A stretch of DNA of 64,000 nucleotides from Pseudomonas sp. FP1742 (GTDB taxonomy: Bacteria > Pseudomonadota > Gammaproteobacteria > Pseudomonadales > Pseudomonadaceae). The notes below the pieces were generated by a model. The model searched no databases. It saw nothing but the letters and a program-made list of their open reading frames with translations, and was not told where the DNA came from. Both the position numbers and the translations under genes were made by a program. The stretch is from positions 4,898,001 to 4,962,000 of the forward strand of contig NZ_CP117460.1 in assembly GCF_030687145.1 (NCBI RefSeq), in the 5' to 3' direction. Position 1 is the first letter of the stretch. Every line of letters begins with the position of its first letter. Shown here in pieces: positions 1 through 64,000 of the stretch.

Positions 1-201
1 AGCGTCCTTGATGACGCCATCGGCTTCGAGTCGAATGAAAGTGCGGTTTGGTGTAGTGCCTTTGGGCACGTCCAGCAGCTCTTCCTGGGCGATGTTCAGC
101 GGCTGTTTCAGCGCCGAATCGATTTTCCAGGCGCAAGCGCCCGCCAACAGCCCCGCCAGAACCAGTCCGGTTTCCAGCAGCAGCAAGAATTTACGTCTCA
201 C
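1..201 (-). CDS. mltG: Endolytic transglycosylase MltG (YceG), N-terminal part only
   Basis: MltG is an inner-membrane lytic transglycosylase that cuts nascent glycan strands. Only the first 67 codons lie in the window; the gene runs off the left edge. The start is a GTG at 201, three bases after the pabC stop, giving a protein that begins MRRKFLLLLETG. Residues 5-22 form a single membrane-spanning helix (LLLLETGLVLAGLLAGA), followed by the start of the extracytoplasmic LysM-like region (LDVPKGTTPNRTFIRLE). The position directly after pabC is the conserved pabC-mltG order of gammaproteobacteria. Identity is firm for this fragment because both context and sequence agree; the catalytic part cannot be seen. 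Confidence 0.85.
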   Translation of the reverse strand, partial: MRRKFLLLLETGLVLAGLLAGACAWKIDSALKQPLNIAQEELLDVPKGTTPNRTFIRLEADGVIKDA

Positions 202-204
202 GAA

Positions 205-1020
205 TCAAGCATCCAGTAGCGCACGGGCAATGGTTTGGAGTTTACGGGTGAGCGGCCCAACCGGCCAGCTCAGTGCGGCATAGGCGCGCACCGGCCAAAT
301 GCCATACACGCTGTTGCAGACAAAGACCTCGTCAGCCCACTGCAGCTGCTCGAGGGTGATATCGGTGATGTGTGTGGAGATCCCCGATGACTCGGCTTGA
401 AACAATAATTCTGCGCGCATCACGCCAGCCACGCCACAACGTTTGAGATCGGCGGTCACCAGCACGCCATCACGCACCAGGAACAGATTACTGAACACAC
501 CTTCAATCACCCGCCCCACCTGATCCAGCATCAAGCCTTCGGCATGCTCGGTGTCCTGCCATTCGGAACGGGCGATAACCTGCTCCAGACGATTCAGATG
601 TTTAAGACCGGCGAGCAATGGCTGTTTGGAAAGCCGTGTCGCACAAGGGAACAGGCGAATGCCCTGTTTCGCATGCACCGCCGGATAGGCCGCAGGAGGA
701 TTACCTTGCAGAATGCGCCTGGCCCGGGCCGAGGGATCAGGGGCGTAACCACGCAGACCGTCGCCTCGAGTGAGGATGAGCTTGAGCACGCCTTCGCCCA
801 GCGCTGCGGCATAGGCCAGCAGCTCCGCCCGGATCAGCGCATGGTCGGTGGTAATCGCCAGGCGCGAACAACCCTCGGCCAGACGCGCCAAATGTCGATC
901 CAGCAGCAACGGCTGCCCACCCTTGACCAAGAGGGTCTCGAACAGACCATCACCGTAAGCCAGGCCGCGATCCTTCAGCGACAAAGCGTCAGCCGGTTGA
1001 CCGTCGACCCAGCTGTCCAT
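205..1020 (-). CDS. pabC: Aminodeoxychorismate lyase PabC
   Basis: Converts 4-amino-4-deoxychorismate to p-aminobenzoate and pyruvate in folate synthesis; a cytosolic PLP enzyme of fold type IV. The 271-residue length is normal for the family. The PLP lysine is K140 in LKHLNRLEQV, and E173 in VIEGVFSNLF is the usual cofactor-contacting glutamate after it. The ATG at 1020 shares one base with the fabF stop (TGATG), so translation is probably coupled to fabF. It is followed within a few bases by mltG. Nothing unusual in sequence. Confidence 0.95.
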   Translation of the reverse strand: MDSWVDGQPADALSLKDRGLAYGDGLFETLLVKGGQPLLLDRHLARLAEGCSRLAITTDHALIRAELLAYAAALGEGVLKLILTRGDGLRGYAPDPSARARRILQGNPPAAYPAVHAKQGIRLFPCATRLSKQPLLAGLKHLNRLEQVIARSEWQDTEHAEGLMLDQVGRVIEGVFSNLFLVRDGVLVTADLKRCGVAGVMRAELLFQAESSGISTHITDITLEQLQWADEVFVCNSVYGIWPVRAYAALSWPVGPLTRKLQTIARALLDA

Positions 1021-2264
1021 CAGTCAGCGAACCGGCGGAACACCAGCGAGCCATTGGTACCGCCAAACCCGAAGGAGTTGGACAGCACCACGTCGATATC
1101 CATGCCGCGCGCGGTGTGGGGTACGAAGTCGAGGTCGCAGCCTTCGTCCGGCTCATCGAGGTTGATGGTCGGCGGGGCGACCTGACTGTTGATGGCCAGT
1201 ACACTGAAAATCGCCTCGACCGCGCCGGCCGCACCCAGCAGGTGACCAGTCATGGACTTGGTCGAACTGACGGCCAGTTTGTAGGCGTGATCGCCGAACA
1301 CCGATTTGATCGCACAGGCTTCGGCGAGGTCGCCGGCCGAGGTCGAGGTGCCGTGGGCGTTGATGTACTGCACCTGGTCGCCATTGATCTTCGCATCGCG
1401 CAAGGCATTGGTGATGCAACGCGCAGCACCCGCGCCATCGGCCGGTGGCGAGGTCATGTGGTAAGCATCGCCACTGGTGCCGAAACCGATCAGCTCGGCG
1501 TAAATGGTCGCACCACGGGCCTTGGCGTGCTCCAGTTCTTCGAGAACCAGCGCGCCGGCGCCGTCGGACAACACGAAGCCATCACGGCCCTTGTCCCATG
1601 GACGGCTGGCACGGGTCGGCTCGTCGTTGCGGGTCGACAATGCACGGGAGGCACCGAAGCCACCCATACCCAGACCACACGCGGCCATTTCGGCGCCACC
1701 GGCAATCATCACGTCGGCTTCGTCGTACATGATGTTGCGCGCCGCCATGCCAATGCAGTGCGTACCGGTGGTACACGCCGTGGCGATGGCGTAGTTAGGC
1801 CCCTGTGCCCCCAGATGGATGGACAGGAAACCGGAAATCATATTGATGATCGAGCCCGGCACGAAAAACGGAGAAATCCGTCGCGGACCGGAATCATGCA
1901 GTGTACGGCTGGTGTCTTCGATATTGGTCAGACCGCCAATACCCGACCCCATGGCCACGCCGATACGCTCGCGATTGGCGTCGGTGACCTCAAGACCTGC
2001 GTTACGCACAGCCTGAAAACCGGCAGCCAGACCGTATTGAATGAACAGGTCGAGTTTACGGGCTTCCTTGACCGACAGGTATTCCTCGACATTGAAGCCC
2101 TTTACCGAGCCGCCAAAACGGGTGGAATAGGCAGAAAGGTCGGTGTGTTCGATCAGACCAATGCCACTGCGGCCAGCCAGAATGCCCTGCCAACTGCTCG
2201 GCACATCCGTGCCCAGTGGCGACAACATACCCATACCGGTGACTACGACGCGTCTACGCGACAC
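1020..2264 (-). CDS. fabF: 3-oxoacyl-[ACP] synthase II FabF
   Basis: Elongating beta-ketoacyl-ACP synthase (KAS II) of type II fatty-acid synthesis, cytosolic. The thiolase-fold signature is complete: nucleophile C164 in ATACTTGTH, the histidines in NAHGTSTS and in [12 protein letters not shown]. The start chosen is the GTG at 2264 giving [12 protein letters not shown], because an AAGGAGAG ribosome site lies 5 bases upstream; an ATG 33 bases further upstream would add 11 residues not expected in the family. The length is then 414 residues, as usual. A terminator-like hairpin lies between acpP and this gene, so part of the transcription from the acpP promoter probably stops before fabF. Confidence 0.96.
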
Positions 2265-2303
2265 AGCACTCTCCTTTTTCAAATGACGACTTTGCATCAG
2301 GCC

Positions 2304-2345
2304 TAAAGAAAAAACCGCACGCCATGATGGCAGTGCGGTTTTTCC
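2304..2345 (-). terminator. Hairpin terminator/attenuator between acpP and fabF
   Basis: On the minus strand AAAACCGCAC (342-333 side) pairs with GTGCGGTTTT, with an inner GCCA/TGGC extension, and is followed by a run of T. It sits in the 108-base acpP-fabF gap. It probably limits read-through, which fits the far higher need for ACP than for FabF. Confidence 0.7.
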
Positions 2346-2372
2346 ATGACAGCGAGCGACGACTAAAAACTA

Positions 2373-2609
2373 TTACGCCTGATGGCTGTTAACGTAGTCG
2401 ATTGCTGCTTGTACAGTAGTGATTTTCTCAGCTTCTTCGTCAGGGATTTCGGTCTCGAATTCCTCTTCCAGAGCCATCACCAGCTCAACGGTGTCAAGGG
2501 AGTCGGCACCCAGGTCTTCAACGAAGGAAGCGGTGTTGACCACTTCTTCTTCTTTAACGCCCAGTTGCTCAGCAACGATTTTCTTGACGCGCTCTTCGAT
2601 GGTGCTCAT
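2373..2609 (-). CDS. acpP: Acyl carrier protein AcpP
   Basis: Carries growing acyl chains for fatty-acid, phospholipid and lipid A synthesis. It has 78 residues, is strongly acidic and has the phosphopantetheine attachment motif [10 protein letters not shown] with the modified serine at S37. A ribosome site AGGAG lies 16 bases before the ATG, with AAGG nearer the start. The gene has its own promoter upstream (2662-2689) and a terminator downstream, so it can be expressed above its neighbours. Identity is certain. Confidence 0.98.
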
Positions 2610-2661
2610 ACCTTGTTTTCACTCCTAATGGACAAATTCAGGCAGCTGGCCGGTGGGTAAG

Positions 2662-2689
2662 TGTATAGAAAGACTTTTCAGCTTTTCAA
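2662..2689 (-). promoter_or_regulatory. Sigma-70 promoter of acpP
   Basis: Read on the minus strand: -35 TTGAAA (2689-2684), 16-base spacer, -10 TATACA (2667-2662), about 50 bases before the acpP ATG. The -35 lies inside an imperfect dyad AGCTTTCAGTTGAAAAGCT, which could be an operator. Prediction from the sequence only. Confidence 0.6.
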
Positions 2690-2801
2690 CTGAAAGCTTC
2701 ACTCCTCAAACCCTGCGGCCCTCAGCCGATAAAATAGATTGCAGCTTTATAACGGATTTTAGACAGCTCGTATGACATTTTTTTGAAGCAATCCGTCACA
2801 T

Positions 2802-3545
2802 TTAACTCATGTACATCCCGCCGTTCACCGGGATTGTAGCCCCAGTAACGTAAGCCGCACCGTCGGATGCAAGAAAAGCGACCACAGACGCGATCTCTTG
2901 AGCTTGCCCCAGACGACCCAGCGGAATCTGCGTCTGCAAGGCTTCACGCTGCGCCTCGGGCAGTTCACGGGTCATATCGGTGTCGATGAACCCTGGGGCC
3001 ACCGAGTTTACCGTAATCGAACGCGAACCGACTTCACGCGCCAGTGCACGGCTGAAACCTTCCAGACCGGCCTTGGCGGCTGCATAGTTTACTTGGCCTG
3101 CGTTGCCCATGGCACCCACAACCGAGCCAATACTGATAATTCGTCCCCAACGGGCTTTGGTCATACCGCGCAAAACGCCCTTGGACAGGCGGAACAGACT
3201 GTTCAGATTGGTATCGACGACGTCATGCCATTCGTCATCTTTCATGCGCATCATCAGATTATCGCGGGTAATACCGGCATTATTGACCAGGATCGCCGGC
3301 GCTCCGAACTGCTCCTGAATGCTCGCCAACACAGCCGCTACGGACTCGTCGCTGGTGACATTGAGTTCCAGGCCAGTACCCTGAATACCGTTTTCTTTCA
3401 GGGTAGCGGCGATACGCTCGGCCCCCGAAGCGGAGGTCGCGGTGCCGACAACGATGGCACCCTGACGACCCAGCTCCAGAGCGATAGCCTGGCCGATACC
3501 ACGGCTGGCACCGGTGACCAGTGCAACTTTACCTTGCAGACTCAT
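2802..3545 (-). CDS. fabG: 3-oxoacyl-[ACP] reductase FabG
   Basis: NADPH-dependent reduction of beta-ketoacyl-ACP in the fatty-acid elongation cycle. It is a classical short-chain dehydrogenase: cofactor loop TGASRGIG at residues 11-18, LVNNAG, and the YAAAKAG (YxxxK) catalytic pair; the C-terminus VNGGMYMS is typical. The start is the ATG at 3545 (MSLQGKVALVTG), preceded by a GGAG ribosome site; a longer reading would add 11 unrelated residues. The length is 247 residues. It lies 16 bases after fabD and is separated from acpP by 192 bases containing the acpP promoter. Confidence 0.97.
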   Translation of the reverse strand: MSLQGKVALVTGASRGIGQAIALELGRQGAIVVGTATSASGAERIAATLKENGIQGTGLELNVTSDESVAAVLASIQEQFGAPAILVNNAGITRDNLMMRMKDDEWHDVVDTNLNSLFRLSKGVLRGMTKARWGRIISIGSVVGAMGNAGQVNYAAAKAGLEGFSRALAREVGSRSITVNSVAPGFIDTDMTRELPEAQREALQTQIPLGRLGQAQEIASVVAFLASDGAAYVTGATIPVNGGMYMS

Positions 3546-3561
3546 GCAAGCTTCTCCTTGT

Positions 3562-4500
3562 TCAGGCCAGCGCTGCACGGGCGGCAGCGAAAGCGTCTGG
3601 GGTATTGAGGTTAGAGGTCGATACGCCTTCGGCGCAACGCTTGTTCAGACCGGCCAGGACCTTGCCTGGGCCGCACTCGACCAGTTGGGTCGCGCCTTTG
3701 GCAGCCAGCGCCTGGACCGATTCGACCCAGCGCACAGGCTTGTAGAGCTGCTCGAGCAGATCGCGCTTGAGCGTTTCCAGGTCGGCCGGTACGTCGGCAC
3801 TGACGTTCTGTACCACCGGGATCTGCGGTGCCTGCCAGTCGATCGCAGCGATCGACTCGGCGAACCGCTCGGCGGCCGGACGCATCAGCTCGCAGTGGGA
3901 CGGCACGCTGACCGGCAACGGCATGGCACGCTTGGCACCACGCGCCTTGCAGCCTTCGATGGCGCGCTCGACCGCGGCCTTGGCGCCGGCGATCACTACC
4001 TGACCCGGGGAGTTGAAGTTGACCGCACTGACCACTTCGCCTTGCGCCGCTTCGGCGCAGGCTGCCAACACGTCGGCATCGTCCAGCCCCAGGATAGCGG
4101 CCATGCCACCCTGCCCCGCCGGAACAGCTTCCTGCATCAGCTGACCGCGACGCTCTACCAGCTTCACCGCATCGCCCAGGCTCAGGCTGCCCGCAGCCAC
4201 CAGAGCGCTGTATTCGCCCAGGCTGTGACCGGCAACGTAAGCCGGACGCGCGCCACCTTCAGCCAGCCACAGGCGCCACAAGGCGATCGAGGCGGTCAGA
4301 ATGGCCGGCTGGGTTTTATCGGTTTGATTGAGTTGCTCTTCCGGCCCTTGCTGGGTCAGCGCCCACAGGTCGTAACCCAGAGCATCGGAAGCTTCTTTGA
4401 ATGTTTCGAGGACTACTGGATGTTGCGCGCCCAGCTCGGCCAGCATGCCGAGGGACTGCGAACCTTGTCCTGGAAAGACGAATGCGAGGGAAGCAGACAT
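3562..4500 (-). CDS. fabD: Malonyl-CoA:ACP transacylase FabD
   Basis: Loads malonate from CoA onto ACP, the first committed transfer of fatty-acid synthesis. It has 312 residues. The acyltransferase signatures are present: FPGQGSQ near the N-terminus, nucleophile S93 in GHSLGEYSAL, and H202 in VPSHCELM as the second catalytic residue. It lies between plsX and fabG. In enteric bacteria fabH lies between plsX and fabD; here only 125 non-coding bases are present. Confidence 0.97.
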   Translation of the reverse strand: MSASLAFVFPGQGSQSLGMLAELGAQHPVVLETFKEASDALGYDLWALTQQGPEEQLNQTDKTQPAILTASIALWRLWLAEGGARPAYVAGHSLGEYSALVAAGSLSLGDAVKLVERRGQLMQEAVPAGQGGMAAILGLDDADVLAACAEAAQGEVVSAVNFNSPGQVVIAGAKAAVERAIEGCKARGAKRAMPLPVSVPSHCELMRPAAERFAESIAAIDWQAPQIPVVQNVSADVPADLETLKRDLLEQLYKPVRWVESVQALAAKGATQLVECGPGKVLAGLNKRCAEGVSTSNLNTPDAFAAARAALA

Positions 4501-4625
4501 GTATCAAGCCCCTAATGATCTTGTCGTCGGAGAATTGACGTCCCACCTGGGGAACGCAAGAAACTGACAGTTGGATGGCTCATTGAACTGAGCGGTCACA
4601 TTTAAGCATTGTCTGACGAAAACGC

Positions 4626-5636
4626 CTAAGGCAACAAATCCTCCAGGCGCCCGTGAAGCCGTTCCGGCAAGTTTTCCTGGATCTCGATCAAGGCGCGCTG
4701 AATCGCACTCTGAAAACCCTGAACCCCCGCCGAACCGTGGCTTTTCACAACAATTCCCTGCAAACCGAGGAAACTTGCGCCGTTATGTCGCGCCGGTGCC
4801 AGCTCGGCCTGCAACCGCTTCATCAGCGGCAGCGCCAGCGCGCCTACCAGTTTCGAAGCGAAATTTTTCTTGAACTGGGCCTCGATGCGCCCGGCGATCA
4901 TGGTCGCCAGACCCTCACTGGATTTGAGCAGGATATTGCCGACAAAGCCGTCACACACCACCACATCCGCCTCGCCACGGTACAAACCATCACCCTCGAC
5001 AAACCCGATGTAGTTCAAGCCACGCGCATTTTGCAGCAGGGTCGCCGCCAGCTTGACCTGCTGATTGCCCTTGATGTCCTCGGTGCCGATATTCAGCAAC
5101 GCGACCCGCGGACGAACGACACCCAAGGCTTGCGCCGCCACCGACCCCATCACCGCAAACTGCAACAGATGCTCGGCACTGCAATCGACATTGGCACCCA
5201 GATCGAGTAACTGACAGAAACCTTTCTCGGTCGGAATGGCAGCGACCATGGCCGGCCGATCGATCCCCGGCAGGGTTTTGAGGACAAACCGCGACAACGC
5301 CATCAGCGCACCGGTATTGCCGGCACTGACACAAGCCTGGACCTTGCCATCACGCAACAATTCCAGCGCCACGCGCATTGACGAATCTGGCTTGCCACGC
5401 AAGGCCTGGGAAGGTTTTTCGTCCATGGTGATGACTTCAGACGCCGGCACAATCGACAGGCGCGAGCGATCCACAGCCGGCTGGCCAGCGATCAATTCTT
5501 CAAGAAGGGAGGGTTGACCGACAAGGGCCAGGTGCAGCGAGGGCGTAGCAGACAGACAAGCAAGGCTGGCCTGAACAATGCTGCGGGGACCGAAGTCCCC
5601 GCCCATTGCGTCAATCGCGATGACTTGAGCGGACAA
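4626..5636 (-). CDS. plsX: Phosphate acyltransferase PlsX
   Basis: Makes acyl-phosphate from acyl-ACP for PlsY, feeding phospholipid synthesis. It has 336 residues, with the N-terminal strand [13 protein letters not shown] and the [10 protein letters not shown] and [10 protein letters not shown] segments of the family. The start is a TTG at 5636. No ATG or GTG lies upstream in frame before the rpmF stop, and starting at the next ATG would remove the first beta strand, so the rare start codon is needed. It begins 4 bases after rpmF. Confidence 0.95.
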
Positions 5637-5640
5637 GTGA

Positions 5641-5823
5641 TTACTCGTCGGCGCCCTTGTCGATCACTTTACGGCCACGGTATACGCCTTCTGGCGATAC
5701 GTGGTGACGCAGGTGAACTTCACCGGTGGTTTTTTCTACAGACAGGGTGCTAGCCTCGAGAGCGTCGTGCGAACGACGCATGTCACGGGCAGAGCGGGAT
5801 TTTTTGTTCTGCTGAACAGCCAT
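5641..5823 (-). CDS. rpmF: Large ribosomal subunit protein bL32
   Basis: Sixty-residue protein of the 50S subunit, very basic at the N-terminus ([21 protein letters not shown]). No CxxC zinc pairs are present, so this is the zinc-free form usual in gammaproteobacteria. It lies 13 bases after yceD and 4 bases before plsX, the conserved coupling of a ribosomal protein with lipid genes. Confidence 0.97.
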
Positions 5824-5836
5824 AATTGATTAACTC

Positions 5837-6364
5837 CTAAACGTTTGGGTCACGCTTTAACTGCGCCAATACACTGAACGGGTTGGACCGCGTTACCTCG
5901 TCCTCGCTCGGTTCGGGCTCATCTGCTCCCGCCGGCTGCTGGCATTCTTCCGGATGATGAGCAGGCACAATGGGCAAGGCGAGCAGAAGCTCCTCCTCGA
6001 TCAGTGACTGCAGATCCAATGGATCTTCGCCCAGTTCCAGCACGTCATAACCTTTCGGCAACGACTGGGTATTCGCACCCTCCTTCACCACAGCATAACT
6101 GCATTCGCTATGGATCGGCAGGGTGACCAGCTCAAGACAACGCTGGCAAACCATTTTGACTTCGGTGTCGATAAAGCTGTGGATTACCACAGACTTACGT
6201 TCATCTCGTTCAAAAACGAATTTAGCCTGCACCGTACCGACATTGTCGGAAAGCGGGTCGCAGAGTCTCTCCAAATCGGCCAGCAGCATTTCACCTTGGA
6301 GGGTGGTGCCACGGTCAGCCAATTTGCGCGGGTCAACGTGAGGTGGAATCGGGTCATTCAACAT
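5837..6364 (-). CDS. yceD: DUF177 protein YceD (23S rRNA accumulation protein)
   Basis: Member of the DUF177/YceD family, linked in other bacteria to 23S rRNA accumulation and always upstream of rpmF. It has 175 residues, with the conserved start PIPPHVDPRKLADRG, a VCQRCLELV cysteine pair, and an acidic C-terminal half. The ATG at 6364 is only 9 bases after a -10 box, so the transcript should have almost no leader; no ribosome site is possible in it. First gene of the plsX-fab operon. Confidence 0.93.
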   Translation of the reverse strand: MLNDPIPPHVDPRKLADRGTTLQGEMLLADLERLCDPLSDNVGTVQAKFVFERDERKSVVIHSFIDTEVKMVCQRCLELVTLPIHSECSYAVVKEGANTQSLPKGYDVLELGEDPLDLQSLIEEELLLALPIVPAHHPEECQQPAGADEPEPSEDEVTRSNPFSVLAQLKRDPNV

Positions 6365-6373
6365 AGGCGCAGC

Positions 6374-6401
6374 ATTATAGGGATGCCCCCGGCCATGTCA
6401 A
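6374..6401 (-). promoter_or_regulatory. Consensus sigma-70 promoter of yceD-rpmF-plsX
   Basis: On the minus strand: TTGACA (6401-6396), 16-base spacer, TATAAT (6379-6374). Both hexamers match consensus perfectly. Initiation 6-8 bases downstream would fall 2-4 bases before the yceD ATG. Confidence 0.75.
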
Positions 6402-6469
6402 AGGAAATTCAGCCCTGCCCGTCACTTGAGCCTGCGTTAGAATTCGCCCCCTGCCCTTTGGAGATGCGC

Positions 6470-7048
6470 ATGCTGCCTTTATTACTTGCTTCAAGTTCGG
6501 TTTATCGCCGGAAATTGCTGGCCCGCCTGCAGTTGCCATTTACTTGCAGCTCGCCGGATATCGACGAAAGCCATCACGCCCACGAGCCAGCCATCGAATT
6601 GGTAAAGCGCCTCGCCGAAGAAAAAGCCCGCGCACTTGCAGCCAGCCATCCCGCCCATCTGATCATCGGCTCGGACCAGGTCGCGGTACTGGGCGAACAG
6701 ATTATCGGCAAGCCTCACACCTTCGAAAAGGCCCGCGAACAACTGTTGGCATCCAGCGGCGCCAGCGTGACGTTCCTGACCGGCCTGGCACTCCTCAACA
6801 GTCAAACCGGCCACTGCCAGGTCGACTGCGTGCCGTTTACCGTACATATGCGCACGCTTGATCAGGCGCGCATCGAACGTTACCTGCACGCCGAACAGCC
6901 CTACGACTGCGCTGGCAGCTTCAAGGCCGAAGGTTTGGGGGTGAGCCTGTTTCAAAGCACCGAAGGCCCTGACGCCACCAGCCTGATCGGCCTGCCGCTG
7001 ATTCGCCTGATCGATATGCTGTTGGCTGAAGGCGTGCAAATACCCTAA
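6470..7048 (+). CDS. yceF: Maf-family nucleotide pyrophosphatase YceF
   Basis: House-cleaning nucleoside-triphosphate pyrophosphatase; the YceF branch of the family acts on m7GTP. It has 192 residues. Family motifs seen: LLASSSVYRR at the start, GSDQVAVL in the middle, and the C-terminal GLPLIRLIDML. Two ATGs compete (6464 and 6470); 6470 is preferred because GGAG lies 6 bases upstream of it and overlaps the other. It is divergent from yceD, the same neighbourhood as in Escherichia coli (rluC, yceF, yceD, rpmF). Substrate assignment rests on family and context. Confidence 0.9.
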   Translation: MLPLLLASSSVYRRKLLARLQLPFTCSSPDIDESHHAHEPAIELVKRLAEEKARALAASHPAHLIIGSDQVAVLGEQIIGKPHTFEKAREQLLASSGASVTFLTGLALLNSQTGHCQVDCVPFTVHMRTLDQARIERYLHAEQPYDCAGSFKAEGLGVSLFQSTEGPDATSLIGLPLIRLIDMLLAEGVQIP

Positions 7049-7063
7049 AGATCTTTTGATCTG

Positions 7064-7094
7064 AAAAAAACCGGCCACGCAGGCCGGTTTTTTT
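7064..7094. terminator. Bidirectional terminator between yceF and sppA
   Basis: ACCGGCC / GGCCGGT stem with loop ACGCA, flanked by a run of A on the left and a run of T on the right, so it can serve both convergent genes. Confidence 0.85.
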
Positions 7095-7108
7095 ATGCAG
7101 CCAGAGGA

Positions 7109-8098
7109 TCAGCGAAGCGAAGGCCCCTGAAAGCCCATCCACATTGCCAAATGCTCCGCCACGCTGGCGCCGAGCTTTTTCGAGAAGCGATCGAATGGCG
7201 ATTCCTCAACAGTGAAATCCACCAACTCCTTCTCGCCGATCACATCGCGCGCGACAGAACTGGCATTGCCCAGACCATCGATCAAGCCCAGCGACAGCGC
7301 TTGCTCACCCGACCAGACCAACCCGGAGAACAACTCCGGATGCTCCTTATCCTTGAGACGATCACCACGGCCCTTCTTGACGCTGCTGATGAACTGCTGA
7401 TGAGTGGTATCGAGCACGCCCTGCCAGAACTGGGTTTCCGCGGGCTTCTGTGGCTGGAACGGATCGAGGAACGACTTGTGCTCGCCCGAGGTGTAGGTAC
7501 GACGCTCCACACCCAACTTCTCCATGGTCCCGACAAAACCGTAACCGGCCGCTGTCACACCGATGGACCCCACCAGGCTCGCCTTGTCGGCGTATATCTG
7601 ATCCGCCGCGCTAGCGATGTAATAGGCACCGGAAGCGCCCAGGTCCGAGATCACCGCATAAACCTTGGTACCCGGATTCAGGCCGCGCAAACGACGAATC
7701 TCGTCATAGACATAACCCGACTGCACCGGACTACCGCCAGGGCTGTTGATTCGCAGAATCACACCCTTGACCTTCTTGTCCTCGAAGGCCGCACGCAGGC
7801 TGCTGACGATATTGTCGGCGCTGGCCGGCTCCTTGTCGGCAATCATACCCGTCACATCGATCAGCGCCGTATAGCCAGAGCCGAGGCTCGCGCCTTTCTC
7901 CTTGCTTATCAACGGCGATAACAGAATCAACGCGCCAAGCAGGTACAAAAAAGTCAGCGACTTGAAGAATATCCCCCAGCGACGGGACCGCCGCTGTTCC
8001 TGCACACCAGCCAGCAAGGTTTTTTCCAGCAGCTTCCAGCTTTTCTCGTCACCGCTTTCCGCGCTCGCCTTGGCGGGCGCTTTCCATTCGTCGGTCAT
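7109..8098 (-). CDS. sppA: Signal peptide peptidase SppA, S49 family, short form
   Basis: Membrane-bound serine protease that degrades cleaved signal peptides. It has 329 residues, so it is the single-domain form. A cytoplasmic N-terminus is followed by one membrane helix at about residues 45-64 (FFKSLTFLYLLGALILL), then the protease fold with RINSPGGSP, nucleophile S156 in GASGAYYIA and general base K208 in TSGEHKSF, 52 residues apart as in characterised short SppA. Last gene of rluC-HAD-sppA. Confidence 0.92.
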   Translation of the reverse strand: MTDEWKAPAKASAESGDEKSWKLLEKTLLAGVQEQRRSRRWGIFFKSLTFLYLLGALILLSPLISKEKGASLGSGYTALIDVTGMIADKEPASADNIVSSLRAAFEDKKVKGVILRINSPGGSPVQSGYVYDEIRRLRGLNPGTKVYAVISDLGASGAYYIASAADQIYADKASLVGSIGVTAAGYGFVGTMEKLGVERRTYTSGEHKSFLDPFQPQKPAETQFWQGVLDTTHQQFISSVKKGRGDRLKDKEHPELFSGLVWSGEQALSLGLIDGLGNASSVARDVIGEKELVDFTVEESPFDRFSKKLGASVAEHLAMWMGFQGPSLR

Positions 8099-8124
8099 GC
8101 CATTTACCCCAGCAAAAAAACCAA

Positions 8125-8787
8125 TTAAACCCGCTGACTCAGCCAGGCGTGCAACTCTGAAAAACGATCAATGGCCAGTCTCGGCTCAAATAGTTTCAAG
8201 GCGTCGATCGATTGAGCGCCATAGCTGACCGCCACCGAATCCATACCCGCATTGCGCGCCATCTGCAGGTCGAACGACGAATCGCCAACCATCAGCGCTT
8301 GCTCCGGACGAACCTCGCAATGGGCGAGTATCTGCTCAAGCATCAACGGATGGGGTTTGCTGGCGGTTTCGTCAGCAGCACGGGTGATATCAAAATAATC
8401 TTCCCAACCGTGAGACTTCAGCACTCGATCCAGCCCACGACGAGCCTTGCCGGTCGCTACTGCCAGATGATACCCCTCGACACGAAACGCTTCGAGAGAC
8501 TCGGCAACACCCTCGAACAGCGGGGAAGGCACGGCCTCCGCCGCAATGTAGTGATCTGCATAGTGCTGCCGAAATGCTATCAGCTCGGTGTCGCCAATCT
8601 CGGGATACAGGGTACGAATCGCTTCCGGCAAGCCCAGACCGATAATGCCTTTGACGGCAAAATCATCACGCAACTGAAAACCGGACCGCTCGGACGCGAC
8701 ATGCATCGCCTCGACAATCCGACCAATGGAATCAGCGAGCGTGCCGTCCCAATCGAAAATCAGCAGCTTGTAATCAGTAGGGTGCAC
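8125..8787 (-). CDS. HAD-superfamily phosphatase (phosphoglycolate phosphatase-like)
   Basis: Haloacid-dehalogenase family IA hydrolase of 220 residues. Motif [11 protein letters not shown] carries the nucleophile D12 and acid D14; motif II is VATGK; motif III/IV is KPHPLML with [11 protein letters not shown]. The start is a GTG at 8787, 14 bases inside the end of rluC, so translation is probably coupled. The substrate cannot be read from the sequence; Gph- and YqaB-type phosphatases share this form. Confidence 0.88.
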
Positions 8788-9736
8788 TCAGGCGCTCCAC
8801 GGTCTTGGCCCACATCTCGTCGACCGGCGCCTGCAATTTCAGCTCGCCACCATCGGGTAGCGGCACGGTCAACATGTAGGCATGCAGGAACAAGCGTTTA
8901 CCGCCCAGATCACGAATTTCTTTGCTGAAGCCCTCATCGCCGTACTTGGTATCACCGGCAATGCAATGCCCGGCATGCAAAGTATGGACGCGAATCTGGT
9001 GAGTCCGACCGGTAATCGGCTTGGCTTCGACCATGGTGGCAAAGTCACCGAAGCGACGCAGCACCTTGAACACGGTCACAGATTCCTTACCCTCCTCCTC
9101 ATCCACCTCGACCATGCGCTCGCCGGAACGCAGATTGCTCTTGCCCAGCGACGCACGGACTTGCTTGATCGAGGCAGCCCAGTTGCCGCGCACCAGCGCC
9201 ATATAGCGCTTATCGACGCCATCGCCGCGTAATGCCGCGTGCAGATGCCGCAACATGCTGCGTTTTTTGGCGATCATCAGCAGGCCAGACGTGTCACGAT
9301 CGAGACGATGAACCAGTTCGAGCTCCTTGCAATCCGGACGCAACTGACGAAAGGCTTCAATCACGCCATAGGTCAAGCCACTGCCACCATGAACCGCAAT
9401 GCCGCAAGGCTTGTTGACCACGATCAGCGCCTTGTCCTCATAGACAATCGAGGCCTCGAGCCGCTGCAACAGCCCCTGGGCCAGCGGCACAGGCTCGTCG
9501 CGCTCAGGCACGCGAACCGGCGGCAGGCGCACGATATCGCCCGCCTGCAGCTTGTATTCGGGCTTGATCCGACCTTTGTTCACCCGCACTTCGCCCTTGC
9601 GCAAAATGCGGTAAATCAAGGTCTTGGGCACGCCTTTGAGCCGAGCGAGAAGGAAGTTATCAATACGTTGGCCGGCATATTCCGGCGAGACCTCCAGCAG
9701 TTGTACGGCTGGGGTCGAGGGGGCAGTAGTCGTCAT
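8774..9736 (-). CDS. rluC: 23S rRNA pseudouridine synthase RluC
   Basis: Makes pseudouridines at positions 955, 2504 and 2580 (E. coli numbering) of 23S rRNA. It has 320 residues. An S4 RNA-binding domain lies at about residues 22-70 ([19 protein letters not shown]), then the RluA catalytic domain with D146 in [11 protein letters not shown]. It is divergent from rne across a 700-base gap, an arrangement also found in E. coli, which supports RluC rather than RluD. Confidence 0.93.
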
Positions 9737-9765
9737 GGTGCGGATGATAACAATTTTTTATGGAA

Positions 9766-9794
9766 TTGAAGCACTTAATCATTGCTGCTATAGT
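9766..9794 (+). promoter_or_regulatory. Sigma-70 promoter of rne
   Basis: TTGAAG (9766-9771), 17-base spacer, TATAGT (9789-9794). Initiation near 9801 gives a leader of about 636 nt before the rne ATG. Confidence 0.65.
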
Positions 9795-9800
9795 CGCGAA

Positions 9801-10436
9801 CGCCGCCAAAAGTGGCCTGGACAGCGGACTAACGGTCAAAAACCGGCCCTGACCAACGCAATTCACGAGGACGAGAGGCCGTCCTACGGGGCTTTCGCTA
9901 CGTAACGGCAGAGTTTTCAGTTGTAACGAGCGCAGGTGACATAAGGCCTGAATCATGCCGCAAAGCAGAGTTTTCACTCGCCTTCCGAGCAAATATTCAC
10001 GGCCAGTTCACAAAGTGCAGTCAGCTGCAAACGACCCCGGGCGAACGCTTCGGAAACACCGCCTAAATTAGCCATGATGCGTGACCTCCCCTTTCGGAGC
10101 TCACGGTAAATGCCAACCCGCTGCGGATTCTGCGCGCGGCAGCACCCGAATTATCAGGGATACGTGTAGGGTGGAGATGCACAACCGCTGGACTGTGTAG
10201 CAATAGGCTTTATCAAGACGCTTCATCTCGTCCACAGCCGCCGGTTGATTCCTCCTCCTGACTGAGTGCTTAAGTAGCCACAGCAAGCAGGACGCGTACG
10301 TCGCGATACCGGCCCAATTGGTCGGACATCGCTGGACACGGGAATGGCCAACCACTCCCGACGCACCTGACACCGACCATGAGAAGTCGTGTGTGCCGAA
10401 CGCCGTTTCCGGCAGCCCGGAAACCGACGGTACTAC
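9801..10436 (+). promoter_or_regulatory. Long structured rne 5' leader (rne-II type region)
   Basis: About 640 untranslated bases between the rne promoter and start codon. Seen in sequence: a GTGACCTCC/GGAGCTCAC hairpin at 10081-10104, a GCTGC/GCAGC stem near 10110-10133, an 8-base-pair stem GTTTCCGG/CCGGAAAC with loop CAGC at 10405-10424 just before the start codon, and a direct repeat GCAGAGTTTTCA at 9908 and 9965. In E. coli the rne leader is the target for autoregulation by RNase E, and a conserved rne-II motif is known upstream of Pseudomonas rne. I infer that this leader does the same work. No clear ribosome site is seen before the ATG. Confidence 0.7.
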
Positions 10437-13400
10437 ATGAAAAGAATGCTGATTAACGCGACTCAACCCGAAGAGTTGCGTGTTGCACTGGTAGATGGCC
10501 AACGCCTCTACGACCTGGACATCGAATCCGGTGCACGCGAGCAGAAGAAGGCCAACATCTATAAAGGCCGGATTACTCGCATCGAACCAAGCCTTGAGGC
10601 TGCCTTTGTCGATTTCGGCTCTGAGCGCCACGGCTTCCTGCCCCTCAAAGAAATCTCCCGCGAATACTTCAAGAAAGCCCCCGAAGGCCGCGTCAACATC
10701 AAGGACGTCCTGAGCGAAGGCCAGGAAGTCATCGTTCAGGTCGAAAAAGAAGAACGTGGCAACAAGGGCGCCGCCCTGACCACTTTCATCAGCCTGGCCG
10801 GTCGTTACCTGGTCCTGATGCCGAACAACCCGCGTGCCGGCGGTATCTCCCGCCGCATCGAAGGCGAAGAGCGCAACGAACTGCGTGAAGCGCTGAACGG
10901 CCTGGTTGCCCCGGCCGACATGGGTCTGATCGTTCGCACTGCCGGCCTTGGCCGCAGCAGCGAAGAAATGCAGTGGGACCTCGACTACCTGCTGCAACTC
11001 TGGACCGCCATCAAAGAAGCCTCGCTGGACCGCGCCGCGCCGTTCCTGATCTACCAGGAAAGCAACGTGATCATCCGCGCCATCCGCGATTACCTGCGCC
11101 AGGACATCGGCGAAGTGCTGATCGACAGCGTTGAAGCCCAGGACGAAGCCCTGACCTTCATTCGCCAGGTGATGCCGCAGTACGCCAGCAAGATCAAGCT
11201 GTACGAAGACAGCGTTCCGCTGTTCAACCGCTTCCAGATCGAAAGCCAGATCGAAACCGCCTTCCAGCGCGTCGTCGAACTGCCTTCCGGCGGCTCCATC
11301 GTCATCGATCCGACCGAAGCCCTGGTGTCCATCGACATCAACTCGGCGCGCGCCACCAAAGGCAGCGACATCGAAGAAACCGCGCTACAGACCAACCTTG
11401 AAGCCGCCGAAGAAATCGCCCGTCAGTTGCGCTTGCGCGACATCGGCGGCCTGATCGTCATCGACTTCATCGACATGACCCCTGCCAAGAACCAGCGCGC
11501 CGTGGAAGAGAAAGTCCGCGAATGCCTGGAAGCCGACCGCGCTCGTGTGCAAGTCGGTCGCATCTCGCGCTTCGGCCTGCTGGAAATGTCCCGTCAGCGC
11601 CTGCGTCCATCGCTGGGCGAAAGCAGCGGCATCGTCTGCCCGCGTTGCAACGGCACCGGTATCATCCGTGACGTTGAATCGCTGTCGCTGGCAATCCTGC
11701 GCCTGATCGAAGAAGAAGCCCTGAAAGACCGTACCGCCGAAGTTCGCGCCCAAGTGCCGATCCCGGTGGCGGCGTTCCTGCTCAACGAAAAACGCAACTC
11801 GATCACCAAGATCGAACTGCGCACCCGTGCCCGCATCGTCATTCTGCCGAACGATCACCTCGAAACGCCGCACTTCGAAGTTCAGCGTCTGCGTGATGAC
11901 AGCCCGGAAGCCAGCATCAACCAGTCCAGCTACGAAATCGCTGCTGCAGCGGCCGAAGTCGAAGAAGTCCAGCCGGCCGCCGCGACCCGCACCCTGGTTC
12001 GCCAGGAAGCCGCGGTCAAGACTGCACCGGCCCGCGCCAACGCTCCGGTTCCGACCGAAGTCGTTGCCGCTCCAGTGGCCGCACCGGTCGCCGCGCCAGA
12101 ACCAAGCCTGTTCAAAGGCCTGGTGAAGTCGCTGGTCAGCCTGTTCGCCACCAAGGAAGAGCCAGTTGCTCCGGTTGTGGTTGAAAAGCCAGCGACCACC
12201 GAGCGCCCTGCCCGCAACGAAGAACGTCGCAACGGTCGTCAGCAGAGCCGCAACCGTAACGGTCGTCGCGATGAAGAGCGCAAACCTCGTGAGGAACGTG
12301 CACCGCGTGAAGAGCGCGCACCACGTGAGCCACGCGAAGAGCGTCAACCACGCGAAGTCCGCGAAGAAACGCCGGTAGTCGCTCGCGAAGAGCGCGCACC
12401 ACGCGCCCCTCGTGAAGAACGCGCCCCGCGCGCACCGCGTGAAGATCGCAAGCCACGTGGCGAGCGTGAAGAACGTCCGGTTCGTGAACTGCGCGAGCCT
12501 CTGGATGCCTCTCCGGCCGCCGCTGCCACCGCTGAAGAGCGTCCGGCCCGTCAGCCACGCGAAGAACGCGCTCCACGCCCACCGCGTGAAGAACGTCAAC
12601 CACGCACCGAGCAAGCCGCTGCCGCCGTTGCCGAAGAAGAGCTGCCAACCAGCGAAGAGCAACTGCAGGAAGACGGTCAGGAAGTCGCCGAAGGCGATCG
12701 TCCACGCCGCCGTTCCCGTGGCCAGCGTCGTCGCAGCAACCGTCGTGAACGTCAGCGCGATGCCAACGGCAACGTGATCGAAGGTTCGGAAGAGTCCGAG
12801 TCGGCTGAAAACGCCGAAGCGCCAAGCGCTGCCGATCTGGCTGCCGGCCTGGCGGTTACCGCTGCCGTCGCCAGCACCGTGATCAGCGCGCCTGCCGAAG
12901 CACAAGCCAACGAGCAAGCCGAACGCGCTACCGCCGCCACACTGGAAACTGCTCCAGTTGAAGCGCCAGTGGTTGAAGCGACCACACCCGTAGCCGTCAC
13001 CGCCGCTCCGGAAATCGAAGTGGCGCCGGTTCGTGAAACACAGCCTGAAGTACAGGCTGCCGCCGAGCCTGCTTTCGTTGCCGAGACTGTGGTTACCGCA
13101 GAACCGGTTGTTGAAACATCGACCGAAACAGTGACCGAAGCTGTGCGCGAAGTTCGCGAAGAGCAAACCGCGTTCAATTGGGTTGCCGAGCCACCTGTTG
13201 CAGTCGAATCTCCAGCGCCAGTCGCTGAAGCTCCGGTGGCTGAAGCCATGGTCTCTGAGCCAGTGGTTGCTGCTGCCGAGCCTGCTCCGGCGGTAGTTGA
13301 AACGCCGGTTGTTGCCGAAGAATCTGCGCCGGTGGCTGAAGCCGCCCCTGTCAGCGCTCTGACTCCAAGTGGCCGTGCACCGAACGACCCACGTGAAGTC

Positions 13401-13649
13401 CGCCGTCGCAAGCGTGAAGCCGAGCGTCTGCAGAAGGAAGCCGAACTGGCTGCCGCTGCTGCTCCGGCCGCTGCCGAGCCAGCACCGGTTGCTGCTGAAG
13501 TCGTCGAGGCAGCCCCTGCCCCGGCTGCTGAAGTCGCTGCCGAACCGGTTGAATCCGTGATCGACGAAGCACCGCGCTCCGTACAGGAAGCGGTAGAGCA
13601 ACACGAACAAGCCCTGGAAAAAGAACACGAGCCTAAACCCCTCGCCTGA
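10437..13649 (+). CDS. rne: Ribonuclease E
   Basis: Essential endoribonuclease for mRNA turnover and for rRNA and tRNA processing; scaffold of the degradosome at the inner membrane. It has 1070 residues. The start [13 protein letters not shown] gives the standard N-terminus; a longer frame adds 16 unrelated residues. The S1 RNA-binding domain lies at about 36-120, the DNase I-like catalytic domain has VSIDINSAR near residue 302, and the Zn-link CPRC is at 401-404. From about residue 540 the sequence is low complexity: an Arg/Glu/Pro block of [12 protein letters not shown] repeats (about 585-730), then a long Ala/Val/Glu/Pro region, the natively unfolded scaffold half. It is followed by a strong terminator. 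Confidence 0.97.
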
Positions 13650-13663
13650 TTCCATCGGCCACT

Positions 13664-13701
13664 AAAAAGCCCCGTCTGGTGATCCAGGCGGGGCTTTTTT
13701 A
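13664..13701 (+). terminator. Terminator of rne
   Basis: Stem AAAAGCCCCGTCTGG / CCAGGCGGGGCTTTT with loop TGAT and a T run, 15 bases after the rne stop. Confidence 0.9.
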
Positions 13702-13736
13702 TGCCCGTTGCAACGCAGGATAACCGCGTTACCGTT

Positions 13737-13831
13737 CATCGCGGGCAAGCCACGCTCCCACAGGTTTTACCTCGAACATGATTTCTTCTGAACGACACAG
13801 GACCTGTGGGAACGTGGCTTGCCCGCGATGG
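13737..13831. repeat. REPIN (inverted REP pair)
   Basis: Two inverted copies of a REP palindrome, 13737-13764 and 13803-13831 (CCTGTGGGAACGTGGCTTGC), separated by 38 bases. It is a variant of the TGTGGGAGCGGGCTTGC element found elsewhere in the window, and lies between rne and mocA. Confidence 0.8.
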
Positions 13832-13838
13832 CGATGTG

Positions 13839-14432
13839 TCAGGCGAAGACCAATCCCTCTGGAGTATCCACATCCCACAACACCCCCGGATCCACCACTG
13901 CCACCTCGACCACCCTCGCCTGCGCGAACAGCGACCTGGCGCCGTGATCGCCGGTCAACGCCATCAAGCCCGGACCGAAGCTTCGCCCGAATCCCACCGG
14001 GTGCCCGTATTGCCCCTCATACACCGGCACGCTGACGGTGTCATCGGCAATGGCCGCGACGACCTGTTCAATACTCGTCGGCAGGATAAACGGCATATCC
14101 CCCAGCATGATCAGCCAGCCATCGAGGTGCGAACACGCCGCCACACCCGCCGCAATGCTGTCGCCCAGGCCGGTCGACTCGATCCGCACAATCTCGCAAC
14201 CATAGGCCTGCGCCATGCGAATCACTTGCGGGCGGTCCGCCGTGGTCACCAGCACGCGCTTCGCAAGCGCGGCCGGCAGATTCACCAGCACCTGCTCGAT
14301 CATTGAGTGCACGGTGATGCCATCACGGGCGGTGCAGTCCACCAGCAACTTGTCCTTATCGTCACCCGCTACCTGTCGAAACCGACTGCCCTGCCCCGCG
14401 GCCAGAACGATAACGCCGATGGATTCGCTCAT
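13839..14432 (-). CDS. Molybdenum cofactor cytidylyltransferase (MocA-like)
   Basis: MobA-like nucleotidyltransferase, expected to convert Mo-molybdopterin to the cytosine dinucleotide form used by xanthine-dehydrogenase-family enzymes. It has 197 residues. The nucleotide-binding motif LAAGQGSRF lies at residues 10-18, with a metal-binding LGDMPF in the middle. The ATG overlaps the XdhC stop by 4 bases (ATGA), and it is the last gene of the operon. Context with a molybdenum hydroxylase favours CTP over GTP as substrate. Confidence 0.85.
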   Translation of the reverse strand: MSESIGVIVLAAGQGSRFRQVAGDDKDKLLVDCTARDGITVHSMIEQVLVNLPAALAKRVLVTTADRPQVIRMAQAYGCEIVRIESTGLGDSIAAGVAACSHLDGWLIMLGDMPFILPTSIEQVVAAIADDTVSVPVYEGQYGHPVGFGRSFGPGLMALTGDHGARSLFAQARVVEVAVVDPGVLWDVDTPEGLVFA

Positions 14433-15412
14433 ACGCTCTCCTGCAACGGCTTCTTCTGTTTCAGTTCGACGCCGTTTTTGATTGCCACAATCTCGGCCAG
14501 CAGCGACAAGGCGATTTCCGCCGGAGTATGGCTGCCGATGTGCAAACCGATCGGGCCGTGCAACCGCTCGATGGCCTGTTGTGACAAGCCTAGCTGAGCC
14601 AGGTTGTCCCGGCGCTTCTGGCTGTTGACCCGAGAGCCCAGCGCACCGACATAAAACGCCCTGGAGTCCAGGGCCGTGAGCAGCGCCATGTCATCCAGGC
14701 GTGGATCGTGGGTGAGCGCGACGATGGCGGTGCGTTCGTCGGTCTGGATGGTCAGCACCGCTTCGTCGGGCATGCCCGGGACGAAGCGACCGTGTTGCTC
14801 CTCCCAACCGTAGACGAACTCGGTGCGCGGATCGCAGATCAGCACTTCGAAATCCAGTAAACGCGCCATCTCGGCAACGTAACGCGACAGTTGCCCGGCG
14901 CCGATCAGCAACAACCGCCAGCGCGGGCCGTAAATGGCGCGCAGTGTGCTGCCGTCAAAATCCAGCACATCGTGCTTGTTCGCCGGCTGCAGAACCACTT
15001 CACCGGTTGCAACATCCAGCGAGCGCGCCACGATTTCATGCGCCTCGCAGCGCGCCAGCAACTGGGCGACCCATGCCGGATCGCCAACGCGCTCTTCAGT
15101 CAGGCGCAAAGTGCCACCGCAGGGCAAACCAAACCGTGCGGCCTCCTCGCGGGTGACGCCGTAGGTAATCAACTGCACCGGCGGCCCATCGGCCGGGATA
15201 CGGCCATCGTGCAGCCGGGCGATCAGGTCGTCCTCGACACACCCACCGGACACCGAGCCAATCACCACGCCATCCTCACGCAAGGCCAGCATGGCCCCAG
15301 GTGCCCGGGGCGCGGTGCCCCAGGTCTGGACCACGCTGTACAACATCACCCGCTGACCGGCCAGGCGCCATTGCAGCACGCTGCGCAGGACGTTCAGATC
15401 GACGCTGTCCAT
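14429..15412 (-). CDS. XdhC/CoxI family maturation protein
   Basis: Binds molybdenum cofactor, aids its sulfuration and hands it to a xanthine-dehydrogenase-family apoenzyme. It has 327 residues. The N-terminal XdhC/CoxI segment contains GSVSGGCVEDDL, and a C-terminal Rossmann part begins LLLIGAGQLSRYVAEM, with ALGSRVNSQKR later. It overlaps the catalytic subunit stop by 1 base and mocA by 4 bases, so the three are translated together. Confidence 0.9.
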   Translation of the reverse strand: MDSVDLNVLRSVLQWRLAGQRVMLYSVVQTWGTAPRAPGAMLALREDGVVIGSVSGGCVEDDLIARLHDGRIPADGPPVQLITYGVTREEAARFGLPCGGTLRLTEERVGDPAWVAQLLARCEAHEIVARSLDVATGEVVLQPANKHDVLDFDGSTLRAIYGPRWRLLLIGAGQLSRYVAEMARLLDFEVLICDPRTEFVYGWEEQHGRFVPGMPDEAVLTIQTDERTAIVALTHDPRLDDMALLTALDSRAFYVGALGSRVNSQKRRDNLAQLGLSQQAIERLHGPIGLHIGSHTPAEIALSLLAEIVAIKNGVELKQKKPLQESV

Positions 15413-17733
15413 CAGGCTTGAGCCTTCTGCCAGCCTTGCAGCTGATAGCGAACCGGCAGGTTACGGATGCGCTTGCCGGTGGCGGCGAAGATCGCGTTGC
15501 ACAGCGCTGGCGCGATCGGTGGCACGCCCGGCTCACCGACCCCGCCCAACGGCACGTTGCCTGGCGGCGTGACCAGGTGCACGGCGACTTCTTTCGGTGC
15601 CAGGGACATGCGCGCCACTTCGTACATGTGGAAATTGTCCTGCTGAACCTTGCCGTCCTTGAAACTGATTTCCCCCAGTACTGCGTTGCCCAGGCCCATG
15701 ACACAGGCGCCTTCGAACTGCGAACGAATCCGCTCGGGGTTGATCTGCGGGCCGCAGTCCACGGCGATGTCGGCCTTGTGCACGATCAGCGTGCCATCGT
15801 CTTTGACTTCGACCTCGATCACCGCTGCCACATAAGTGACGAAGCTGTAATGCACCGCCAGGCCCAGGCCCCGGCCCTTGGGCAACTCACGCCCCCAACC
15901 GGCGGCTTTGGCGGCGGTTTCCAGCACCGTGCGCATCCGTGCGGTATCGATCGGATAACGCTCAGGGGATTCGCCGTAGTTCCACTCTTCACTCAAGGTG
16001 CGCGGATCGATCTGACGGTCCGGGCCGAGCAGCTTGATCTGGTACTTGAGCGGATCCTGGCCGGCCTTATGGGCCAGTTCATCGACAAAGCTCTGAATCG
16101 CGAAACCGTGGGGAATGTTCGACACCGAGCGATACCAGCCGACCCGCGTGTGCACCGCCGCTTCAGGGTTTTCCAGGCGTACGTTGGGGATCGCATAAGC
16201 CATGTTGGTAAAGCCCATGCCCAACTCGAAAGCCGCCTCATGGTTCATGCCCGGCGCGAACAACGCGGTAATGCTCGGCGCCACCGTGCGGTGCAGCCAG
16301 CCGGACGGCAGGCCGTCCTTGTTCAGGCTGGCCTTCAGGTATTCGGCGGACACGGTATGGAAATACGAGTTGTGGATGTCGTCCTCACGGGTCCACTGCA
16401 CCCGCACGGCCTTGCCCGGGAACTCCTTGGCCAGGATCGCCGCTTCAATAACGAAGTCCGGCTTGGACTTGCGACCGAAACCGCCGCCGAGCAAGGTGAC
16501 GTTGAACGTGACGTTATCGAATGGAATGCCCAGGCGCTCGCCGATCCGCTCGCGGGTGACTTGCGGTGCCTGGCTTGGCGCCCAGGCCTCGCACACGCCA
16601 TCCTTGAAACGGGCGATGGCGACCATCGGCTCCATGGGCGATTGCGCCAGGTGCGGCAGATAGTAGGAAGCTTCGAGAGTGCTGTCGGCACTGCCCATGG
16701 CCTGGTCGATGTTGCCGGTATTGCGCACCACTTTGCCGGGTTTGAGGGACGCGGCTTCGAGTTCCTTGCGATAGGCGATCGAGTCGTAACTGGCGTTGGG
16801 GCCGTCATCCCACTCGATCTTCAGCGCGTCGCGGCCCTTGATCGCGGCCCAGGTGTTGCTGGCCACCACAGCCACACCGCCAAGCGGCTGGAACTCGGAT
16901 GGCAATGGACGACTTTCGATTTGCAGGACCTTGATCACCCCCGGGACTTTCATCGCGGCGCTGGCATCGAAGGATTTGACCTTGCCGCCATAGACCGCCG
17001 GACGGGCGATGGTGGCAAAGAGCATGCCGTCAAAGTGCACATCGGCGCCGTAGACCGCGCGACCGTTGACGATGTCCGCACCGTCGATGGCCTTGGTACC
17101 TTCCTTGCCAATGTAACGAAACTCCGACGGTTGCTTGAGCCGCAAACTGTCGCGCGCCGGCACCGCCAGCGCACTGGCAGCCGCGGCCAACGCGCCGTAG
17201 CCCAGTTCACGGCCGCTCGGCTTATGGATGACTTTGTGCAGTTGCGCATGGCACTCGCCGACCGGCACTTTCCACTGTTCGGCGGCAGCTTGCTCAAGCA
17301 TGGTCCGCGCGGCAGCACCGCAACGGCGCATCGGCTCGTACCAGTGACGCATGCTGCGCGAACCGTCGGTGTCCTGATTGCCGAAGCGCACTTCGTCGCC
17401 CGGCGCCTGCTGCACTTTGACCTGTGCCCAGTCGGCGTCCAGTTCATCGGCCACCACCATGGTCAGGCTGGTGCGCACGCCCTGACCCATTTCCGAGCGG
17501 TTGCAGACTACCGTCACGCTGCCATCGGCGGCGATGCTGATGTAAACCTTCGGATCATCGATCCAGCCGTTTGGCATGCCGTCAGCGCCGAACTTCTTGT
17601 CTTTCTCCGCGGCCAGCGCATCCTGCCACCCCCAACTGGCCGCCAGCACCAACGCGCTGGTGGCACCCACGCCTTTGAGGAAACCACGGCGGCTGAGGTT
17701 GCTCAGCGCAAAATCATTCGGTAGCTGGCTCAT
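15412..17733 (-). CDS. Molybdopterin-binding subunit, IorB-like aldehyde/N-heterocycle oxidoreductase
   Basis: Catalytic subunit of a two-subunit molybdenum hydroxylase related to isoquinoline 1-oxidoreductase beta and periplasmic aldehyde dehydrogenases. It has 773 residues. A twin-arginine signal lies at the N-terminus ([10 protein letters not shown] at 15-16, then a hydrophobic stretch to about residue 41), so the folded enzyme is probably exported. Family stretches include [12 protein letters not shown] and [12 protein letters not shown] near the active site. The 2Fe-2S partner is directly upstream and overlaps by 4 bases. The true substrate cannot be read from the sequence. No cytochrome c subunit, often present in such operons, was found. 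Confidence 0.88.
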
Positions 17734-18200
17734 GCCTTGGCCTCTTTCAGGTGAGTGGATGCCTGGCGGATGGCGGTCTTGATTCGGTTATAAGTGCCGC
17801 AACGGCAAATGTTGCCGACCATCGCCTCTTCAATCTGCTCATCGCTGGGGTTCGGGTTGGTTTTCAGCAGCGCGGTGGCCGACATGATCTGCCCGCCCTG
17901 GCAGTAACCGCACTGGGCCACGGCGCTGTCGAGCCAGGCTTGCTGGACGACTTTGCCCACCGGGTCGGCATGCAGGTCGTCGATGGTGCTGACGTTCTGG
18001 CCAACTACCGAGCCGATCGGCGTGATGCAACTGCGCGCGGGCGCGCCATCGATATGAATGGTGCAAGCGCCGCACAGGCCCATGCCGCAGCCGAATTTGG
18101 TGCCGTTGTAACCGGCCACGTCGCGGATCGCCCAGAGCAGTGGCATGTCCTCGGTGACATCGAGTTGATGGTCTTTTCCATTGAGTTTCAGGGTAATCAT
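17730..18200 (-). CDS. 2Fe-2S subunit, IorA-like
   Basis: Small electron-transfer subunit for the molybdopterin protein that follows it. It has 156 residues and two [2Fe-2S] domains. The plant-type ferredoxin site has C38, C43, C46 and C58 (GCGMGLCGAC); the helical site has C97, C100, C132 and C134 (CGYC and CRCG). All eight cysteines are present. The start is the ATG at 18200; an in-frame GTG two codons upstream is possible. It has no export signal of its own, so export would be by riding with the Tat-bearing partner. First gene of the operon. Confidence 0.9.
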   Translation of the reverse strand: MITLKLNGKDHQLDVTEDMPLLWAIRDVAGYNGTKFGCGMGLCGACTIHIDGAPARSCITPIGSVVGQNVSTIDDLHADPVGKVVQQAWLDSAVAQCGYCQGGQIMSATALLKTNPNPSDEQIEEAMVGNICRCGTYNRIKTAIRQASTHLKEAKA

Positions 18201-18385
18201 GGGCACGCCCGCATAGTTATAGAGGTTATGGGGTCGAGCAATCTGCCGCTTGGGGTTCGCGGTTCACTACACGCAGATCGACTCAGGCTAATCGGCTCTC
18301 TTATGTAGACGCGACGTCTGCACCGGGCCTTTGATGGAGCAAATGCTTGCATCGTTAGCTGGCTAAGTTAACTGAGCATTAACAA

Positions 18386-18422
18386 AAAAGCCCTGCACAT
18401 TTGAAAATGTGCAGGGCTTTTT
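18386..18422 (-). terminator. Terminator of murB operon
   Basis: Perfect 16-base-pair stem (AAAGCCCTGCACATTT and its complement) with a short loop, just after the murB stop on the minus strand and followed by T-rich sequence. Confidence 0.9.
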
Positions 18423-18442
18423 AATCAGCCTGAAGCGTAGCC

Positions 18443-19462
18443 TCAATACTGGTTGGGTTCCATTTCCAGGTCGACCTTGAAACGCTCTGCTATGTCTTTC
18501 TGAATGCGCTGCGCCAGGCTCAGCAATTGCAGGCCCGTTGCGCTGCCGTAGTTGACCAGCACCAGCGCCTGTAATTTATGCACACCGGCATCGCCGTCGC
18601 GAAAGCCTTTCCAGCCGGCGCGTTCGATCAGCCAGCCCGCCGCCAGCTTCATTTGCCCATCGGGCTGCGCATACGCCACCAGATCCGGGTATTCACCCTT
18701 GAGTTGTGCCACGAGTGCGGCTGGCACCAACGGATTCTTGAAGAAGCTGCCGGCATTGCCGAGCACCGCCGGGTCCGGGAGCTTTTCGTTGCGGATGCTG
18801 CAAATGGCCTGGCTGACATCGGTGGGCGTCGGGTGATTAATACCCTGCTCGGTCAGGCGCTGGCGAACCGGGCCGTATTCCAGGTGCAGGTGCGCGGTGC
18901 GCGCGAGGGTGAAACGCACCCGCAGGATCAACCAGCGCCCCGGCTCCTGTTTGAACAGGCTGTCGCGGTAGGCGAAGTTGCACTCGGCCAGCGTGAAGTC
19001 CCGCAGTTCGCCGGTCTGGCGATCGAGGGCCGTCAGGCCGGCGAATACGTCTTTTATCTCGACACCGTAAGCGCCGATGTTCTGCATCGGAGCCGCGCCG
19101 ACGGTGCCGGGGATCAGGCTGAGGTTCTCCAGCCCCGACCACCCTTGTGCCAGGGTGTGTTGCACAAACGGATGCCACGGCTCGCCCGCCTCGGCCTCGA
19201 TCACCACCTGGTTGCCGTCATCGCTCAGCAGGCGAATCCCCCGTGTAGCCATGCGCAGCACCAGTGCCGGCACATCGGCAGTCAGCAGCAAATTGCTGCC
19301 ACCACCGATTACCAGCACCGGCACTTCGTGTTCCACCGCATAGGCCAGGGCTTCGCGCACGTCGGCATCGCTATGGGCTTCGGCAAACAGCCGCGCCTGA
19401 ACGTCCACACCAAAGCTGTTGTACGGTTTGAGCGAAACCCGGGGTTGAACCTGCAAACTCAT
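18443..19462 (-). CDS. murB: UDP-N-acetylenolpyruvoylglucosamine reductase MurB
   Basis: Makes UDP-MurNAc in peptidoglycan synthesis; FAD and NADPH dependent, cytosolic. It has 339 residues, so it is the type I form. FAD-binding segments VIGGGSNLLL and LIPGTVGAAPMQNIGAYG are present, and the proton donor serine lies in GNAGSFFKNP. The start overlaps the end of the phosphatase gene by 4 bases. Last gene of an envelope operon. Confidence 0.96.
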   Translation of the reverse strand: MSLQVQPRVSLKPYNSFGVDVQARLFAEAHSDADVREALAYAVEHEVPVLVIGGGSNLLLTADVPALVLRMATRGIRLLSDDGNQVVIEAEAGEPWHPFVQHTLAQGWSGLENLSLIPGTVGAAPMQNIGAYGVEIKDVFAGLTALDRQTGELRDFTLAECNFAYRDSLFKQEPGRWLILRVRFTLARTAHLHLEYGPVRQRLTEQGINHPTPTDVSQAICSIRNEKLPDPAVLGNAGSFFKNPLVPAALVAQLKGEYPDLVAYAQPDGQMKLAAGWLIERAGWKGFRDGDAGVHKLQALVLVNYGSATGLQLLSLAQRIQKDIAERFKVDLEMEPNQY

Positions 19463-19923
19463 AGCCGTCCCTTCAATTCGATCACCAGCAGATCGCTGGC
19501 GCGCTCGATCAGGTCCAGTACCTGTTCGAAGCCTTGGTCGCCGTCGTAATAAGGATCCGGCACTTCATCGATTTCCGACTGATAGCGACGCAGGAACAAA
19601 TCCAGCTCGGCTTTGCCCTTGGCCGGTTGCAATGCCTTGAGGTGGCGCAGGTTGCTATTGTCCATCGCCAGGATCAGGTCGTAGGCGGCGAAATCGGCGC
19701 GGGTCACTTGCTGGGCGCGCTGGGCGGACAGGTCATAACCGCGCAGTTTCGCCGCGGCCTGACTGCGCTTGTCCGGGGCCTTGCCGACGTGCCAGTCGCC
19801 GGTGCCGGCGGAAGCCACTTCGACTTGATCGGCCAGCCCCGCCTCACGCAGTTTGTGCCGCAATACGCCTTCGGCCGTGGGGGACCGGCAGATGTTGCCC
19901 AGGCAGACGAACAGAACCCGCAT
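19459..19923 (-). CDS. Low-molecular-weight protein tyrosine phosphatase
   Basis: Cysteine phosphatase of 154 residues. The catalytic loop is CLGNICRS with C7 and R13, and the general acid aspartate lies in VPDPYYDGD. In many bacteria such enzymes act on tyrosine kinases of polysaccharide export; no such kinase is in this window, so the target is unknown. Its ATG abuts the kdsB stop and its end overlaps murB. Confidence 0.92.
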   Translation of the reverse strand: MRVLFVCLGNICRSPTAEGVLRHKLREAGLADQVEVASAGTGDWHVGKAPDKRSQAAAKLRGYDLSAQRAQQVTRADFAAYDLILAMDNSNLRHLKALQPAKGKAELDLFLRRYQSEIDEVPDPYYDGDQGFEQVLDLIERASDLLVIELKGRL

Positions 19924-20687
19924 CAGGCCTCCAGCAGGCGACGAACGCGCTCGAGGTCTTCAACGGTGTCGACGCCGGTGGGCGGTGCGATCAGCGCATC
20001 GGCGACGTGAATCCGCACGCCGTGCCAAAGGGCACGCAGCTGTTCCAGAGACTCGGTGTTTTCCAGCCAGCACGGGCCCCAGGTGACGAAGTCCTGCAGG
20101 AAACCGGCGCGGTAAGCGTAGATACCGATGTGGCGGCGATACGGCACGCCTTCCGGCAATTGCTCGCGGCTTTTGGCAAACGCATCGCGAGCCCACGGCA
20201 AGGTGGCACGGCTGAAGGTCAGCGCCAGGCCATTGAGGTCGCTGACCACTTTGACCACATTGGGGTTGAACAGGGTTTCGACGTCTTCGATCGGCTCGGC
20301 CAGGGTGGCCATGCGTGCTTCGGTGTGAGCGGCCAGGTTGGTGGCGACCTGATCGATCACGCTTGGCGGGATCAACGGCTCGTCGCCCTGAACATTGACC
20401 ACGATCGCGTCCGGGGCCAGGCCCAGTTTCTCCGCGACTTCCGCCAGACGGTCAGTGCCGGAATTGTGATCTTCGCGGGTCAGCACCACTTCGGCGCCAA
20501 AGCCTTTGCAGGCCTCGACGATGCGCGCATCGTCAGTGGCGACCACCACGCGCTGGGCGCTGCTTTTGCTCGCCTGTTCCCAGACGTGCTGGATCATCGG
20601 CTTGCCGGCGATCAGCAGCAGCGGTTTGCCCGGTAGACGGGTGGAGGCGTAACGCGATGGAATGACAACGGTAAAGGCTGTGGTCAT
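19923..20687 (-). CDS. kdsB: CMP-Kdo synthetase KdsB
   Basis: Activates Kdo with CTP for lipopolysaccharide inner-core synthesis. It has 254 residues, with the N-terminal nucleotidyltransferase motif [14 protein letters not shown] and [11 protein letters not shown] in the middle. It overlaps the Trm112-like gene by 4 bases upstream and abuts the phosphatase downstream. Standard family member. Confidence 0.96.
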
Positions 20688-20869
20688 TTATCCAGACGCT
20701 CGTCGGTGGTCAGGGTGCGCGCTTCGCTTTCGAGCATCACCGGAATGCCGTCGCGAATCGGGTACGCCAGGCCGGCGCCCTTGCTGATCAGCTCGGTCTT
20801 GTCGGCGCTGAGCTTGAGCGGGCCTTTGCAGACCGGGCAAGCGAGGATATCGAGCAATTTGGTGTCCAT
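20684..20869 (-). CDS. Trm112-family small protein (YcaR-like)
   Basis: Sixty-one residues. The Trm112p fold core is seen as [14 protein letters not shown] and [14 protein letters not shown]; only one CxxC pair is present. The ATG at 20869 is preferred over the one two codons upstream because AGGGA would touch the earlier codon. It lies between lpxK and kdsB, the conserved enteric and pseudomonad order. Molecular role is not known with certainty; relatives activate methyltransferases. Confidence 0.9.
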
Positions 20870-20894
20870 GTACATTCCCTGGATAGAAACGGAG

Positions 20895-21905
20895 TTAAGG
20901 CAAAAGACGAGCCGGCAACAGGCGCATCAGCTGCGTATCGAACCAGGCCACGAAGGCCGGCGATGGCGCAGCATCGACCGCCAGGTACCACCAATCGGCG
21001 GCGGCGAAGGCACGGCACTTCACCGCGTCCTTTTCCGTCATCACCACTGGCAATGACGGTGTGAAATTCAAGGCCTGCACGCTGTACTCGGCGTGGTCGG
21101 CAAATGCATGGGGCACTGGCCGCCAGTGTAGCGTTTCGAGGGTCGTGAAGAAACGTTGCGGATTGCCGATTCCGGCCACCGCATGCAACGCCTGGCCAGC
21201 GGGAAAATGGCCCAGAGGCCGCCGTTCACCGCTGTGCAGATTGACCAGTTCGGTGGGTTGCAACTGAAAGGCAAAACCGTCTTCGCGATCATTGGCGGCA
21301 CCGTTGTACAGCACCGCGTCGACGCTTTGCAGGCGCTCGACCGGTTCGCGCAACGGCCCGGCCGGCAGGCAACGCTTGTTGCCCAGCCCCCGGGCGGCAT
21401 CGATCAGCACCAGTTCCAGGTCCCGGGCCAGCCGGTAATGCTGCATGCCGTCGTCGGAAAGGATCAGGTCCAGCGGCTCACTCGCCAGCAAGGCTTTGAC
21501 TGCGCGGCTGCGGTCCGGGTCGATCATCAGCGGCACGCCGGTGCGCTGGACGATCAACAGCGGCTCATCGCCCGCCACGTCCGCGCCTTGATCCGCCTCG
21601 ACCCGCCACGGCAATTGCGGCGGTTTGGCGCCGTAACCACGGCTGACCACACCGACCCGCAGACCGCTGCGCTGGCAATGCTGGATCATCCACAAAATCA
21701 GTGGTGTCTTGCCGGTGCCGCCCACCGTGATATTGCCGACCACGATCAGTGGCACGGGCGATTGGTAGATCTCGCCCTCGCCAGCCAGAAAACGCTCGCG
21801 CTTGCCGGTGACCACGCGCCGGTACAGCCATTCCAGAGGCTGCAACAGCTTCAACGCCGGATGACCTTCGTACCACGCGGCGAGCAATCGATCGGACATG
21901 GCCAT
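20895..21905 (-). CDS. lpxK: Tetraacyldisaccharide 4'-kinase LpxK
   Basis: Adds the 4'-phosphate to the lipid A precursor at the inner membrane. It has 336 residues. An N-terminal amphipathic or membrane-anchored segment is followed by the P-loop [14 protein letters not shown], then a VVSRGYG motif. The ATG shares one base with the exbD stop (TGATG); a second ATG lies two codons on. Next gene is the Trm112-like protein. Confidence 0.95.
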
Positions 21906-22333
21906 CAGGACGCTGGCGCCGCCTCGATAGTGGTCATGCGCAAATGGCTGAAACCGAGCTTGCCGGCAGCGTCCATGGCAGTAATGACGGACTGATGAGG
22001 CGTCTTGCCATCGGCGCTGATGGACAGCGGCAGATTGGTGTCGCCATTGGATTCTTTCTGCAGCGCTTCCATCAGGCTGGTCAGGTCGTTCTTCGGCAAC
22101 AACTGGTTGTTGACCGAATATGCCCCGTCGGCGCTGATGGCGATGTCCAGTTGCTTGAGCTGCTGGTCTTCGGCCGGGGAGCCGCTGACCGCTTCCGGCA
22201 GGTCGACGCGCAACTGGGTTTCACGGGTGAAAGTGGTGGTCACGACGAAAAACAACAGCAGAATAAACACCACGTCGATCAACGACGCGAGGTTGATGTC
22301 TATCGTTTCCCGCGGTTTACGACGGAATTTCAC
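21905..22333 (-). CDS. exbD: ExbD/TolR-family biopolymer transport protein
   Basis: Proton-channel partner of ExbB. It has 142 residues: a short cytoplasmic tail, one membrane helix at about residues 15-37 ([18 protein letters not shown]) containing the functional aspartate D22, and a periplasmic domain. It overlaps the ExbB-like gene by 4 bases. Being next to lpxK and comEC rather than tonB, its physiological partner is uncertain. Confidence 0.9.
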
Positions 22334-22965
22334 GCTTTGCCCTCGGCCAGGTCCACGTCGCGATCGCCCTGTACCACTTCGACCAGTTTGATCGCTTCCT
22401 GCTCCATGCCCACCACCAGCTCATCGATCCGGCGTTGCAGGAAGCGGTGGAAGAACACGGCCGGGATACCGACCATCAGGCCCGCGGCGGTGGTGATCAG
22501 CGCCTTGGAAATCCCCCCGGCCAGCACCGCGGCGTTGGTGCCCATGCCTGTGCCCATGAACGCACTGAAAATATCGATCATGCCCAGCACCGTACCCAGC
22601 AGCCCCAGTAACGGGGCCATGGCGGCGATGGTGCCCAGGGCGTTGATGTAGCGTTCAAGTTCATGAATCACCCGCGCGGCGGCCTCTTCAATGCACTCTT
22701 TCATGATCTCGCGACCATGCTTGGAGTTCGCCAGACCGGCAGCCAGGATCTCGCCCAGCGGGGAGTTGGCGCGCAGTTCCTTGAGTTTTTCTTTATTGAG
22801 TTGTTTGTCCTTGATCCAGACCCACACCTGCCCGAGCAAGTGCTCCGGGGTCACGCGACTGGCGCGCAGGGTCCAGAGACGCTCGGCGACGATCGCCATG
22901 GCCGCGATGGAACTCAGAATGATCGGCAGCATCATCCAGCCGCCGGATTTGACCAATTCCCACAC
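22330..22965 (-). CDS. exbB: ExbB/TolQ/MotA-family proton channel protein
   Basis: Inner-membrane protein with three helices that forms the proton-driven motor with ExbD. It has 211 residues from a GTG at 22965 (VWELVKSGGWMMLPI); GAGGGGA lies 8 bases upstream. A reading from an upstream ATG at 22995 would put that ribosome site inside the gene. The conserved channel part ALGTIAAMAPLLGLLGTVLGMI is present. It heads exbB-exbD-lpxK. Confidence 0.88.
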   Translation of the reverse strand: MWELVKSGGWMMLPIILSSIAAMAIVAERLWTLRASRVTPEHLLGQVWVWIKDKQLNKEKLKELRANSPLGEILAAGLANSKHGREIMKECIEEAAARVIHELERYINALGTIAAMAPLLGLLGTVLGMIDIFSAFMGTGMGTNAAVLAGGISKALITTAAGLMVGIPAVFFHRFLQRRIDELVVGMEQEAIKLVEVVQGDRDVDLAEGKA

Positions 22966-23062
22966 AGTGACAGTCCCCTCGAAAAAGTGCGCCACTCTAA
23001 CATAGGGGGTGGGCGCACCGAAGACCGTGATGTCGCATCCGGTCGGGCTTTAATGACTCGGC

Positions 23063-25297
23063 TTACTGGCTCAATGATGGCCGATCGCGCCAGAAACGCC
23101 GTTCCTGAAGCATCGTCCAGGGCGGTTCGAAGCGCCCCAGTTGTAGACGAATGGCACCCTGCCCGGCGCTGTCGTAGATCGCCACGCCACGCTTTTGATA
23201 GCGCGCCACGACCGTGGGATGAGGATGGCCGAAAGAATTGCCGTTGCCACGGGAGATCAACACCGCTTTGGGTTGCAAGGTGCTGAGCAATGCCATCGAA
23301 GACGAACTGCGACTGCCATGGTGCGGGGCCTGCAGCCAATCCGTCGGCACCGCCAATGGCCCGTCGAGCAGCGCCCGCTCCGCCGCGGTATCGATATCGC
23401 CGGTCAGCAGCAAGCGTTCGCCATTAGCCTCGATCTGCAGCACGCAGGATTTCTGATTGCTGTCGCTGGCCGACGGCCACTGCCAGAGTTGGAACCGCAC
23501 GTCGTTCCAGGTCCACTGCTGACCGCTCTCGCACCCCTCGGCCTGCAGTTCGTCTGCAAGGGCCAGTGGATCGCCGCTCAGCACCCGCGTCACCGGCAAT
23601 CCCCCGGCAATGGCTCGCGCGCCGCCAGCATGATCGGCGTCGGCGTGGCTGATCAGCATCAGATCGAGTCCATTCACCCCCAGCTTGCGCAATGATGGCA
23701 ACACCACCCGCTCCCCCAGGTCGATATCGCCAAACCGTGGCCCGGCGTCATACAGCAAGGAGTGATGGCGGGTGCGCACCAGAATGGCCAACCCCTGGCC
23801 GACATCCAGTTGCCAGACCTCGGCGATGCCTTCAGGCAGCGTGTGCCGGGGCGGAAAAACCAGCAACAGCAACAACGGCCAGCCCAACGGGCGCAACGGC
23901 ACGCCTGGCGGCAGTAACAGCAAAAATGCACCTAGCGTGCCGAACGCCCAAACCCACAACGGGACTGCCACCGGCTGCCACGCGGGCAGCTCCCCGGACA
24001 TCAATGCCAACCCCTTGAACAAAAGGTCGACCAGACCGCCGGCCAACCACAGCAACCCCTCGCCCACATAAGGAACGGGCAACAAGAGTGTCCCGAGCAA
24101 GGCCGGCGGCAAGACCACCAGACTGATCCAGGGCACCGCCAGCAAGTTGACCAGAGGTCCACTGAGACTGATCGGCAACCCCAGCACCCATAGCAGCGGG
24201 CACAGACCGATCGCGATCAGCCATTGGGCGCGGGTCCAGGTTTGCCACCAGCGCCACGGGCCCAATCGCCCGCCAAAAGTGAAAATCAGCACCGCCACTG
24301 CCGCAAAGGACAACCAGAAACCCGGTTGCAGGCTCGCCAGCGGCTCCAGCAGCAAAACGCCATCAAGCGCCAGCAACAACGGCCACCAGGCCCCGAGATG
24401 ACGAAACCGTAGCCGCCACAGCAGCACCAGGCCGATCATCAGGCAGGCCCGCCGCACCGGCACCTCGAAGCCGGCCAGCAGCCCATAACCGAGCGCTGCG
24501 GCGAATGCCAGTGCGCACGCCCATGGCAGCCACGGCAAGCGCCTGGGCCACAGGCCATAACGCGCCAACCCGGCGATCAACAGATACACCAGCCCCGCCA
24601 GCAAACCAATGTGCTGCCCGGAAATCACCAACAGATGCACGGTGCCGGTGTCTTGCAGCACCAGCCAGTCCTCACGGCTCAGACCGGCGCCATCCCCCAG
24701 CACCAACGCCGTCAGCGCCCCCGTTCGCCCTTGCGCATCCACGGCCTGCAAACGCTGGCGGACACTGTCGCGCCAGGCCCATTGCGCCTCCCTCAGTCGC
24801 TGGCCGTCCTTGACCGTGCCGGTGGCACCGATGCGTTGGGCCAGCAACCAGGCGTCGTAATCAAAACCGTGGGGGTTGAGCAGCCCGGCCGGACGCTTCA
24901 GTTTGACCGCCAGCCGCCACCGCTCGCCACTGTTGACGGGCGGCCCGCCATACCAGGCCAGACGCAAGTGCCGAGGCAGTTGGCTGCGACGCGACTGACT
25001 GTCCGTCAGTTCGAAGCGCACCACGCCCTCAGCCTGCTGCGGTAACCCGGTAACCCGACCTTCGACCCAGCGAGTCTCGCCATCGAGCTTCAGCGCCAGG
25101 CGATCATTCAGCGCCCACTGCGCATTCGCACAGGCCCAACTGAAACCAAACAGCAAAAATGCCAGGGGAAAGGTTCGAAACGGCAGCAACATCAATCCCG
25201 CTACCGGCAATAGCAGCCACAACCCCGTCGGCGGTAACGCCGGTAAAAAACGCAAAGCCAGCAGACCGACCGCCAGCGCCATCATCCCTGTGCGCAT
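23063..25297 (-). CDS. comEC: DNA internalization channel protein ComEC/Rec2
   Basis: Polytopic inner-membrane protein that carries single-stranded DNA into the cytoplasm during natural transformation. It has 744 residues from the ATG at 25297 (MRTGMMALAVGLL), with AAGGA upstream. An N-terminal DUF4131 region is followed by the Competence membrane domain with many helices, and a C-terminal metallo-beta-lactamase-like domain with SHADADHAGG and the later APHHGS. It appears intact. No other competence gene lies nearby. Confidence 0.93.
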   Translation of the reverse strand: MRTGMMALAVGLLALRFLPALPPTGLWLLLPVAGLMLLPFRTFPLAFLLFGFSWACANAQWALNDRLALKLDGETRWVEGRVTGLPQQAEGVVRFELTDSQSRRSQLPRHLRLAWYGGPPVNSGERWRLAVKLKRPAGLLNPHGFDYDAWLLAQRIGATGTVKDGQRLREAQWAWRDSVRQRLQAVDAQGRTGALTALVLGDGAGLSREDWLVLQDTGTVHLLVISGQHIGLLAGLVYLLIAGLARYGLWPRRLPWLPWACALAFAAALGYGLLAGFEVPVRRACLMIGLVLLWRLRFRHLGAWWPLLLALDGVLLLEPLASLQPGFWLSFAAVAVLIFTFGGRLGPWRWWQTWTRAQWLIAIGLCPLLWVLGLPISLSGPLVNLLAVPWISLVVLPPALLGTLLLPVPYVGEGLLWLAGGLVDLLFKGLALMSGELPAWQPVAVPLWVWAFGTLGAFLLLLPPGVPLRPLGWPLLLLLVFPPRHTLPEGIAEVWQLDVGQGLAILVRTRHHSLLYDAGPRFGDIDLGERVVLPSLRKLGVNGLDLMLISHADADHAGGARAIAGGLPVTRVLSGDPLALADELQAEGCESGQQWTWNDVRFQLWQWPSASDSNQKSCVLQIEANGERLLLTGDIDTAAERALLDGPLAVPTDWLQAPHHGSRSSSSMALLSTLQPKAVLISRGNGNSFGHPHPTVVARYQKRGVAIYDSAGQGAIRLQLGRFEPPWTMLQERRFWRDRPSLSQ

Positions 25298-25433
25298 AAG
25301 CCCGTCCTTGAGAGTCCCCTCACCAGGCTTAGCCGCCGCGCCGCACAAACGTCGTTATCAATTGTCACAAAGTCTGAATAGGCGGCTCGTAGAATCCAGA
25401 CATACTTGCCGCCTTAACCGACCGAGAAGCCTT

Positions 25434-25955
25434 ATGCCCCGGCGCTTATTCAAACGCTACATGCCAGACCCGACCAGCATCAGGGAACACAAATCCTTAC
25501 GCTTTCTTGGCACCCTGCTGCATGACCCGAACCTCTGGCACCTCAATCGCCATTCCGTCGCGCGGGCCATGGCCGTTGGCCTGTTCGCGGCGTTCCTGCC
25601 CATTCCGTTGCAAATGCTGGTGGCCGCCATCCTCGCCATCGTGGTGCGCGGCAACCTGCCAATTGCCGTCAGCCTGGTCTGGCTGACCAACCCGATCACC
25701 ATGCCGGCGGTGTTCTTCTGCACTTACCAGACTGGCGCATGGCTGATGGACGTCCCTGCCAGGAGCCTGCCGGACGAGCTGACCTGGGCATGGATCAGCG
25801 GCGAGCTCTCGAGCCTGTGGCAACCGTTCCTGCTCGGCTCGGTGGTAACAGGGCTGGTGCTCGGGGCGTTGGCTTATTGCCTGGTGATGATCTATTGGCG
25901 CTGGTGGGTGAGTCGACAGTGGGCCCGGCGTAAGCGCAGCCGGATGCAGGAATGA
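25434..25955 (+). CDS. DUF2062 membrane protein
   Basis: Conserved membrane protein of 173 residues starting at the ATG 25434 (MPRRLFKRYMPDP). Two or three membrane segments are seen: about residues 45-70, 75-95 and 130-155. The DUF2062 signature LPIPLQMLVAA with LVWLTNPITMPAVF is present. Function is not known. It is divergent from comEC and followed by a terminator. Confidence 0.88.
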   Translation: MPRRLFKRYMPDPTSIREHKSLRFLGTLLHDPNLWHLNRHSVARAMAVGLFAAFLPIPLQMLVAAILAIVVRGNLPIAVSLVWLTNPITMPAVFFCTYQTGAWLMDVPARSLPDELTWAWISGELSSLWQPFLLGSVVTGLVLGALAYCLVMIYWRWWVSRQWARRKRSRMQE

Positions 25956-25990
25956 AAAACGGCCTCCACTTGGGAGGCCGTTTCTTTTTG
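25955..25990 (+). terminator. Terminator of DUF2062 gene
   Basis: ACGGCCTCC / GGAGGCCGT stem with A-rich left flank and T-rich right flank, overlapping the stop region. Confidence 0.85.
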
Positions 25991-26009
25991 CGGTGTCTGG
26001 GCTGACGCC

Positions 26010-26103
26010 TTCGCGAGCAAGCCCGCTCCCACATTGATTCGCGGGCCTTCACGAATAATGTGGTCGCAACAGATCCAGTGTGGGAGCGGGCTTGCTCGCG
26101 AAG
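26010..26103. repeat. REPIN (inverted REP pair)
   Basis: Copies at 26010-26033 and 26079-26103 (TGTGGGAGCGGGCTTGCTCG) in opposite orientation, between the DUF2062 terminator and the ABC permease stop. Confidence 0.9.
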
Positions 26104-26121
26104 CAGGCGACTCGGTCTTCC

Positions 26122-26901
26122 TTAGGTACGCATTCCGCGCCCACTCACCAGCAACCGCACACAACCGATGTACAGCACAACGGTCGCTATCAGCATGAAA
26201 GTGATCGCCACGCTGATCTTGATATCGGAAACGCCGAGGATGCCGTACCGGAAGGCGTTGACCATGTGCAGTACCGGGTTGGCCAGCGACACGGTCTGCC
26301 AGAACGGTGGCAGCAGGCTGATCGAGTAGAACACCCCGCCCAGGTACGTCAGCGGTGTCAGCACGAAGGTCGGAATGATCGAGATGTCATCGAAGTTGCG
26401 CGCAAATACCGCGTTGATGAAACCCAGCAGCGAGAAGATCGTCGCCGTCAGCAGCACCACCAGAACGGTCACGCCCAGGTGATGCACCTGCAGCGTGGTG
26501 AAGAACAGCGACAGCAACGTCACGATGATCCCGACCATCAACCCGCGCAGCACGCCGCCCAGGGTGTAGCCAATCAGAATCGTATGGGGCGACACCGGCG
26601 ACACCATCAACTCTTCGATGGAGCGCTGGAACTTGCTGCCAAAGAAACTCGATACCACGTTGCCGTAGGAGTTGGTGATCACCGACATCATGATCAGCCC
26701 CGGTACGATGTACTCCATGTAGGTGAAGCCACCCATCCCGCCGATCTGACGCCCGATCAGATTGCCGAAGATCACGAAGTACAGAACCATGGTGATGGCC
26801 GGCGGCAGCAGGGTCTGCGGCCAGATCCGGGTGAAGCGCTTGACCTCACGGTAAACGATGGTATTGAGGGCGACGAGGTTGGGTTGCAGCTCGGAACTCA
26901 T
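26122..26901 (-). CDS. ABC-2 type permease (YadH-like)
   Basis: Membrane subunit of an ABC exporter, 259 residues with about six membrane helices and the ABC-2 signature at about residues 85-115 (MVSPVSPHTILIGYTLGG). The start overlaps the ATPase stop by 4 bases, so the two form one unit like YadG/YadH of E. coli. The cargo is unknown. Confidence 0.92.
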   Translation of the reverse strand: MSSELQPNLVALNTIVYREVKRFTRIWPQTLLPPAITMVLYFVIFGNLIGRQIGGMGGFTYMEYIVPGLIMMSVITNSYGNVVSSFFGSKFQRSIEELMVSPVSPHTILIGYTLGGVLRGLMVGIIVTLLSLFFTTLQVHHLGVTVLVVLLTATIFSLLGFINAVFARNFDDISIIPTFVLTPLTYLGGVFYSISLLPPFWQTVSLANPVLHMVNAFRYGILGVSDIKISVAITFMLIATVVLYIGCVRLLVSGRGMRT

Positions 26902-27830
26902 ACCGCCACCTTCGACAGATTTTTCTCCACCAGGGACACGAACAACTCCTCGAGGCGATTGGTTTTGTTACGCAGGCTCAACACTTCGATGTTCTGCTGC
27001 GCCAATTGGGTGAACAGCGCGGTAATGCCCATGGCCTTGTCGACCTGGACTTCCAGGGTATGACTGTCGATCAGTTTGGTCGGGTAGCCGAGCAACTGTG
27101 GCGCCACTTGCAACGTGTTCTTCAGGTCCAGCAGGAACGTCTCGACATGCAGTTGGCTGAGCAGCTGCTTCATGCTGGTGTTCTCGACGATCCTGCCGTG
27201 ATCGATGATGCCGATGTTGCGGCACAACTGCTCAGCCTCTTCCAGGTAGTGAGTGGTGAGGATGATGGTGATGCCTTTTTTGTTCAGCTCGGTGAGGAAG
27301 GTCCACATCGAGCGACGCAATTCGATGTCCACCCCCGCCGTCGGTTCGTCGAGGATCAACAGGCGTGGTTCGTGAACCAGTGCCCGGGCAATCATCAGGC
27401 GGCGCTTCATGCCGCCGGACAGGGAGCGCGACGGCACATCGCGCTTGTCCCACAGGCCCAGTTGAGTCAGGTACTGCTCGGCGCGTTCCTTGGCGATTCT
27501 CGCCGGGATGCCGTAGTAACCGGCCTGGGTCACGACAATGTCGAAGGTCTTTTCGAACTGGTTGAAGTTGAATTCCTGGGGCACCACACCAATGCAACGC
27601 TTGAGCGCCGCCGGCTCCTTGTCCAGGTCGTGGCCGAAGATATTCACCGTGCCGCTGGTCTTGGTCACCAGGGTCGAAAGAATGCCGATGGTCGTGGATT
27701 TGCCGGCGCCGTTAGGGCCGAGCAAGGCGAAAAAGTCACCTTCGGCGACATCCAGATCGATACCACTCAGGGCCTGGAAACCGTTGCCGTAGGTTTTGGT
27801 TAGCTGCCGGATGGACAGAGCGGAACTCAT
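26898..27830 (-). CDS. ABC transporter ATP-binding protein (YadG-like)
   Basis: ATPase of the exporter, 310 residues from the ATG at 27830 (MSSALSIRQLTKTYG); the frame is open further upstream, but without family similarity. Walker A GPNGAGKST, signature LSGGMKRR and Walker B LLILDEPTAGVD are all intact. The C-terminal part after about residue 220 is the usual DUF4162-like tail. Couples to the permease directly downstream. Confidence 0.93.
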   Translation of the reverse strand: MSSALSIRQLTKTYGNGFQALSGIDLDVAEGDFFALLGPNGAGKSTTIGILSTLVTKTSGTVNIFGHDLDKEPAALKRCIGVVPQEFNFNQFEKTFDIVVTQAGYYGIPARIAKERAEQYLTQLGLWDKRDVPSRSLSGGMKRRLMIARALVHEPRLLILDEPTAGVDIELRRSMWTFLTELNKKGITIILTTHYLEEAEQLCRNIGIIDHGRIVENTSMKQLLSQLHVETFLLDLKNTLQVAPQLLGYPTKLIDSHTLEVQVDKAMGITALFTQLAQQNIEVLSLRNKTNRLEELFVSLVEKNLSKVAV

Positions 27831-27963
27831 ATCGGATTTACGCACCAGGAAGGGAAGAAAGGAATAAATAAGGGCGGGCGGCGAGCAATGCAACCGCGGC
27901 GCATGAGCGCAATGGTGCTTGTCGCCGCCACACAAGTACAGTCACGCGTATCGATAGTGAGTA

Positions 27964-28587
27964 TTAAGTCAACGCGGTCATGACAGCCTTCTGATACGCC
28001 GGACGCTGTTTCAACCGCGCGTACCAGGCTTCGAGATGAGGCAGCGGCGCACGTTCGATCGGCATCTCGAACCAGGCATAGATGAAACTGCCCAGGGGAA
28101 TGTCACCCATGCCGATCTCATCGCCCGACAGGTACGGCTTAGCCGCCAGGGCCTGATCGGCCATCGACAGCAGCTCGTCGCACTCCTTGATCGCAGCCTT
28201 GATGGCCGGCCAGTCCTGCTGCTCTGGCGGAGTGCGCAACACGCCCCAGAACACCGTGCGGAACGGTGCGGCAAAAGTTGAGGTGGTCCAATCCATCCAC
28301 TTCTCGGCGCTGGCACGGGCCTGCAGGTCCGCCGGATACCACGCCGTGCCGCTGGCATGGCGGGCCATCAGGTAACGCACGATGGTGTTGGATTCCCACA
28401 GCACAAAACCGTCGTCTTCAATCACCGGCACCCGGCCGTTGGGATTCATCGCACGGTACTCAGGCGTGTCGACCACGCCAAAGGCACCGCCGGCATTAAC
28501 AGCTTCATAGGCCAGGCCCAATTCTTCGGCGGCCCACAACGGTTTTCTGACATTCGACGAATTTTTCCGACCCCAGATCTTCAGCAT
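27964..28587 (-). CDS. Glutathione S-transferase family protein
   Basis: Cytosolic GST fold of 207 residues: thioredoxin-like N-terminal domain (MLKIWGRKNSSNVRKPLW, with the usual serine after the first strand) and helical C-terminal domain. The glutathione-contacting stretch is RVPVIEDDGFVLWESNTI. Substrate unknown. It stands alone between the ABC exporter and the transglutaminase-like gene. Confidence 0.9.
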   Translation of the reverse strand: MLKIWGRKNSSNVRKPLWAAEELGLAYEAVNAGGAFGVVDTPEYRAMNPNGRVPVIEDDGFVLWESNTIVRYLMARHASGTAWYPADLQARASAEKWMDWTTSTFAAPFRTVFWGVLRTPPEQQDWPAIKAAIKECDELLSMADQALAAKPYLSGDEIGMGDIPLGSFIYAWFEMPIERAPLPHLEAWYARLKQRPAYQKAVMTALT

Positions 28588-28630
28588 GACCGCTCCTTGT
28601 TGAATGAATGCGCAGGCAGCATACGCCGGA

Positions 28631-29290
28631 TCAGACGCGACTCAAATCGCTCTGCATATCACCCAGCAGCACCGGCACTTGCTCGCCGAACAGATGCGGA
28701 TAGCACTTTTGCAGGTGCTCGAAAAAGAATGCTTCAGGCACATCGGTGAATTGGCCGTGATCGATCAGGTACTCCATCAACTGCTCGCCGTCACGGTTGA
28801 AGGGATGGAACACGCTGTCGTGGATCCCGTCGAATTCCAGCGGCGCGACATTGAACAATTCGCACAGTTGTTGATTGAAGGCCGGCGTGGCTTTGACCCA
28901 ACGATCATTCAGATACAACTCGGTGTAGCCGTGCATCGCGAACACGTCGCTCTTGAGCAGTTCGAGCAGCCGTGGCGTCGACAGGTGATTGCGCACATCC
29001 GCCAGACCGATTCGCGCCGGGATCCCGCAATGCCGGGCACAACCTGCCAGCAGCGTGGCTTTGGGCACGCAATAACTCTCCCCGGCCGCCAACGCATGGC
29101 TGCCGCGCAAGGTCAGCGGATCACGGCTGAAGGTATAGGGGTTGTAGCGCACGGCCTCGCGCACGGCGTAATAGAGATGGATCGCCTGCTCCAGCGGATC
29201 GCGCCGGGCGCCACGGTGTTTTTCAGCGAACTCCACCACCGAGGGATGGTCACTATCGATGAAGCGGCCGGGGCTCAGATACGCGTGCAT
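28631..29290 (-). CDS. Transglutaminase-like cysteine protease family protein
   Basis: Protein of 219 residues with the transglutaminase-like catalytic triad pattern: cysteine in ESYCVPKATLLAG, histidine in MHGYTELYL and aspartate expected in the following NDRWVKATPAF. Such domains in bacteria are peptidases or amide-bond enzymes. No signal peptide is visible, so it is probably cytosolic. No operon partner; function unknown. Confidence 0.83.
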   Translation of the reverse strand: MHAYLSPGRFIDSDHPSVVEFAEKHRGARRDPLEQAIHLYYAVREAVRYNPYTFSRDPLTLRGSHALAAGESYCVPKATLLAGCARHCGIPARIGLADVRNHLSTPRLLELLKSDVFAMHGYTELYLNDRWVKATPAFNQQLCELFNVAPLEFDGIHDSVFHPFNRDGEQLMEYLIDHGQFTDVPEAFFFEHLQKCYPHLFGEQVPVLLGDMQSDLSRV

Positions 29291-29539
29291 GGCTGCAATC
29301 TCCAGAGGGAAGCCCCGAGTCTAGCGACACCTTCAGCACAGAGATAACGACGTTTCGGCCAAATATCAGCGCTTACCGCCCTGTTGACCGAAGAACTTCA
29401 ACAGCTCTTCATTGATACAACCTGCGAATTCAGCCGTTGCTTCCCGCAAGCTCAGACCTATCGCTCTGCCCCCCCACTTTTATGGATGCCGTCTAAGCTC
29501 TGAGAGTGGTTTTGCCCCTGGCGTCACGGAGAATTAATT

Positions 29540-31996
29540 ATGCTGCTGTTGTGGATACTGATTCTGGTGGTCGGGATTGCCTACCTGGCACATCGCCGCA
29601 CTGCACCTCTGCCCGTTTTGGGCATCATCGCTGTCTATCTGCTGGCGATGGGCATCTTCAGACATGCGAGCCATGCCCCCGTCTGGCTGCTGCTGATTTT
29701 CTGGGTGATGCTGGCGGCCGTGGCCGCCCCCCTGTTACTGCCGGACCTGCGCCGAAAACTCTTCACGGCCCCCATGTTCAGCTGGTTTCAAAAGAACCTG
29801 CCGCCGATGTCGCAAACCGAGCGTGAAGCCATTGAAGCCGGCACGGTCTGGTGGGATGGCGAGCTGTTCAGCGGTCGACCGGACTGGAACAAGCTGCTGG
29901 CCTATCCAAAAGCGCAACTGAGCGAAGAGGAACAGGCGTTCATCGATGGCCCGACCGAAGAGCTCTGCGCCATGGTCAGCGACTGGCAGATCGGCCAGTT
30001 GATGGACCTGCCGCCCAAGGCCTGGGACCACATCAAGCAGCATGGCTTTTTTGCCCTGATCATCCCCAAGGAATACGGTGGCAAAGGCTTCTCGGCGTAT
30101 GCCCACTCCCAGATCGCGATGAAACTGGGGACCCGTAGCGGCGACCTGGCCTCCACCGTCATGGTGCCCAACTCTCTGGGCCCTGCGGAACTGCTGCTGC
30201 ATTACGGCACCGATGAACAACGTAATCACTACCTGCCACGGCTGGCCCGCGGCGACGATATCCCCTGCTTTGCCCTGACGGGTCCGATGGCGGGCTCCAA
30301 TGTCGGCGGCATGACCGACACCGGGGTGATCTGCAAAGGTGAATGGGAAGGCAAGGAAACCCTCGGCCTGCGCCTGAACTGGGAAAAGCGCTACATCACC
30401 CTCGGCCCGGTGGCGACCTTGATCGGCCTGGCCTTCAAGGCCTATGACCCGGATCATTTACTGGGCGACAAAGTCGACCTGGGGATCAGCCTCGCCTTGA
30501 TTCCGACCCAGACTCCCGGTGTAGAAATCGGCCGCCGTCACCTGCCGCTGGGCGCCGCCTTCATGAACGGCCCAAACGCCGGCAAGGACGTGTTCGTACC
30601 GCTGGAATTCATCATCGGCGGCCAGCAGATGCTCGGCGAAGGCTGGATGATGCTGATGAACTGCCTGTCGGTGGGGCGTTCCATTTCGCTGCCGGCCATC
30701 GGTACCGGCGCGGGCAAGTTCAGCAGCCTGGTGACGGGCCAATATGCGCAGGTACGCGAACAATTCAACGCACCGCTGTCAGCCTTCGAAGGGATTCAGG
30801 AAGCACTGGCGCGGATCGCCGGCAGTACCTGGCTGATGGACAGCGCACGGATGCTCACCGCCAACGCCGTCGACCTCGGCGAAAAACCGTCGGTGCCCTC
30901 GGCCATCATCAAATACCACCTCTCCGAACGCGGTCGCGAGTGCATCAGTCACGCCATGGATGTTCACGGCGGCAAGGCCATCATCATGGGCCCGAACAAC
31001 TATCTCGCGCGTAGCTGGCAAGGTGCGCCCATTTCCGTCACGGTCGAAGGTGCGAACATCCTGACCCGCAACCTGATGATCTTCGGCCAGGGCGCCATTC
31101 GCTGCCATCCGTTCGTGCTCAAGGAAATGGCCCTCGCCCACCGCGAAGACAAACAACAGGCACTGATCGAATTCGACGCCCTGCTGCTAAAACACATTGG
31201 TTTTGCCGTGAGCAACGCCGCCAGCACCCTGGTGTTGAACCTTGGCCTCGGGCATTTCGAACATGCACCCGGGGACAAGCTCAGCCAAGGCTATGTCCGC
31301 GCCCTCAACCGTCAGGCCGCGGCCTTTGCCATGCTGGCAGACCAGAGCATGATGCTGCTGGGCGGTGAATTGAAACGCCGCGAACGGCTGTCTGCACGTC
31401 TGGGCGATGTGCTCAGTTACCTGTACCTCGCCTCCGCCGCACTCAAGCGATATCACGACCTCGATTCGCCGGAGCATATGCAGCCGCTGTTCGCCTGGGC
31501 CATGGAAGAGAGTCTCGGCCAGTCCGAACGTGCACTGGACGAACTGCTGACCAACTTCCCGAACAAGGTACTCGGCTGCCTGCTACGGGTGCTGGTGTTC
31601 CCGTTCGGTCGCCGGCACAGAGGCCCATCGGACAGGCTGGGGGCCAAAGTCGCGGCGGTCATCAGCCGCGCCAAGGGCGATCCAACGCTTGAGGAGTTAC
31701 TGGCAGGCTGCTATCGCCCGCAATCGACAGAGGACCCGGTCGGCGCGCTGCAGCACGCCTGCGATTTGCTGAACGCCGCCAAGCCACTCCAGAAAAAACT
31801 CAATACAGCCCTGAGAAGTGGCCAGGTCAAACCCTCTGTCGGGGAGTCTGTCATCGATGCCGCCCTGGAGGCTGGGGTCTTGCAGCCGGTTGAAGCCCAG
31901 ACCTTGCGCGAGGCAGAAGTGGCGCGACGCAAGGTGATCGATGTCGATGATTTCGACCCAAAGGAGCTGGTATTGGCCAAAGGCAAGGTCCGCTGA
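29540..31996 (+). CDS. fadE: Acyl-CoA dehydrogenase FadE
   Basis: First step of fatty-acid beta-oxidation: FAD-dependent desaturation of acyl-CoA. It has 818 residues, the long FadE form. Two hydrophobic segments cover residues 1-70 and should anchor it to the inner membrane. The acyl-CoA dehydrogenase core follows (AHSQIAMKLGTRSGDLA, CFALTGPMAGSN, DVHGGKAIIMG) and then the DUF1974 C-terminal extension. The start ATG has GGAG 9 bases upstream. It is followed by the PA2817-like gene. Confidence 0.93.
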   Translation: MLLLWILILVVGIAYLAHRRTAPLPVLGIIAVYLLAMGIFRHASHAPVWLLLIFWVMLAAVAAPLLLPDLRRKLFTAPMFSWFQKNLPPMSQTEREAIEAGTVWWDGELFSGRPDWNKLLAYPKAQLSEEEQAFIDGPTEELCAMVSDWQIGQLMDLPPKAWDHIKQHGFFALIIPKEYGGKGFSAYAHSQIAMKLGTRSGDLASTVMVPNSLGPAELLLHYGTDEQRNHYLPRLARGDDIPCFALTGPMAGSNVGGMTDTGVICKGEWEGKETLGLRLNWEKRYITLGPVATLIGLAFKAYDPDHLLGDKVDLGISLALIPTQTPGVEIGRRHLPLGAAFMNGPNAGKDVFVPLEFIIGGQQMLGEGWMMLMNCLSVGRSISLPAIGTGAGKFSSLVTGQYAQVREQFNAPLSAFEGIQEALARIAGSTWLMDSARMLTANAVDLGEKPSVPSAIIKYHLSERGRECISHAMDVHGGKAIIMGPNNYLARSWQGAPISVTVEGANILTRNLMIFGQGAIRCHPFVLKEMALAHREDKQQALIEFDALLLKHIGFAVSNAASTLVLNLGLGHFEHAPGDKLSQGYVRALNRQAAAFAMLADQSMMLLGGELKRRERLSARLGDVLSYLYLASAALKRYHDLDSPEHMQPLFAWAMEESLGQSERALDELLTNFPNKVLGCLLRVLVFPFGRRHRGPSDRLGAKVAAVISRAKGDPTLEELLAGCYRPQSTEDPVGALQHACDLLNAAKPLQKKLNTALRSGQVKPSVGESVIDAALEAGVLQPVEAQTLREAEVARRKVIDVDDFDPKELVLAKGKVR

Positions 31997-32096
31997 TCCA
32001 GAGGACCGTGTGCTCTCATGGGGCTCTTTACCCAGTGAAAAAGGGGCGCAGGGGCTTTATACTCCTGCGCCCGTTTTGCTCTTGAGGACTTATCTC

Positions 32097-32504
32097 GTGT
32101 CCAATGTCGTTGCCGATCATCTCGTCTTGCTCGACCACCTGCGCAGCATCCTGGTCGCCGTAGGTGAGGCCGAACAGGTTCCCGAAGAAAGCCATGCCTT
32201 GTTCCTGGAGCGCTTCGACGAACTGCTGGCATCCCTGCCGATCGAACCGATCGAAAGCCAATACCTGGGCCAGGACATCCTGACTCAAGTGATTTCCCGC
32301 TATCCGCAAATTGCCCACCTGATCCCGCGGGATCTGCTGTGGTTCTTCGCCGGCGACTGCCTGCACTACTTGTCCGATGAAGAGATCGACCTGTACCAGG
32401 CCCTTGAAGAACGTCGCTTCGAAGCTGAACAGAACGATGAACCGTTCGACTGGAATCAGGAAAAACAGCTGCTGGCGATGTCGAACCAGGACAGCAAGCA
32501 CTGA
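32097..32504 (+). CDS. PA2817-like conserved hypothetical protein
   Basis: Small acidic protein of 135 residues, starting at the GTG 32097 with GAGGA 9 bases upstream. Mostly helical by composition (NVVADHLVLLDHLRSILVAV, LLWFFAGDCLHYLSDEEIDL); no signal peptide or membrane segment. Pseudomonads carry a similar gene downstream of fadE, which suggests a link to fatty-acid metabolism. No function is known to me. A terminator follows. Confidence 0.8.
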   Translation: MSNVVADHLVLLDHLRSILVAVGEAEQVPEESHALFLERFDELLASLPIEPIESQYLGQDILTQVISRYPQIAHLIPRDLLWFFAGDCLHYLSDEEIDLYQALEERRFEAEQNDEPFDWNQEKQLLAMSNQDSKH

Positions 32505-32522
32505 TCCCCGATCAGTAACGCA

Positions 32523-32558
32523 AAAGGCCCGCATGGTTATTCATGCGGGCCTTTTTTG
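32523..32558 (+). terminator. Terminator after PA2817-like gene
   Basis: AAGGCCCGCATG / CATGCGGGCCTT with loop GTTATT, then six T residues. Confidence 0.92.
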
Positions 32559-32594
32559 TGGAATTGCCGAGTGGTGTGGTGATTGGGCAGCCGC

Positions 32595-32671
32595 CTTCGC
32601 GAGCTCCCACAGTTGACCGAGTTCTTCCAGGAAAAATGCGATCGAACTGTGGGAGCGGGCTTGCTCGCGAA
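32595..32671. repeat. Degenerate REPIN
   Basis: The right copy (32648-32671) is a full TGTGGGAGCGGGCTTGCTCG element. The left, inverted copy (32595-32611) reads TTCGCGAGCTCCCACA and has lost the 8 central bases CAAGCCCG. Confidence 0.8.
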
Positions 32672-32679
32672 AGGGACAT

Positions 32680-33678
32680 TCAGAGCAACCCATCACTCTC
32701 GGGCAACTCATACTCCGTCGCGACCTTACCCGAACCACTCAACCTCCCCGGTTTGCTCAAGGTCGGCTCCTTCTCCAGGCATTCCACCAGATAGTCGATG
32801 AACACCCGTAACTTGGGTGGCAGATAGCGGGTGGGCGAATGCAGCAGCCAGGCGCCTCCGTGGTAGGACGCCAGGAAGGTCCAGTCCGGCAATACCTGCA
32901 CAATCAGCCCCTGTTCCAGCGCATAACGGGCCGTGAAGTACGGCAGGCTGCCGATGCCGATGTGCTGCAATACCGCGCCCAGTCGCACGCCTGTGTGATT
33001 GGCGGCATAACGTCCGCGCACGCCGACGGTGACGGCTTTGCTGCCTTTCTTGAATTTCCAGCGCGCATCGCTCGGGGTTTCGCCCAGATAGATGCAGCTG
33101 TGGTTGAGCAAGTCGTGGGGATGAGTCGGTGTGCCGTGCTCGGCCAGGTACTGCGGCGTGGCGCAGAGCAAATGATCGATGGTCAGCAGCTGCCGCCCCA
33201 CTAGCCCCGCGGGCGGGCGATCGGTAATACGGATGGCCAGGTCGACATTGTCGTCGATCAGGTCCACCTGACGGTCCTCGAGTAACAACTCCACATCCAC
33301 CTTGGGATAACGCCGCAGAAATTCCGGCATATGCGGATGAATCACGAATCGCCCCACAGCCTTGGGCACGCTGACTCGTACCAGCCCTTGCGCTTCATGG
33401 GTGAACTGACCGCTGATTTCCATCACCGACTTCGCCGCGCTGACCATTTCCTGGCAACGCTTGAACACCTCTTCACCCCCATCGCTCAGGCGCAGCTTGC
33501 GCGTGGTTCGTTGCAGCAAACGCGTGGCAAGTGCCTTCTCCAGACGCGAAATGCTGCGACTCACCGCCGAGGGGGAAGACCCCAACTGGCGTGCCGCTTC
33601 GGAGAAACTGCCGGTCTCGACAACCTTGACGAAAATCGCCATTTCACCGAGCAGCGGCAGGGGAAGATTTATGCTCAC
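32680..33678 (-). CDS. LysR-family transcriptional regulator
   Basis: DNA-binding regulator of 332 residues. N-terminal winged helix at residues 10-68 (EMAIFVKVVETGSFSEAARQ, then SPSAVSRSISRLE), and a C-terminal LysR substrate domain. It is divergent from the AlaX-oxygenase-LysE operon with only 90 bases between them, the classical position for a regulator of the opposite genes. The co-inducer is unknown. Confidence 0.92.
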   Translation of the reverse strand: MSINLPLPLLGEMAIFVKVVETGSFSEAARQLGSSPSAVSRSISRLEKALATRLLQRTTRKLRLSDGGEEVFKRCQEMVSAAKSVMEISGQFTHEAQGLVRVSVPKAVGRFVIHPHMPEFLRRYPKVDVELLLEDRQVDLIDDNVDLAIRITDRPPAGLVGRQLLTIDHLLCATPQYLAEHGTPTHPHDLLNHSCIYLGETPSDARWKFKKGSKAVTVGVRGRYAANHTGVRLGAVLQHIGIGSLPYFTARYALEQGLIVQVLPDWTFLASYHGGAWLLHSPTRYLPPKLRVFIDYLVECLEKEPTLSKPGRLSGSGKVATEYELPESDGLL

Positions 33679-33708
33679 AGCGCAACAGTCCTTTGATGTT
33701 TGAACGGA

Positions 33709-33737
33709 TTATCACGCAATTCCACGGTTCATATAAT
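33709..33737 (+). promoter_or_regulatory. Sigma-70 promoter of the AlaX-oxygenase-LysE operon
   Basis: TTATCA (33709-33714), 17-base spacer, perfect TATAAT (33732-33737). A short leader leads to AAGGG 8 bases before the AlaX ATG. It lies in the divergent LysR/AlaX gap, so LysR control is likely. Confidence 0.65.
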
Positions 33738-33768
33738 AAAAATAGAAACTTTAATAAGGGCATGGAAT

Positions 33769-34395
33769 ATGACGCTTCGCCTCTTTTTCCATAGTGATGA
33801 CCTCAAGGCCAATGTGGAAGTCCTGGATTGCACGCCCCATGAAAACGAGTTCGCCGTGGTGCTGCGCGCCACACTGTTTCATCCCCAAGGGGGAGGACAA
33901 CCCTGTGACACCGGCTGGATCGGCGAAAGCCAGGTGCTGCGCGTGGTTCAGGACCCGGACCGGATCATCCATTTCGTCGACCATCCGGTAAAACTCGGCA
34001 TGATCCAGATTCGGGTCGACGAGCAACGCCGCCAGTTCAATACGCGCATGCATTCGGCGGGGCACCTGATCGGTCATTTCGTCCAGGCCCTGGGCTGGAT
34101 GCCGATCAAGGCTCATCACTGGCCGGATGAGGGGCGTGTGCAATTCAAACCGCTCGATGGCGCGCAGGACGTTGATGCCCAGACGATTCAGTACGGCATC
34201 AAGCAATGGATCTCCCACGACCTGCCGCGCCTGACGTCGTTGCGCGAAGGCGCCCGTGAAATCGGTTTCGGTGAACTGCCCGCCTACGGCTGCGGCGGCA
34301 CCCATGTACGTAGCCTGAAGGATTTGGGCACGGTCACGATCGCTTCCCTTTCACAGAAAAAGGGAACGCTGTCAGTCCACTACCACGTGGATTGA
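33769..34395 (+). CDS. Alanyl-tRNA trans-editing protein, AlaX type
   Basis: Stand-alone editing domain that hydrolyses mischarged tRNA, in known cases Ser- or Gly-tRNA(Ala). It has 208 residues, so it is the medium AlaX form without a C-Ala domain. The glycine-rich motif FHPQGGGQPCDTG is seen, and the zinc and catalytic residues are HSAGH (HxxxH) and the C-terminal CGGTHV. The ATG at 33769 is supported by AAGGG upstream; the frame is open further upstream. It is the first gene of a unit with an Fe(II)/2OG oxygenase and a LysE exporter. Confidence 0.9.
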   Translation: MTLRLFFHSDDLKANVEVLDCTPHENEFAVVLRATLFHPQGGGQPCDTGWIGESQVLRVVQDPDRIIHFVDHPVKLGMIQIRVDEQRRQFNTRMHSAGHLIGHFVQALGWMPIKAHHWPDEGRVQFKPLDGAQDVDAQTIQYGIKQWISHDLPRLTSLREGAREIGFGELPAYGCGGTHVRSLKDLGTVTIASLSQKKGTLSVHYHVD

Positions 34396-34487
34396 GCATT
34401 TGGGCGATGTCGACCCCGTCATCGCCTGACGCCGGGGAGCCTGCGTTCGCGGGCTTTATTGACTCTCTGATAGATGGACCTGAGAAC

Positions 34488-35258
34488 ATGATGCTTGACG
34501 TCGAGCGTCTCGATGAGACGTGCATAAAAAAACTGGCCAACGAAGAAGTCCTCGCCGTCCGCCTCAGAGGCTTGTTGCCGCAGCCACTGGCGATTCAGAT
34601 CGGCGACAAGATCCTCGCCCCGGGCTTTGAAGGCTATATCAACGCACCGAGCATCGGTCGTATCGGCATGGCGTTTTATGAAGCGGAAAACCAGCCGCTG
34701 CTGATCGAAGACTATTTCGAACGCGCCACCAGCAACATCGCCGAATTGCGCAGCCGTTGTGCGCCCTACTCCTCGCCTGTCGACACCCTGCGTTGCATGC
34801 TCGACGAATCCTGGCCGGCGGGGGCGCACCTGGAAAATCTCTATGGCCGCAAGATGTATGTGGGCCTGTCCCGGGTGGTCAAACCCGGGGTGTGCTTTCT
34901 CGCCCATCACGACATTTTCGCCAAGGACGCCCCGGACAGCTTCCAGGCCAAAAGCCTGGAAGCGCAGTTCGCCTGCAACGTCTACCTGAACATGCCAACC
35001 GAGGGTGGCGCGTTGCAGATGTGGAACCACGACATTTCCCCGGACCAGTTCGACGAGATGCGTGGCGACAGTTACGGCATCGACCCGGCCTTGCTCGGCC
35101 CTCCGACCCTGGAGATTCGCCCTGAGCCGGGCGACTTCATCATGTTCAATTCGCGCCGCATGCACTCGGTGACCCCAGGTGTGGACGATCCGCGATTGAG
35201 CCTTTCTTTTTTTGTCGGCTATCGCGGCAATGCTTCCCCCCTGACTTTCTGGAGTTGA
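34488..35258 (+). CDS. Fe(II)/2-oxoglutarate-dependent oxygenase
   Basis: Predicted non-haem iron dioxygenase of 256 residues. The metal triad is complete: H140 and D142 in AHHDIF, H226 in RRMHSVTPG, with R236 (DDPRLSLSFF) placed to bind 2-oxoglutarate. The family hydroxylates or otherwise oxidises small molecules, often amino acids. The start is uncertain: ATG 34488 (MMLDVERLDE) fits the domain edge, but in-frame starts at 34392 (TTG, overlapping the AlaX stop) and 34407 (ATG) would add 32 or 27 residues. It lies one base before lysE. The substrate is unknown; the neighbours suggest an amino acid. Confidence 0.82.
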   Translation: MMLDVERLDETCIKKLANEEVLAVRLRGLLPQPLAIQIGDKILAPGFEGYINAPSIGRIGMAFYEAENQPLLIEDYFERATSNIAELRSRCAPYSSPVDTLRCMLDESWPAGAHLENLYGRKMYVGLSRVVKPGVCFLAHHDIFAKDAPDSFQAKSLEAQFACNVYLNMPTEGGALQMWNHDISPDQFDEMRGDSYGIDPALLGPPTLEIRPEPGDFIMFNSRRMHSVTPGVDDPRLSLSFFVGYRGNASPLTFWS

Positions 35259-35259
35259 G

Positions 35260-35898
35260 ATGTTTTCGAATTACCTGGGCGAGTTTCTGGCGCTGGCAAC
35301 GATCCATTTTCTGGCCGTGGTCGCCCCCGGACCGGACTTCGCCGTGACCATCCGCCAAAGTGTGCGTTTCGGGCGTTTAGTGGGCATCTGCACCGCACTG
35401 GGCATTGGCGCGGGCATTTCCGTACATGTGCTGTACACCTTGCTCGGCGTCGGTGCATTGATGCATACAACGCCCTGGTTGTTGACGGTGGCCAAGGTGG
35501 TCGGGGGGGCCTACATTCTGTACCTCGGCGTGAGCCTGTTGCGCAGCAAACCCAAAGCGGCCATTGACGGCGACAAGGATGCAAAAGCGCCAGATGAGCA
35601 GCAGACCTTGCTCAAGGCCTTCAGCACAGGGTTTCTGACCAACGCCACCAACCCCAAGGCCACGCTGTTCTTCCTGGCGATCTTCACCACCATCATCAGT
35701 GCCTCGACACCGCTGCAGATTCAGGCGCTGTACGGGCTGTGGATGTGTTTCGTGAATGCCTTGTGGTTCGTGATCGTGGCGCTGTTCTTTTCCAGCGCCC
35801 GGGTGCGACTGCTGTTCTTGCGCATGGGGCACTGGTTCGAACGAACCATGGGGGTGATCCTGATTCTGTTCGCTGGCCGGTTGATTCTGTCGATGTAA
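35260..35898 (+). CDS. LysE-family amino acid exporter
   Basis: Inner-membrane exporter of 212 residues with about six helices. The LysE/RhtB motif AVVAPGPDFAV is near the N-terminus, and SLLRSK and NPKATLFFLAIF in the second and third segments. It starts one base after the oxygenase stop, with GGAG overlapping the end of that gene, so it is translationally coupled. The family exports basic, neutral or non-protein amino acids. Confidence 0.92.
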   Translation: MFSNYLGEFLALATIHFLAVVAPGPDFAVTIRQSVRFGRLVGICTALGIGAGISVHVLYTLLGVGALMHTTPWLLTVAKVVGGAYILYLGVSLLRSKPKAAIDGDKDAKAPDEQQTLLKAFSTGFLTNATNPKATLFFLAIFTTIISASTPLQIQALYGLWMCFVNALWFVIVALFFSSARVRLLFLRMGHWFERTMGVILILFAGRLILSM

Positions 35899-35901
35899 AA
35901 C

Positions 35902-35934
35902 AAACGGCCCGCCAGTCTGACTGGCGGGCCGTCG
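35902..35934. terminator. Strong hairpin between lysE and oprD
   Basis: Fourteen-base-pair stem ACGGCCCGCCAGTC with its complement around one T. A TTTGTTTT tract follows on the minus strand, so it best serves oprD and may also stop the lysE transcript. Confidence 0.8.
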
Positions 35935-35963
35935 ATTCATTGCTTGCTTGATGGCCCAGACAT

Positions 35964-37205
35964 TTACCAAAGCGCCAGGGTATAGCTGACGATCAAGCGG
36001 TTCTCATCCAGATCATTGCCGAAGTTCGAACGCACTGATGCGTTGCGCCATTTAAAGCCCAGGCCTTTCAACGTGCCGTCCTGCACCACGTAGGCGATAT
36101 CAGTGTTGCGCTCCCACTCCTTGCCTTCACCCGGAGCACTGCGCTGCACGTTATCACCCGAGATGTAGCGGGTCATAAAGCTCAACCCCGGCACGCCCAA
36201 TGCGGCGAAGTTATAGTCATAGCGCGCTTGCCAGGAGTGTTCGTCAATGTTGGCGAAGTCACCGATCTGCACGAAGTTGACCAGATACGGATCGCTGCGC
36301 CCAATATACGGAAACGGATCGTCGCCGCTCATGCGCTGATAACCCAAGCCCAGTGCGTGGCCGCCGAGGCTGTAGGTAAACAACGCACCGAAAGCCTGGT
36401 TATCGAGCGCACGAAAGTTGCCATCTTCGGTGCTGCGCGCATAACGCACGTCGCTCTTGAGCGACTGGCCGGCCCCCAGATCCAGCAGGTGCACGAATCC
36501 GAGGTAGTTTTGCTGGTAGATATTTTCCAGCTTGCCGTAGCGGTACTGCGCCGTCAGGTTCGGCAGGAACTGATAGTCAGCCCCGGCGAACTGGAACTTG
36601 TCGCTTTGCCCGCCGATGCGATTGGCGGTCATGTCCTGGTAGTCGGTGGAATCGACAAAGTTGATCTGCGTGAGTTGCCCGGCGGTCAGCTTCAATCGGT
36701 CAACTTCCTGAACGTTCACCAGTGCCCCCTTGAACGTTCCTGGCAACAAACGCGTGTCGTTGGAGCTCACCACCGGATCCTTGATCTGCAACGTTCCCAG
36801 CTTCAGGGTGCTGTTGGACAAACGCACTTTGGCCGTCAGGCCCAACTCGCCATAGCGATCCTGTGAGCCGCCCGACAAATCCGGCGGCAACAGATTGGTG
36901 CCCGCCGTGCCGCCCCCGGAGTCCAGTTTGAAACCGGCCATGCCCAGGGCATCCAGACCAAACCCCAGCGTGCCAGCGGTATACCCGGACTCCATCCGCA
37001 GCAGAAAACCCTGCGCCCATTCCTCGGCCTTTTCACGCGAGCCGTCCTGGCGGAAATCGCGGTTGAAGTAGAAGTTGCGTGCCTCCAGGCTGCCTTTACT
37101 GTCAGCAATGAAATCCGCCTGCGCGGCCGGTGCGCCGAGCAAGCTCAAGCCGAGCAATGTGCCGACCGGGATGTACAACCGTTGAGTAGAAAGCGAAACG
37201 TTCAT
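35964..37205 (-). CDS. OprD-family outer-membrane porin
   Basis: Substrate-specific outer-membrane porin of 413 residues, a single-chain 18-stranded barrel by family. A signal peptide covers residues 1-30 (ending PAAQA), followed by the conserved DSKGSLEARNFYFNRDF start; the chain ends VSYTLALW. Family members take up basic amino acids or small organic acids. It lies 117 bases after the MFS carrier on the same strand, so the two probably form an uptake path across both membranes. Confidence 0.92.
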   Translation of the reverse strand: MNVSLSTQRLYIPVGTLLGLSLLGAPAAQADFIADSKGSLEARNFYFNRDFRQDGSREKAEEWAQGFLLRMESGYTAGTLGFGLDALGMAGFKLDSGGGTAGTNLLPPDLSGGSQDRYGELGLTAKVRLSNSTLKLGTLQIKDPVVSSNDTRLLPGTFKGALVNVQEVDRLKLTAGQLTQINFVDSTDYQDMTANRIGGQSDKFQFAGADYQFLPNLTAQYRYGKLENIYQQNYLGFVHLLDLGAGQSLKSDVRYARSTEDGNFRALDNQAFGALFTYSLGGHALGLGYQRMSGDDPFPYIGRSDPYLVNFVQIGDFANIDEHSWQARYDYNFAALGVPGLSFMTRYISGDNVQRSAPGEGKEWERNTDIAYVVQDGTLKGLGFKWRNASVRSNFGNDLDENRLIVSYTLALW

Positions 37206-37322
37206 GCCGTGCTCCTGTTACAGGCGCGAGCGAGCCCTCTCGGGGGCGTGGCGATCGCGACCGATATGTCGATTAGCCGTGGATCAGCGACGTCCGGGCA
37301 GAATTGCCCAGACGTGTCGGGT

Positions 37323-38618
37323 TCAGGACTCGAGTTGGCGACCGCGGGTTTCCGGCAGGCTTAATGCGGCCAGAATCACCACGCCATAGGCACCGGCAGC
37401 GAAGATTCCGATCCCCGTACCAATGGGCAACGTTTCACTCAGCGCCCCAATCAACAATGGAAACAGCGCGGCGATGGAGCGCCCGGCGTTATAGCAAAAG
37501 CCCTGGCCCGAACCGCGCATGCGGGTCGGAAACAACTCGGTCAGGAATGCCCCCATGCCAGCGAAAATACCCGAGGCAAAGAAACCCAGCGGAAAGCCCA
37601 GCCAGAGCATCCAGGTGTTATCGATGGGCAGTCGGGTGTAGGCCAGAACGATCGCCATGGAGCCGACGGCAAACAGGATGAAGTTCTTTTTTCGGCCGAT
37701 GGCATCGGTCAGCAACGCGCTGGTCACATAGCCGATGTAGGAGCCGACGATCACCATCGCCAGATAGCCGCCAGTGCCGAGTACGCTCAGGCCGCGTTCG
37801 GTTTTCAGGTAAGTCGGTAACCATGTGGTGATCGCGTAATAACCGCCCAGTGCGCCGGTGGTCAGCAACGAAGCGCGCAAGGTGGTACTGAGCATCCGTG
37901 GCGCGAAAATTTCGAAGAAGGCCCAACGCGAATCCTTCTGCGGCTTGGCCTTGCGCTCGATACAGGCCTGCTCGAAGGTGTCCGACTCCTTGACCAGTCG
38001 GCGGATCACCAATACAAACAACGCAGGCACCAACCCGATCATGAACAACGCCCGCCAGGCCTCTTCCGGCGGCAGAAAGCTGAATAGCCCGGCATACAGC
38101 AAAGCCGTCAGCCCCCATCCCAGCGCCCATCCCGCCTGCACCATGCCCACGGCCTTGCCGCGATCCCGGGCGCGAATCACCTCGCCGATCAGCACCGCGC
38201 CCGCGGTCCATTCGCCACCGAAGCCAAACCCCATCAGAGTCCGGGCCACCAGCAGTTGCTCGTAGTTCTGTGCCAGTCCGCAGAGGAAGGTGAAGAACGC
38301 GAACCACAACACCGTCAGTTGCAAAGTCCGCACCCGGCCGATGCGGTCGGACAGTATTCCGGCGACCCAGCCACCCGCCGCCGAAGCCAGCAGCGTGCAG
38401 GTGCCGATCATTCCGGCTTCGCCCCTGGAGATGCCCCAAGTGGCGATGAGGGTAGGAATGACGAAACTCAGCATCTGGGTGTCCATGCCATCCAGGGCAT
38501 AGCCGATCTTGCAGCTCCAGAAGGTGCGCTTTTCATTTTTCGACAGGGGGCCGTACCAACTGAACGGGCCGGTGCGGCCCGAACCTGAAAGTACGTGGTC
38601 AGTCATGGTCTTTTCCAT
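37323..38618 (-). CDS. MFS metabolite:H+ symporter
   Basis: Inner-membrane carrier of 431 residues with twelve predicted helices. MFS signatures: DGMDTQMLSF in helix 1, the loop GILSDRIGRVRTL between helices 2 and 3, and a related TDAIGRKKN in the second half. It resembles organic-acid carriers of the AAHS/SHS type. The ATG at 38618 has AGGA 7 bases upstream; another ATG is four codons on. It is followed by oprD, and is divergent from a LysR regulator. Confidence 0.9.
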   Translation of the reverse strand: MEKTMTDHVLSGSGRTGPFSWYGPLSKNEKRTFWSCKIGYALDGMDTQMLSFVIPTLIATWGISRGEAGMIGTCTLLASAAGGWVAGILSDRIGRVRTLQLTVLWFAFFTFLCGLAQNYEQLLVARTLMGFGFGGEWTAGAVLIGEVIRARDRGKAVGMVQAGWALGWGLTALLYAGLFSFLPPEEAWRALFMIGLVPALFVLVIRRLVKESDTFEQACIERKAKPQKDSRWAFFEIFAPRMLSTTLRASLLTTGALGGYYAITTWLPTYLKTERGLSVLGTGGYLAMVIVGSYIGYVTSALLTDAIGRKKNFILFAVGSMAIVLAYTRLPIDNTWMLWLGFPLGFFASGIFAGMGAFLTELFPTRMRGSGQGFCYNAGRSIAALFPLLIGALSETLPIGTGIGIFAAGAYGVVILAALSLPETRGRQLES

Positions 38619-38859
38619 GGGAGTTCCTGCGGCAGCAAGCGAAGATGACGGACACGCCTCTTTATTTTTTTATGAAGGCGTTGTCGTGGGGAACGGACGC
38701 AGTGACCTGCGTCGTGGAGCAGATTCTTCGTGCCGGAGCCAAACGGCGTCAAACGGGAAAAAAACGAGGCTATGCATAAGAAAATTTGATACCCCCGGCG
38801 ACGAACTCTGGAGTAACAATTGCAATGCGCCGAACACTTATTTTTGCGGGAGAACCGCT

Positions 38860-39807
38860 ATGAACCTCAAGTTCCTCGAAACCTTCGTCTGGGTCGCCCG
38901 CCTGCAAAGCTTCAGCCTCACCGCAGAGAAAATGTTCAGCACTCAGGCCGCTATCTCCAGCCGGATTGCCTCTCTGGAAGAAGAGTTGGGTCTGCGTTTG
39001 TTCGTGCGCGATTCGCGCGGGGTGTCGCTGACACTCGAAGGTCTCAAGGTGCTCGACTACGCCGAGCAGATGCTCGAGGTTCAGCGAGCGCTGAAACACT
39101 CGCTGGACAACACCAACCCGCAACAGGGGCTGGTGCGCATCGGGGTGATGGATACGGTGATCCACACCTGGCTCAGCCCGTTGATGTCGACCCTGATGCA
39201 GACCTTCCCCGCCGTGGAAATCGAGATCACCGCCGACGCCGCGCGCAATCTGTGCGAGCAACTGCAAAAGGGCTATCTGGACATCGTTTTCCAGACAGAC
39301 CTGATCCGCCACGAGAGCGTGCGCAACCTCGAACTGGGGCACTATCCCATGCACTGGATCGCCGCCAGCAATTCAATCTATGCCCGCCCCTATGCTTCAC
39401 TGGCCGAAATGGCCAGTGAGCGCATCATCACTTTCGTTAAAAATTCCCGGCCGCATCAGGATGTACTCAACCTGCTGCACGCCCATGGCATCAATACTCC
39501 ACGCGTCAGTTGCGTCAACTCGGTGTCGGCCATGACCCGGCTGATTCGTGACGGCTTCGGGATTGGCGCCTTGCCGGCCGCGCTGGTGGCCAAGCCCTTG
39601 GCCAGTGGCGAGCTGATTCAGCTGGAGCCGGGTACCCGCTTGCCGCAACTGGATGTCGTGGCTTCGTGGCGTGCCGGAGTCGGCCTGGAGTTGATCGAGA
39701 GCATCATCGACATGAGCCGCCAGGTGGTCAGCCAATACGCGGCGGATGTCGGCCCGCTTCGAATGGTTCCGACGCCCGGCCTCAACAGCCGACGGCCCGT
39801 TGAATAA
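38860..39807 (+). CDS. LysR-family transcriptional regulator
   Basis: Regulator of 315 residues, starting at ATG 38860 ([15 protein letters not shown]); the frame is open upstream, but the helix-turn-helix begins here ([20 protein letters not shown] at residues 17-36). The C-terminal substrate domain contains [13 protein letters not shown]. It is divergent from the MFS-oprD unit across 241 bases and followed by the UPF0317 gene, and probably controls both. Confidence 0.9.
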
Positions 39808-39899
39808 CTTTTACTTATCCTCGGGTAACAACATTCCTTGTTGGACGGCATCGTCTGGTTTTCCTAAAAAGAACCCCACGAACCTGTGGAGATGCCGTG

Positions 39900-40703
39900 A
39901 TGAATCAGCCAGCCCTGTCCTTCGAACAATTGCAGCATCGCCCCCCTACGGCCCTGCGCCAAAGCATCGCCGCCGGACACTACAGTGGCCATACCAGCGG
40001 CCTTGGCCAAGGTCGGGTGCAGGCCAACATCGTGATTCTGCCCAGCGATTGGGCTAATGAGTTCCTCAGGTATTGCACCCTCAATCGACAGGCCTGCCCG
40101 TTGCTCGACGTTACCGAGCCTGGGGATCCGTATTTTCGCAATCTGGGCACCGCCATTGATATTCGCCATGATGTGCCCCGCTACAGGGTCTATCGCCATG
40201 GGGAATTGAGCGAAGAGCCGCTGGATATCGAGCATTTGTGGCAGGACGATCTGGTGGCCTTCGCCATCGGTTGCTCGTTCTCCTTCGAACAACCGCTGCT
40301 GGATGCCGGCATCCCCCTCAAACACATCGATTTGGGGCGCAATGTCGCCATGTACCAGACGAACATCGAGACTCGGCCCACCGCTCGCCTGGGTGGCAAG
40401 CTGGTGGTAAGCATGCGGCCGATGAAAGCCGCAGACGCGATTCAGGCGATTCAGATCACCGCACGCATGCCCAACGTCCACGGCGCGCCCGTGCACATCG
40501 GTAACCCATCGCTGATCGGCATCAACGCGCTGAATGCCCCGGACTACGGCGATGCCGTGCCAGTCGAGGCCGACGAAATCCCGGTATTCTGGGCCTGCGG
40601 TGTGACCCCGCAATCGGTGGTACAAGCCTCTCGCCCTCCCCTGTGCATCACCCATGCCCCCGGCTGTATGCTGGTAACGGATGTTTTGAATAGCGCTTTG
40701 TAA
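39900..40703 (+). CDS. UPF0317 / DUF1445 putative hydro-lyase
   Basis: Protein of 267 residues from ATG 39900 with GGAG 8 bases upstream; a GTG directly precedes it. Family stretches seen: [37 protein letters not shown], and [10 protein letters not shown] near the C-terminus. The DUF1445 family is called a hydro-lyase and has a D-glutamate cyclase relative, so it probably acts on a hydroxy- or amino-acid. Context with LysR, MFS and OprD suggests use of an organic or amino acid taken up from outside. Confidence 0.88.
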
Positions 40704-40785
40704 ATGAGTGCGGGCTCGCGTGGAATAGTAACGTGAGCCTTGGATTGGACTCTTCTCAACCTGACAGGGATGCCACGGACAAACA

Positions 40786-41343
40786 ATGAACACTGCTCAA
40801 CAATCGATTCGACAGTACATAAAAGCCAAGGACGGTAACCGCCCACATTTGTTAGCCCAGGCTTTTGCGCCAGACGCGATACTGGACATGGTCGTGCACA
40901 CCGGATCTATCTCGTTTCCACCCCACGTTGAAGGCCTTGGACCTATCGGCGATGTGCTGGTCAGGCGATTCGGCCAGACCTTCGAAAACGTCTATACCTT
41001 TTGCCTGGGACGCCCACCTGAACCGCAGGCCAAAACATTCCAGTGCAAATGGCTGGTCGGCATGTCCGACAAGAGCTCTGGCGAAGCCCGAGTCGGTTGC
41101 GGTCTGTATGAATGGCAGTTCAGCCCCGAGTCGGGGCTCGTCGAGAGGCTCACTATCACCATTGAGCACATGAAAACCCTGTCGGCGACTGATCTGCACT
41201 GCATCATGGAATGGGTATCGCATCTGGATTACCCCTGGTGCAGTTCGCAAGCGTTAGTGAACAATGCTCCAGACATAGACACCCTTGAAGAGGTGATCCA
41301 GTACGTGACGGCCAATACTCCAACCTGCACTTCGCAGGTGTAG
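40786..41343 (+). CDS. NTF2/SnoaL-like protein
   Basis: Protein of 185 residues, starting MNTAQQSIRQYIKAKDG. The pattern of N-terminal helices followed by AFAPDAILDMVVHTG and a beta sheet ending in the RLTITIEHM strand resembles the SnoaL/NTF2 cone fold, used by hydrolases, isomerases and ligand binders. No catalytic set is clear. It stands alone and is followed by a terminator. Confidence 0.75.
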   Translation: MNTAQQSIRQYIKAKDGNRPHLLAQAFAPDAILDMVVHTGSISFPPHVEGLGPIGDVLVRRFGQTFENVYTFCLGRPPEPQAKTFQCKWLVGMSDKSSGEARVGCGLYEWQFSPESGLVERLTITIEHMKTLSATDLHCIMEWVSHLDYPWCSSQALVNNAPDIDTLEEVIQYVTANTPTCTSQV

Positions 41344-41734
41344 GGCTACATAGTCGTATTGAGCTTCCTTGTCATATCCCGTCAGACGCCGTTGTTACGA
41401 TTGGTCTGCATTCGAAAAGTACAAACCGACACACCTGAAAACGCCACTCAATGAGTGGCGTTTTTGTGAAATATGCAGCGCAAAACCCAAAGAAAAACTC
41501 GCGGGACCGTGAAGCACCCCTTATTTCATCAGCATCCAGCGTAGTACCAATGATTGCGTGGCCTGACCGTGGTTTTCAGAAAAAAACCAGCATCTGTATC
41601 GAAAGTTTTCGTTCAAAGCGTGGCGCTTTGCCTTGGTTGAACTACCTTTCAAACAAGAAGAAGACATAACGGTTTGAAATTGCACGTTAGGTTCAGCGAT
41701 CAGATAGCGGAATGGCAAAAGGAGTTACCTCACT
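41344..41734. other. Intergenic stretch before the tad locus
   Basis: 391 bases without a convincing gene. It holds the terminator at 41437-41466. The rest is less GC-rich than the surroundings, and no promoter pair that I trust is visible. Confidence 0.6.
41437..41466 (+). terminator. Terminator after NTF2-like gene
   Basis: ACGCCACTCA / TGAGTGGCGT stem with a minimal loop, A-rich before and TTTTT after. Confidence 0.85.
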
Positions 41735-41980
41735 ATGGTCCTGACAAGCGTTTTCCGGCTCTTTGCGTTGATTGCCGGTTGCTTTTTAGGGGAGTCAGGT
41801 CGGCGGACAGTGCCGTCTTTAGCTGCTGTTGCTATCGAGCCTGAGCCTATCGTTCGGGTCGACAGCTCAGGTATCTGGATCACTAAAAACCGTTATAGCG
41901 AAGGTCGCTCGTTGTTCAGTCAGAACAGCGTATTGCAGTTGCTTGCATGTAGCACCAAGGAATATTGCCGGGGCCATTAG
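41735..41980 (+). CDS. Small hypothetical exported protein upstream of rcpA
   Basis: Open frame of 81 codons from an ATG with AAAGGAG about 10 bases upstream. The N-terminus MVLTSVFRLFALIAGCFLGE could be a membrane or export segment. The remainder (IEPEPIVRVDSSGIWITKNR) matches nothing I recognise. It lies 101 bases before rcpA on the same strand. Either a short lineage-specific gene or a chance frame; the good ribosome site is the main support. Confidence 0.4.
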   Translation: MVLTSVFRLFALIAGCFLGESGRRTVPSLAAVAIEPEPIVRVDSSGIWITKNRYSEGRSLFSQNSVLQLLACSTKEYCRGH

Positions 41981-42081
41981 TCAGGGGTCTGGCGGGGTAG
42001 AGGGCCGACCGAGGCCCCTTGTAGTGATCCGAGGCAACTTGGTTTGCCTTGTAGATGGCCTATTCAGCGAGGATGCACTTA

Positions 42082-43311
42082 ATGAGCTATCGTACCGTGC
42101 CCGCTTTCAAGCGAATCATCCATGGCCTGTTCTGGATAGGCCTCAGCGTGGACGCGGCTCAGGCCGCGGCGGCCAATTGTTCGCAGATGGACAGTTTGCC
42201 AACCACGTTCGAGGTCGGTCAGGGGCTTCAGAGTGAACTGCACACACCGGTTCCGGTGACGCAACTGGCCGTGGGTGACCCGAAAATTGCCGATGTGCAA
42301 CCCAGCGGCAACAATCCCAGCGCCTTCATACTCACCGGTCTGACACCGGGAGCCACCAGCCTGATGGTCTGGACCTCCTGTTCGAAAACGCCGCGCCAAA
42401 GCATGGTGTTCGTCAAGGGCAAGGCTACCTCGGCGCTGACCAGTGCGTCGACCGGACCTTACGAAGACCCGCTGCTGCCAAGCCAGGTGCAAACCGATAT
42501 TCGCTTCGTTGAAGTCAGCCGGACCAAACTCAAGGAAGCCTCAGCGTCTATTTTCGGCACCCGCGGCAACTTCCTGTTCGGCTCGCCGAGGACCTTGCCT
42601 ACCATCGGCGGCATCGTTACGCCGTCATTGCCGGTGAACAACGATAATTTCAACCTCTCTTTTGCGACCGGCAATACCCTGGTGGCGATCAACGCGCTGG
42701 AAGGCAGCGGTTTCGCCTATACCCTGGCGCGGCCAAGTCTGGTAGCGCTCAGCGGGCAAAGTGCGAGCTTCCTGGCCGGCGGTGAAGTACCGATTCCAGT
42801 GCCCAGTGCCGGCAGCGATAACATCTCCATCGAGTACAAGGAGTTCGGTATCCGCCTGACCCTGACGCCAACCATCATCGAGAAAAACCGTATTGCCCTG
42901 AAGGTGGCGCCGGAAGTCAGTGAACTGGACTTCACCAACGCCGTGAGCATCGCCGGCACGATAGTTCCGGCGCTGACCATACGCCGTACCGACACCAGCA
43001 TCTCCCTGGCCGACGGCGAAAGCTTCGTCATCAGCGGCCTGATCAGTACCCGCAACAATTCCCAGGTGAACAAATTCCCGGGGCTGGGCGATATCCCGAT
43101 TCTCGGCGCGTTCTTCCGCGACAACTCCATCAACCGTGAGGAGCGCGAACTGCTGATGATCGTCACCCCGCATCTGGTCCAGCCCCTGGCGGCCAATGCA
43201 CAACTGCCATCGTTGCCTGGCGAGCAGCTGCGCAATTACGACCCGAACTTCTACCGCATGTTTTTCCTCGAAAATGGTGATTTCGACAGTAAGAGCGGGC
43301 TCTCGCAATGA
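42082..43311 (+). CDS. rcpA: Tad secretin RcpA (CpaC)
   Basis: Outer-membrane secretin through which the Flp pilus exits. It has 409 residues from ATG 42082, with GAGGA upstream. A signal peptide lies at residues 1-30 (IIHGLFWIGLSVDAAQAAA), then the pilus-and-secretin N-terminal domain (VTQLAVGDPKIADVQ), a BON-like part, and the secretin core with VPVPSAGSDNISIEYKEFG and the C-terminal ERELLMIVTPHLVQPL. First confident gene of a plus-strand unit with tadD and a small secreted protein. Confidence 0.93.
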   Translation: MSYRTVPAFKRIIHGLFWIGLSVDAAQAAAANCSQMDSLPTTFEVGQGLQSELHTPVPVTQLAVGDPKIADVQPSGNNPSAFILTGLTPGATSLMVWTSCSKTPRQSMVFVKGKATSALTSASTGPYEDPLLPSQVQTDIRFVEVSRTKLKEASASIFGTRGNFLFGSPRTLPTIGGIVTPSLPVNNDNFNLSFATGNTLVAINALEGSGFAYTLARPSLVALSGQSASFLAGGEVPIPVPSAGSDNISIEYKEFGIRLTLTPTIIEKNRIALKVAPEVSELDFTNAVSIAGTIVPALTIRRTDTSISLADGESFVISGLISTRNNSQVNKFPGLGDIPILGAFFRDNSINREERELLMIVTPHLVQPLAANAQLPSLPGEQLRNYDPNFYRMFFLENGDFDSKSGLSQ

Positions 43312-43433
43312 GCCGGAGCCAGACGCTGAACCGGGCTTTCGCCCTCACTCTTAACGGTGACCTTGAGCGCTTGGCGGGCCAGCTGTATTGCCACTGGCCA
43401 GGCGCTCAACGTGTTGTAGCCAGAGGACACTCG

Positions 43434-44147
43434 ATGAAAGCAGTCATTGCAATAACGGCGACATTGATGCTCGCAGGTTGTGCCACCAATGGCCTGTCTT
43501 CGCGACCGGCTGTCTGTGCCAAGCCCAGTTCGGAGCAAGAACTGGCCCTGAATCTGGCCGACAACATGGTCAATGAGGGCCGTTTGTATGCCAGCCTGGC
43601 GAATCTTGAAGGTTTGCCCGATGACCTGGTCCAGGTTCGCCTGCGAAAGGCTCGGGTGCTGCGCTTGATGGGGCGTAAAGATGCGGAGCCGTTGTATCAA
43701 AGCTTGCTCGGCACCTGTCTGGCCCCTGAAGGGGAACATGGCCTGGGCCAGTTGGCCGCGGCTAAAAATGATAACGCCACCGCTGCCACTCACCTTGAGC
43801 GAGCGGTGAAGATGTCCCCCACCGACGACAAGATGCGCAATGACCTGGGGGTCGTCTACCTCAATCAGCGACGGATCCCTGAAGCCCGCTTCGAGTTCAT
43901 GACGGCCATGGAGCTCAAGCAGGCGGATTCACTGGCGGCACTCAACATGGTGACGCTGCTGATCTATCAGGATAACTGGAAGGCGGCTGCGGAACTCGCG
44001 AACCGCGCCAGCTTGAGTCCCCAGCAAGTCGCCGAGGCTCAAAACCGCGCGGAAAAACTCAAGGCCTCCGCTAAAAAAGCGGTGGCTTCCGAGGGGAATC
44101 GCAAGGCCGAGGTAGCCGATGCCTCACCCAGTGCTGCGATCAAGTAG
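43434..44147 (+). CDS. tadD: TadD-like TPR lipoprotein
   Basis: Lipoprotein of 237 residues that in other Tad systems helps secretin assembly. It starts at ATG 43434 with GAGGA upstream. The lipobox is LMLAGC (lipidated cysteine at residue 17). Tetratricopeptide repeats cover about residues 55-205 (NDLGVVYLNQRRIPEARFEF). The C-terminal tail is Ala/Lys/Glu rich. The frame is open upstream into the rcpA end, but the lipoprotein start is clear. Confidence 0.9.
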   Translation: MKAVIAITATLMLAGCATNGLSSRPAVCAKPSSEQELALNLADNMVNEGRLYASLANLEGLPDDLVQVRLRKARVLRLMGRKDAEPLYQSLLGTCLAPEGEHGLGQLAAAKNDNATAATHLERAVKMSPTDDKMRNDLGVVYLNQRRIPEARFEFMTAMELKQADSLAALNMVTLLIYQDNWKAAAELANRASLSPQQVAEAQNRAEKLKASAKKAVASEGNRKAEVADASPSAAIK

Positions 44148-44165
44148 AACGTACGAGGAGTCGAG

Positions 44166-44435
44166 ATGAATACCAAAAGGCTGTTGATTGTGTGCATGGC
44201 TTGCCTGACCACCAGTGCCTGGGCCATTGAGCCGGGTCCCTCCTCGGCGCCGCAGAAAGGCACCGAACAGTGGATGCAGCTACAGATTCGTGGTGTGGTT
44301 GCCTCCCCTTTTCGGCAAACTGCATCGGCCACTGAGCGTGACCTGGCCTTCCAGCGCTGGCTGAACAGCTTCACCTACCCGATTCCGATGTTCTTTGAGC
44401 AAAAAGCTGGGGGGGAAATGGCCACCAGCAAATGA
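44166..44435 (+). CDS. Small secreted Tad-locus protein (DUF3613-like)
   Basis: Eighty-nine residues with a cleavable signal peptide (MNTKRLLIVCMACLTTSAWA). The mature part has GTEQWMQLQIRGVVAS and ends RWLNSFTYPIPMFFEQKAGG. Pseudomonas tad loci carry such a small protein next to tadD, commonly assigned to DUF3613; I assign this from memory of context, not from a search. It starts 18 bases after the tadD stop, with GAGG upstream. Role unknown. Confidence 0.7.
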   Translation: MNTKRLLIVCMACLTTSAWAIEPGPSSAPQKGTEQWMQLQIRGVVASPFRQTASATERDLAFQRWLNSFTYPIPMFFEQKAGGEMATSK

Positions 44436-44739
44436 GGCACGTCAATGGATGATCAACCTCTGGCATAGCCCAGAGTAGCCTGGCTAAAAAGCCAGGCTTA
44501 ATTATGTCTGCAGGAAAGTATTGGCATCTACACAGTTTTCAGTTCTGACCGAATCCCTCTGTAGATACTCTGTTCACTTAAGCAACTTCAGCCGCGACGC
44601 ATTCTTTGTAACAGATCGCATTACGGCTTAAGTGAACAGCATTGCTGTAGGAACGAGGGATGTGTAGATCTTGGGAGGGGAAGTATAAGTAAGGCTCGGG
44701 CGGCAGGGCCATCGTCTCGACAGCCTCTGCCCGTTTACT
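44436..44739. other. Convergent gap with stem-loop and nested inverted repeat
   Basis: 304 bases between the convergent tadD and tadC units. It holds a perfect AGCCTGGCT/AGCCAGGCT stem-loop with loop AAAA (44477-44498) and a larger palindromic element (44525-44670) listed separately. No gene is seen. Confidence 0.7.
44525..44670. repeat. Nested inverted repeat, possible MITE-like element
   Basis: Inner arms CTGTTCACTTAAGC (44570-44583) and GCTTAAGTGAACAG (44626-44639) match perfectly over 14 bases around a 42-base loop. Outer arms ATCTACACA (44526-44534) and TGTGTAGAT (44661-44669), and ATCCCTC / GAGGGAT between them, also pair. One arm carries about 18 extra bases. It codes for nothing. Confidence 0.7.
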
Positions 44740-45702
44740 TCACCCGAATGCTTTCATTACCCCGATCAGGGCAGGGCCGATGGCGACCAGAAAGAAGCTA
44801 GGCCACAGGCAGAAAATCAGCGGGAATATCAGCTTGGTGCCGATTTTCGCCCCCGCCTCTTCGGCGGCCTGCGTACGCCGATCGCGGAATTCATCGGCAT
44901 AGATGCGCAGGGTGTCGGCCACGCTGGTACCAAAGCGAATACTCTGCGCCAACAGGCTGACCAACCCTTGCACGTCCTCCAGACCGGTACGTACGGCCAG
45001 TTGTTTGAGCGCCTCGGTACTGGTGATGCCTGCGCGGATCTGCGCGTTGACCAGAGCCAGTTCCTCAGCCAGTTCAACCTGACTGACCGACATCTCTTCA
45101 GCAACCCGTTCAATGGTCGTGGGCAGGGCCAGGCCCGACTCCACACAGACCACCATCAGATCCAGCGCATCCGGAAACGCGGCACGCAGCCGACCTTGAC
45201 GCGCCTGCTTGCGCTTGCTGACATACAGTGCCGGCAGCAGCCATCCGATACCGGCCGCCATGGCCACCATCAGCAGCCCCATGCTCAACGAAATCCTGGG
45301 AATCATCGGCAATAGCAACAACGTAAGGCCGATCATCAACAGCGGTAATATCAAACGTACCGCCCAGTACATCTGCACCGCTGAAGAGGAACGGTACCCC
45401 GCGTGCGTCAACAGTGTCTGGGTTGCAGATGTCTGTGCCGATTCAGCCGAGGCAAAGCGCTGGCCGACTCGCTCCAGCAACAGTTGCAGATTACTCGGCG
45501 CGTCCTGCCCTGCCGTGTTGCCTAAATGACCACGCTTGATCAGTGCCAGACGGCGCTGCACCGGGTCCTGAAGCCCCAGCATCAGCAATATCACCGCAAC
45601 GACCGCAAGCACCGTACTGAGACCGATCGCGACAAGAAACAACAGGCGCGCCACCTCCTCGTTCCCCGTGACCCGACTGAACAATCCGAGTAAAAAATCC
45701 AT
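44740..45702 (-). CDS. tadC: Tad platform protein TadC
   Basis: Inner-membrane platform protein (type II secretion F domain) of 320 residues. Helices lie near the N-terminus (residues 17-45), in the middle (about 115-165) and at the C-terminus. The T2SF core is AAFPDALDLMVVCVESGLAL. Works with TadB under the TadA ATPase to move pilin subunits. Last gene of the minus-strand tad operon, 29 bases after tadB. Confidence 0.93.
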   Translation of the reverse strand: MDFLLGLFSRVTGNEEVARLLFLVAIGLSTVLAVVAVILLMLGLQDPVQRRLALIKRGHLGNTAGQDAPSNLQLLLERVGQRFASAESAQTSATQTLLTHAGYRSSSAVQMYWAVRLILPLLMIGLTLLLLPMIPRISLSMGLLMVAMAAGIGWLLPALYVSKRKQARQGRLRAAFPDALDLMVVCVESGLALPTTIERVAEEMSVSQVELAEELALVNAQIRAGITSTEALKQLAVRTGLEDVQGLVSLLAQSIRFGTSVADTLRIYADEFRDRRTQAAEEAGAKIGTKLIFPLIFCLWPSFFLVAIGPALIGVMKAFG

Positions 45703-45731
45703 GATCTGTACCTCCCGGTAGCGAATACCGC

Positions 45732-46718
45732 TTAAACCTGAATCCGGATGATTTTTCGTATCCAGAAAATCCCGACCAGCATGGCGCAGAAAGCTCCGAT
45801 GATCAGCTTGTGTCCTATGGGATCATTGAGCAGCACGGGCATGTAGGTGGGGCTTGTGACAACGATCGCGATGGCTAGCACGAAGGGAATGGCCACCAGT
45901 ATCCAGGCCGACATCCGCCCTTCCGCCGACAGGGTCTTGACCTTGCGCTGAAAGCGAAAGCGTCCACGGATCAGGCGACTCAGACGCTCCAGCACCTCGG
46001 TCAGATTACCGCCGGTCTCGCGGTGAATAAGGATCGAGGTCACCAGCATCATCACCGTCATGCTCGGCATCCTCTCCAGCAAGCCGAGCATGGCCCGGCG
46101 TACATCGTTGCCATAGTTGATATCGGCGAAGGTCAGGCCGAACTCATGAGCGACCGGCCCCTTGTGCTCCTCGGCGACCAGGCGCAGCGTTTCGTTGAAC
46201 GGGTGCCCGGCACGCAAGGCCCGGCACATGGCATCCAGCGCATCCGGCAGGCCCTCCTCAAACGCGTTGAAACGTTTGCTCCGGTCACGAGAAACTTTCA
46301 ACAGCGGTAACCAGAATGCTCCGAAGCCCGCCAACAGCGCCATCCACCAGACTGTCGAGACCATCCAGATCGAGATGACCGTACAAGCGCCCAGGAACAA
46401 CCCGAGCAATATCACCCGGTAAGCACGATAGTCATGGCCGGCCTGCTCGATCATCGATGTCAGGTTCGCCATAAAGGGCAATTGTTCAAGCATGGCCTCC
46501 AGTGGCGACAGACGCGTCAGGTATTTCTGCCGCAGCACCGTCTGCATGTTGGGCAAATTGTTGGCTTTTTCCAGCACATGCAAACGGCCGCGGATGCGCT
46601 TGCGCATCTTGCCGGCCTCACCAAACACCGGCACCACAACGCCCTGGGACAAGAGGAACACGGCGATAAACACCATGCCCAAGAACATCACAATGAATTC
46701 ACCAGGAATATGACTCAT
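45732..46718 (-). CDS. tadB: Tad platform protein TadB
   Basis: Partner of TadC, 328 residues with a T2SF core ([20 protein letters not shown]) flanked by two helices on each side. The ATG at 46718 overlaps the tadA stop by 4 bases and has GGAGG about 10 bases upstream, so it is preferred to an upstream start within tadA. Confidence 0.93.
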
Positions 46719-48157
46719 GGCTGCCGTGCCTCCATCCATTCAGGTCTGAACATCGTCAGCGGCAACTCGATGCCGCGCTTGGCCAACACATCGCGGAAGG
46801 ACGGAATCATGCCGCTAGGGCGATAGTCGCCGAGCACTTCGCCGTTTTCGCCCATGCCTTGGCGCGCAAAGGAGAAAATTTCGGTCATGGTGATGATCTC
46901 GCCTTCCATGCCGTTGATCTCCTGTACGCTGACCAGTCGGCGCTTGCCATCCTCCTGACGTTCCAGCTGGATCACCACATCAATCGCCGATGCGATCTGC
47001 TGACGCATGGCCTTGATCGGGAAAGTCGCCCCGGTCATCGACACCATGTTCTCGATACGCCCCAACGCATCGCGCGCGGTGTTAGCGTGGATGGTGGTCA
47101 ATGAGCCGTCGTGGCCGGTGTTCATCGCCGTCAGCATGTCCAGCGCCTCGGCGCCACGCACTTCGCCGATCACAATACGGTCCGGACGCATCCGCAAACT
47201 GTTGCGTACCAATTCCCGCTGGCTCACCTCGCCACGCCCCTCGATGTTCGAAGGTCGGGTTTCCAGGCGTACCACATGGGGTTGTTGCAGTTGCAGTTCG
47301 GCCGAGTCTTCGATGGTGACGATCCGCTCGTTGTGCGGGATGAAACTGGACAGCACGTTGAGCATAGTGGTCTTGCCGCTGCCGGTACCGCCGGAAATCA
47401 GCACGTTCAAGCGCCCGCGGACAATTGCCTTGAGCAGCAGCGCAATGGCCGGGGTCAACGTCCCCACCTGAATCAGGCTGTCGGTATTGAGCAGGTCCAC
47501 CGCAAAGCGGCGAATCGACACGCTCGGGCCGTCGATGGCCAGCGGCGGAATAATCGCATTGACCCGCGAACCGTCCTTGAGCCGGGCGTCCACCAATGGC
47601 GAGGACTCGTCGATACGCCGCCCCAGGCTGGACACGATGCGGTCGATGATGTTGAGCAAATGCTGATCATCGCGAAAACGCACATCGGTCCGTTGCAGTT
47701 TGCCGAAGCGCTCGACATAGACCGAGGCATAGCCGTTGACCAGAATGTCGGACACGCTGTGATCGGCCAGCAACGGTTCCAGGGGCCCGAGGCCGAGCAC
47801 CTCGTCGGTGATCTGCTTGATAATCAGCTGGCGGCTGGTGGTACTCACCGGAGCCGAATGCTCGTCGAGCAGGCGCTGGCAAATATCACGAATCTGCCGC
47901 GCGGCCTCGGCATGTTCAAGGGAGTCCAGCAAGGACAGGTCCATGACCTTGAGCAATTGCTGGTAGATTTTTTCCCGCCACTCGGCCTCCACCGGAGTGA
48001 CCTGGCTTCTGGTTTCGTAAAGAACGTCCGGCGTTGCACGTTCCCACGCCATTATTTCTTCGGCCGGATCCAGCAGGTCGTCGCCCGGCTGAGCCGCTGA
48101 CGATGAGGCGGGTTTACCGGACTGTTTGCGCAAGCGGTTACGAAAGTCGCTGATCAT
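46715..48157 (-). CDS. tadA: Tad pilus assembly ATPase TadA (CpaF)
   Basis: Secretion-superfamily hexameric ATPase that drives Flp pilus assembly. It has 480 residues. Walker A GGTGSGKT at 256-263, Walker B with E332 in [10 protein letters not shown], and the His-box stretch [11 protein letters not shown] are all present. The N-terminal domain (about 55-210) is the usual helical cap. It follows tadZ by 3 bases. Confidence 0.96.
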
Positions 48158-48160
48158 GGG

Positions 48161-49381
48161 TCATCCCCCGAAAAAACGGTTGAAGGCGCGTTTGAGTAAG
48201 CCTTTGTTCCCGGCTACCTGTTGACCGACCAGGTCCTCGGTCATGTCGCGCAGGGCGGTAGTGATCGCTGCCCTCGGCGCATGCAGCCCCAACGGCACGC
48301 CAGTGTTCTGACTCTGGCTGACCAGGTTGAAGTCGTTGGGTAATTTCGACAGATTGGTGCAGCGCAGTGCCTCGCCGATATCTTTGAGGCTGATCGCCGC
48401 GGCCTTGTCAAAGCGGTTGACCACGATCTGCAATTGATCGCCGCGCACGCCCAGGTCGTCGCGAAGAATCCGCACCAGGGAGCTGGCATCGCGCAGATGA
48501 CTGACACTCTGCTGCACCACCACGTACACCCGATCCACCTGTTCCAGCACGGAGCCGGTGAGGTGGTCGATTTGCCGCGGCAGGTCGATCACCACCCAGT
48601 CATAGCTGGCGCGGGCCAGCTGCAACAGGGTGTCAAGTTGCTCGGGTTGGGCATCCTGCGGCAGGCACAGCTCACCGGCCCGACCACCCAGCACATGCAA
48701 GGTGGGGCTGAAGTGGCTGCAAAAACCCCGTAGCGCGACGCTGTCCATGCCATCGATCTGATGCAACACCTCAAGATGGCTGTGCGTCTGCGCCACATCC
48801 AGGTAATGCGTCACGCTGCCGAATTGCAGGTCCATGTCCAGCAGCAGAGTACTGCCGCCCTTGACGCTGAGCTGTTGAGCCAGGTTGCAGGCCAGCAAGG
48901 TTCCGCCGGAGCCACCCTTGGCGCTCATCACGGCGATCAATTTCCCTTCTGTCCCGCTGCCGGTGCGAACCTCCATGACCAGTCGATTCAAGGCGGCCAC
49001 CAGTTCTGTCTCGGCGATGGGCTCCGGCAGCACGTCCCGGGCGCCGGCCTGCATCGCCAGGCGCATGCCTTCCTGTTCGGTCAGCAGACCGCACACCAAC
49101 ATCGGCGGACGCTCATGGGCCGGGCGCTGCAACAGCGCCGCCAACTCTTCGCGCCACAGGTGGCTGACGCGCAGCAGCAACAGATCGGGCATCCGGTCCA
49201 GACCGTAGAGCGGGTCGACATGCCCATTGCTCACCAGGCGAGTGCTCACCTCCAGGCAAGGCATGCGCTGGCAGACGCTCTGCAGATCGCGCAAAGAGTT
49301 GGCATCACGGCTGCTGATCAGCAACCGCAGCCCGGTCTTGCCGGTCGAGGTGGAGAGCGGAGTGTCCTTGGTATTCAGCAT
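48161..49381 (-). CDS. tadZ: Tad localization protein TadZ (CpaE)
   Basis: ParA/MinD-like ATPase that places the Tad machine at the pole. It has 406 residues: an atypical receiver-like domain at 15-135 (LRLLISSRDANSLRDL, ARDVLPEPI), then the ATPase domain with deviant Walker A KGGSGGT at 155-161 and DMDLQFGSV. The C-terminus ends FNRFFGG. The start overlaps the end of the tadF gene by 7 bases. Confidence 0.93.
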   Translation of the reverse strand: MLNTKDTPLSTSTGKTGLRLLISSRDANSLRDLQSVCQRMPCLEVSTRLVSNGHVDPLYGLDRMPDLLLLRVSHLWREELAALLQRPAHERPPMLVCGLLTEQEGMRLAMQAGARDVLPEPIAETELVAALNRLVMEVRTGSGTEGKLIAVMSAKGGSGGTLLACNLAQQLSVKGGSTLLLDMDLQFGSVTHYLDVAQTHSHLEVLHQIDGMDSVALRGFCSHFSPTLHVLGGRAGELCLPQDAQPEQLDTLLQLARASYDWVVIDLPRQIDHLTGSVLEQVDRVYVVVQQSVSHLRDASSLVRILRDDLGVRGDQLQIVVNRFDKAAAISLKDIGEALRCTNLSKLPNDFNLVSQSQNTGVPLGLHAPRAAITTALRDMTEDLVGQQVAGNKGLLKRAFNRFFGG

Positions 49382-49869
49382 GGTGTGATCTCCCCGGAAT
49401 CGGAATGACGCCCGAGGCTTTCGCGTGGCAAGGTTGCCCTGAATGCAGGCAGAGTAATAGGCACGCCGAACCCGGGAATAAACAGATTGAAAACGAAGTC
49501 TTGCAGACTCAACTGGACATAACGGATGGCACGAAAACCGTTGACGCTGACCAGGTCGCCGGGATTGGCCACCACAGCACCGTTAACGTCCAGATAGGTC
49601 AGCGTCAGGTTGCTGGTGGCCAGACTCGTGATCAGCTGGCTCGTACCGGCGTCGGTCGCGGCGTTGAAGATCGCCCGCCGCAACACCACTGGATCGCTGA
49701 TGTTGCACACTGCCGCCAGGCGTGCACCACGCCGCGCGGCTTCATCCAGCGCATTGACCGTGAAGTACAGCCGGCCCATTTCCAGCACGCCGAACAACAG
49801 CGTGAACACCAGCATGCCGATGACGGCGAATTCCACGATATACAGGCCGCGCATGTGTTTGCGATTCAT
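49375..49869 (-). CDS. TadE/TadF-family pseudopilin
   Basis: Minor pseudopilin of 164 residues. The TadE-like N-terminus is GLYIVEFAVIGMLVFTLLFG, a cleavable class III prepilin-like segment with the glutamate of VEFA. The ATG at 49869 shares one base with the tadE stop (TGATG). Processed by the prepilin peptidase of this locus; presumably primes or tips the pilus. Whether it is TadE or TadF in the original naming cannot be settled without alignment. Confidence 0.87.
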   Translation of the reverse strand: MNRKHMRGLYIVEFAVIGMLVFTLLFGVLEMGRLYFTVNALDEAARRGARLAAVCNISDPVVLRRAIFNAATDAGTSQLITSLATSNLTLTYLDVNGAVVANPGDLVSVNGFRAIRYVQLSLQDFVFNLFIPGFGVPITLPAFRATLPRESLGRHSDSGEITPC

Positions 49870-50348
49870 CACAGTGCCCTCATGACAGTGGTGGCGACCA
49901 GCGGAATGCTCAGCGCAATCGGAGTGCCAAAAAATCCCGGAATCGAGCCGGCACAATTGCCGCTGCCAATCACCGGGCAGAAGTTGTAGGTTATGGTGAC
50001 TCGCACGTGGTCGGTGCCCACCGCGGCGACCACGACGTTTGCGGTCGTCAATCCTGACACCACCGCGGTCCCGGTATTTGCAGGCACACCATAGACCGCC
50101 ACATTTTTCGTCTGGGTCACCAGCGTATTGCTCAGAGAGACAGCGCCGAGTGTCGAGTTCCACGCCTGGCTGGCGACAAAACGGTCGGCATCACGGCTGG
50201 CCTGCAGCAGAACGTTGTACTGATAAAACATGCGGCCGAATTCGCCGAGGCTCAGCAACAACAGCAGCAGTATCGGCAAGACAAGGGTGAATTCCACCAG
50301 TGCCACACCCTGCTGGGCCTGTGGTCGTTTAAATACGTGAAGTCCCAT
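49869..50348 (-). CDS. tadE: TadE-family pseudopilin
   Basis: Pseudopilin of 159 residues. The N-terminal processing region is QQGVALVEFTLVLPILLLLL, with the conserved glutamate, then a membrane helix and EFGRMFYQYNVLLQASRDAD, the usual TadE continuation. The C-terminal part is a Thr/Val-rich periplasmic domain with two cysteines (NFCPVIGSGNC). It overlaps the next pseudopilin gene. Confidence 0.9.
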   Translation of the reverse strand: MGLHVFKRPQAQQGVALVEFTLVLPILLLLLLSLGEFGRMFYQYNVLLQASRDADRFVASQAWNSTLGAVSLSNTLVTQTKNVAVYGVPANTGTAVVSGLTTANVVVAAVGTDHVRVTITYNFCPVIGSGNCAGSIPGFFGTPIALSIPLVATTVMRAL

Positions 50349-50356
50349 GACGCCCC

Positions 50357-51697
50357 CTACGAGTCAGTGCTCGGAGTGCCGCTGCCATTGATATAGGTTT
50401 TGTAGAGCTGAATGATCTGTGGGCCGGAATCGTTTGCGGGTGTAGGGCTGGGCACGTTGTCGCCTTCGCACTCTTTCACAAACTGGCCGAAGATCTGCGA
50501 GTCCGTGCCGCCGCCACTCATTGGCTGCACCACGTAATAGCAGCCAAAACCCAGGACGGGGATCGAGGTAGAACCGCCCTGTTTGCCAGTGCAGTCGCCC
50601 ACCACGATTTTCAGCATCCGGCGCTCGAACACCCCACCGCTCTGACAGCCGCTGCCGGACCCTGCCACACACGCGGCAGTGCTCGTACGCCAGTCGTTGT
50701 AGTCAAATATCGCGTCACTGCCCGCAGTGAGATTGCCGCTGCTCGAGACGACGGTCTGCCCCTTGTATTTCATTTGTGGCGGGTTGACCGAGTCGTCGTA
50801 AGTGATCTCGGGGTTGCTCGACGTGGTCACCAAGTCTGGCGGATAGTCCGAGGCGCTGACCGGGCCGTTGTAGATCCCGAAGCGCGTATTCAAACCTTGA
50901 GAGGTAGGGCCGACCTTGTTACCAGGAGCAGTCTGGACGTTTTGCCCCACGTTGCGACAAACCTCGCCACCTCCTGCCAGGTCATCCCTGACCGTACTGC
51001 CGCCCGAGCCAAAATCGAGCAATTGAAAGTTGCCTGGGCCTATAGGGGACGAATTACCGGCAGCCGTCTTCAATACCTGCAAATCACCAAACTGGAAGCC
51101 CCAGAACATGCCAGCGGCCGGGTCGTATTTAGTCGGGTCACCGCAGACCATCAAAGGTGCGAGATCACAAGGACTGGTAGGGCTAGGTCCAGCAGTGGCG
51201 ATCGCCGCCACCGCTTTGCTGCCCACGGCGCCGAATGCCTGGACGACGCCCCAGAAAAATCCTGTCAGGCTATAGTTCGGTACCGATACCCGAACATATT
51301 TGGCATTTGCCGGCCCCGGATAAGAGAACGGGCCATAGACGCTACTGGAAAGTTCCACCACCGCAAAGGTGCCTGGGTTGCCAGCGACAGCCGCTGCCAA
51401 TTCGTTGTTGCCCGAGGCATTGGCATTTTGCGTCAACGTATTGAGCGCGGCAGTGCGCGTCACGCTGGCAATGTTGAGACCACCTTCCACCTGACTCAGG
51501 GTTTTGGCGCCACTCAGGGCGGCGGCATCCACCGCATTCTGTAGGCGCGTTTTGTTCAGCATCAAGTGTCCGCCATCCAGGGCCAACGCCGCCATCATGG
51601 CAATCGCCGCCAACGCGAACACCATCAATACGCTCACCGCTCCTTCCTGGCGCCTTGGCGTCGCAGTGAACGGCCGCTGAATACGAAGATTCATCAT
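50357..51697 (-). CDS. tadG: TadG-like pilus assembly protein
   Basis: Protein of 446 residues. After about 20 residues comes a TadE-like helix (GAVSVLMVFALAAIAMMAAL) and the LDGGHLMLNKTRLQNAVDAA stretch typical of TadG/Flp pilus-assembly proteins; the rest is a large periplasmic domain rich in Gly, Ser and Thr with several cysteines. No clear von Willebrand MIDAS motif is seen. Two adjacent ATGs (51697, 51694) follow AGAGG. The frame is open further upstream without similarity. Confidence 0.87.
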   Translation of the reverse strand: MMNLRIQRPFTATPRRQEGAVSVLMVFALAAIAMMAALALDGGHLMLNKTRLQNAVDAAALSGAKTLSQVEGGLNIASVTRTAALNTLTQNANASGNNELAAAVAGNPGTFAVVELSSSVYGPFSYPGPANAKYVRVSVPNYSLTGFFWGVVQAFGAVGSKAVAAIATAGPSPTSPCDLAPLMVCGDPTKYDPAAGMFWGFQFGDLQVLKTAAGNSSPIGPGNFQLLDFGSGGSTVRDDLAGGGEVCRNVGQNVQTAPGNKVGPTSQGLNTRFGIYNGPVSASDYPPDLVTTSSNPEITYDDSVNPPQMKYKGQTVVSSSGNLTAGSDAIFDYNDWRTSTAACVAGSGSGCQSGGVFERRMLKIVVGDCTGKQGGSTSIPVLGFGCYYVVQPMSGGGTDSQIFGQFVKECEGDNVPSPTPANDSGPQIIQLYKTYINGSGTPSTDS

Positions 51698-51771
51698 CAA
51701 GCCCTCTTTGCCGATACTGATCCGGATCGGCTCCGCCAATACCTTGGTGCCCAAGCACCCCTACCGCCCTG

Positions 51772-52578
51772 TCAACGAACTTTCACAACGCTGGTCTGGA
51801 TCCCGCGGATGATGGTGAGAGCTCCGCCACCGTCGCCACGTGGCACCACGCGTTTTTGCACTGGGGCGGCGGCCACAACCATGGGGGCCGGTGCAACTGG
51901 CGCGGCGGTCACGATTTTTTTCTCGGAGTTCAGCGGGTTGCGCAGGGTCAGTTGCAGTTTCCCTTCCGTTTGCGCCGTGACCAGGGTTTCAGCCTCTGCG
52001 GTCGTCATCTCCAGCGTCACTGCGCGCACCACCACCGGTTGGGTCTTGTCGGTACCTGCCGTCTGGTCCACCGCCAGCACTCGCAAGTTCTCGAGGATGG
52101 TCCTGGACACGGCGCTGTTACTGCCGGCACTTGTGGTTTTGGTCGCCAGTACATCGACCCGGTTACCTGGGAGGAGGAATCCGCCCACACCGACCACATC
52201 GTCCACGCGTACCGATATGGCACGTTTGTCTGTGGCTATCAGAGAGGCCAGGGTACTGCCGCCCAGGTGCTCGCTCAGGCGTGCGCCGCGCATGACGTCG
52301 CCACGCAAGATGTCGAACGTTGCGATCTTGCCTACGGCCTTGTCGCTGGAATCGAGAGCATCGTCCGGGATCGTGTCCATGGGCATGCGCACGGTCGTGA
52401 CCTGTTGGGCCTCGACCATCTGCCCGAATGGAATTTCTACTGTGGCAACCACCACGCTTCGAAGGTGGTCATCTGGCGTGGCATTGAGCCGGGCGCTCAG
52501 CCAGGAATCGGCCATCCATGCAGCACCAAGGCCCATGACCAGGGAAACGCCTATCAGGGGAAGAGTACGAGAGCTCAT
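51772..52578 (-). CDS. rcpC: Tad periplasmic protein RcpC (CpaB)
   Basis: Periplasmic protein anchored by an N-terminal helix (RTLPLIGVSLVMGLGAAW), 268 residues. The SAF domain lies at about 42-110 (VVVATVEIPFGQMVEAQQV), then the CpaB/RcpC core (AISVRVDDVVGVGGFLLPGN). Needed for secretin function in other systems. In many loci rcpC is directly followed by rcpA; here rcpA lies about 10 kb away on the other strand. Confidence 0.92.
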   Translation of the reverse strand: MSSRTLPLIGVSLVMGLGAAWMADSWLSARLNATPDDHLRSVVVATVEIPFGQMVEAQQVTTVRMPMDTIPDDALDSSDKAVGKIATFDILRGDVMRGARLSEHLGGSTLASLIATDKRAISVRVDDVVGVGGFLLPGNRVDVLATKTTSAGSNSAVSRTILENLRVLAVDQTAGTDKTQPVVVRAVTLEMTTAEAETLVTAQTEGKLQLTLRNPLNSEKKIVTAAPVAPAPMVVAAAPVQKRVVPRGDGGGALTIIRGIQTSVVKVR

Positions 52579-52593
52579 GTCAGTATCTCCGTA

Positions 52594-53922
52594 TCAAAGA
52601 AAGTCGAGCTGGACGAAATAGTTGTGCCAGGCCCATTCCAACTCTTGTGGCGACAAGGCCCCGGTACCACCCATATAACGCTGACGGTCGAGGGCCATGT
52701 TCAGGAGATCGCGGGGATGGCAAGGCACCAGGGGCATGCCTTCACTTGCATAAAGCCTTTGCAGTACATAACGCAGCAGCAGCGGGTCAAAAGAAATGCC
52801 CAGACGCTCGCATTCCTGACGCCAGATCTTTTCGTACTCCTCAGGCTTCAGGTAACCGAACTGCAGCTTGTAGCCAATCCGGCGCAGGAAGGCCTCATCG
52901 GCCAGTTCCAGAGGATTGAGGTTGGTGGAGAACACCAGAATCAGATCGAACGGCAACTCGCAGTGCCGACCGCCGCCCAGGTTGAGGAAGTCGCGTTTCT
53001 CTTCCATCGGGACGATCCAGCGGTTCAACAACTCGGCGGGTGCCATGCGCTGGCGTCCCATGTCGTCGATGATGAACAGGCCATTGCTGGCCTTGAGCTG
53101 CAAGGCGGCCTGGTACTGACGGGTGAAGGGGTCATAGCGAACGTCCAGTTGCTCCATGCTCAACTCACCGCCCGTAATGACGATCGGGCGTTTGCAGCAC
53201 AGCAGTCGACGATCGATCCCTTCGTTGAGCATCAGGTTGTTATGCTGACTGTTGTCATCCAGACGCTGATGCACCTGCGGGTCATAGATCTCGATCACCG
53301 ACTCATTGATCACGATGGCATGTGGCACCCAGATGGCCTCGGCGAACAGACGAATCAGTCGACTGCTGACGTAGGTCTTGCCGGTACCCGCGGGGCCATA
53401 AATCATGATTGCGCGCCCGGAGTTCAGGGCCACCCCCAGTTGATCGAGCATCCCCTCCGTGAGCACGACGCCGGTAAGGGCCTTGTGCATATCGCTCGAG
53501 CCGATGCGACCATGGTGAATGGTCTGGATTTTGATCAGGGAACGGTAGGTGCTCACCGGGAATGGTGCCGCACCGATATAGCCGCTACGCGACAGGGCAT
53601 CACGGGCGGCACTGCGACCGCGTTCGGTCAGGCTATAACGCAGCATCTGCCCAGCCGTTTGGCCCATCTGGCCAAGCACTTCGATACGGCCATCCTTGCG
53701 CAGGAACGCCAGGACCTCTTCAAGTACAGCACCGGTCAGCGCCAGGCGCTCCACCAGCCGCGGCATGTCCAGCACGCCGGCGTCGTACAAATGCTTGCAT
53801 ACCAACTCACCGAGAAAACTGTCTGTCAGACCCGTCTCGCGGATTGTGCACGGCTGAGGAGCCAGTCGTTGCACCGCTTCCCGATCGCTGGAGTAGGCAT
53901 CACTATCGACAATGACGTGCAT
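52594..53922 (-). CDS. AAA+ ATPase of the tad locus
   Basis: Protein of 442 residues. An N-terminal winged-helix-like region (about 33-110) precedes an AAA+ module: Walker A GPAGTGKT at 176-183, Walker B LFIIDDMG at 282-289, sensor-1 FSTNLNP near 331-337 and an arginine pair R347/R348 in DEAFLRRIG placed as the finger. It lies 2 bases after the prepilin peptidase and 15 bases before rcpC, so it is inside the operon. It is not the pilus extension ATPase (TadA) and has no counterpart in the best-known tad loci that I can name. A remodelling or regulatory role is possible, but not shown. Confidence 0.85.
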   Translation of the reverse strand: MHVIVDSDAYSSDREAVQRLAPQPCTIRETGLTDSFLGELVCKHLYDAGVLDMPRLVERLALTGAVLEEVLAFLRKDGRIEVLGQMGQTAGQMLRYSLTERGRSAARDALSRSGYIGAAPFPVSTYRSLIKIQTIHHGRIGSSDMHKALTGVVLTEGMLDQLGVALNSGRAIMIYGPAGTGKTYVSSRLIRLFAEAIWVPHAIVINESVIEIYDPQVHQRLDDNSQHNNLMLNEGIDRRLLCCKRPIVITGGELSMEQLDVRYDPFTRQYQAALQLKASNGLFIIDDMGRQRMAPAELLNRWIVPMEEKRDFLNLGGGRHCELPFDLILVFSTNLNPLELADEAFLRRIGYKLQFGYLKPEEYEKIWRQECERLGISFDPLLLRYVLQRLYASEGMPLVPCHPRDLLNMALDRQRYMGGTGALSPQELEWAWHNYFVQLDFL

Positions 53923-53924
53923 GA

Positions 53925-54455
53925 CTAACCTCCCAATCCACCGGCAACCAGTTGCCAGTAAACGCTGTTCAAAGTGCCTATTAAGATTGCAATTGAATAA
54001 GGAAAAGGCTTGCCGGCTACTTCATCAGAAGTCGGCGCCAGATAGGCCTGCGCCCTCAGCATCAGCCAATAGCGCCCGAAGGTCTGACGCAATTGACCGC
54101 GCACCAGGACTATCAGAAAACCGCACACGCCACCGGCTATCAGGCTGAATAAGGCAGCCCACAATGCAAAATGAAACGGTAGAAAACTGCCGACCATGGT
54201 CATTAACTTGACGTCGCCGGCGGCCATGCCACCCGATGCATACATGGGCAAAAACAGCCCAAAACAGATCAGGATGCCCAGCAGACTGTCACCCAATCCA
54301 CTGATACCACCTGAATAAGTCTGACCGGCTAATCCCAGGGCAAGGCCCAACAAGACCAGCGCGTTGGGGATACGGTGGCGAAACAGATCGCTCACCACCG
54401 CCACGCCCAATAGTCCTAGCAGTAAAACAGTCGACACCAGCAATTCCATGGACAT
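53925..54455 (-). CDS. Prepilin peptidase TadV/CpaA (A24 family)
   Basis: Membrane aspartic protease of 176 residues that matures Flp and the pseudopilins. The two catalytic aspartates are D23 in SDLFRHRIPN and D81 in GMAAGDVK (the GxGD site). About five to six helices. It lacks the N-methylating domain of PilD, as is normal for Tad peptidases. Functionally corresponds to FppA of Pseudomonas aeruginosa. Confidence 0.92.
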   Translation of the reverse strand: MSMELLVSTVLLLGLLGVAVVSDLFRHRIPNALVLLGLALGLAGQTYSGGISGLGDSLLGILICFGLFLPMYASGGMAAGDVKLMTMVGSFLPFHFALWAALFSLIAGGVCGFLIVLVRGQLRQTFGRYWLMLRAQAYLAPTSDEVAGKPFPYSIAILIGTLNSVYWQLVAGGLGG

Positions 54456-54482
54456 GGCGCGTCTCCCCTACCAGAACTATCG

Positions 54483-54674
54483 TTAGCAGGCAGCACCTTT
54501 GACCGCAGCGCACAGCGCCGTGATTCTGGTGTTCACCTCTCCGCCCAAAAGAACGAACATTGCAGCAACAGCTACCGTAATTAACCCACCGGCCACCGCA
54601 TACTCCACAATGGTCAGGCCATCTTCATCTTTGGCGAACTTACTTATCGAAGTTCCGATTGTTTGCAGATTCAT
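54483..54674 (-). CDS. flp: Flp-type prepilin, copy 1
   Basis: Major pilin of the Tad pilus, 63 residues. The processing site is KDEDG|LTIVEYAVAGG, with cleavage after G19 and the conserved E24-Y25 pair, then the hydrophobic helix. GAGG lies 10 bases before the ATG. Nearly identical to copy 2 from residue 13 onwards. Lies 27 bases before the prepilin peptidase gene. Confidence 0.95.
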   Translation of the reverse strand: MNLQTIGTSISKFAKDEDGLTIVEYAVAGGLITVAVAAMFVLLGGEVNTRITALCAAVKGAAC

Positions 54675-54776
54675 TTTGTGTACCTCACTTCAGCGGTCAT
54701 ACGACTCAGAAAGTACATTGGCGGGGGACAGCGCGAAGTCCATTGAGTTGCCCGATTGCTCTATCATCGAAACAGT

Positions 54777-54790
54777 AACAACCGGTTGTT
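54777..54790. promoter_or_regulatory. Perfect 14-base palindrome between the two flp genes
   Basis: AACAACCGGTTGTT reads the same on both strands. It lies about 103 bases upstream of the flp copy 1 start, inside the 156-base gap. Could be an operator for that gene; no protein can be assigned. Confidence 0.45.
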
Positions 54791-54830
54791 CCATGGACAT
54801 CGCCACGTCCCCCCACCGTGAGTGGCCCTA

Positions 54831-55022
54831 TCAGCAGGCAGCACCTTTAACTGCGGCGCACAGCGCTGTGATCCTGGTGTTCACGGCACCGCCCAAAAGA
54901 GTGAACATTGCGGCCACAGCTACCGTAATCAGTCCGCCGGCTACCGCGTATTCCACAATGGTCAGGCCATCTTCATCTTTGGCGAACTTCACTACCGAAG
55001 CCTTGATTGCTTGAATGATCAT
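54831..55022 (-). CDS. flp: Flp-type prepilin, copy 2
   Basis: Second major-pilin gene, 63 residues from ATG 55022 (MIIQAIKASVVKFAKDEDG); the frame is open upstream but shows no similarity. The processing site is again G19|L20 with E24-Y25. It differs from copy 1 mainly in the leader and at a few positions (FTLLGGAVN against FVLLGGEVN). Tandem duplication is the simplest explanation. It is first in the minus-strand operon. Confidence 0.94.
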   Translation of the reverse strand: MIIQAIKASVVKFAKDEDGLTIVEYAVAGGLITVAVAAMFTLLGGAVNTRITALCAAVKGAAC

Positions 55023-55432
55023 TTTGCCCACCTCACTCGAATGTTGTTTTTTCCGGAAGGCAGTACGTTCTGCACTGCCTGATGCAACCCTAGTCAGGGG
55101 CAAGGCATGGGCGTTAGGAAGATTTTGCACATCACTAGGACTTTTTTGCGGGGGACGCCAATGACCGGTGGTTGGCTTTTGAAAGGAGCGGCAGGGTAAG
55201 AAAGAAAATGGCTTGCGAATGCGATTGCCGTTAATTCACAAGCGACGAGCGGTTGAGGCTGGGAACAGCGAGCCCACGCTAACAAACAATTGGGCGGCGG
55301 TGATTTTCAACCGAAATATAGAGCGCATAGAACTAAAGTATCAGTCCTTTATAAGCATTTATTCTGCAAAGTGATGGCACGTTAGCAATACTACTCAGCG
55401 AACAGAGGCACGAAGAACCCCAGAGCAGAGAC
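55023..55432. promoter_or_regulatory. Divergent regulatory region, flp / AraC-type regulator
   Basis: 410 bases between the tad operon and its likely regulator. A small AGGCAGT/ACTGCCT stem lies at 55058-55080 in the flp leader. No convincing pair of -35 and -10 boxes is seen for flp, which suggests an activated promoter or another sigma factor. A/T-rich sequence at 55300-55400 may hold the regulator's promoter. Confidence 0.5.
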
Positions 55433-56296
55433 ATGACGTCCAATTCGACCAGAAGGCCATCGCTACTTTGGTTCGATCTGACTCACGATCGTTCCACAAA
55501 GGAACTCATCGCGCAGTTCGAGGGCACCTGCGACTGCAAACTGGCGAAAAACTCCGTGCTCCCCCATGGGGAACAGGCAGACATGATCTGCATCCATTTC
55601 GATCGCCCCGACACCCCCGGCTTGAGGTTGTTGCTGGAGATCAAACGCACCACCCCCACCATCCCGATCACCATGTTCACCGTGCAGCACTCGGAGGAAC
55701 TGGCCGTCTGGGCCATGCGCTCCAGTGTCTGGGAATACATGGTCCTCCCGCTCACCAGCGCCGAGAGGAAGCGCTACCTGACGGCACTGACGCAGCTCTG
55801 CGAATTGCGCCGCAATGCCGGCCAGGACAAGACATCGTTAATCGACCACTCGCCCACTCTGCCGGACAGCATCCGCCTGACCTCCGGGCACCAAAAACAC
55901 CAGGCGCTGAGCCATGTCATGCTGTATATCGACCAGCATTTTCGGGACAGCATCGATCAGAGGGAGTTGGCCAAGCGCTGCGGGATGACGACATTCCGCT
56001 TCAGTCGCCTGTTCAAGGAAGCCAATGGCGTCGGCTTCACCGATTACATCCTGGACAAGCGCATGAGCTTCGCCAAACAACTGCTGGACAACAGCCAGAT
56101 GCCAATTACCAGCATCGGCTATGAAGCTGGCTTCAAGGACCCTTCCTACTTCGCCCGTGCGTTCAAGCAGTTCGTCAACTGCACGCCCAGTGAATACCGT
56201 TTGGCCAGCCAACTGCGAGCGGTAGCAGCGCAACCGCCGCTGGAAGATACAACCATTGAAGCGCTTGAAAACCTGGTACAGAGCCTTGGAAGTTGA
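55433..56296 (+). CDS. AraC-type regulator with degenerate receiver domain
   Basis: Protein of 287 residues. The N-terminal part (about 10-125) has the response-regulator receiver fold, but the phosphoacceptor aspartate position is a histidine (H55 in ADMICIHFDRPD) and the conserved lysine is replaced (EYMVLPLTS, leucine at 105), so it should not be phosphorylated. The C-terminal part (158-260) has two AraC helix-turn-helix units (RELAKRCGMTTFRFSRLFKE, ITSIGYEAGFKDPSYFARAF). It is divergent from the flp operon, so it is the best candidate for its regulator; P. aeruginosa uses PprB there instead. Confidence 0.87.
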   Translation: MTSNSTRRPSLLWFDLTHDRSTKELIAQFEGTCDCKLAKNSVLPHGEQADMICIHFDRPDTPGLRLLLEIKRTTPTIPITMFTVQHSEELAVWAMRSSVWEYMVLPLTSAERKRYLTALTQLCELRRNAGQDKTSLIDHSPTLPDSIRLTSGHQKHQALSHVMLYIDQHFRDSIDQRELAKRCGMTTFRFSRLFKEANGVGFTDYILDKRMSFAKQLLDNSQMPITSIGYEAGFKDPSYFARAFKQFVNCTPSEYRLASQLRAVAAQPPLEDTTIEALENLVQSLGS

Positions 56297-56315
56297 GGCA
56301 GGTTTTTTTACGCGC

Positions 56316-56350
56316 ATAAAAAAACGCCGCTCAACTGAGCGGCGTTTTTT
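56316..56350. terminator. Bidirectional terminator, regulator gene and tRNA operon
   Basis: AAAAAACGCCGCTCA / TGAGCGGCGTTTTTT, a perfect 15-base-pair stem with loop AC, six bases before the tRNA-Gly 3' end. Confidence 0.92.
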
Positions 56351-56355
56351 GAATT

Positions 56356-56431
<76 letters not shown>

Positions 56432-56434
56432 AAA

Positions 56435-56510
56435 TGGCGTCCCCTAGGGGACTCGAACCCCTGTTACCGCCGTGAAAGGGCGGTGTCCTAGGCCACTAGA
56501 CGAAGGGGAC
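56435..56510 (-). tRNA. tRNA-Glu (TTC)
   Basis: 76 bases with encoded CCA. The acceptor stem starts GTCCCCT, the anticodon loop is CCTTTCACG. Identical to the copy at 56693-56768. Confidence 0.97.
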
Positions 56511-56614
56511 ACGCTGCCCGGAACACATGGTGTGTGTTTCGGTGCCCAGACCCGCATCCGAAGACTTGGTTCTGGTTTCACTCAGCTTTGCCCGAAAGCA
56601 ACGCTGTTTAAAAT

Positions 56615-56690
<76 letters not shown>

Positions 56691-56692
56691 AT

Positions 56693-56768
56693 TGGCGTCC
56701 CCTAGGGGACTCGAACCCCTGTTACCGCCGTGAAAGGGCGGTGTCCTAGGCCACTAGACGAAGGGGAC
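56693..56768 (-). tRNA. tRNA-Glu (TTC), second copy
   Basis: Same sequence as 56435-56510. First tRNA of the operon, about 55 bases after the predicted start of transcription. Confidence 0.97.
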
Positions 56769-56830
56769 ACACGTACAACATTCACTCCCTACCGCGTTTC
56801 GCTGTGTGCTTTACGCTGTAAGTGGCGCGC

Positions 56831-56859
56831 ATTCTATGGATGGATTGAGGGGTCGTCAA
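56831..56859 (-). promoter_or_regulatory. Sigma-70 promoter of the tRNA operon
   Basis: On the minus strand TTGACG (56859-56854), 17-base spacer, TAGAAT (56836-56831), followed at once by GCGCGCC. The GC-rich discriminator is typical of stable-RNA promoters under stringent control. Confidence 0.85.
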
Positions 56860-57149
56860 CCCCCAGATATAAATTTATTTAAATCAATGACTTCGCCCTG
56901 CTTTCGGCAGCAATTCAGGCTTTTGTGTCGCCTGACCTTTGGCGCCTATATTCTGGCATCCACCGAGACGCTATAGTCCATACCGAGATGATGGCAATGT
57001 GCACCTCGCACGCTATTTACTTATAGAAGCGGCATTGCTGCCGATATAAGCAGAGCTATAGCCGATTCACTCGTCGAGCGGCCCTATGCGCCCATATGCC
57101 AAGCCACTACACTCGACTCGCACGCGAACCCCATAAAGAGGTCTTACCG
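56860..57149. other. Intergenic region upstream of the membrane protein gene
   Basis: 290 bases beyond the tRNA promoter. Locally A/T-rich (ATAAATTTATTTAAAT near 56870-56884) and containing several TATA-like boxes; I cannot choose a promoter for the 57150 gene with confidence. No gene is seen. Confidence 0.5.
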
Positions 57150-57920
57150 GTGACACCACTCATGATCACCCTGCTAGTCGTAGCCGGGATCGCACTATTG
57201 ATCGCCATTGGCTACATGAACCATGTGGTGGAAAACAATAAGCTGGAAAAAGCCCGCACCAAGGTTGAACTCAACGACCGCCTGCGTCGCTGCGGCGAAA
57301 TCACCGAGACCTTTCCCGGTCAGTTCATGACACCCGCGCTCAAGTTGCTATTGACCCGCCTGGAATTGAACGTCTGCCAGCGCCTGCTCAACCTGGAAAA
57401 AACCAGCGCCCCGCTCAAGGCACGGATTACCGAACTCAGTGCCTTGGTCGCCCAGGGCGAATCGATCCCGGTCAACAACCCGCCGGCACCGATCCAGACC
57501 GAAGCCAAGGCCAAAGATGTGCGTTTCCTGCTCGAAGCCCTGCATGGCCAGATCACCCGTGCCGCACAGGACGGTTATCTGCCGACCAACGAAGCCAAGC
57601 ACTGGATCCGCGAGGTCCGCCACATCCTGGTGCTGCTGCACATCGAATTCTTCAACAACCTCGGCCAGCATTCCCTGCAACAGAACCAGCCAGGTCAGGC
57701 CCGCCTGGCCTTCGAACGTGGCGTGCAGTACCTGCGCAAACAACCGGAGCCCCAGATCTACAGCGAGCAACTCGAGTACCTGGAAAAACTCCTGGCCCGC
57801 GCCAATGACCAGGTCATGGACAAAATCGCCCCGGTTGAAGGCGAGGTCAACCAATTGACCGAAGGCCTCAAAGACGTCGAGGCCGATGCTGACTGGAAGA
57901 AAAAAGCGATCTACGACTGA
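57150..57920 (+). CDS. Membrane-anchored conserved hypothetical protein
   Basis: Protein of 256 residues from a GTG at 57150 with AGAGG 8 bases upstream; an ATG four codons later is possible. One membrane helix at residues 5-24 (ITLLVVAGIALLIAIGYM) is followed by a long cytoplasmic helical part (NKLEKARTKVELNDRLRRCG, EVRHILVLLHIEFFNNLGQH) with coiled-coil and TPR-like character (GQARLAFERGVQYLRKQ). I do not recognise a named family. It stands alone. Confidence 0.82.
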   Translation: MTPLMITLLVVAGIALLIAIGYMNHVVENNKLEKARTKVELNDRLRRCGEITETFPGQFMTPALKLLLTRLELNVCQRLLNLEKTSAPLKARITELSALVAQGESIPVNNPPAPIQTEAKAKDVRFLLEALHGQITRAAQDGYLPTNEAKHWIREVRHILVLLHIEFFNNLGQHSLQQNQPGQARLAFERGVQYLRKQPEPQIYSEQLEYLEKLLARANDQVMDKIAPVEGEVNQLTEGLKDVEADADWKKKAIYD

Positions 57921-57981
57921 TCATGCAAATGCTGAAAAGCCACCGGGTCAGGTTTATGTCTGTCAATTAAGGAACGAAACC

Positions 57982-58071
57982 TGTGGGAGCGGGCTTGCTC
58001 GCGAAGACGTCAGGTCAGCCAACATCAATGTTGAATGACACACCGCTTTCGCGAACAAGCCCGCTCCCACA
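57982..58071. repeat. REPIN (inverted REP pair)
   Basis: Copies at 57982-58006 (TGTGGGAGCGGGCTTGCTCG) and 58044-58071 inverted, the latter with one change (GCGAACAAG). Lies between two convergent genes. Confidence 0.9.
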
Positions 58072-58083
58072 TGGATTGCGCTG

Positions 58084-60048
58084 CTACAGCCTGAAATGCC
58101 CCACCATCCCCTTCAACTCAACCCCCAGCTGCGCCAGCTCGATACTCGACGCCGCATTGCCCTGCATCGCCAACGAAGACTGATCCGCACTGGCGCGAAT
58201 ACTCGTCACACTGCGATTGATCTCCTCGGCTACCGAGCTCTGCTCCTCTGCTGCCGCCGCAATCTGATGGTTCATCTGCTGAATCAATGACACCGCCGCC
58301 GCAATGCTCCCCAACGCACTCTCGGTCTGCAATGCATCGCTCACTGCCAGCTTCACCAACTCGCCACTGCTCTGAATCTGCTGCACCGACGACTGCGCCG
58401 CCGAGCGCAAGGCGCTGACCAGACGCTCGATTTCCTCGGTCGATTGCTGGGTTCGCTTGGCCAACGCCCGAACCTCATCGGCCACCACCGCAAAGCCCCT
58501 GCCCTGCTCACCGGCCCGCGCCGCTTCGATGGCCGCATTGAGCGCCAACAGGTTGGTCTGCTCGGCAACGCTTTTGATCACGCTGAGCACCGTGCCGATG
58601 TTCTGGATTTCCGCGCTGAGGCTTTCGATGCTGGAGCTGGCCGAGGTGGCCGAGTCTGCCAGTTGCTCGATCCGCGCCATGCTCTGGCGCACCACCTGCT
58701 GACCGCTTTCAACCTTGCCATCGGCAGTCTGCGCCGCCTGGGCGGCCTCCTCCGCGTTCCGTGCAACGTCGTGCACCGTGGCGGTCATCTGGTTCATCGC
58801 GGTGGCGACTTGCTCGGTTTCTTCCTTCTGGCTGCTGACTTCAAGGTTGGTCTGCTCGGTCACCGACGACAGCGATTGAGCAGAGTTTGCCAGCTGTTCG
58901 ATACCGGCCTGCAAGCCGCTGACGATGCTACTGAGACCCGCGCCCATTTGCTGCATGGCCTGCATCAGCTGGCCGATCTCGTCGCGGCGGGTCACGTCAA
59001 TCGTCGCGCTCAAATCGCCCGCGGCGATCTGTTGGGCGACACGGATCACACTGCGCAGCGGTGCGACGATCAACCGGGTAATCACCCACGCGGCAATCAG
59101 CCCGACCAGCAGGGCCAGTGCCGAGGAGCCGATGATCAACAGCGAGTTCTTTTTCAGCTCTGCCTGCATCGACCGGTCTTCGGCCACATAGGCCTGGTCC
59201 ACCCGCTCCACCACTTGAGCGGCGCGCTGTTGGAGTTGCTCCGAGACAGTCTTTTCCTGCTCCAACAGGCCGGTGTACTCGGTAAGTTTTTCACTGAAAC
59301 TGGCAATATGACCCGACACTTCATTGAGGACAGTCTGGTAGCCCTCATCCTTGACCGTGGTTTTCAACTGCCCGGCCTGGGTCAGGGCCTGGTCGGCCTG
59401 CTCGATCTTGCCCTGCCCGGCGCTGTCGTCGCCCTTGCGGCTCTGGTCCAGGCGTACACGCGCTTCGTTCATGGCCTGCAACATCAGCCGCGATACCTGG
59501 CTGACCTGATTGGCCTGTTCGATGAATTGCGCGCCGTCCTTGCCCTCGGATTCCTTCAAGGCATAGGCGCCATCGTCGGCAAGCCCGGCCTGCAGCACAT
59601 CCAGGTTATTGGCCACGCTGGACACCGACCAACTGGCCATTTCCAGTGCCAGGTCCTTGGCCTGACTCAACGAGACGAACTCGTCAAAAGCCTTTCGATA
59701 AGCCACCAGAGACTGTTCGACATCATTCATGACCGGCACGTTGGCCGCGGACTGTGCCTTGAGCTCGGCTGCCAGAGCGATCAGTGCGTCCACGCCCGCG
59801 TGCAAGGCGTCCACGGTTTTCGGGTCACCGCGCAAGGCGTAGTCCTGCTCGAGCAATCGCACCTTGAGCAAACTGCTGTTGAGCGACGACATCTGCTTGA
59901 GCCCGTCAAAGCGATGACTGATGGTTTGCAGGGACCACACGCCAATGGCCGCCACCAAGGCTGTCAACAGCAGCACCAATACAAACCCGACACCCAGTTT
60001 TTTCGCCATACCGAGGTTGGCAAAACGTCCTTGCACGGCCGAAATCAT
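58084..60048 (-). CDS. Methyl-accepting chemotaxis protein, HBM-type sensor
   Basis: Transmembrane chemoreceptor of 654 residues from ATG 60048 with AGGGGA 9 bases upstream. First membrane helix at about 17-37 ([20 protein letters not shown]), then a long helical periplasmic sensor of about 260 residues, the size of helical bimodular (HBM) domains such as that of McpS. The second helix near 300-320 ([20 protein letters not shown]) is followed by HAMP ([20 protein letters not shown]) and the signalling domain with the hairpin tip [23 protein letters not shown] sensors bind organic acids; the ligand here is not known. Confidence 0.92.
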
Positions 60049-60156
60049 TGCGCTTAGTCCCCTGCCATTGTCTGTTGATGCAGATTCGCAACGGGCTTGT
60101 GCCAACACAAGTCTCGGGCGTCGGAATAATGGCAAAAAGCTACGCCCACGTCGCTT

Positions 60157-61548
60157 TCAGAACGCTTGAGGTCGATCCCGAGCCGTGGCTTGAAAAAATG
60201 CCCTGGCGCGAGGATCACAAGCATAAGCAACGTTGATGCGCTGCCAGTCATGTGCTTGGCCGGTGGGGCTGAATGCCGTTGCACAAGACAGCAGGACGCC
60301 GAAGCGTCGCGCTTGAATCCGCACCTGAGCGGAGTCGGACTTGCGCGATCGCGCCCAGATGAACAGTCCGCCCACGGGTTTGCCGAAAACTTCCCATTCC
60401 GCGTCTTCGAGCACTTGCAAGGCAGCCTCCCTGTCAGTGCTCAAACGCTGACGCTGACGCTGCACCAATTTGCGATAGGCGCCACTGGCCAATAGACAAG
60501 CCAGCACCGACTCGCAAAACCGTGAAGCACCCATGCTGCTGATCATCTTGACCTCGGCCAGCCGCGAAATGATATCGGCCCTGGCCACGACAAAGCCGAC
60601 CCGCAACGAACTGCTGAGGGTCTTGGAGTAACTGCCGACGTAAATCACGTTGTCATCGATACCCAATGCCGCAAGACGCGTACCGGGACCGCTGTGCAAG
60701 TCCGCGTAGACGTCGTCTTCGACCACCAGCACACCATGGTTTCTGGCCAGTTGCAGAACCTGCTGAGCCACGCCCGGGGTCAAACTGCTGCCGGTGGGGT
60801 TGTGATAAAAGCTGTTGATGAACAAACCACGGGGGTTGTGCTTGAGCAACAGTGTCTGGAGTGCTTCGATGTCTGGACCACGCGGGGTTCGTGGCACCTC
60901 GATCATGCTGATCCCGTGCAGCCTGAGCAAATCGAACAGCATCGAATAACCGGGGCTCTCCACCACCACGCAATCGCCCGGCTTGAACAGCGTGCGCACG
61001 ATCAGGTCGAGCCCATGACTGGCACCCGCCGTGGTCAGGATTCGACTGGCATCCACCGCGATATCCAGCAGTTTCAACCGTTTGAGGATCTGTTCGCGCA
61101 GGGCAAGCAGGCCCAACGGCGTGCTGTAGTTGAACAATCCGGCCATGTCGGTGCGGCTGACCTGGCGTATGGCATAGCTCAGGTCGTCGGTCTCGCGCCA
61201 GCTTTCGGGTAATCCGCCGCAACCCAGCATCAGTTCGCCCACGAGGCCATTCTGTTCGTTCTCAGCCCCCTCGATCCAGGAACAATCCCGTTGCCCTTGA
61301 GCGGCCAGCGCCGTTGCCGCGACAAAGAAACCCGCCCCATTACGCGTCGCCAGCACCCCTTGAACCACCAGCCGTTCACAGGCCTCGACCACACTGGATT
61401 GGCTGAGCAGATTGATCCGCGCAATTTGCCGCACGGAAGGCAACCGCGTGCCCGGCGGCATCTCGCCACGACGGAGCCGGTCGGCCAACGCATCGACGAT
61501 TTGCTGCACGACCGGCACCAATGCCTGTCGATCGATTCTCAACTCCAT
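60157..61548 (-). CDS. MocR/PdxR-type regulator (GntR + aminotransferase domain)
   Basis: Regulator of 463 residues. GntR winged helix at about 8-75 (LADRLRRGEMPPGTRLPSVR), then a fold-type I aminotransferase domain with PLP lysine in VGSYSKTLSSSLRVGF, and FINSFYHNPTG and TTAGASHGLDL. Such proteins use PLP to sense an amino compound and control a neighbouring gene. ATG 61548 is chosen; a TTG two codons upstream also fits the AGGAG site. No obvious divergent target lies next to it; the chemoreceptor gene follows. Confidence 0.9.
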   Translation of the reverse strand: MELRIDRQALVPVVQQIVDALADRLRRGEMPPGTRLPSVRQIARINLLSQSSVVEACERLVVQGVLATRNGAGFFVAATALAAQGQRDCSWIEGAENEQNGLVGELMLGCGGLPESWRETDDLSYAIRQVSRTDMAGLFNYSTPLGLLALREQILKRLKLLDIAVDASRILTTAGASHGLDLIVRTLFKPGDCVVVESPGYSMLFDLLRLHGISMIEVPRTPRGPDIEALQTLLLKHNPRGLFINSFYHNPTGSSLTPGVAQQVLQLARNHGVLVVEDDVYADLHSGPGTRLAALGIDDNVIYVGSYSKTLSSSLRVGFVVARADIISRLAEVKMISSMGASRFCESVLACLLASGAYRKLVQRQRQRLSTDREAALQVLEDAEWEVFGKPVGGLFIWARSRKSDSAQVRIQARRFGVLLSCATAFSPTGQAHDWQRINVAYACDPRARAFFQATARDRPQAF

Positions 61549-61703
61549 GAGCAAGCAAACTCCTGTCTGTTTTGCGGGAAACAGTTAATCACAGGAACGC
61601 TCGACAGGATGTGCGACAACACCGCCAAAACCCTCGGTTCTAACCATTTGAAACACAATGGCTTTCACGGAACCGACGGCAGTGTGCGTAATGCTGAGAA
61701 ACC

Positions 61704-61816
61704 TGTGGCGAGCGAGCTTGCTCGCGCTGGGCTGCGCAGCGGCCCCAATAATCTGGCAACCATTGCCAATTTTTGTGAGTGCTGCGCACTCAAGCGGGAG
61801 CAAGCTCCCTCGCCAT
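61704..61816. repeat. REPIN of a second REP family
   Basis: Left copy 61704-61744 (TGTGGCGAGCGAGCTTGCTC, then GCTGGGCTGCGCAGC) and inverted right copy 61781-61816 (CGGGAGCAAGCTCCCTCGCC). The core differs from the other REP elements in the window, so it is another family. Confidence 0.8.
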
Positions 61817-61842
61817 AAAAGCAGGTGTATCGAAACGCCTGA

Positions 61843-62604
61843 TTAAAACGCCGTGACCCCACCATCCACCGCCAGCGAATGACCGGTGGTGAACGCCGCG
61901 CCGTCGCTGCACAGGTACAGCACCGCGCTGGCAATCTCCTCGACCTTGCCGATGCGCCCGACCGGGTGCATGGCGTTGGCGAACTCGCCCTTTTTCGGGT
62001 CTGCTTCATAGGCACGGCGGAACATGTCGGTGTCGATCACCGCCGGACACACCGCGTTCACACGGATCTTTTTCTTGGCGTATTCGATGGCCGCCGATTT
62101 GGTCAGGCCGATCACCGCGTGTTTCGAGGCTGCGTAAATACTCATCTTCGGCGCAGCGCCCAGGCCGGCGACCGAAGCGGTGTTGACGATCGCGCCGCCG
62201 CCCTGGGCCAGCAGCAACGGCAACTGATACTTCATGCACAGCCAGACGCCTTTGACGTTAACGCCCATGATCGCGTCGAACTCATCGACCGTACCCTCGG
62301 CCAGCTTGCCTTTTTCGATTTCGATGCCGGCATTGTTGAAGGCATAGTCGAGACGGCCGTAGGCATTCACAACCTCGTCCATCAGATTTTTTACTTCGCT
62401 TTCCACGGTGACGTTGCAGCGCACGAAGGTCGCTTCGCCGCCGGCGGTACGAATCAGCGCCACCGTGCCTTCACCACCGGCCGTGTCCAGATCGGCCACC
62501 ACCACTTTCAACCCTTCGGCGGCGAACGCCAAAGCGGTTGCGCGGCCAATGCCATTGGCCGCGCCCGTTACAACGGCAACCTGGCCGGAAAACGTCATGC
62601 TCAT
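61843..62604 (-). CDS. Short-chain dehydrogenase/reductase
   Basis: Classical SDR of 253 residues from ATG 62604, with GAGGA 7 bases upstream. Cofactor loop TGAANGIG, ADLD at the end of the second strand (prefers NAD), FNNAGIE, and the catalytic YAASKHAVIGL. The C-terminus ends AVDGGVTAF. Substrate unknown. Divergent from the CurA-like reductase over 235 bases. Confidence 0.9.
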   Translation of the reverse strand: MSMTFSGQVAVVTGAANGIGRATALAFAAEGLKVVVADLDTAGGEGTVALIRTAGGEATFVRCNVTVESEVKNLMDEVVNAYGRLDYAFNNAGIEIEKGKLAEGTVDEFDAIMGVNVKGVWLCMKYQLPLLLAQGGGAIVNTASVAGLGAAPKMSIYAASKHAVIGLTKSAAIEYAKKKIRVNAVCPAVIDTDMFRRAYEADPKKGEFANAMHPVGRIGKVEEIASAVLYLCSDGAAFTTGHSLAVDGGVTAF

Positions 62605-62839
62605 TGTTATGTCCTCGAAGAGAAGAATGTGGGGAGTCACGTGTTTTCAGTTAGCCACAGCGCCCTGTGACACGGCAGCACTATCAGAAGGCCGGTTGGC
62701 CGCCCATGAGTGGCAGTGATACAACGGGCGCCGTTACTATCACCGCACTGGATCGATGTGCATTCGCCGCGTCAGCCAACCTTGCAGCATCGTCCATGAA
62801 GGTCTATCAACAAGACTTCATTCACCTTGAGTGCCTGCC

Positions 62840-63844
62840 ATGACTACCCAGACCAATCGCCAGTTCCTCCTCGCCAAACGTCCCGTGGGGCCAGCTACCC
62901 GCGAGACGTTCACCTATCAAGAAGTACCGGTCGGCGAACCGGCGACGGGGCAGATCCTGGTCAAGAATGAATACCTGTCCCTGGACCCGGCCATGCGTGG
63001 CTGGATGAACGAGGGCAAGTCCTACATCCCGCCGGTCGGCATTGGTGAAGTGATGCGTGCATTGGGCGTAGGCAAAGTCATCGCCTCGAACAATCCGGGC
63101 TTTGCCGTGGGGGACTACGTCAACGGTGCCTTGGGTGTGCAGGATTACTTCCTTGGCGAGCCGCGAGGTTTCTACAAGGTCGATCCGAAACTGGCGCCAC
63201 TGCCGCGTTACTTATCCGCGCTGGGCATGACCGGGATGACTGCCTACTTTGCCTTGCTCGATGTCGGCGCGCCGAAAGCCGGCGACACCGTGGTGTTGTC
63301 GGGCGCGGCCGGTGCGGTGGGCAGCATTGCCGGGCAGATCGCCAAGATCAAAGGTTGCCGGGTGGTCGGCATTGCCGGCGGCGCGGACAAGTGCAAATTC
63401 CTGATTGATGAGCTGGGTTTTGACGGTGCCATCGACTACAAGAACGAAGACGTGATCGCCGGCCTCAAGCGTGAATGCCCGAAAGGTGTCGACGTGTATT
63501 TCGATAACGTCGGCGGCGATATTCTCGACGCCGTGCTCAGCCGTCTGAACATGAAGGCGCGGGTGGTGATTTGCGGTGCCATCAGCCAATACAACAACAA
63601 GGAAGCGGTCAAGGGCCCGGCCAACTATCTGTCGCTGCTGGTCAACCGCGCGCGGATGGAAGGCTTCGTGGTGATGGATTACGCCGCGCAGTTCGCCGCT
63701 GCCGGGCAGGAAATGGCCGGCTGGATGGCCAAGGGGCAGCTCAAGAGCAAGGAAGACATCGTCGAAGGACTGGAGACGTTTCCGGAGACACTGATGAAGT
63801 TGTTCAGCGGTGAGAACTTCGGAAAGTTGGTGTTGAAGGTTTAA
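62840..63844 (+). CDS. NADPH-dependent zinc-independent MDR oxidoreductase (CurA/leukotriene-B4-dehydrogenase-like)
   Basis: Medium-chain reductase of 334 residues. N-terminal NQFLLAKRP-like start (TNRQFLLAKRPVG), YLSLDPAMRGWM, nucleotide-binding VVLSGAAGAVGSIAGQIAK, and VYFDNVGGDILDAVL. No zinc-binding cysteines. Family members reduce alkenal or alkenone double bonds (CurA reduces curcumin). The start is ATG 62840; a GTG three codons upstream also exists. Confidence 0.92.
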   Translation: MTTQTNRQFLLAKRPVGPATRETFTYQEVPVGEPATGQILVKNEYLSLDPAMRGWMNEGKSYIPPVGIGEVMRALGVGKVIASNNPGFAVGDYVNGALGVQDYFLGEPRGFYKVDPKLAPLPRYLSALGMTGMTAYFALLDVGAPKAGDTVVLSGAAGAVGSIAGQIAKIKGCRVVGIAGGADKCKFLIDELGFDGAIDYKNEDVIAGLKRECPKGVDVYFDNVGGDILDAVLSRLNMKARVVICGAISQYNNKEAVKGPANYLSLLVNRARMEGFVVMDYAAQFAAAGQEMAGWMAKGQLKSKEDIVEGLETFPETLMKLFSGENFGKLVLKV

Positions 63845-63872
63845 CCCGGTATCTGAAGCATCCACAAACCAA

Positions 63873-63957
63873 TGTGGGAGCGGGCTTGCTCGCGAAGGCG
63901 GCATGTCAGTCAACGATAATGTCGACTGATATGCCGCCTTCGCGAGCAAGCCCGCTT
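63873..63957. repeat. REPIN with long near-perfect arms
   Basis: Arms of 34 bases (AGCGGGCTTGCTCGCGAAGG onwards) pair with a single mismatch around a short loop. It lies just after the CurA-like gene and could act as a strong mRNA hairpin. Confidence 0.9.
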
Positions 63958-64000
63958 GTATGTTTAGACTTGAAGGGGTGGGTGGGACTAAAAGCCCGAT

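Follow-up and report, generated by a model that had tools for sequence, protein, structure and literature searches.

The window, a 64-kb stretch of DNA, holds a short unit in which alaX, a gene for an Fe(II)/2OG oxygenase, and lysE face a divergent lysR; all four genes were confirmed (Table 1). The host genome, which its named relatives place in Pseudomonas, is a single contig of 6.67 Mb, in which the oxygenase gene is single-copy. As the first-pass annotation had described, one base separates the oxygenase stop (35258) from the lysE start (35260), and the LysR gene lies on the opposite strand facing the unit. The oxygenase likely starts at 34488, because the close homologues listed are most often 256 aa long, and this start leaves a 92-base gap after alaX.

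Table 1. Features of the alaX unit and its surroundings in the window
Feature	Position	Strand	Remarks
LysR-type regulator gene	32680..33678	-	PF00126/PF03466; divergent from the alaX unit
Conserved GGATTATC, candidate LysR operator	33706..33713	+	between lysR and alaX; overlaps the -35
Sigma-70-type promoter TTATCA-17-TATAAT	33709..33737	+	10/12 matches
alaX, freestanding SAD-type aminoacyl-tRNA deacylase	ATG 33769 to stop 34395	+	208 aa
Fe(II)/2OG oxygenase	34488..35258	+	256 aa; WelO5/SadA fold; HxD...H and 2OG arginine
LysE-family exporter	35260..35898	+	212 aa; nearest the threonine/homoserine (RhtB/RhtC) branch
Terminator-like hairpin 3' of lysE	35903..35933	reported on minus strand	

The promoter proposed in the first pass is present. 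A promoter scan found one site compared with 0.7 in shuffled sequences, which taken alone is no better than chance; of 26 upstream regions that were aligned, 25 keep the TTATCA hexamer. Among 80 loci with a divergent LysR, 77 carry the candidate operator GGATTATC ahead of alaX, unit and orphan loci alike, and the other three comprise one variant and two mis-anchored starts. A hairpin scan of the region found four structures compared with 2.5 expected. By eye, positions 35964-39807 of the window, after the unit, contain porin-like and MFS genes (minus strand) and a second LysR-like gene (plus strand). The porin-like and MFS genes were found in only some relatives.

AlaX matches the Pyrococcus AlaX of PDB entry 2e1b (E 1.7e-12). 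The HSAGH and CGGTH motifs that had been read in it are there, and the zinc site of H-x3-H plus C-x3-H (H95, H99, C175, and H179) is invariant in 22/22 sequences (alignment A4). The protein scores below the curated cut-offs of NCBIfam AlaXM (NF040865; 68.7 against 300) and tRNA_SAD (PF07973; 21 against 24), and for this reason its tRNA may differ from tRNA-Ala; the Acinetobacter johnsonii member scores 36.6 for tRNA_SAD. The oxygenase has the WelO5 (PF22814) fold, with a score of 18.1 against a Pfam cut-off of 27; a homologue, P0011, reaches 30.9. The H-x-D...H motif and 2OG arginine noted at first reading correspond to H140-x-D142, H226, and R236, which are invariant in 56 sequences (alignment A3). 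In the iron site of halogenases, Gly replaces the iron-binding Asp. Our oxygenase retains this Asp in H140-x-D142 and therefore lacks the WelO5 halide site; a WelO5 G166D variant is named among the structure entries. Its score against the HilA L-isoleucine dioxygenase model (NF041274) is 22.5, far under the cut-off of 500. BesD lysine halogenases were absent from the seven PDB sequence matches and from the best 50 of each of two further listings, and a kinship with them may still exist. LysE passes the PF01810 gathering score (122.6 against 25.6) and falls under the cut-off for the threonine/homoserine efflux family TIGR00949 (156.4 against 183.95).

Adjacency in related genomes, which the first-pass annotation had set beforehand as the test of its proposal, held in every Pseudomonas genome examined and was seen again outside the genus. 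The counts of 57 and 115 given here are taken from draws of 249 Pseudomonas genomes. In such a draw, 71 genomes had an oxygenase match, which was close in 57 (at least 537 bits; next match 169). A unit-type alaX lies at most 300 bases from the close oxygenase in 57/57 of these genomes, and the order LysR, alaX, oxygenase, lysE is unchanged in 80/80 named Pseudomonas loci, across all of which LysR is 90-98% identical; species may overlap between the 57-genome and 80-locus sets. Given this conservation (every one of the 57 genomes and 80 loci), the four-gene set is not accidental. In one unit genome, G034, either mutation or sequencing error has broken the alaX next to the oxygenase into two frames.

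Outside Pseudomonas, the order alaX-oxygenase-lysE was found with LysR in another genus of the host family (L114/L158; oxygenase 65% identical) and with no adjacent LysR in an Enterobacterales genus (L113/L156, oxygenase 68% identical, and L265). A Photobacterium megaplasmid (L131) keeps the gene order with its oxygenase over two frames, and a second Photobacterium replicon (L129) carries a more broken copy. On a 6,362-bp MOBP plasmid of Acinetobacter johnsonii, the three-gene unit is the only annotated cargo beside the mobilization genes. Plasmids of equal length that carry the unit are recorded in both A. johnsonii and Achromobacter xylosoxidans (NZ_CP068209.1 and NZ_CP068212.1; L127/L134), through either spread or cross-contamination; because both are FDA-ARGOS strains, we counted them as one observation. 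Overall, the oxygenase is rare: in the phylum draw, 9 of 398 genomes had a match (four of them close), and in the order of G538, 6 of 295 did (one close).

The first-pass annotation had described a unit of three genes. Their linkage in Pseudomonas stood, and the fixed number did not, since LysR-alaX alone is common among the loci that lack the oxygenase. The close oxygenase is absent from 58 of the 115 Pseudomonas genomes with a unit-type alaX (best AlaX match at least 152.8 bits; among the matches listed, the next scores 102.6 bits and represents the second fragment of the interrupted G030 copy). We read all 58 orphan neighborhoods over about 3-4 kb per side. A lone alaX with a divergent LysR was found in 48, and five more also keep the unit-type lysE, so that LysR is divergent and adjacent in 53/58. 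In two others, the LysE is a different one and the regulator is of the AraC type (L188 and L199, a second regulatory design), and three have neither LysR nor lysE, one of these being a halogenase cluster. Of the 58 orphan AlaX copies, 7 were aligned, and all of these retain the zinc-site residues; the orphan copies of G106 and G030 are interrupted. LysR-alaX forms the stable core of the unit in Pseudomonas. The absence of the oxygenase from half of these genomes would fit a rule by which producers need immunity and the immune need not produce.

An AlaX tree of 88 rows was built by a quick method without bootstrap and has several long branches; it includes 25 unit loci only, and L114, L205, and L207-L210 were left out as second copies of kept loci. 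On this tree, the oxygenase state changes at least nine times, with at least five changes forced by branches with SH-aLRT of at least 95. Some orphans branch within groups of unit loci and 35 others form their own clade, so not every orphan need be an oxygenase loss. In the Enterobacterales genus, L272 (G893) keeps alaX and lysE, but its oxygenase is a stub of 67 aa. A deletion in L270 extends across alaX and the oxygenase, and L273 retains lysE, pieces of the oxygenase, and part of alaX on the opposite strand. L266 (G883) has the oxygenase and lysE with no adjacent alaX; the same genome carries an AlaX-EamA pair at another locus (L296). On the whole, one gene for production and one for immunity would be expected to give this pattern. 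Two exceptions, L266 and G034, could reflect protection in trans or sequencing error. Separately, four loci of an Enterobacterales family (L191-L193 and L297) have a lone LysR-alaX pair, which by eye lies close to carA/dapB-like genes in L191 and L297, and the genome G904 carries both a lone pair and a full unit.

AlaX also accompanies other oxidizing enzymes. Distant oxygenases (28-35% identity) again adjoin alaX in a different order: L121, whose oxygenase is interrupted, and L122 read oxygenase-alaX-lysE, and L130 and L135 read oxygenase-alaX. The AlaX label requires three changes on the oxygenase tree (29 rows). SyrB2-type halogenases provide a further association. Eighteen halogenase loci were read of 36 matches, and the selection was not random: G056 and G139 were chosen for a nearby AlaX match, and G031 and G538 had led to the halogenase. 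AlaX occurs in 6 of the 18, and none lies within about 5 kb in the other 12. The L190 halogenase matches SyrB2 at E 2e-132 and CytC3 at 2e-119 (L190/L205 and L200/L207 are paired labels of halogenase clusters), and all six AlaX-associated SyrB2/CytC3-type halogenases have the HQA iron motif. Four clusters combine AlaX and the halogenase with an A domain, EamA, and a thioesterase (L205, L300, L301, and L207, the last with its A domain split over two frames), and two combine them with an A domain, a thioesterase, and a LysE-family exporter (L298 and L299). A LysE relative is found near the halogenase without AlaX in L308 and L309. The adenylation specificity positions of L205, L300, and L301 read D-F-W-N-I-G-M-V/I-H, which we take to be the threonine code; SyrB1-like neighbors in L310/L311 read D-F-W-S-V-G-M-V-H, and L298/L299 differ (D-A-F...). 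The AlaX halogenase clusters would yield a chlorinated amino acid in free form; for L205, L300, and L301, the simplest candidate is a chlorothreonine. No role for AlaX there is apparent to us except immunity.

The oxygenase family itself is not tied to AlaX, since alaX was not found at the loci read for its sister clade (33-36% identity; eight rows with 100/100 support on the oxygenase tree). At 13 of the 14 Pseudomonas loci in this set (L136-L147 and L149) and at 4/4 loci tested in the Enterobacterales genus (L267-L269 and L271), the neighbors of these sister oxygenases are a protein related to a divergent cyclodipeptide synthase and an MFS transporter; PF16715, the family of the synthase relative, was detected in L136. 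The remaining Pseudomonas locus, L148, has an oxygenase relative by an NRPS-like protein with adenylation, carrier, condensation, and reductase-type domains (5.9-11.9 kb), and a short-chain dehydrogenase also lies nearby by eye.

Taken together, we propose that the unit is probably a compact antimetabolite system that oxidizes an amino acid, exports the product, and uses AlaX for immunity. The kinship of its fold and its LysE partner suggest that the oxygenase would hydroxylate an amino acid that is free or bears only a light modification. Threonine, or an amino acid resembling it, is a possible but doubtful candidate substrate. The product would mimic a small amino acid, be loaded on tRNA, and damage translation. 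AlaX, with its intact zinc site and the genetics described above, may hydrolyze the mischarged tRNA and so protect the producer, and LysE would export the product. The LysR regulator, acting through the conserved GGATTATC region, may turn the unit on upon sensing the compound or a precursor. That the unit makes, edits against, and secretes such a compound had been proposed in the first pass. This logic is strengthened by the lone LysR-alaX loci and by AlaX in the SyrB2-type halogenase clusters; the substrate, the toxicity, and the tRNA remain putative.

A detoxification cassette would contain much the same genes. LysR would sense a toxic amino acid from the environment, AlaX would clear the tRNA, the oxygenase would neutralize the compound, and LysE would expel it. 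We regard this as unlikely, though as a serious competitor. A unit that is the only annotated cargo of a small mobilizable plasmid (6.4 kb) fits a resistance cassette; however, bacteriocins too have small plasmids that combine production, immunity, and export. LysR adjoins the lone alaX in relatives, and CtdA sets a precedent in Pseudomonas for a standalone editing protein by a canavanine-degradation operon (PMC10018355, in the part available to us). It is mainly the asymmetry and the halogenase clusters that count against detoxification. Lone alaX is common, whereas a single locus, L266, showed the close oxygenase with no alaX next to it, against complete linkage in Pseudomonas (57/57), and an A domain, a halogenase, and a thioesterase are biosynthetic company for AlaX.

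The product might instead be harmless, with the oxygenase and LysE yielding an exported signal or osmolyte-like hydroxyamino acid and AlaX averting a minor translation error. In the available part of their report, the authors on the Hil operon propose signaling roles for hydroxyisoleucines besides antibiotic ones (PMC3684760). We consider this improbable for our unit because 48 of the 58 orphan genomes keep LysR-alaX alone, which makes little sense unless a harmful compound comes from outside. Still more remote, in our judgment, is a pathway in which the WelO5-like oxygenase acts on aminoacyl-tRNA and AlaX serves as a thioesterase-like releasing esterase, so that a secreted amino acid would be made on a tRNA template free of carrier proteins. 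The alaX linkage in 57/57 Pseudomonas genomes would suit such a pathway, as would the cyclodipeptide synthase relative beside the sister oxygenases, cyclodipeptide synthases being a class that uses aminoacyl-tRNA. However, alaX without the oxygenase is common, the halogenase clusters own a thioesterase yet carry AlaX, the L266 oxygenase has no adjacent alaX, and the nearest fold, WelO5, works on small molecules according to structure entry titles.

If the antimetabolite reading is true, AlaX proteins, which are mostly annotated as general quality control, include dedicated self-immunity genes, and the lone LysR-alaX loci would confer resistance to a compound that neighbors make. Many relatives keep AlaX and its regulator only, as though the immunity had been retained and the weapon lost. 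Small amino acids would then support an ecology of producer, immune, and sensitive strains like that of colicins. The unit would point to one new natural product, and alaX next to an oxidizing enzyme and an amino-acid exporter would offer a search handle for antimetabolites, both hydroxylated and halogenated.

Several known systems resemble the unit in part. From AlaX trans-editing proteins such as Pyrococcus 2e1b, with which it shares the SAD-type editing family and the H-x3-H and C-x3-H motifs, our AlaX differs by its dedicated operon partners, its LysR neighbor, and its low AlaXM score. The oxygenase is 16-18% identical to the halogenases WelO5 and Wi-WelO15 and the N-substituted amino-acid dioxygenase SadA, and has HxD. 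The SyrB2/CytC3 clusters share Fe/2OG enzymes in amino-acid pathways, an exporter, and, in 6/18, AlaX; they carry an A domain and a thioesterase and hence would use carrier-bound chemistry, unlike the window unit. For the Hil operon (hilA/hilB) and the IDO operon of Bacillus thuringiensis, an antimicrobial product with self-detoxification has been argued, and both have a LysR regulator, a PF13640 dioxygenase acting on a free amino acid, and an amino-acid exporter; in the available part of that report, the gene list includes a reductase and an RhtA or MFS exporter and no AlaX, and Hil has tandem PF13640 and PF10014 dioxygenases where our unit has one, neighbored by alaX and lysE (PMC3684760). 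The canavanyl-tRNA deacylase CtdA is likewise a standalone editing protein against an antimetabolite, encoded by the compound's operon in Pseudomonas; it differs in its B3/B4 fold, its tRNA-Arg substrate, and its degradation operon, for which the available text mentions no oxygenase or LysE (PMC10018355). The AMB cluster has a LysE-type exporter and two Fe/2OG oxygenases but uses NRPSs, with no AlaX among the five genes given in the portion available (PMC4357302). In the literature searched, we found neither an AlaX protein as an immunity part nor the orphan-immunity pattern. Judged by its genes, therefore, the unit would belong among the amino-acid antimetabolite operons, with AlaX as the immunity part and the orphan pattern as its new element.
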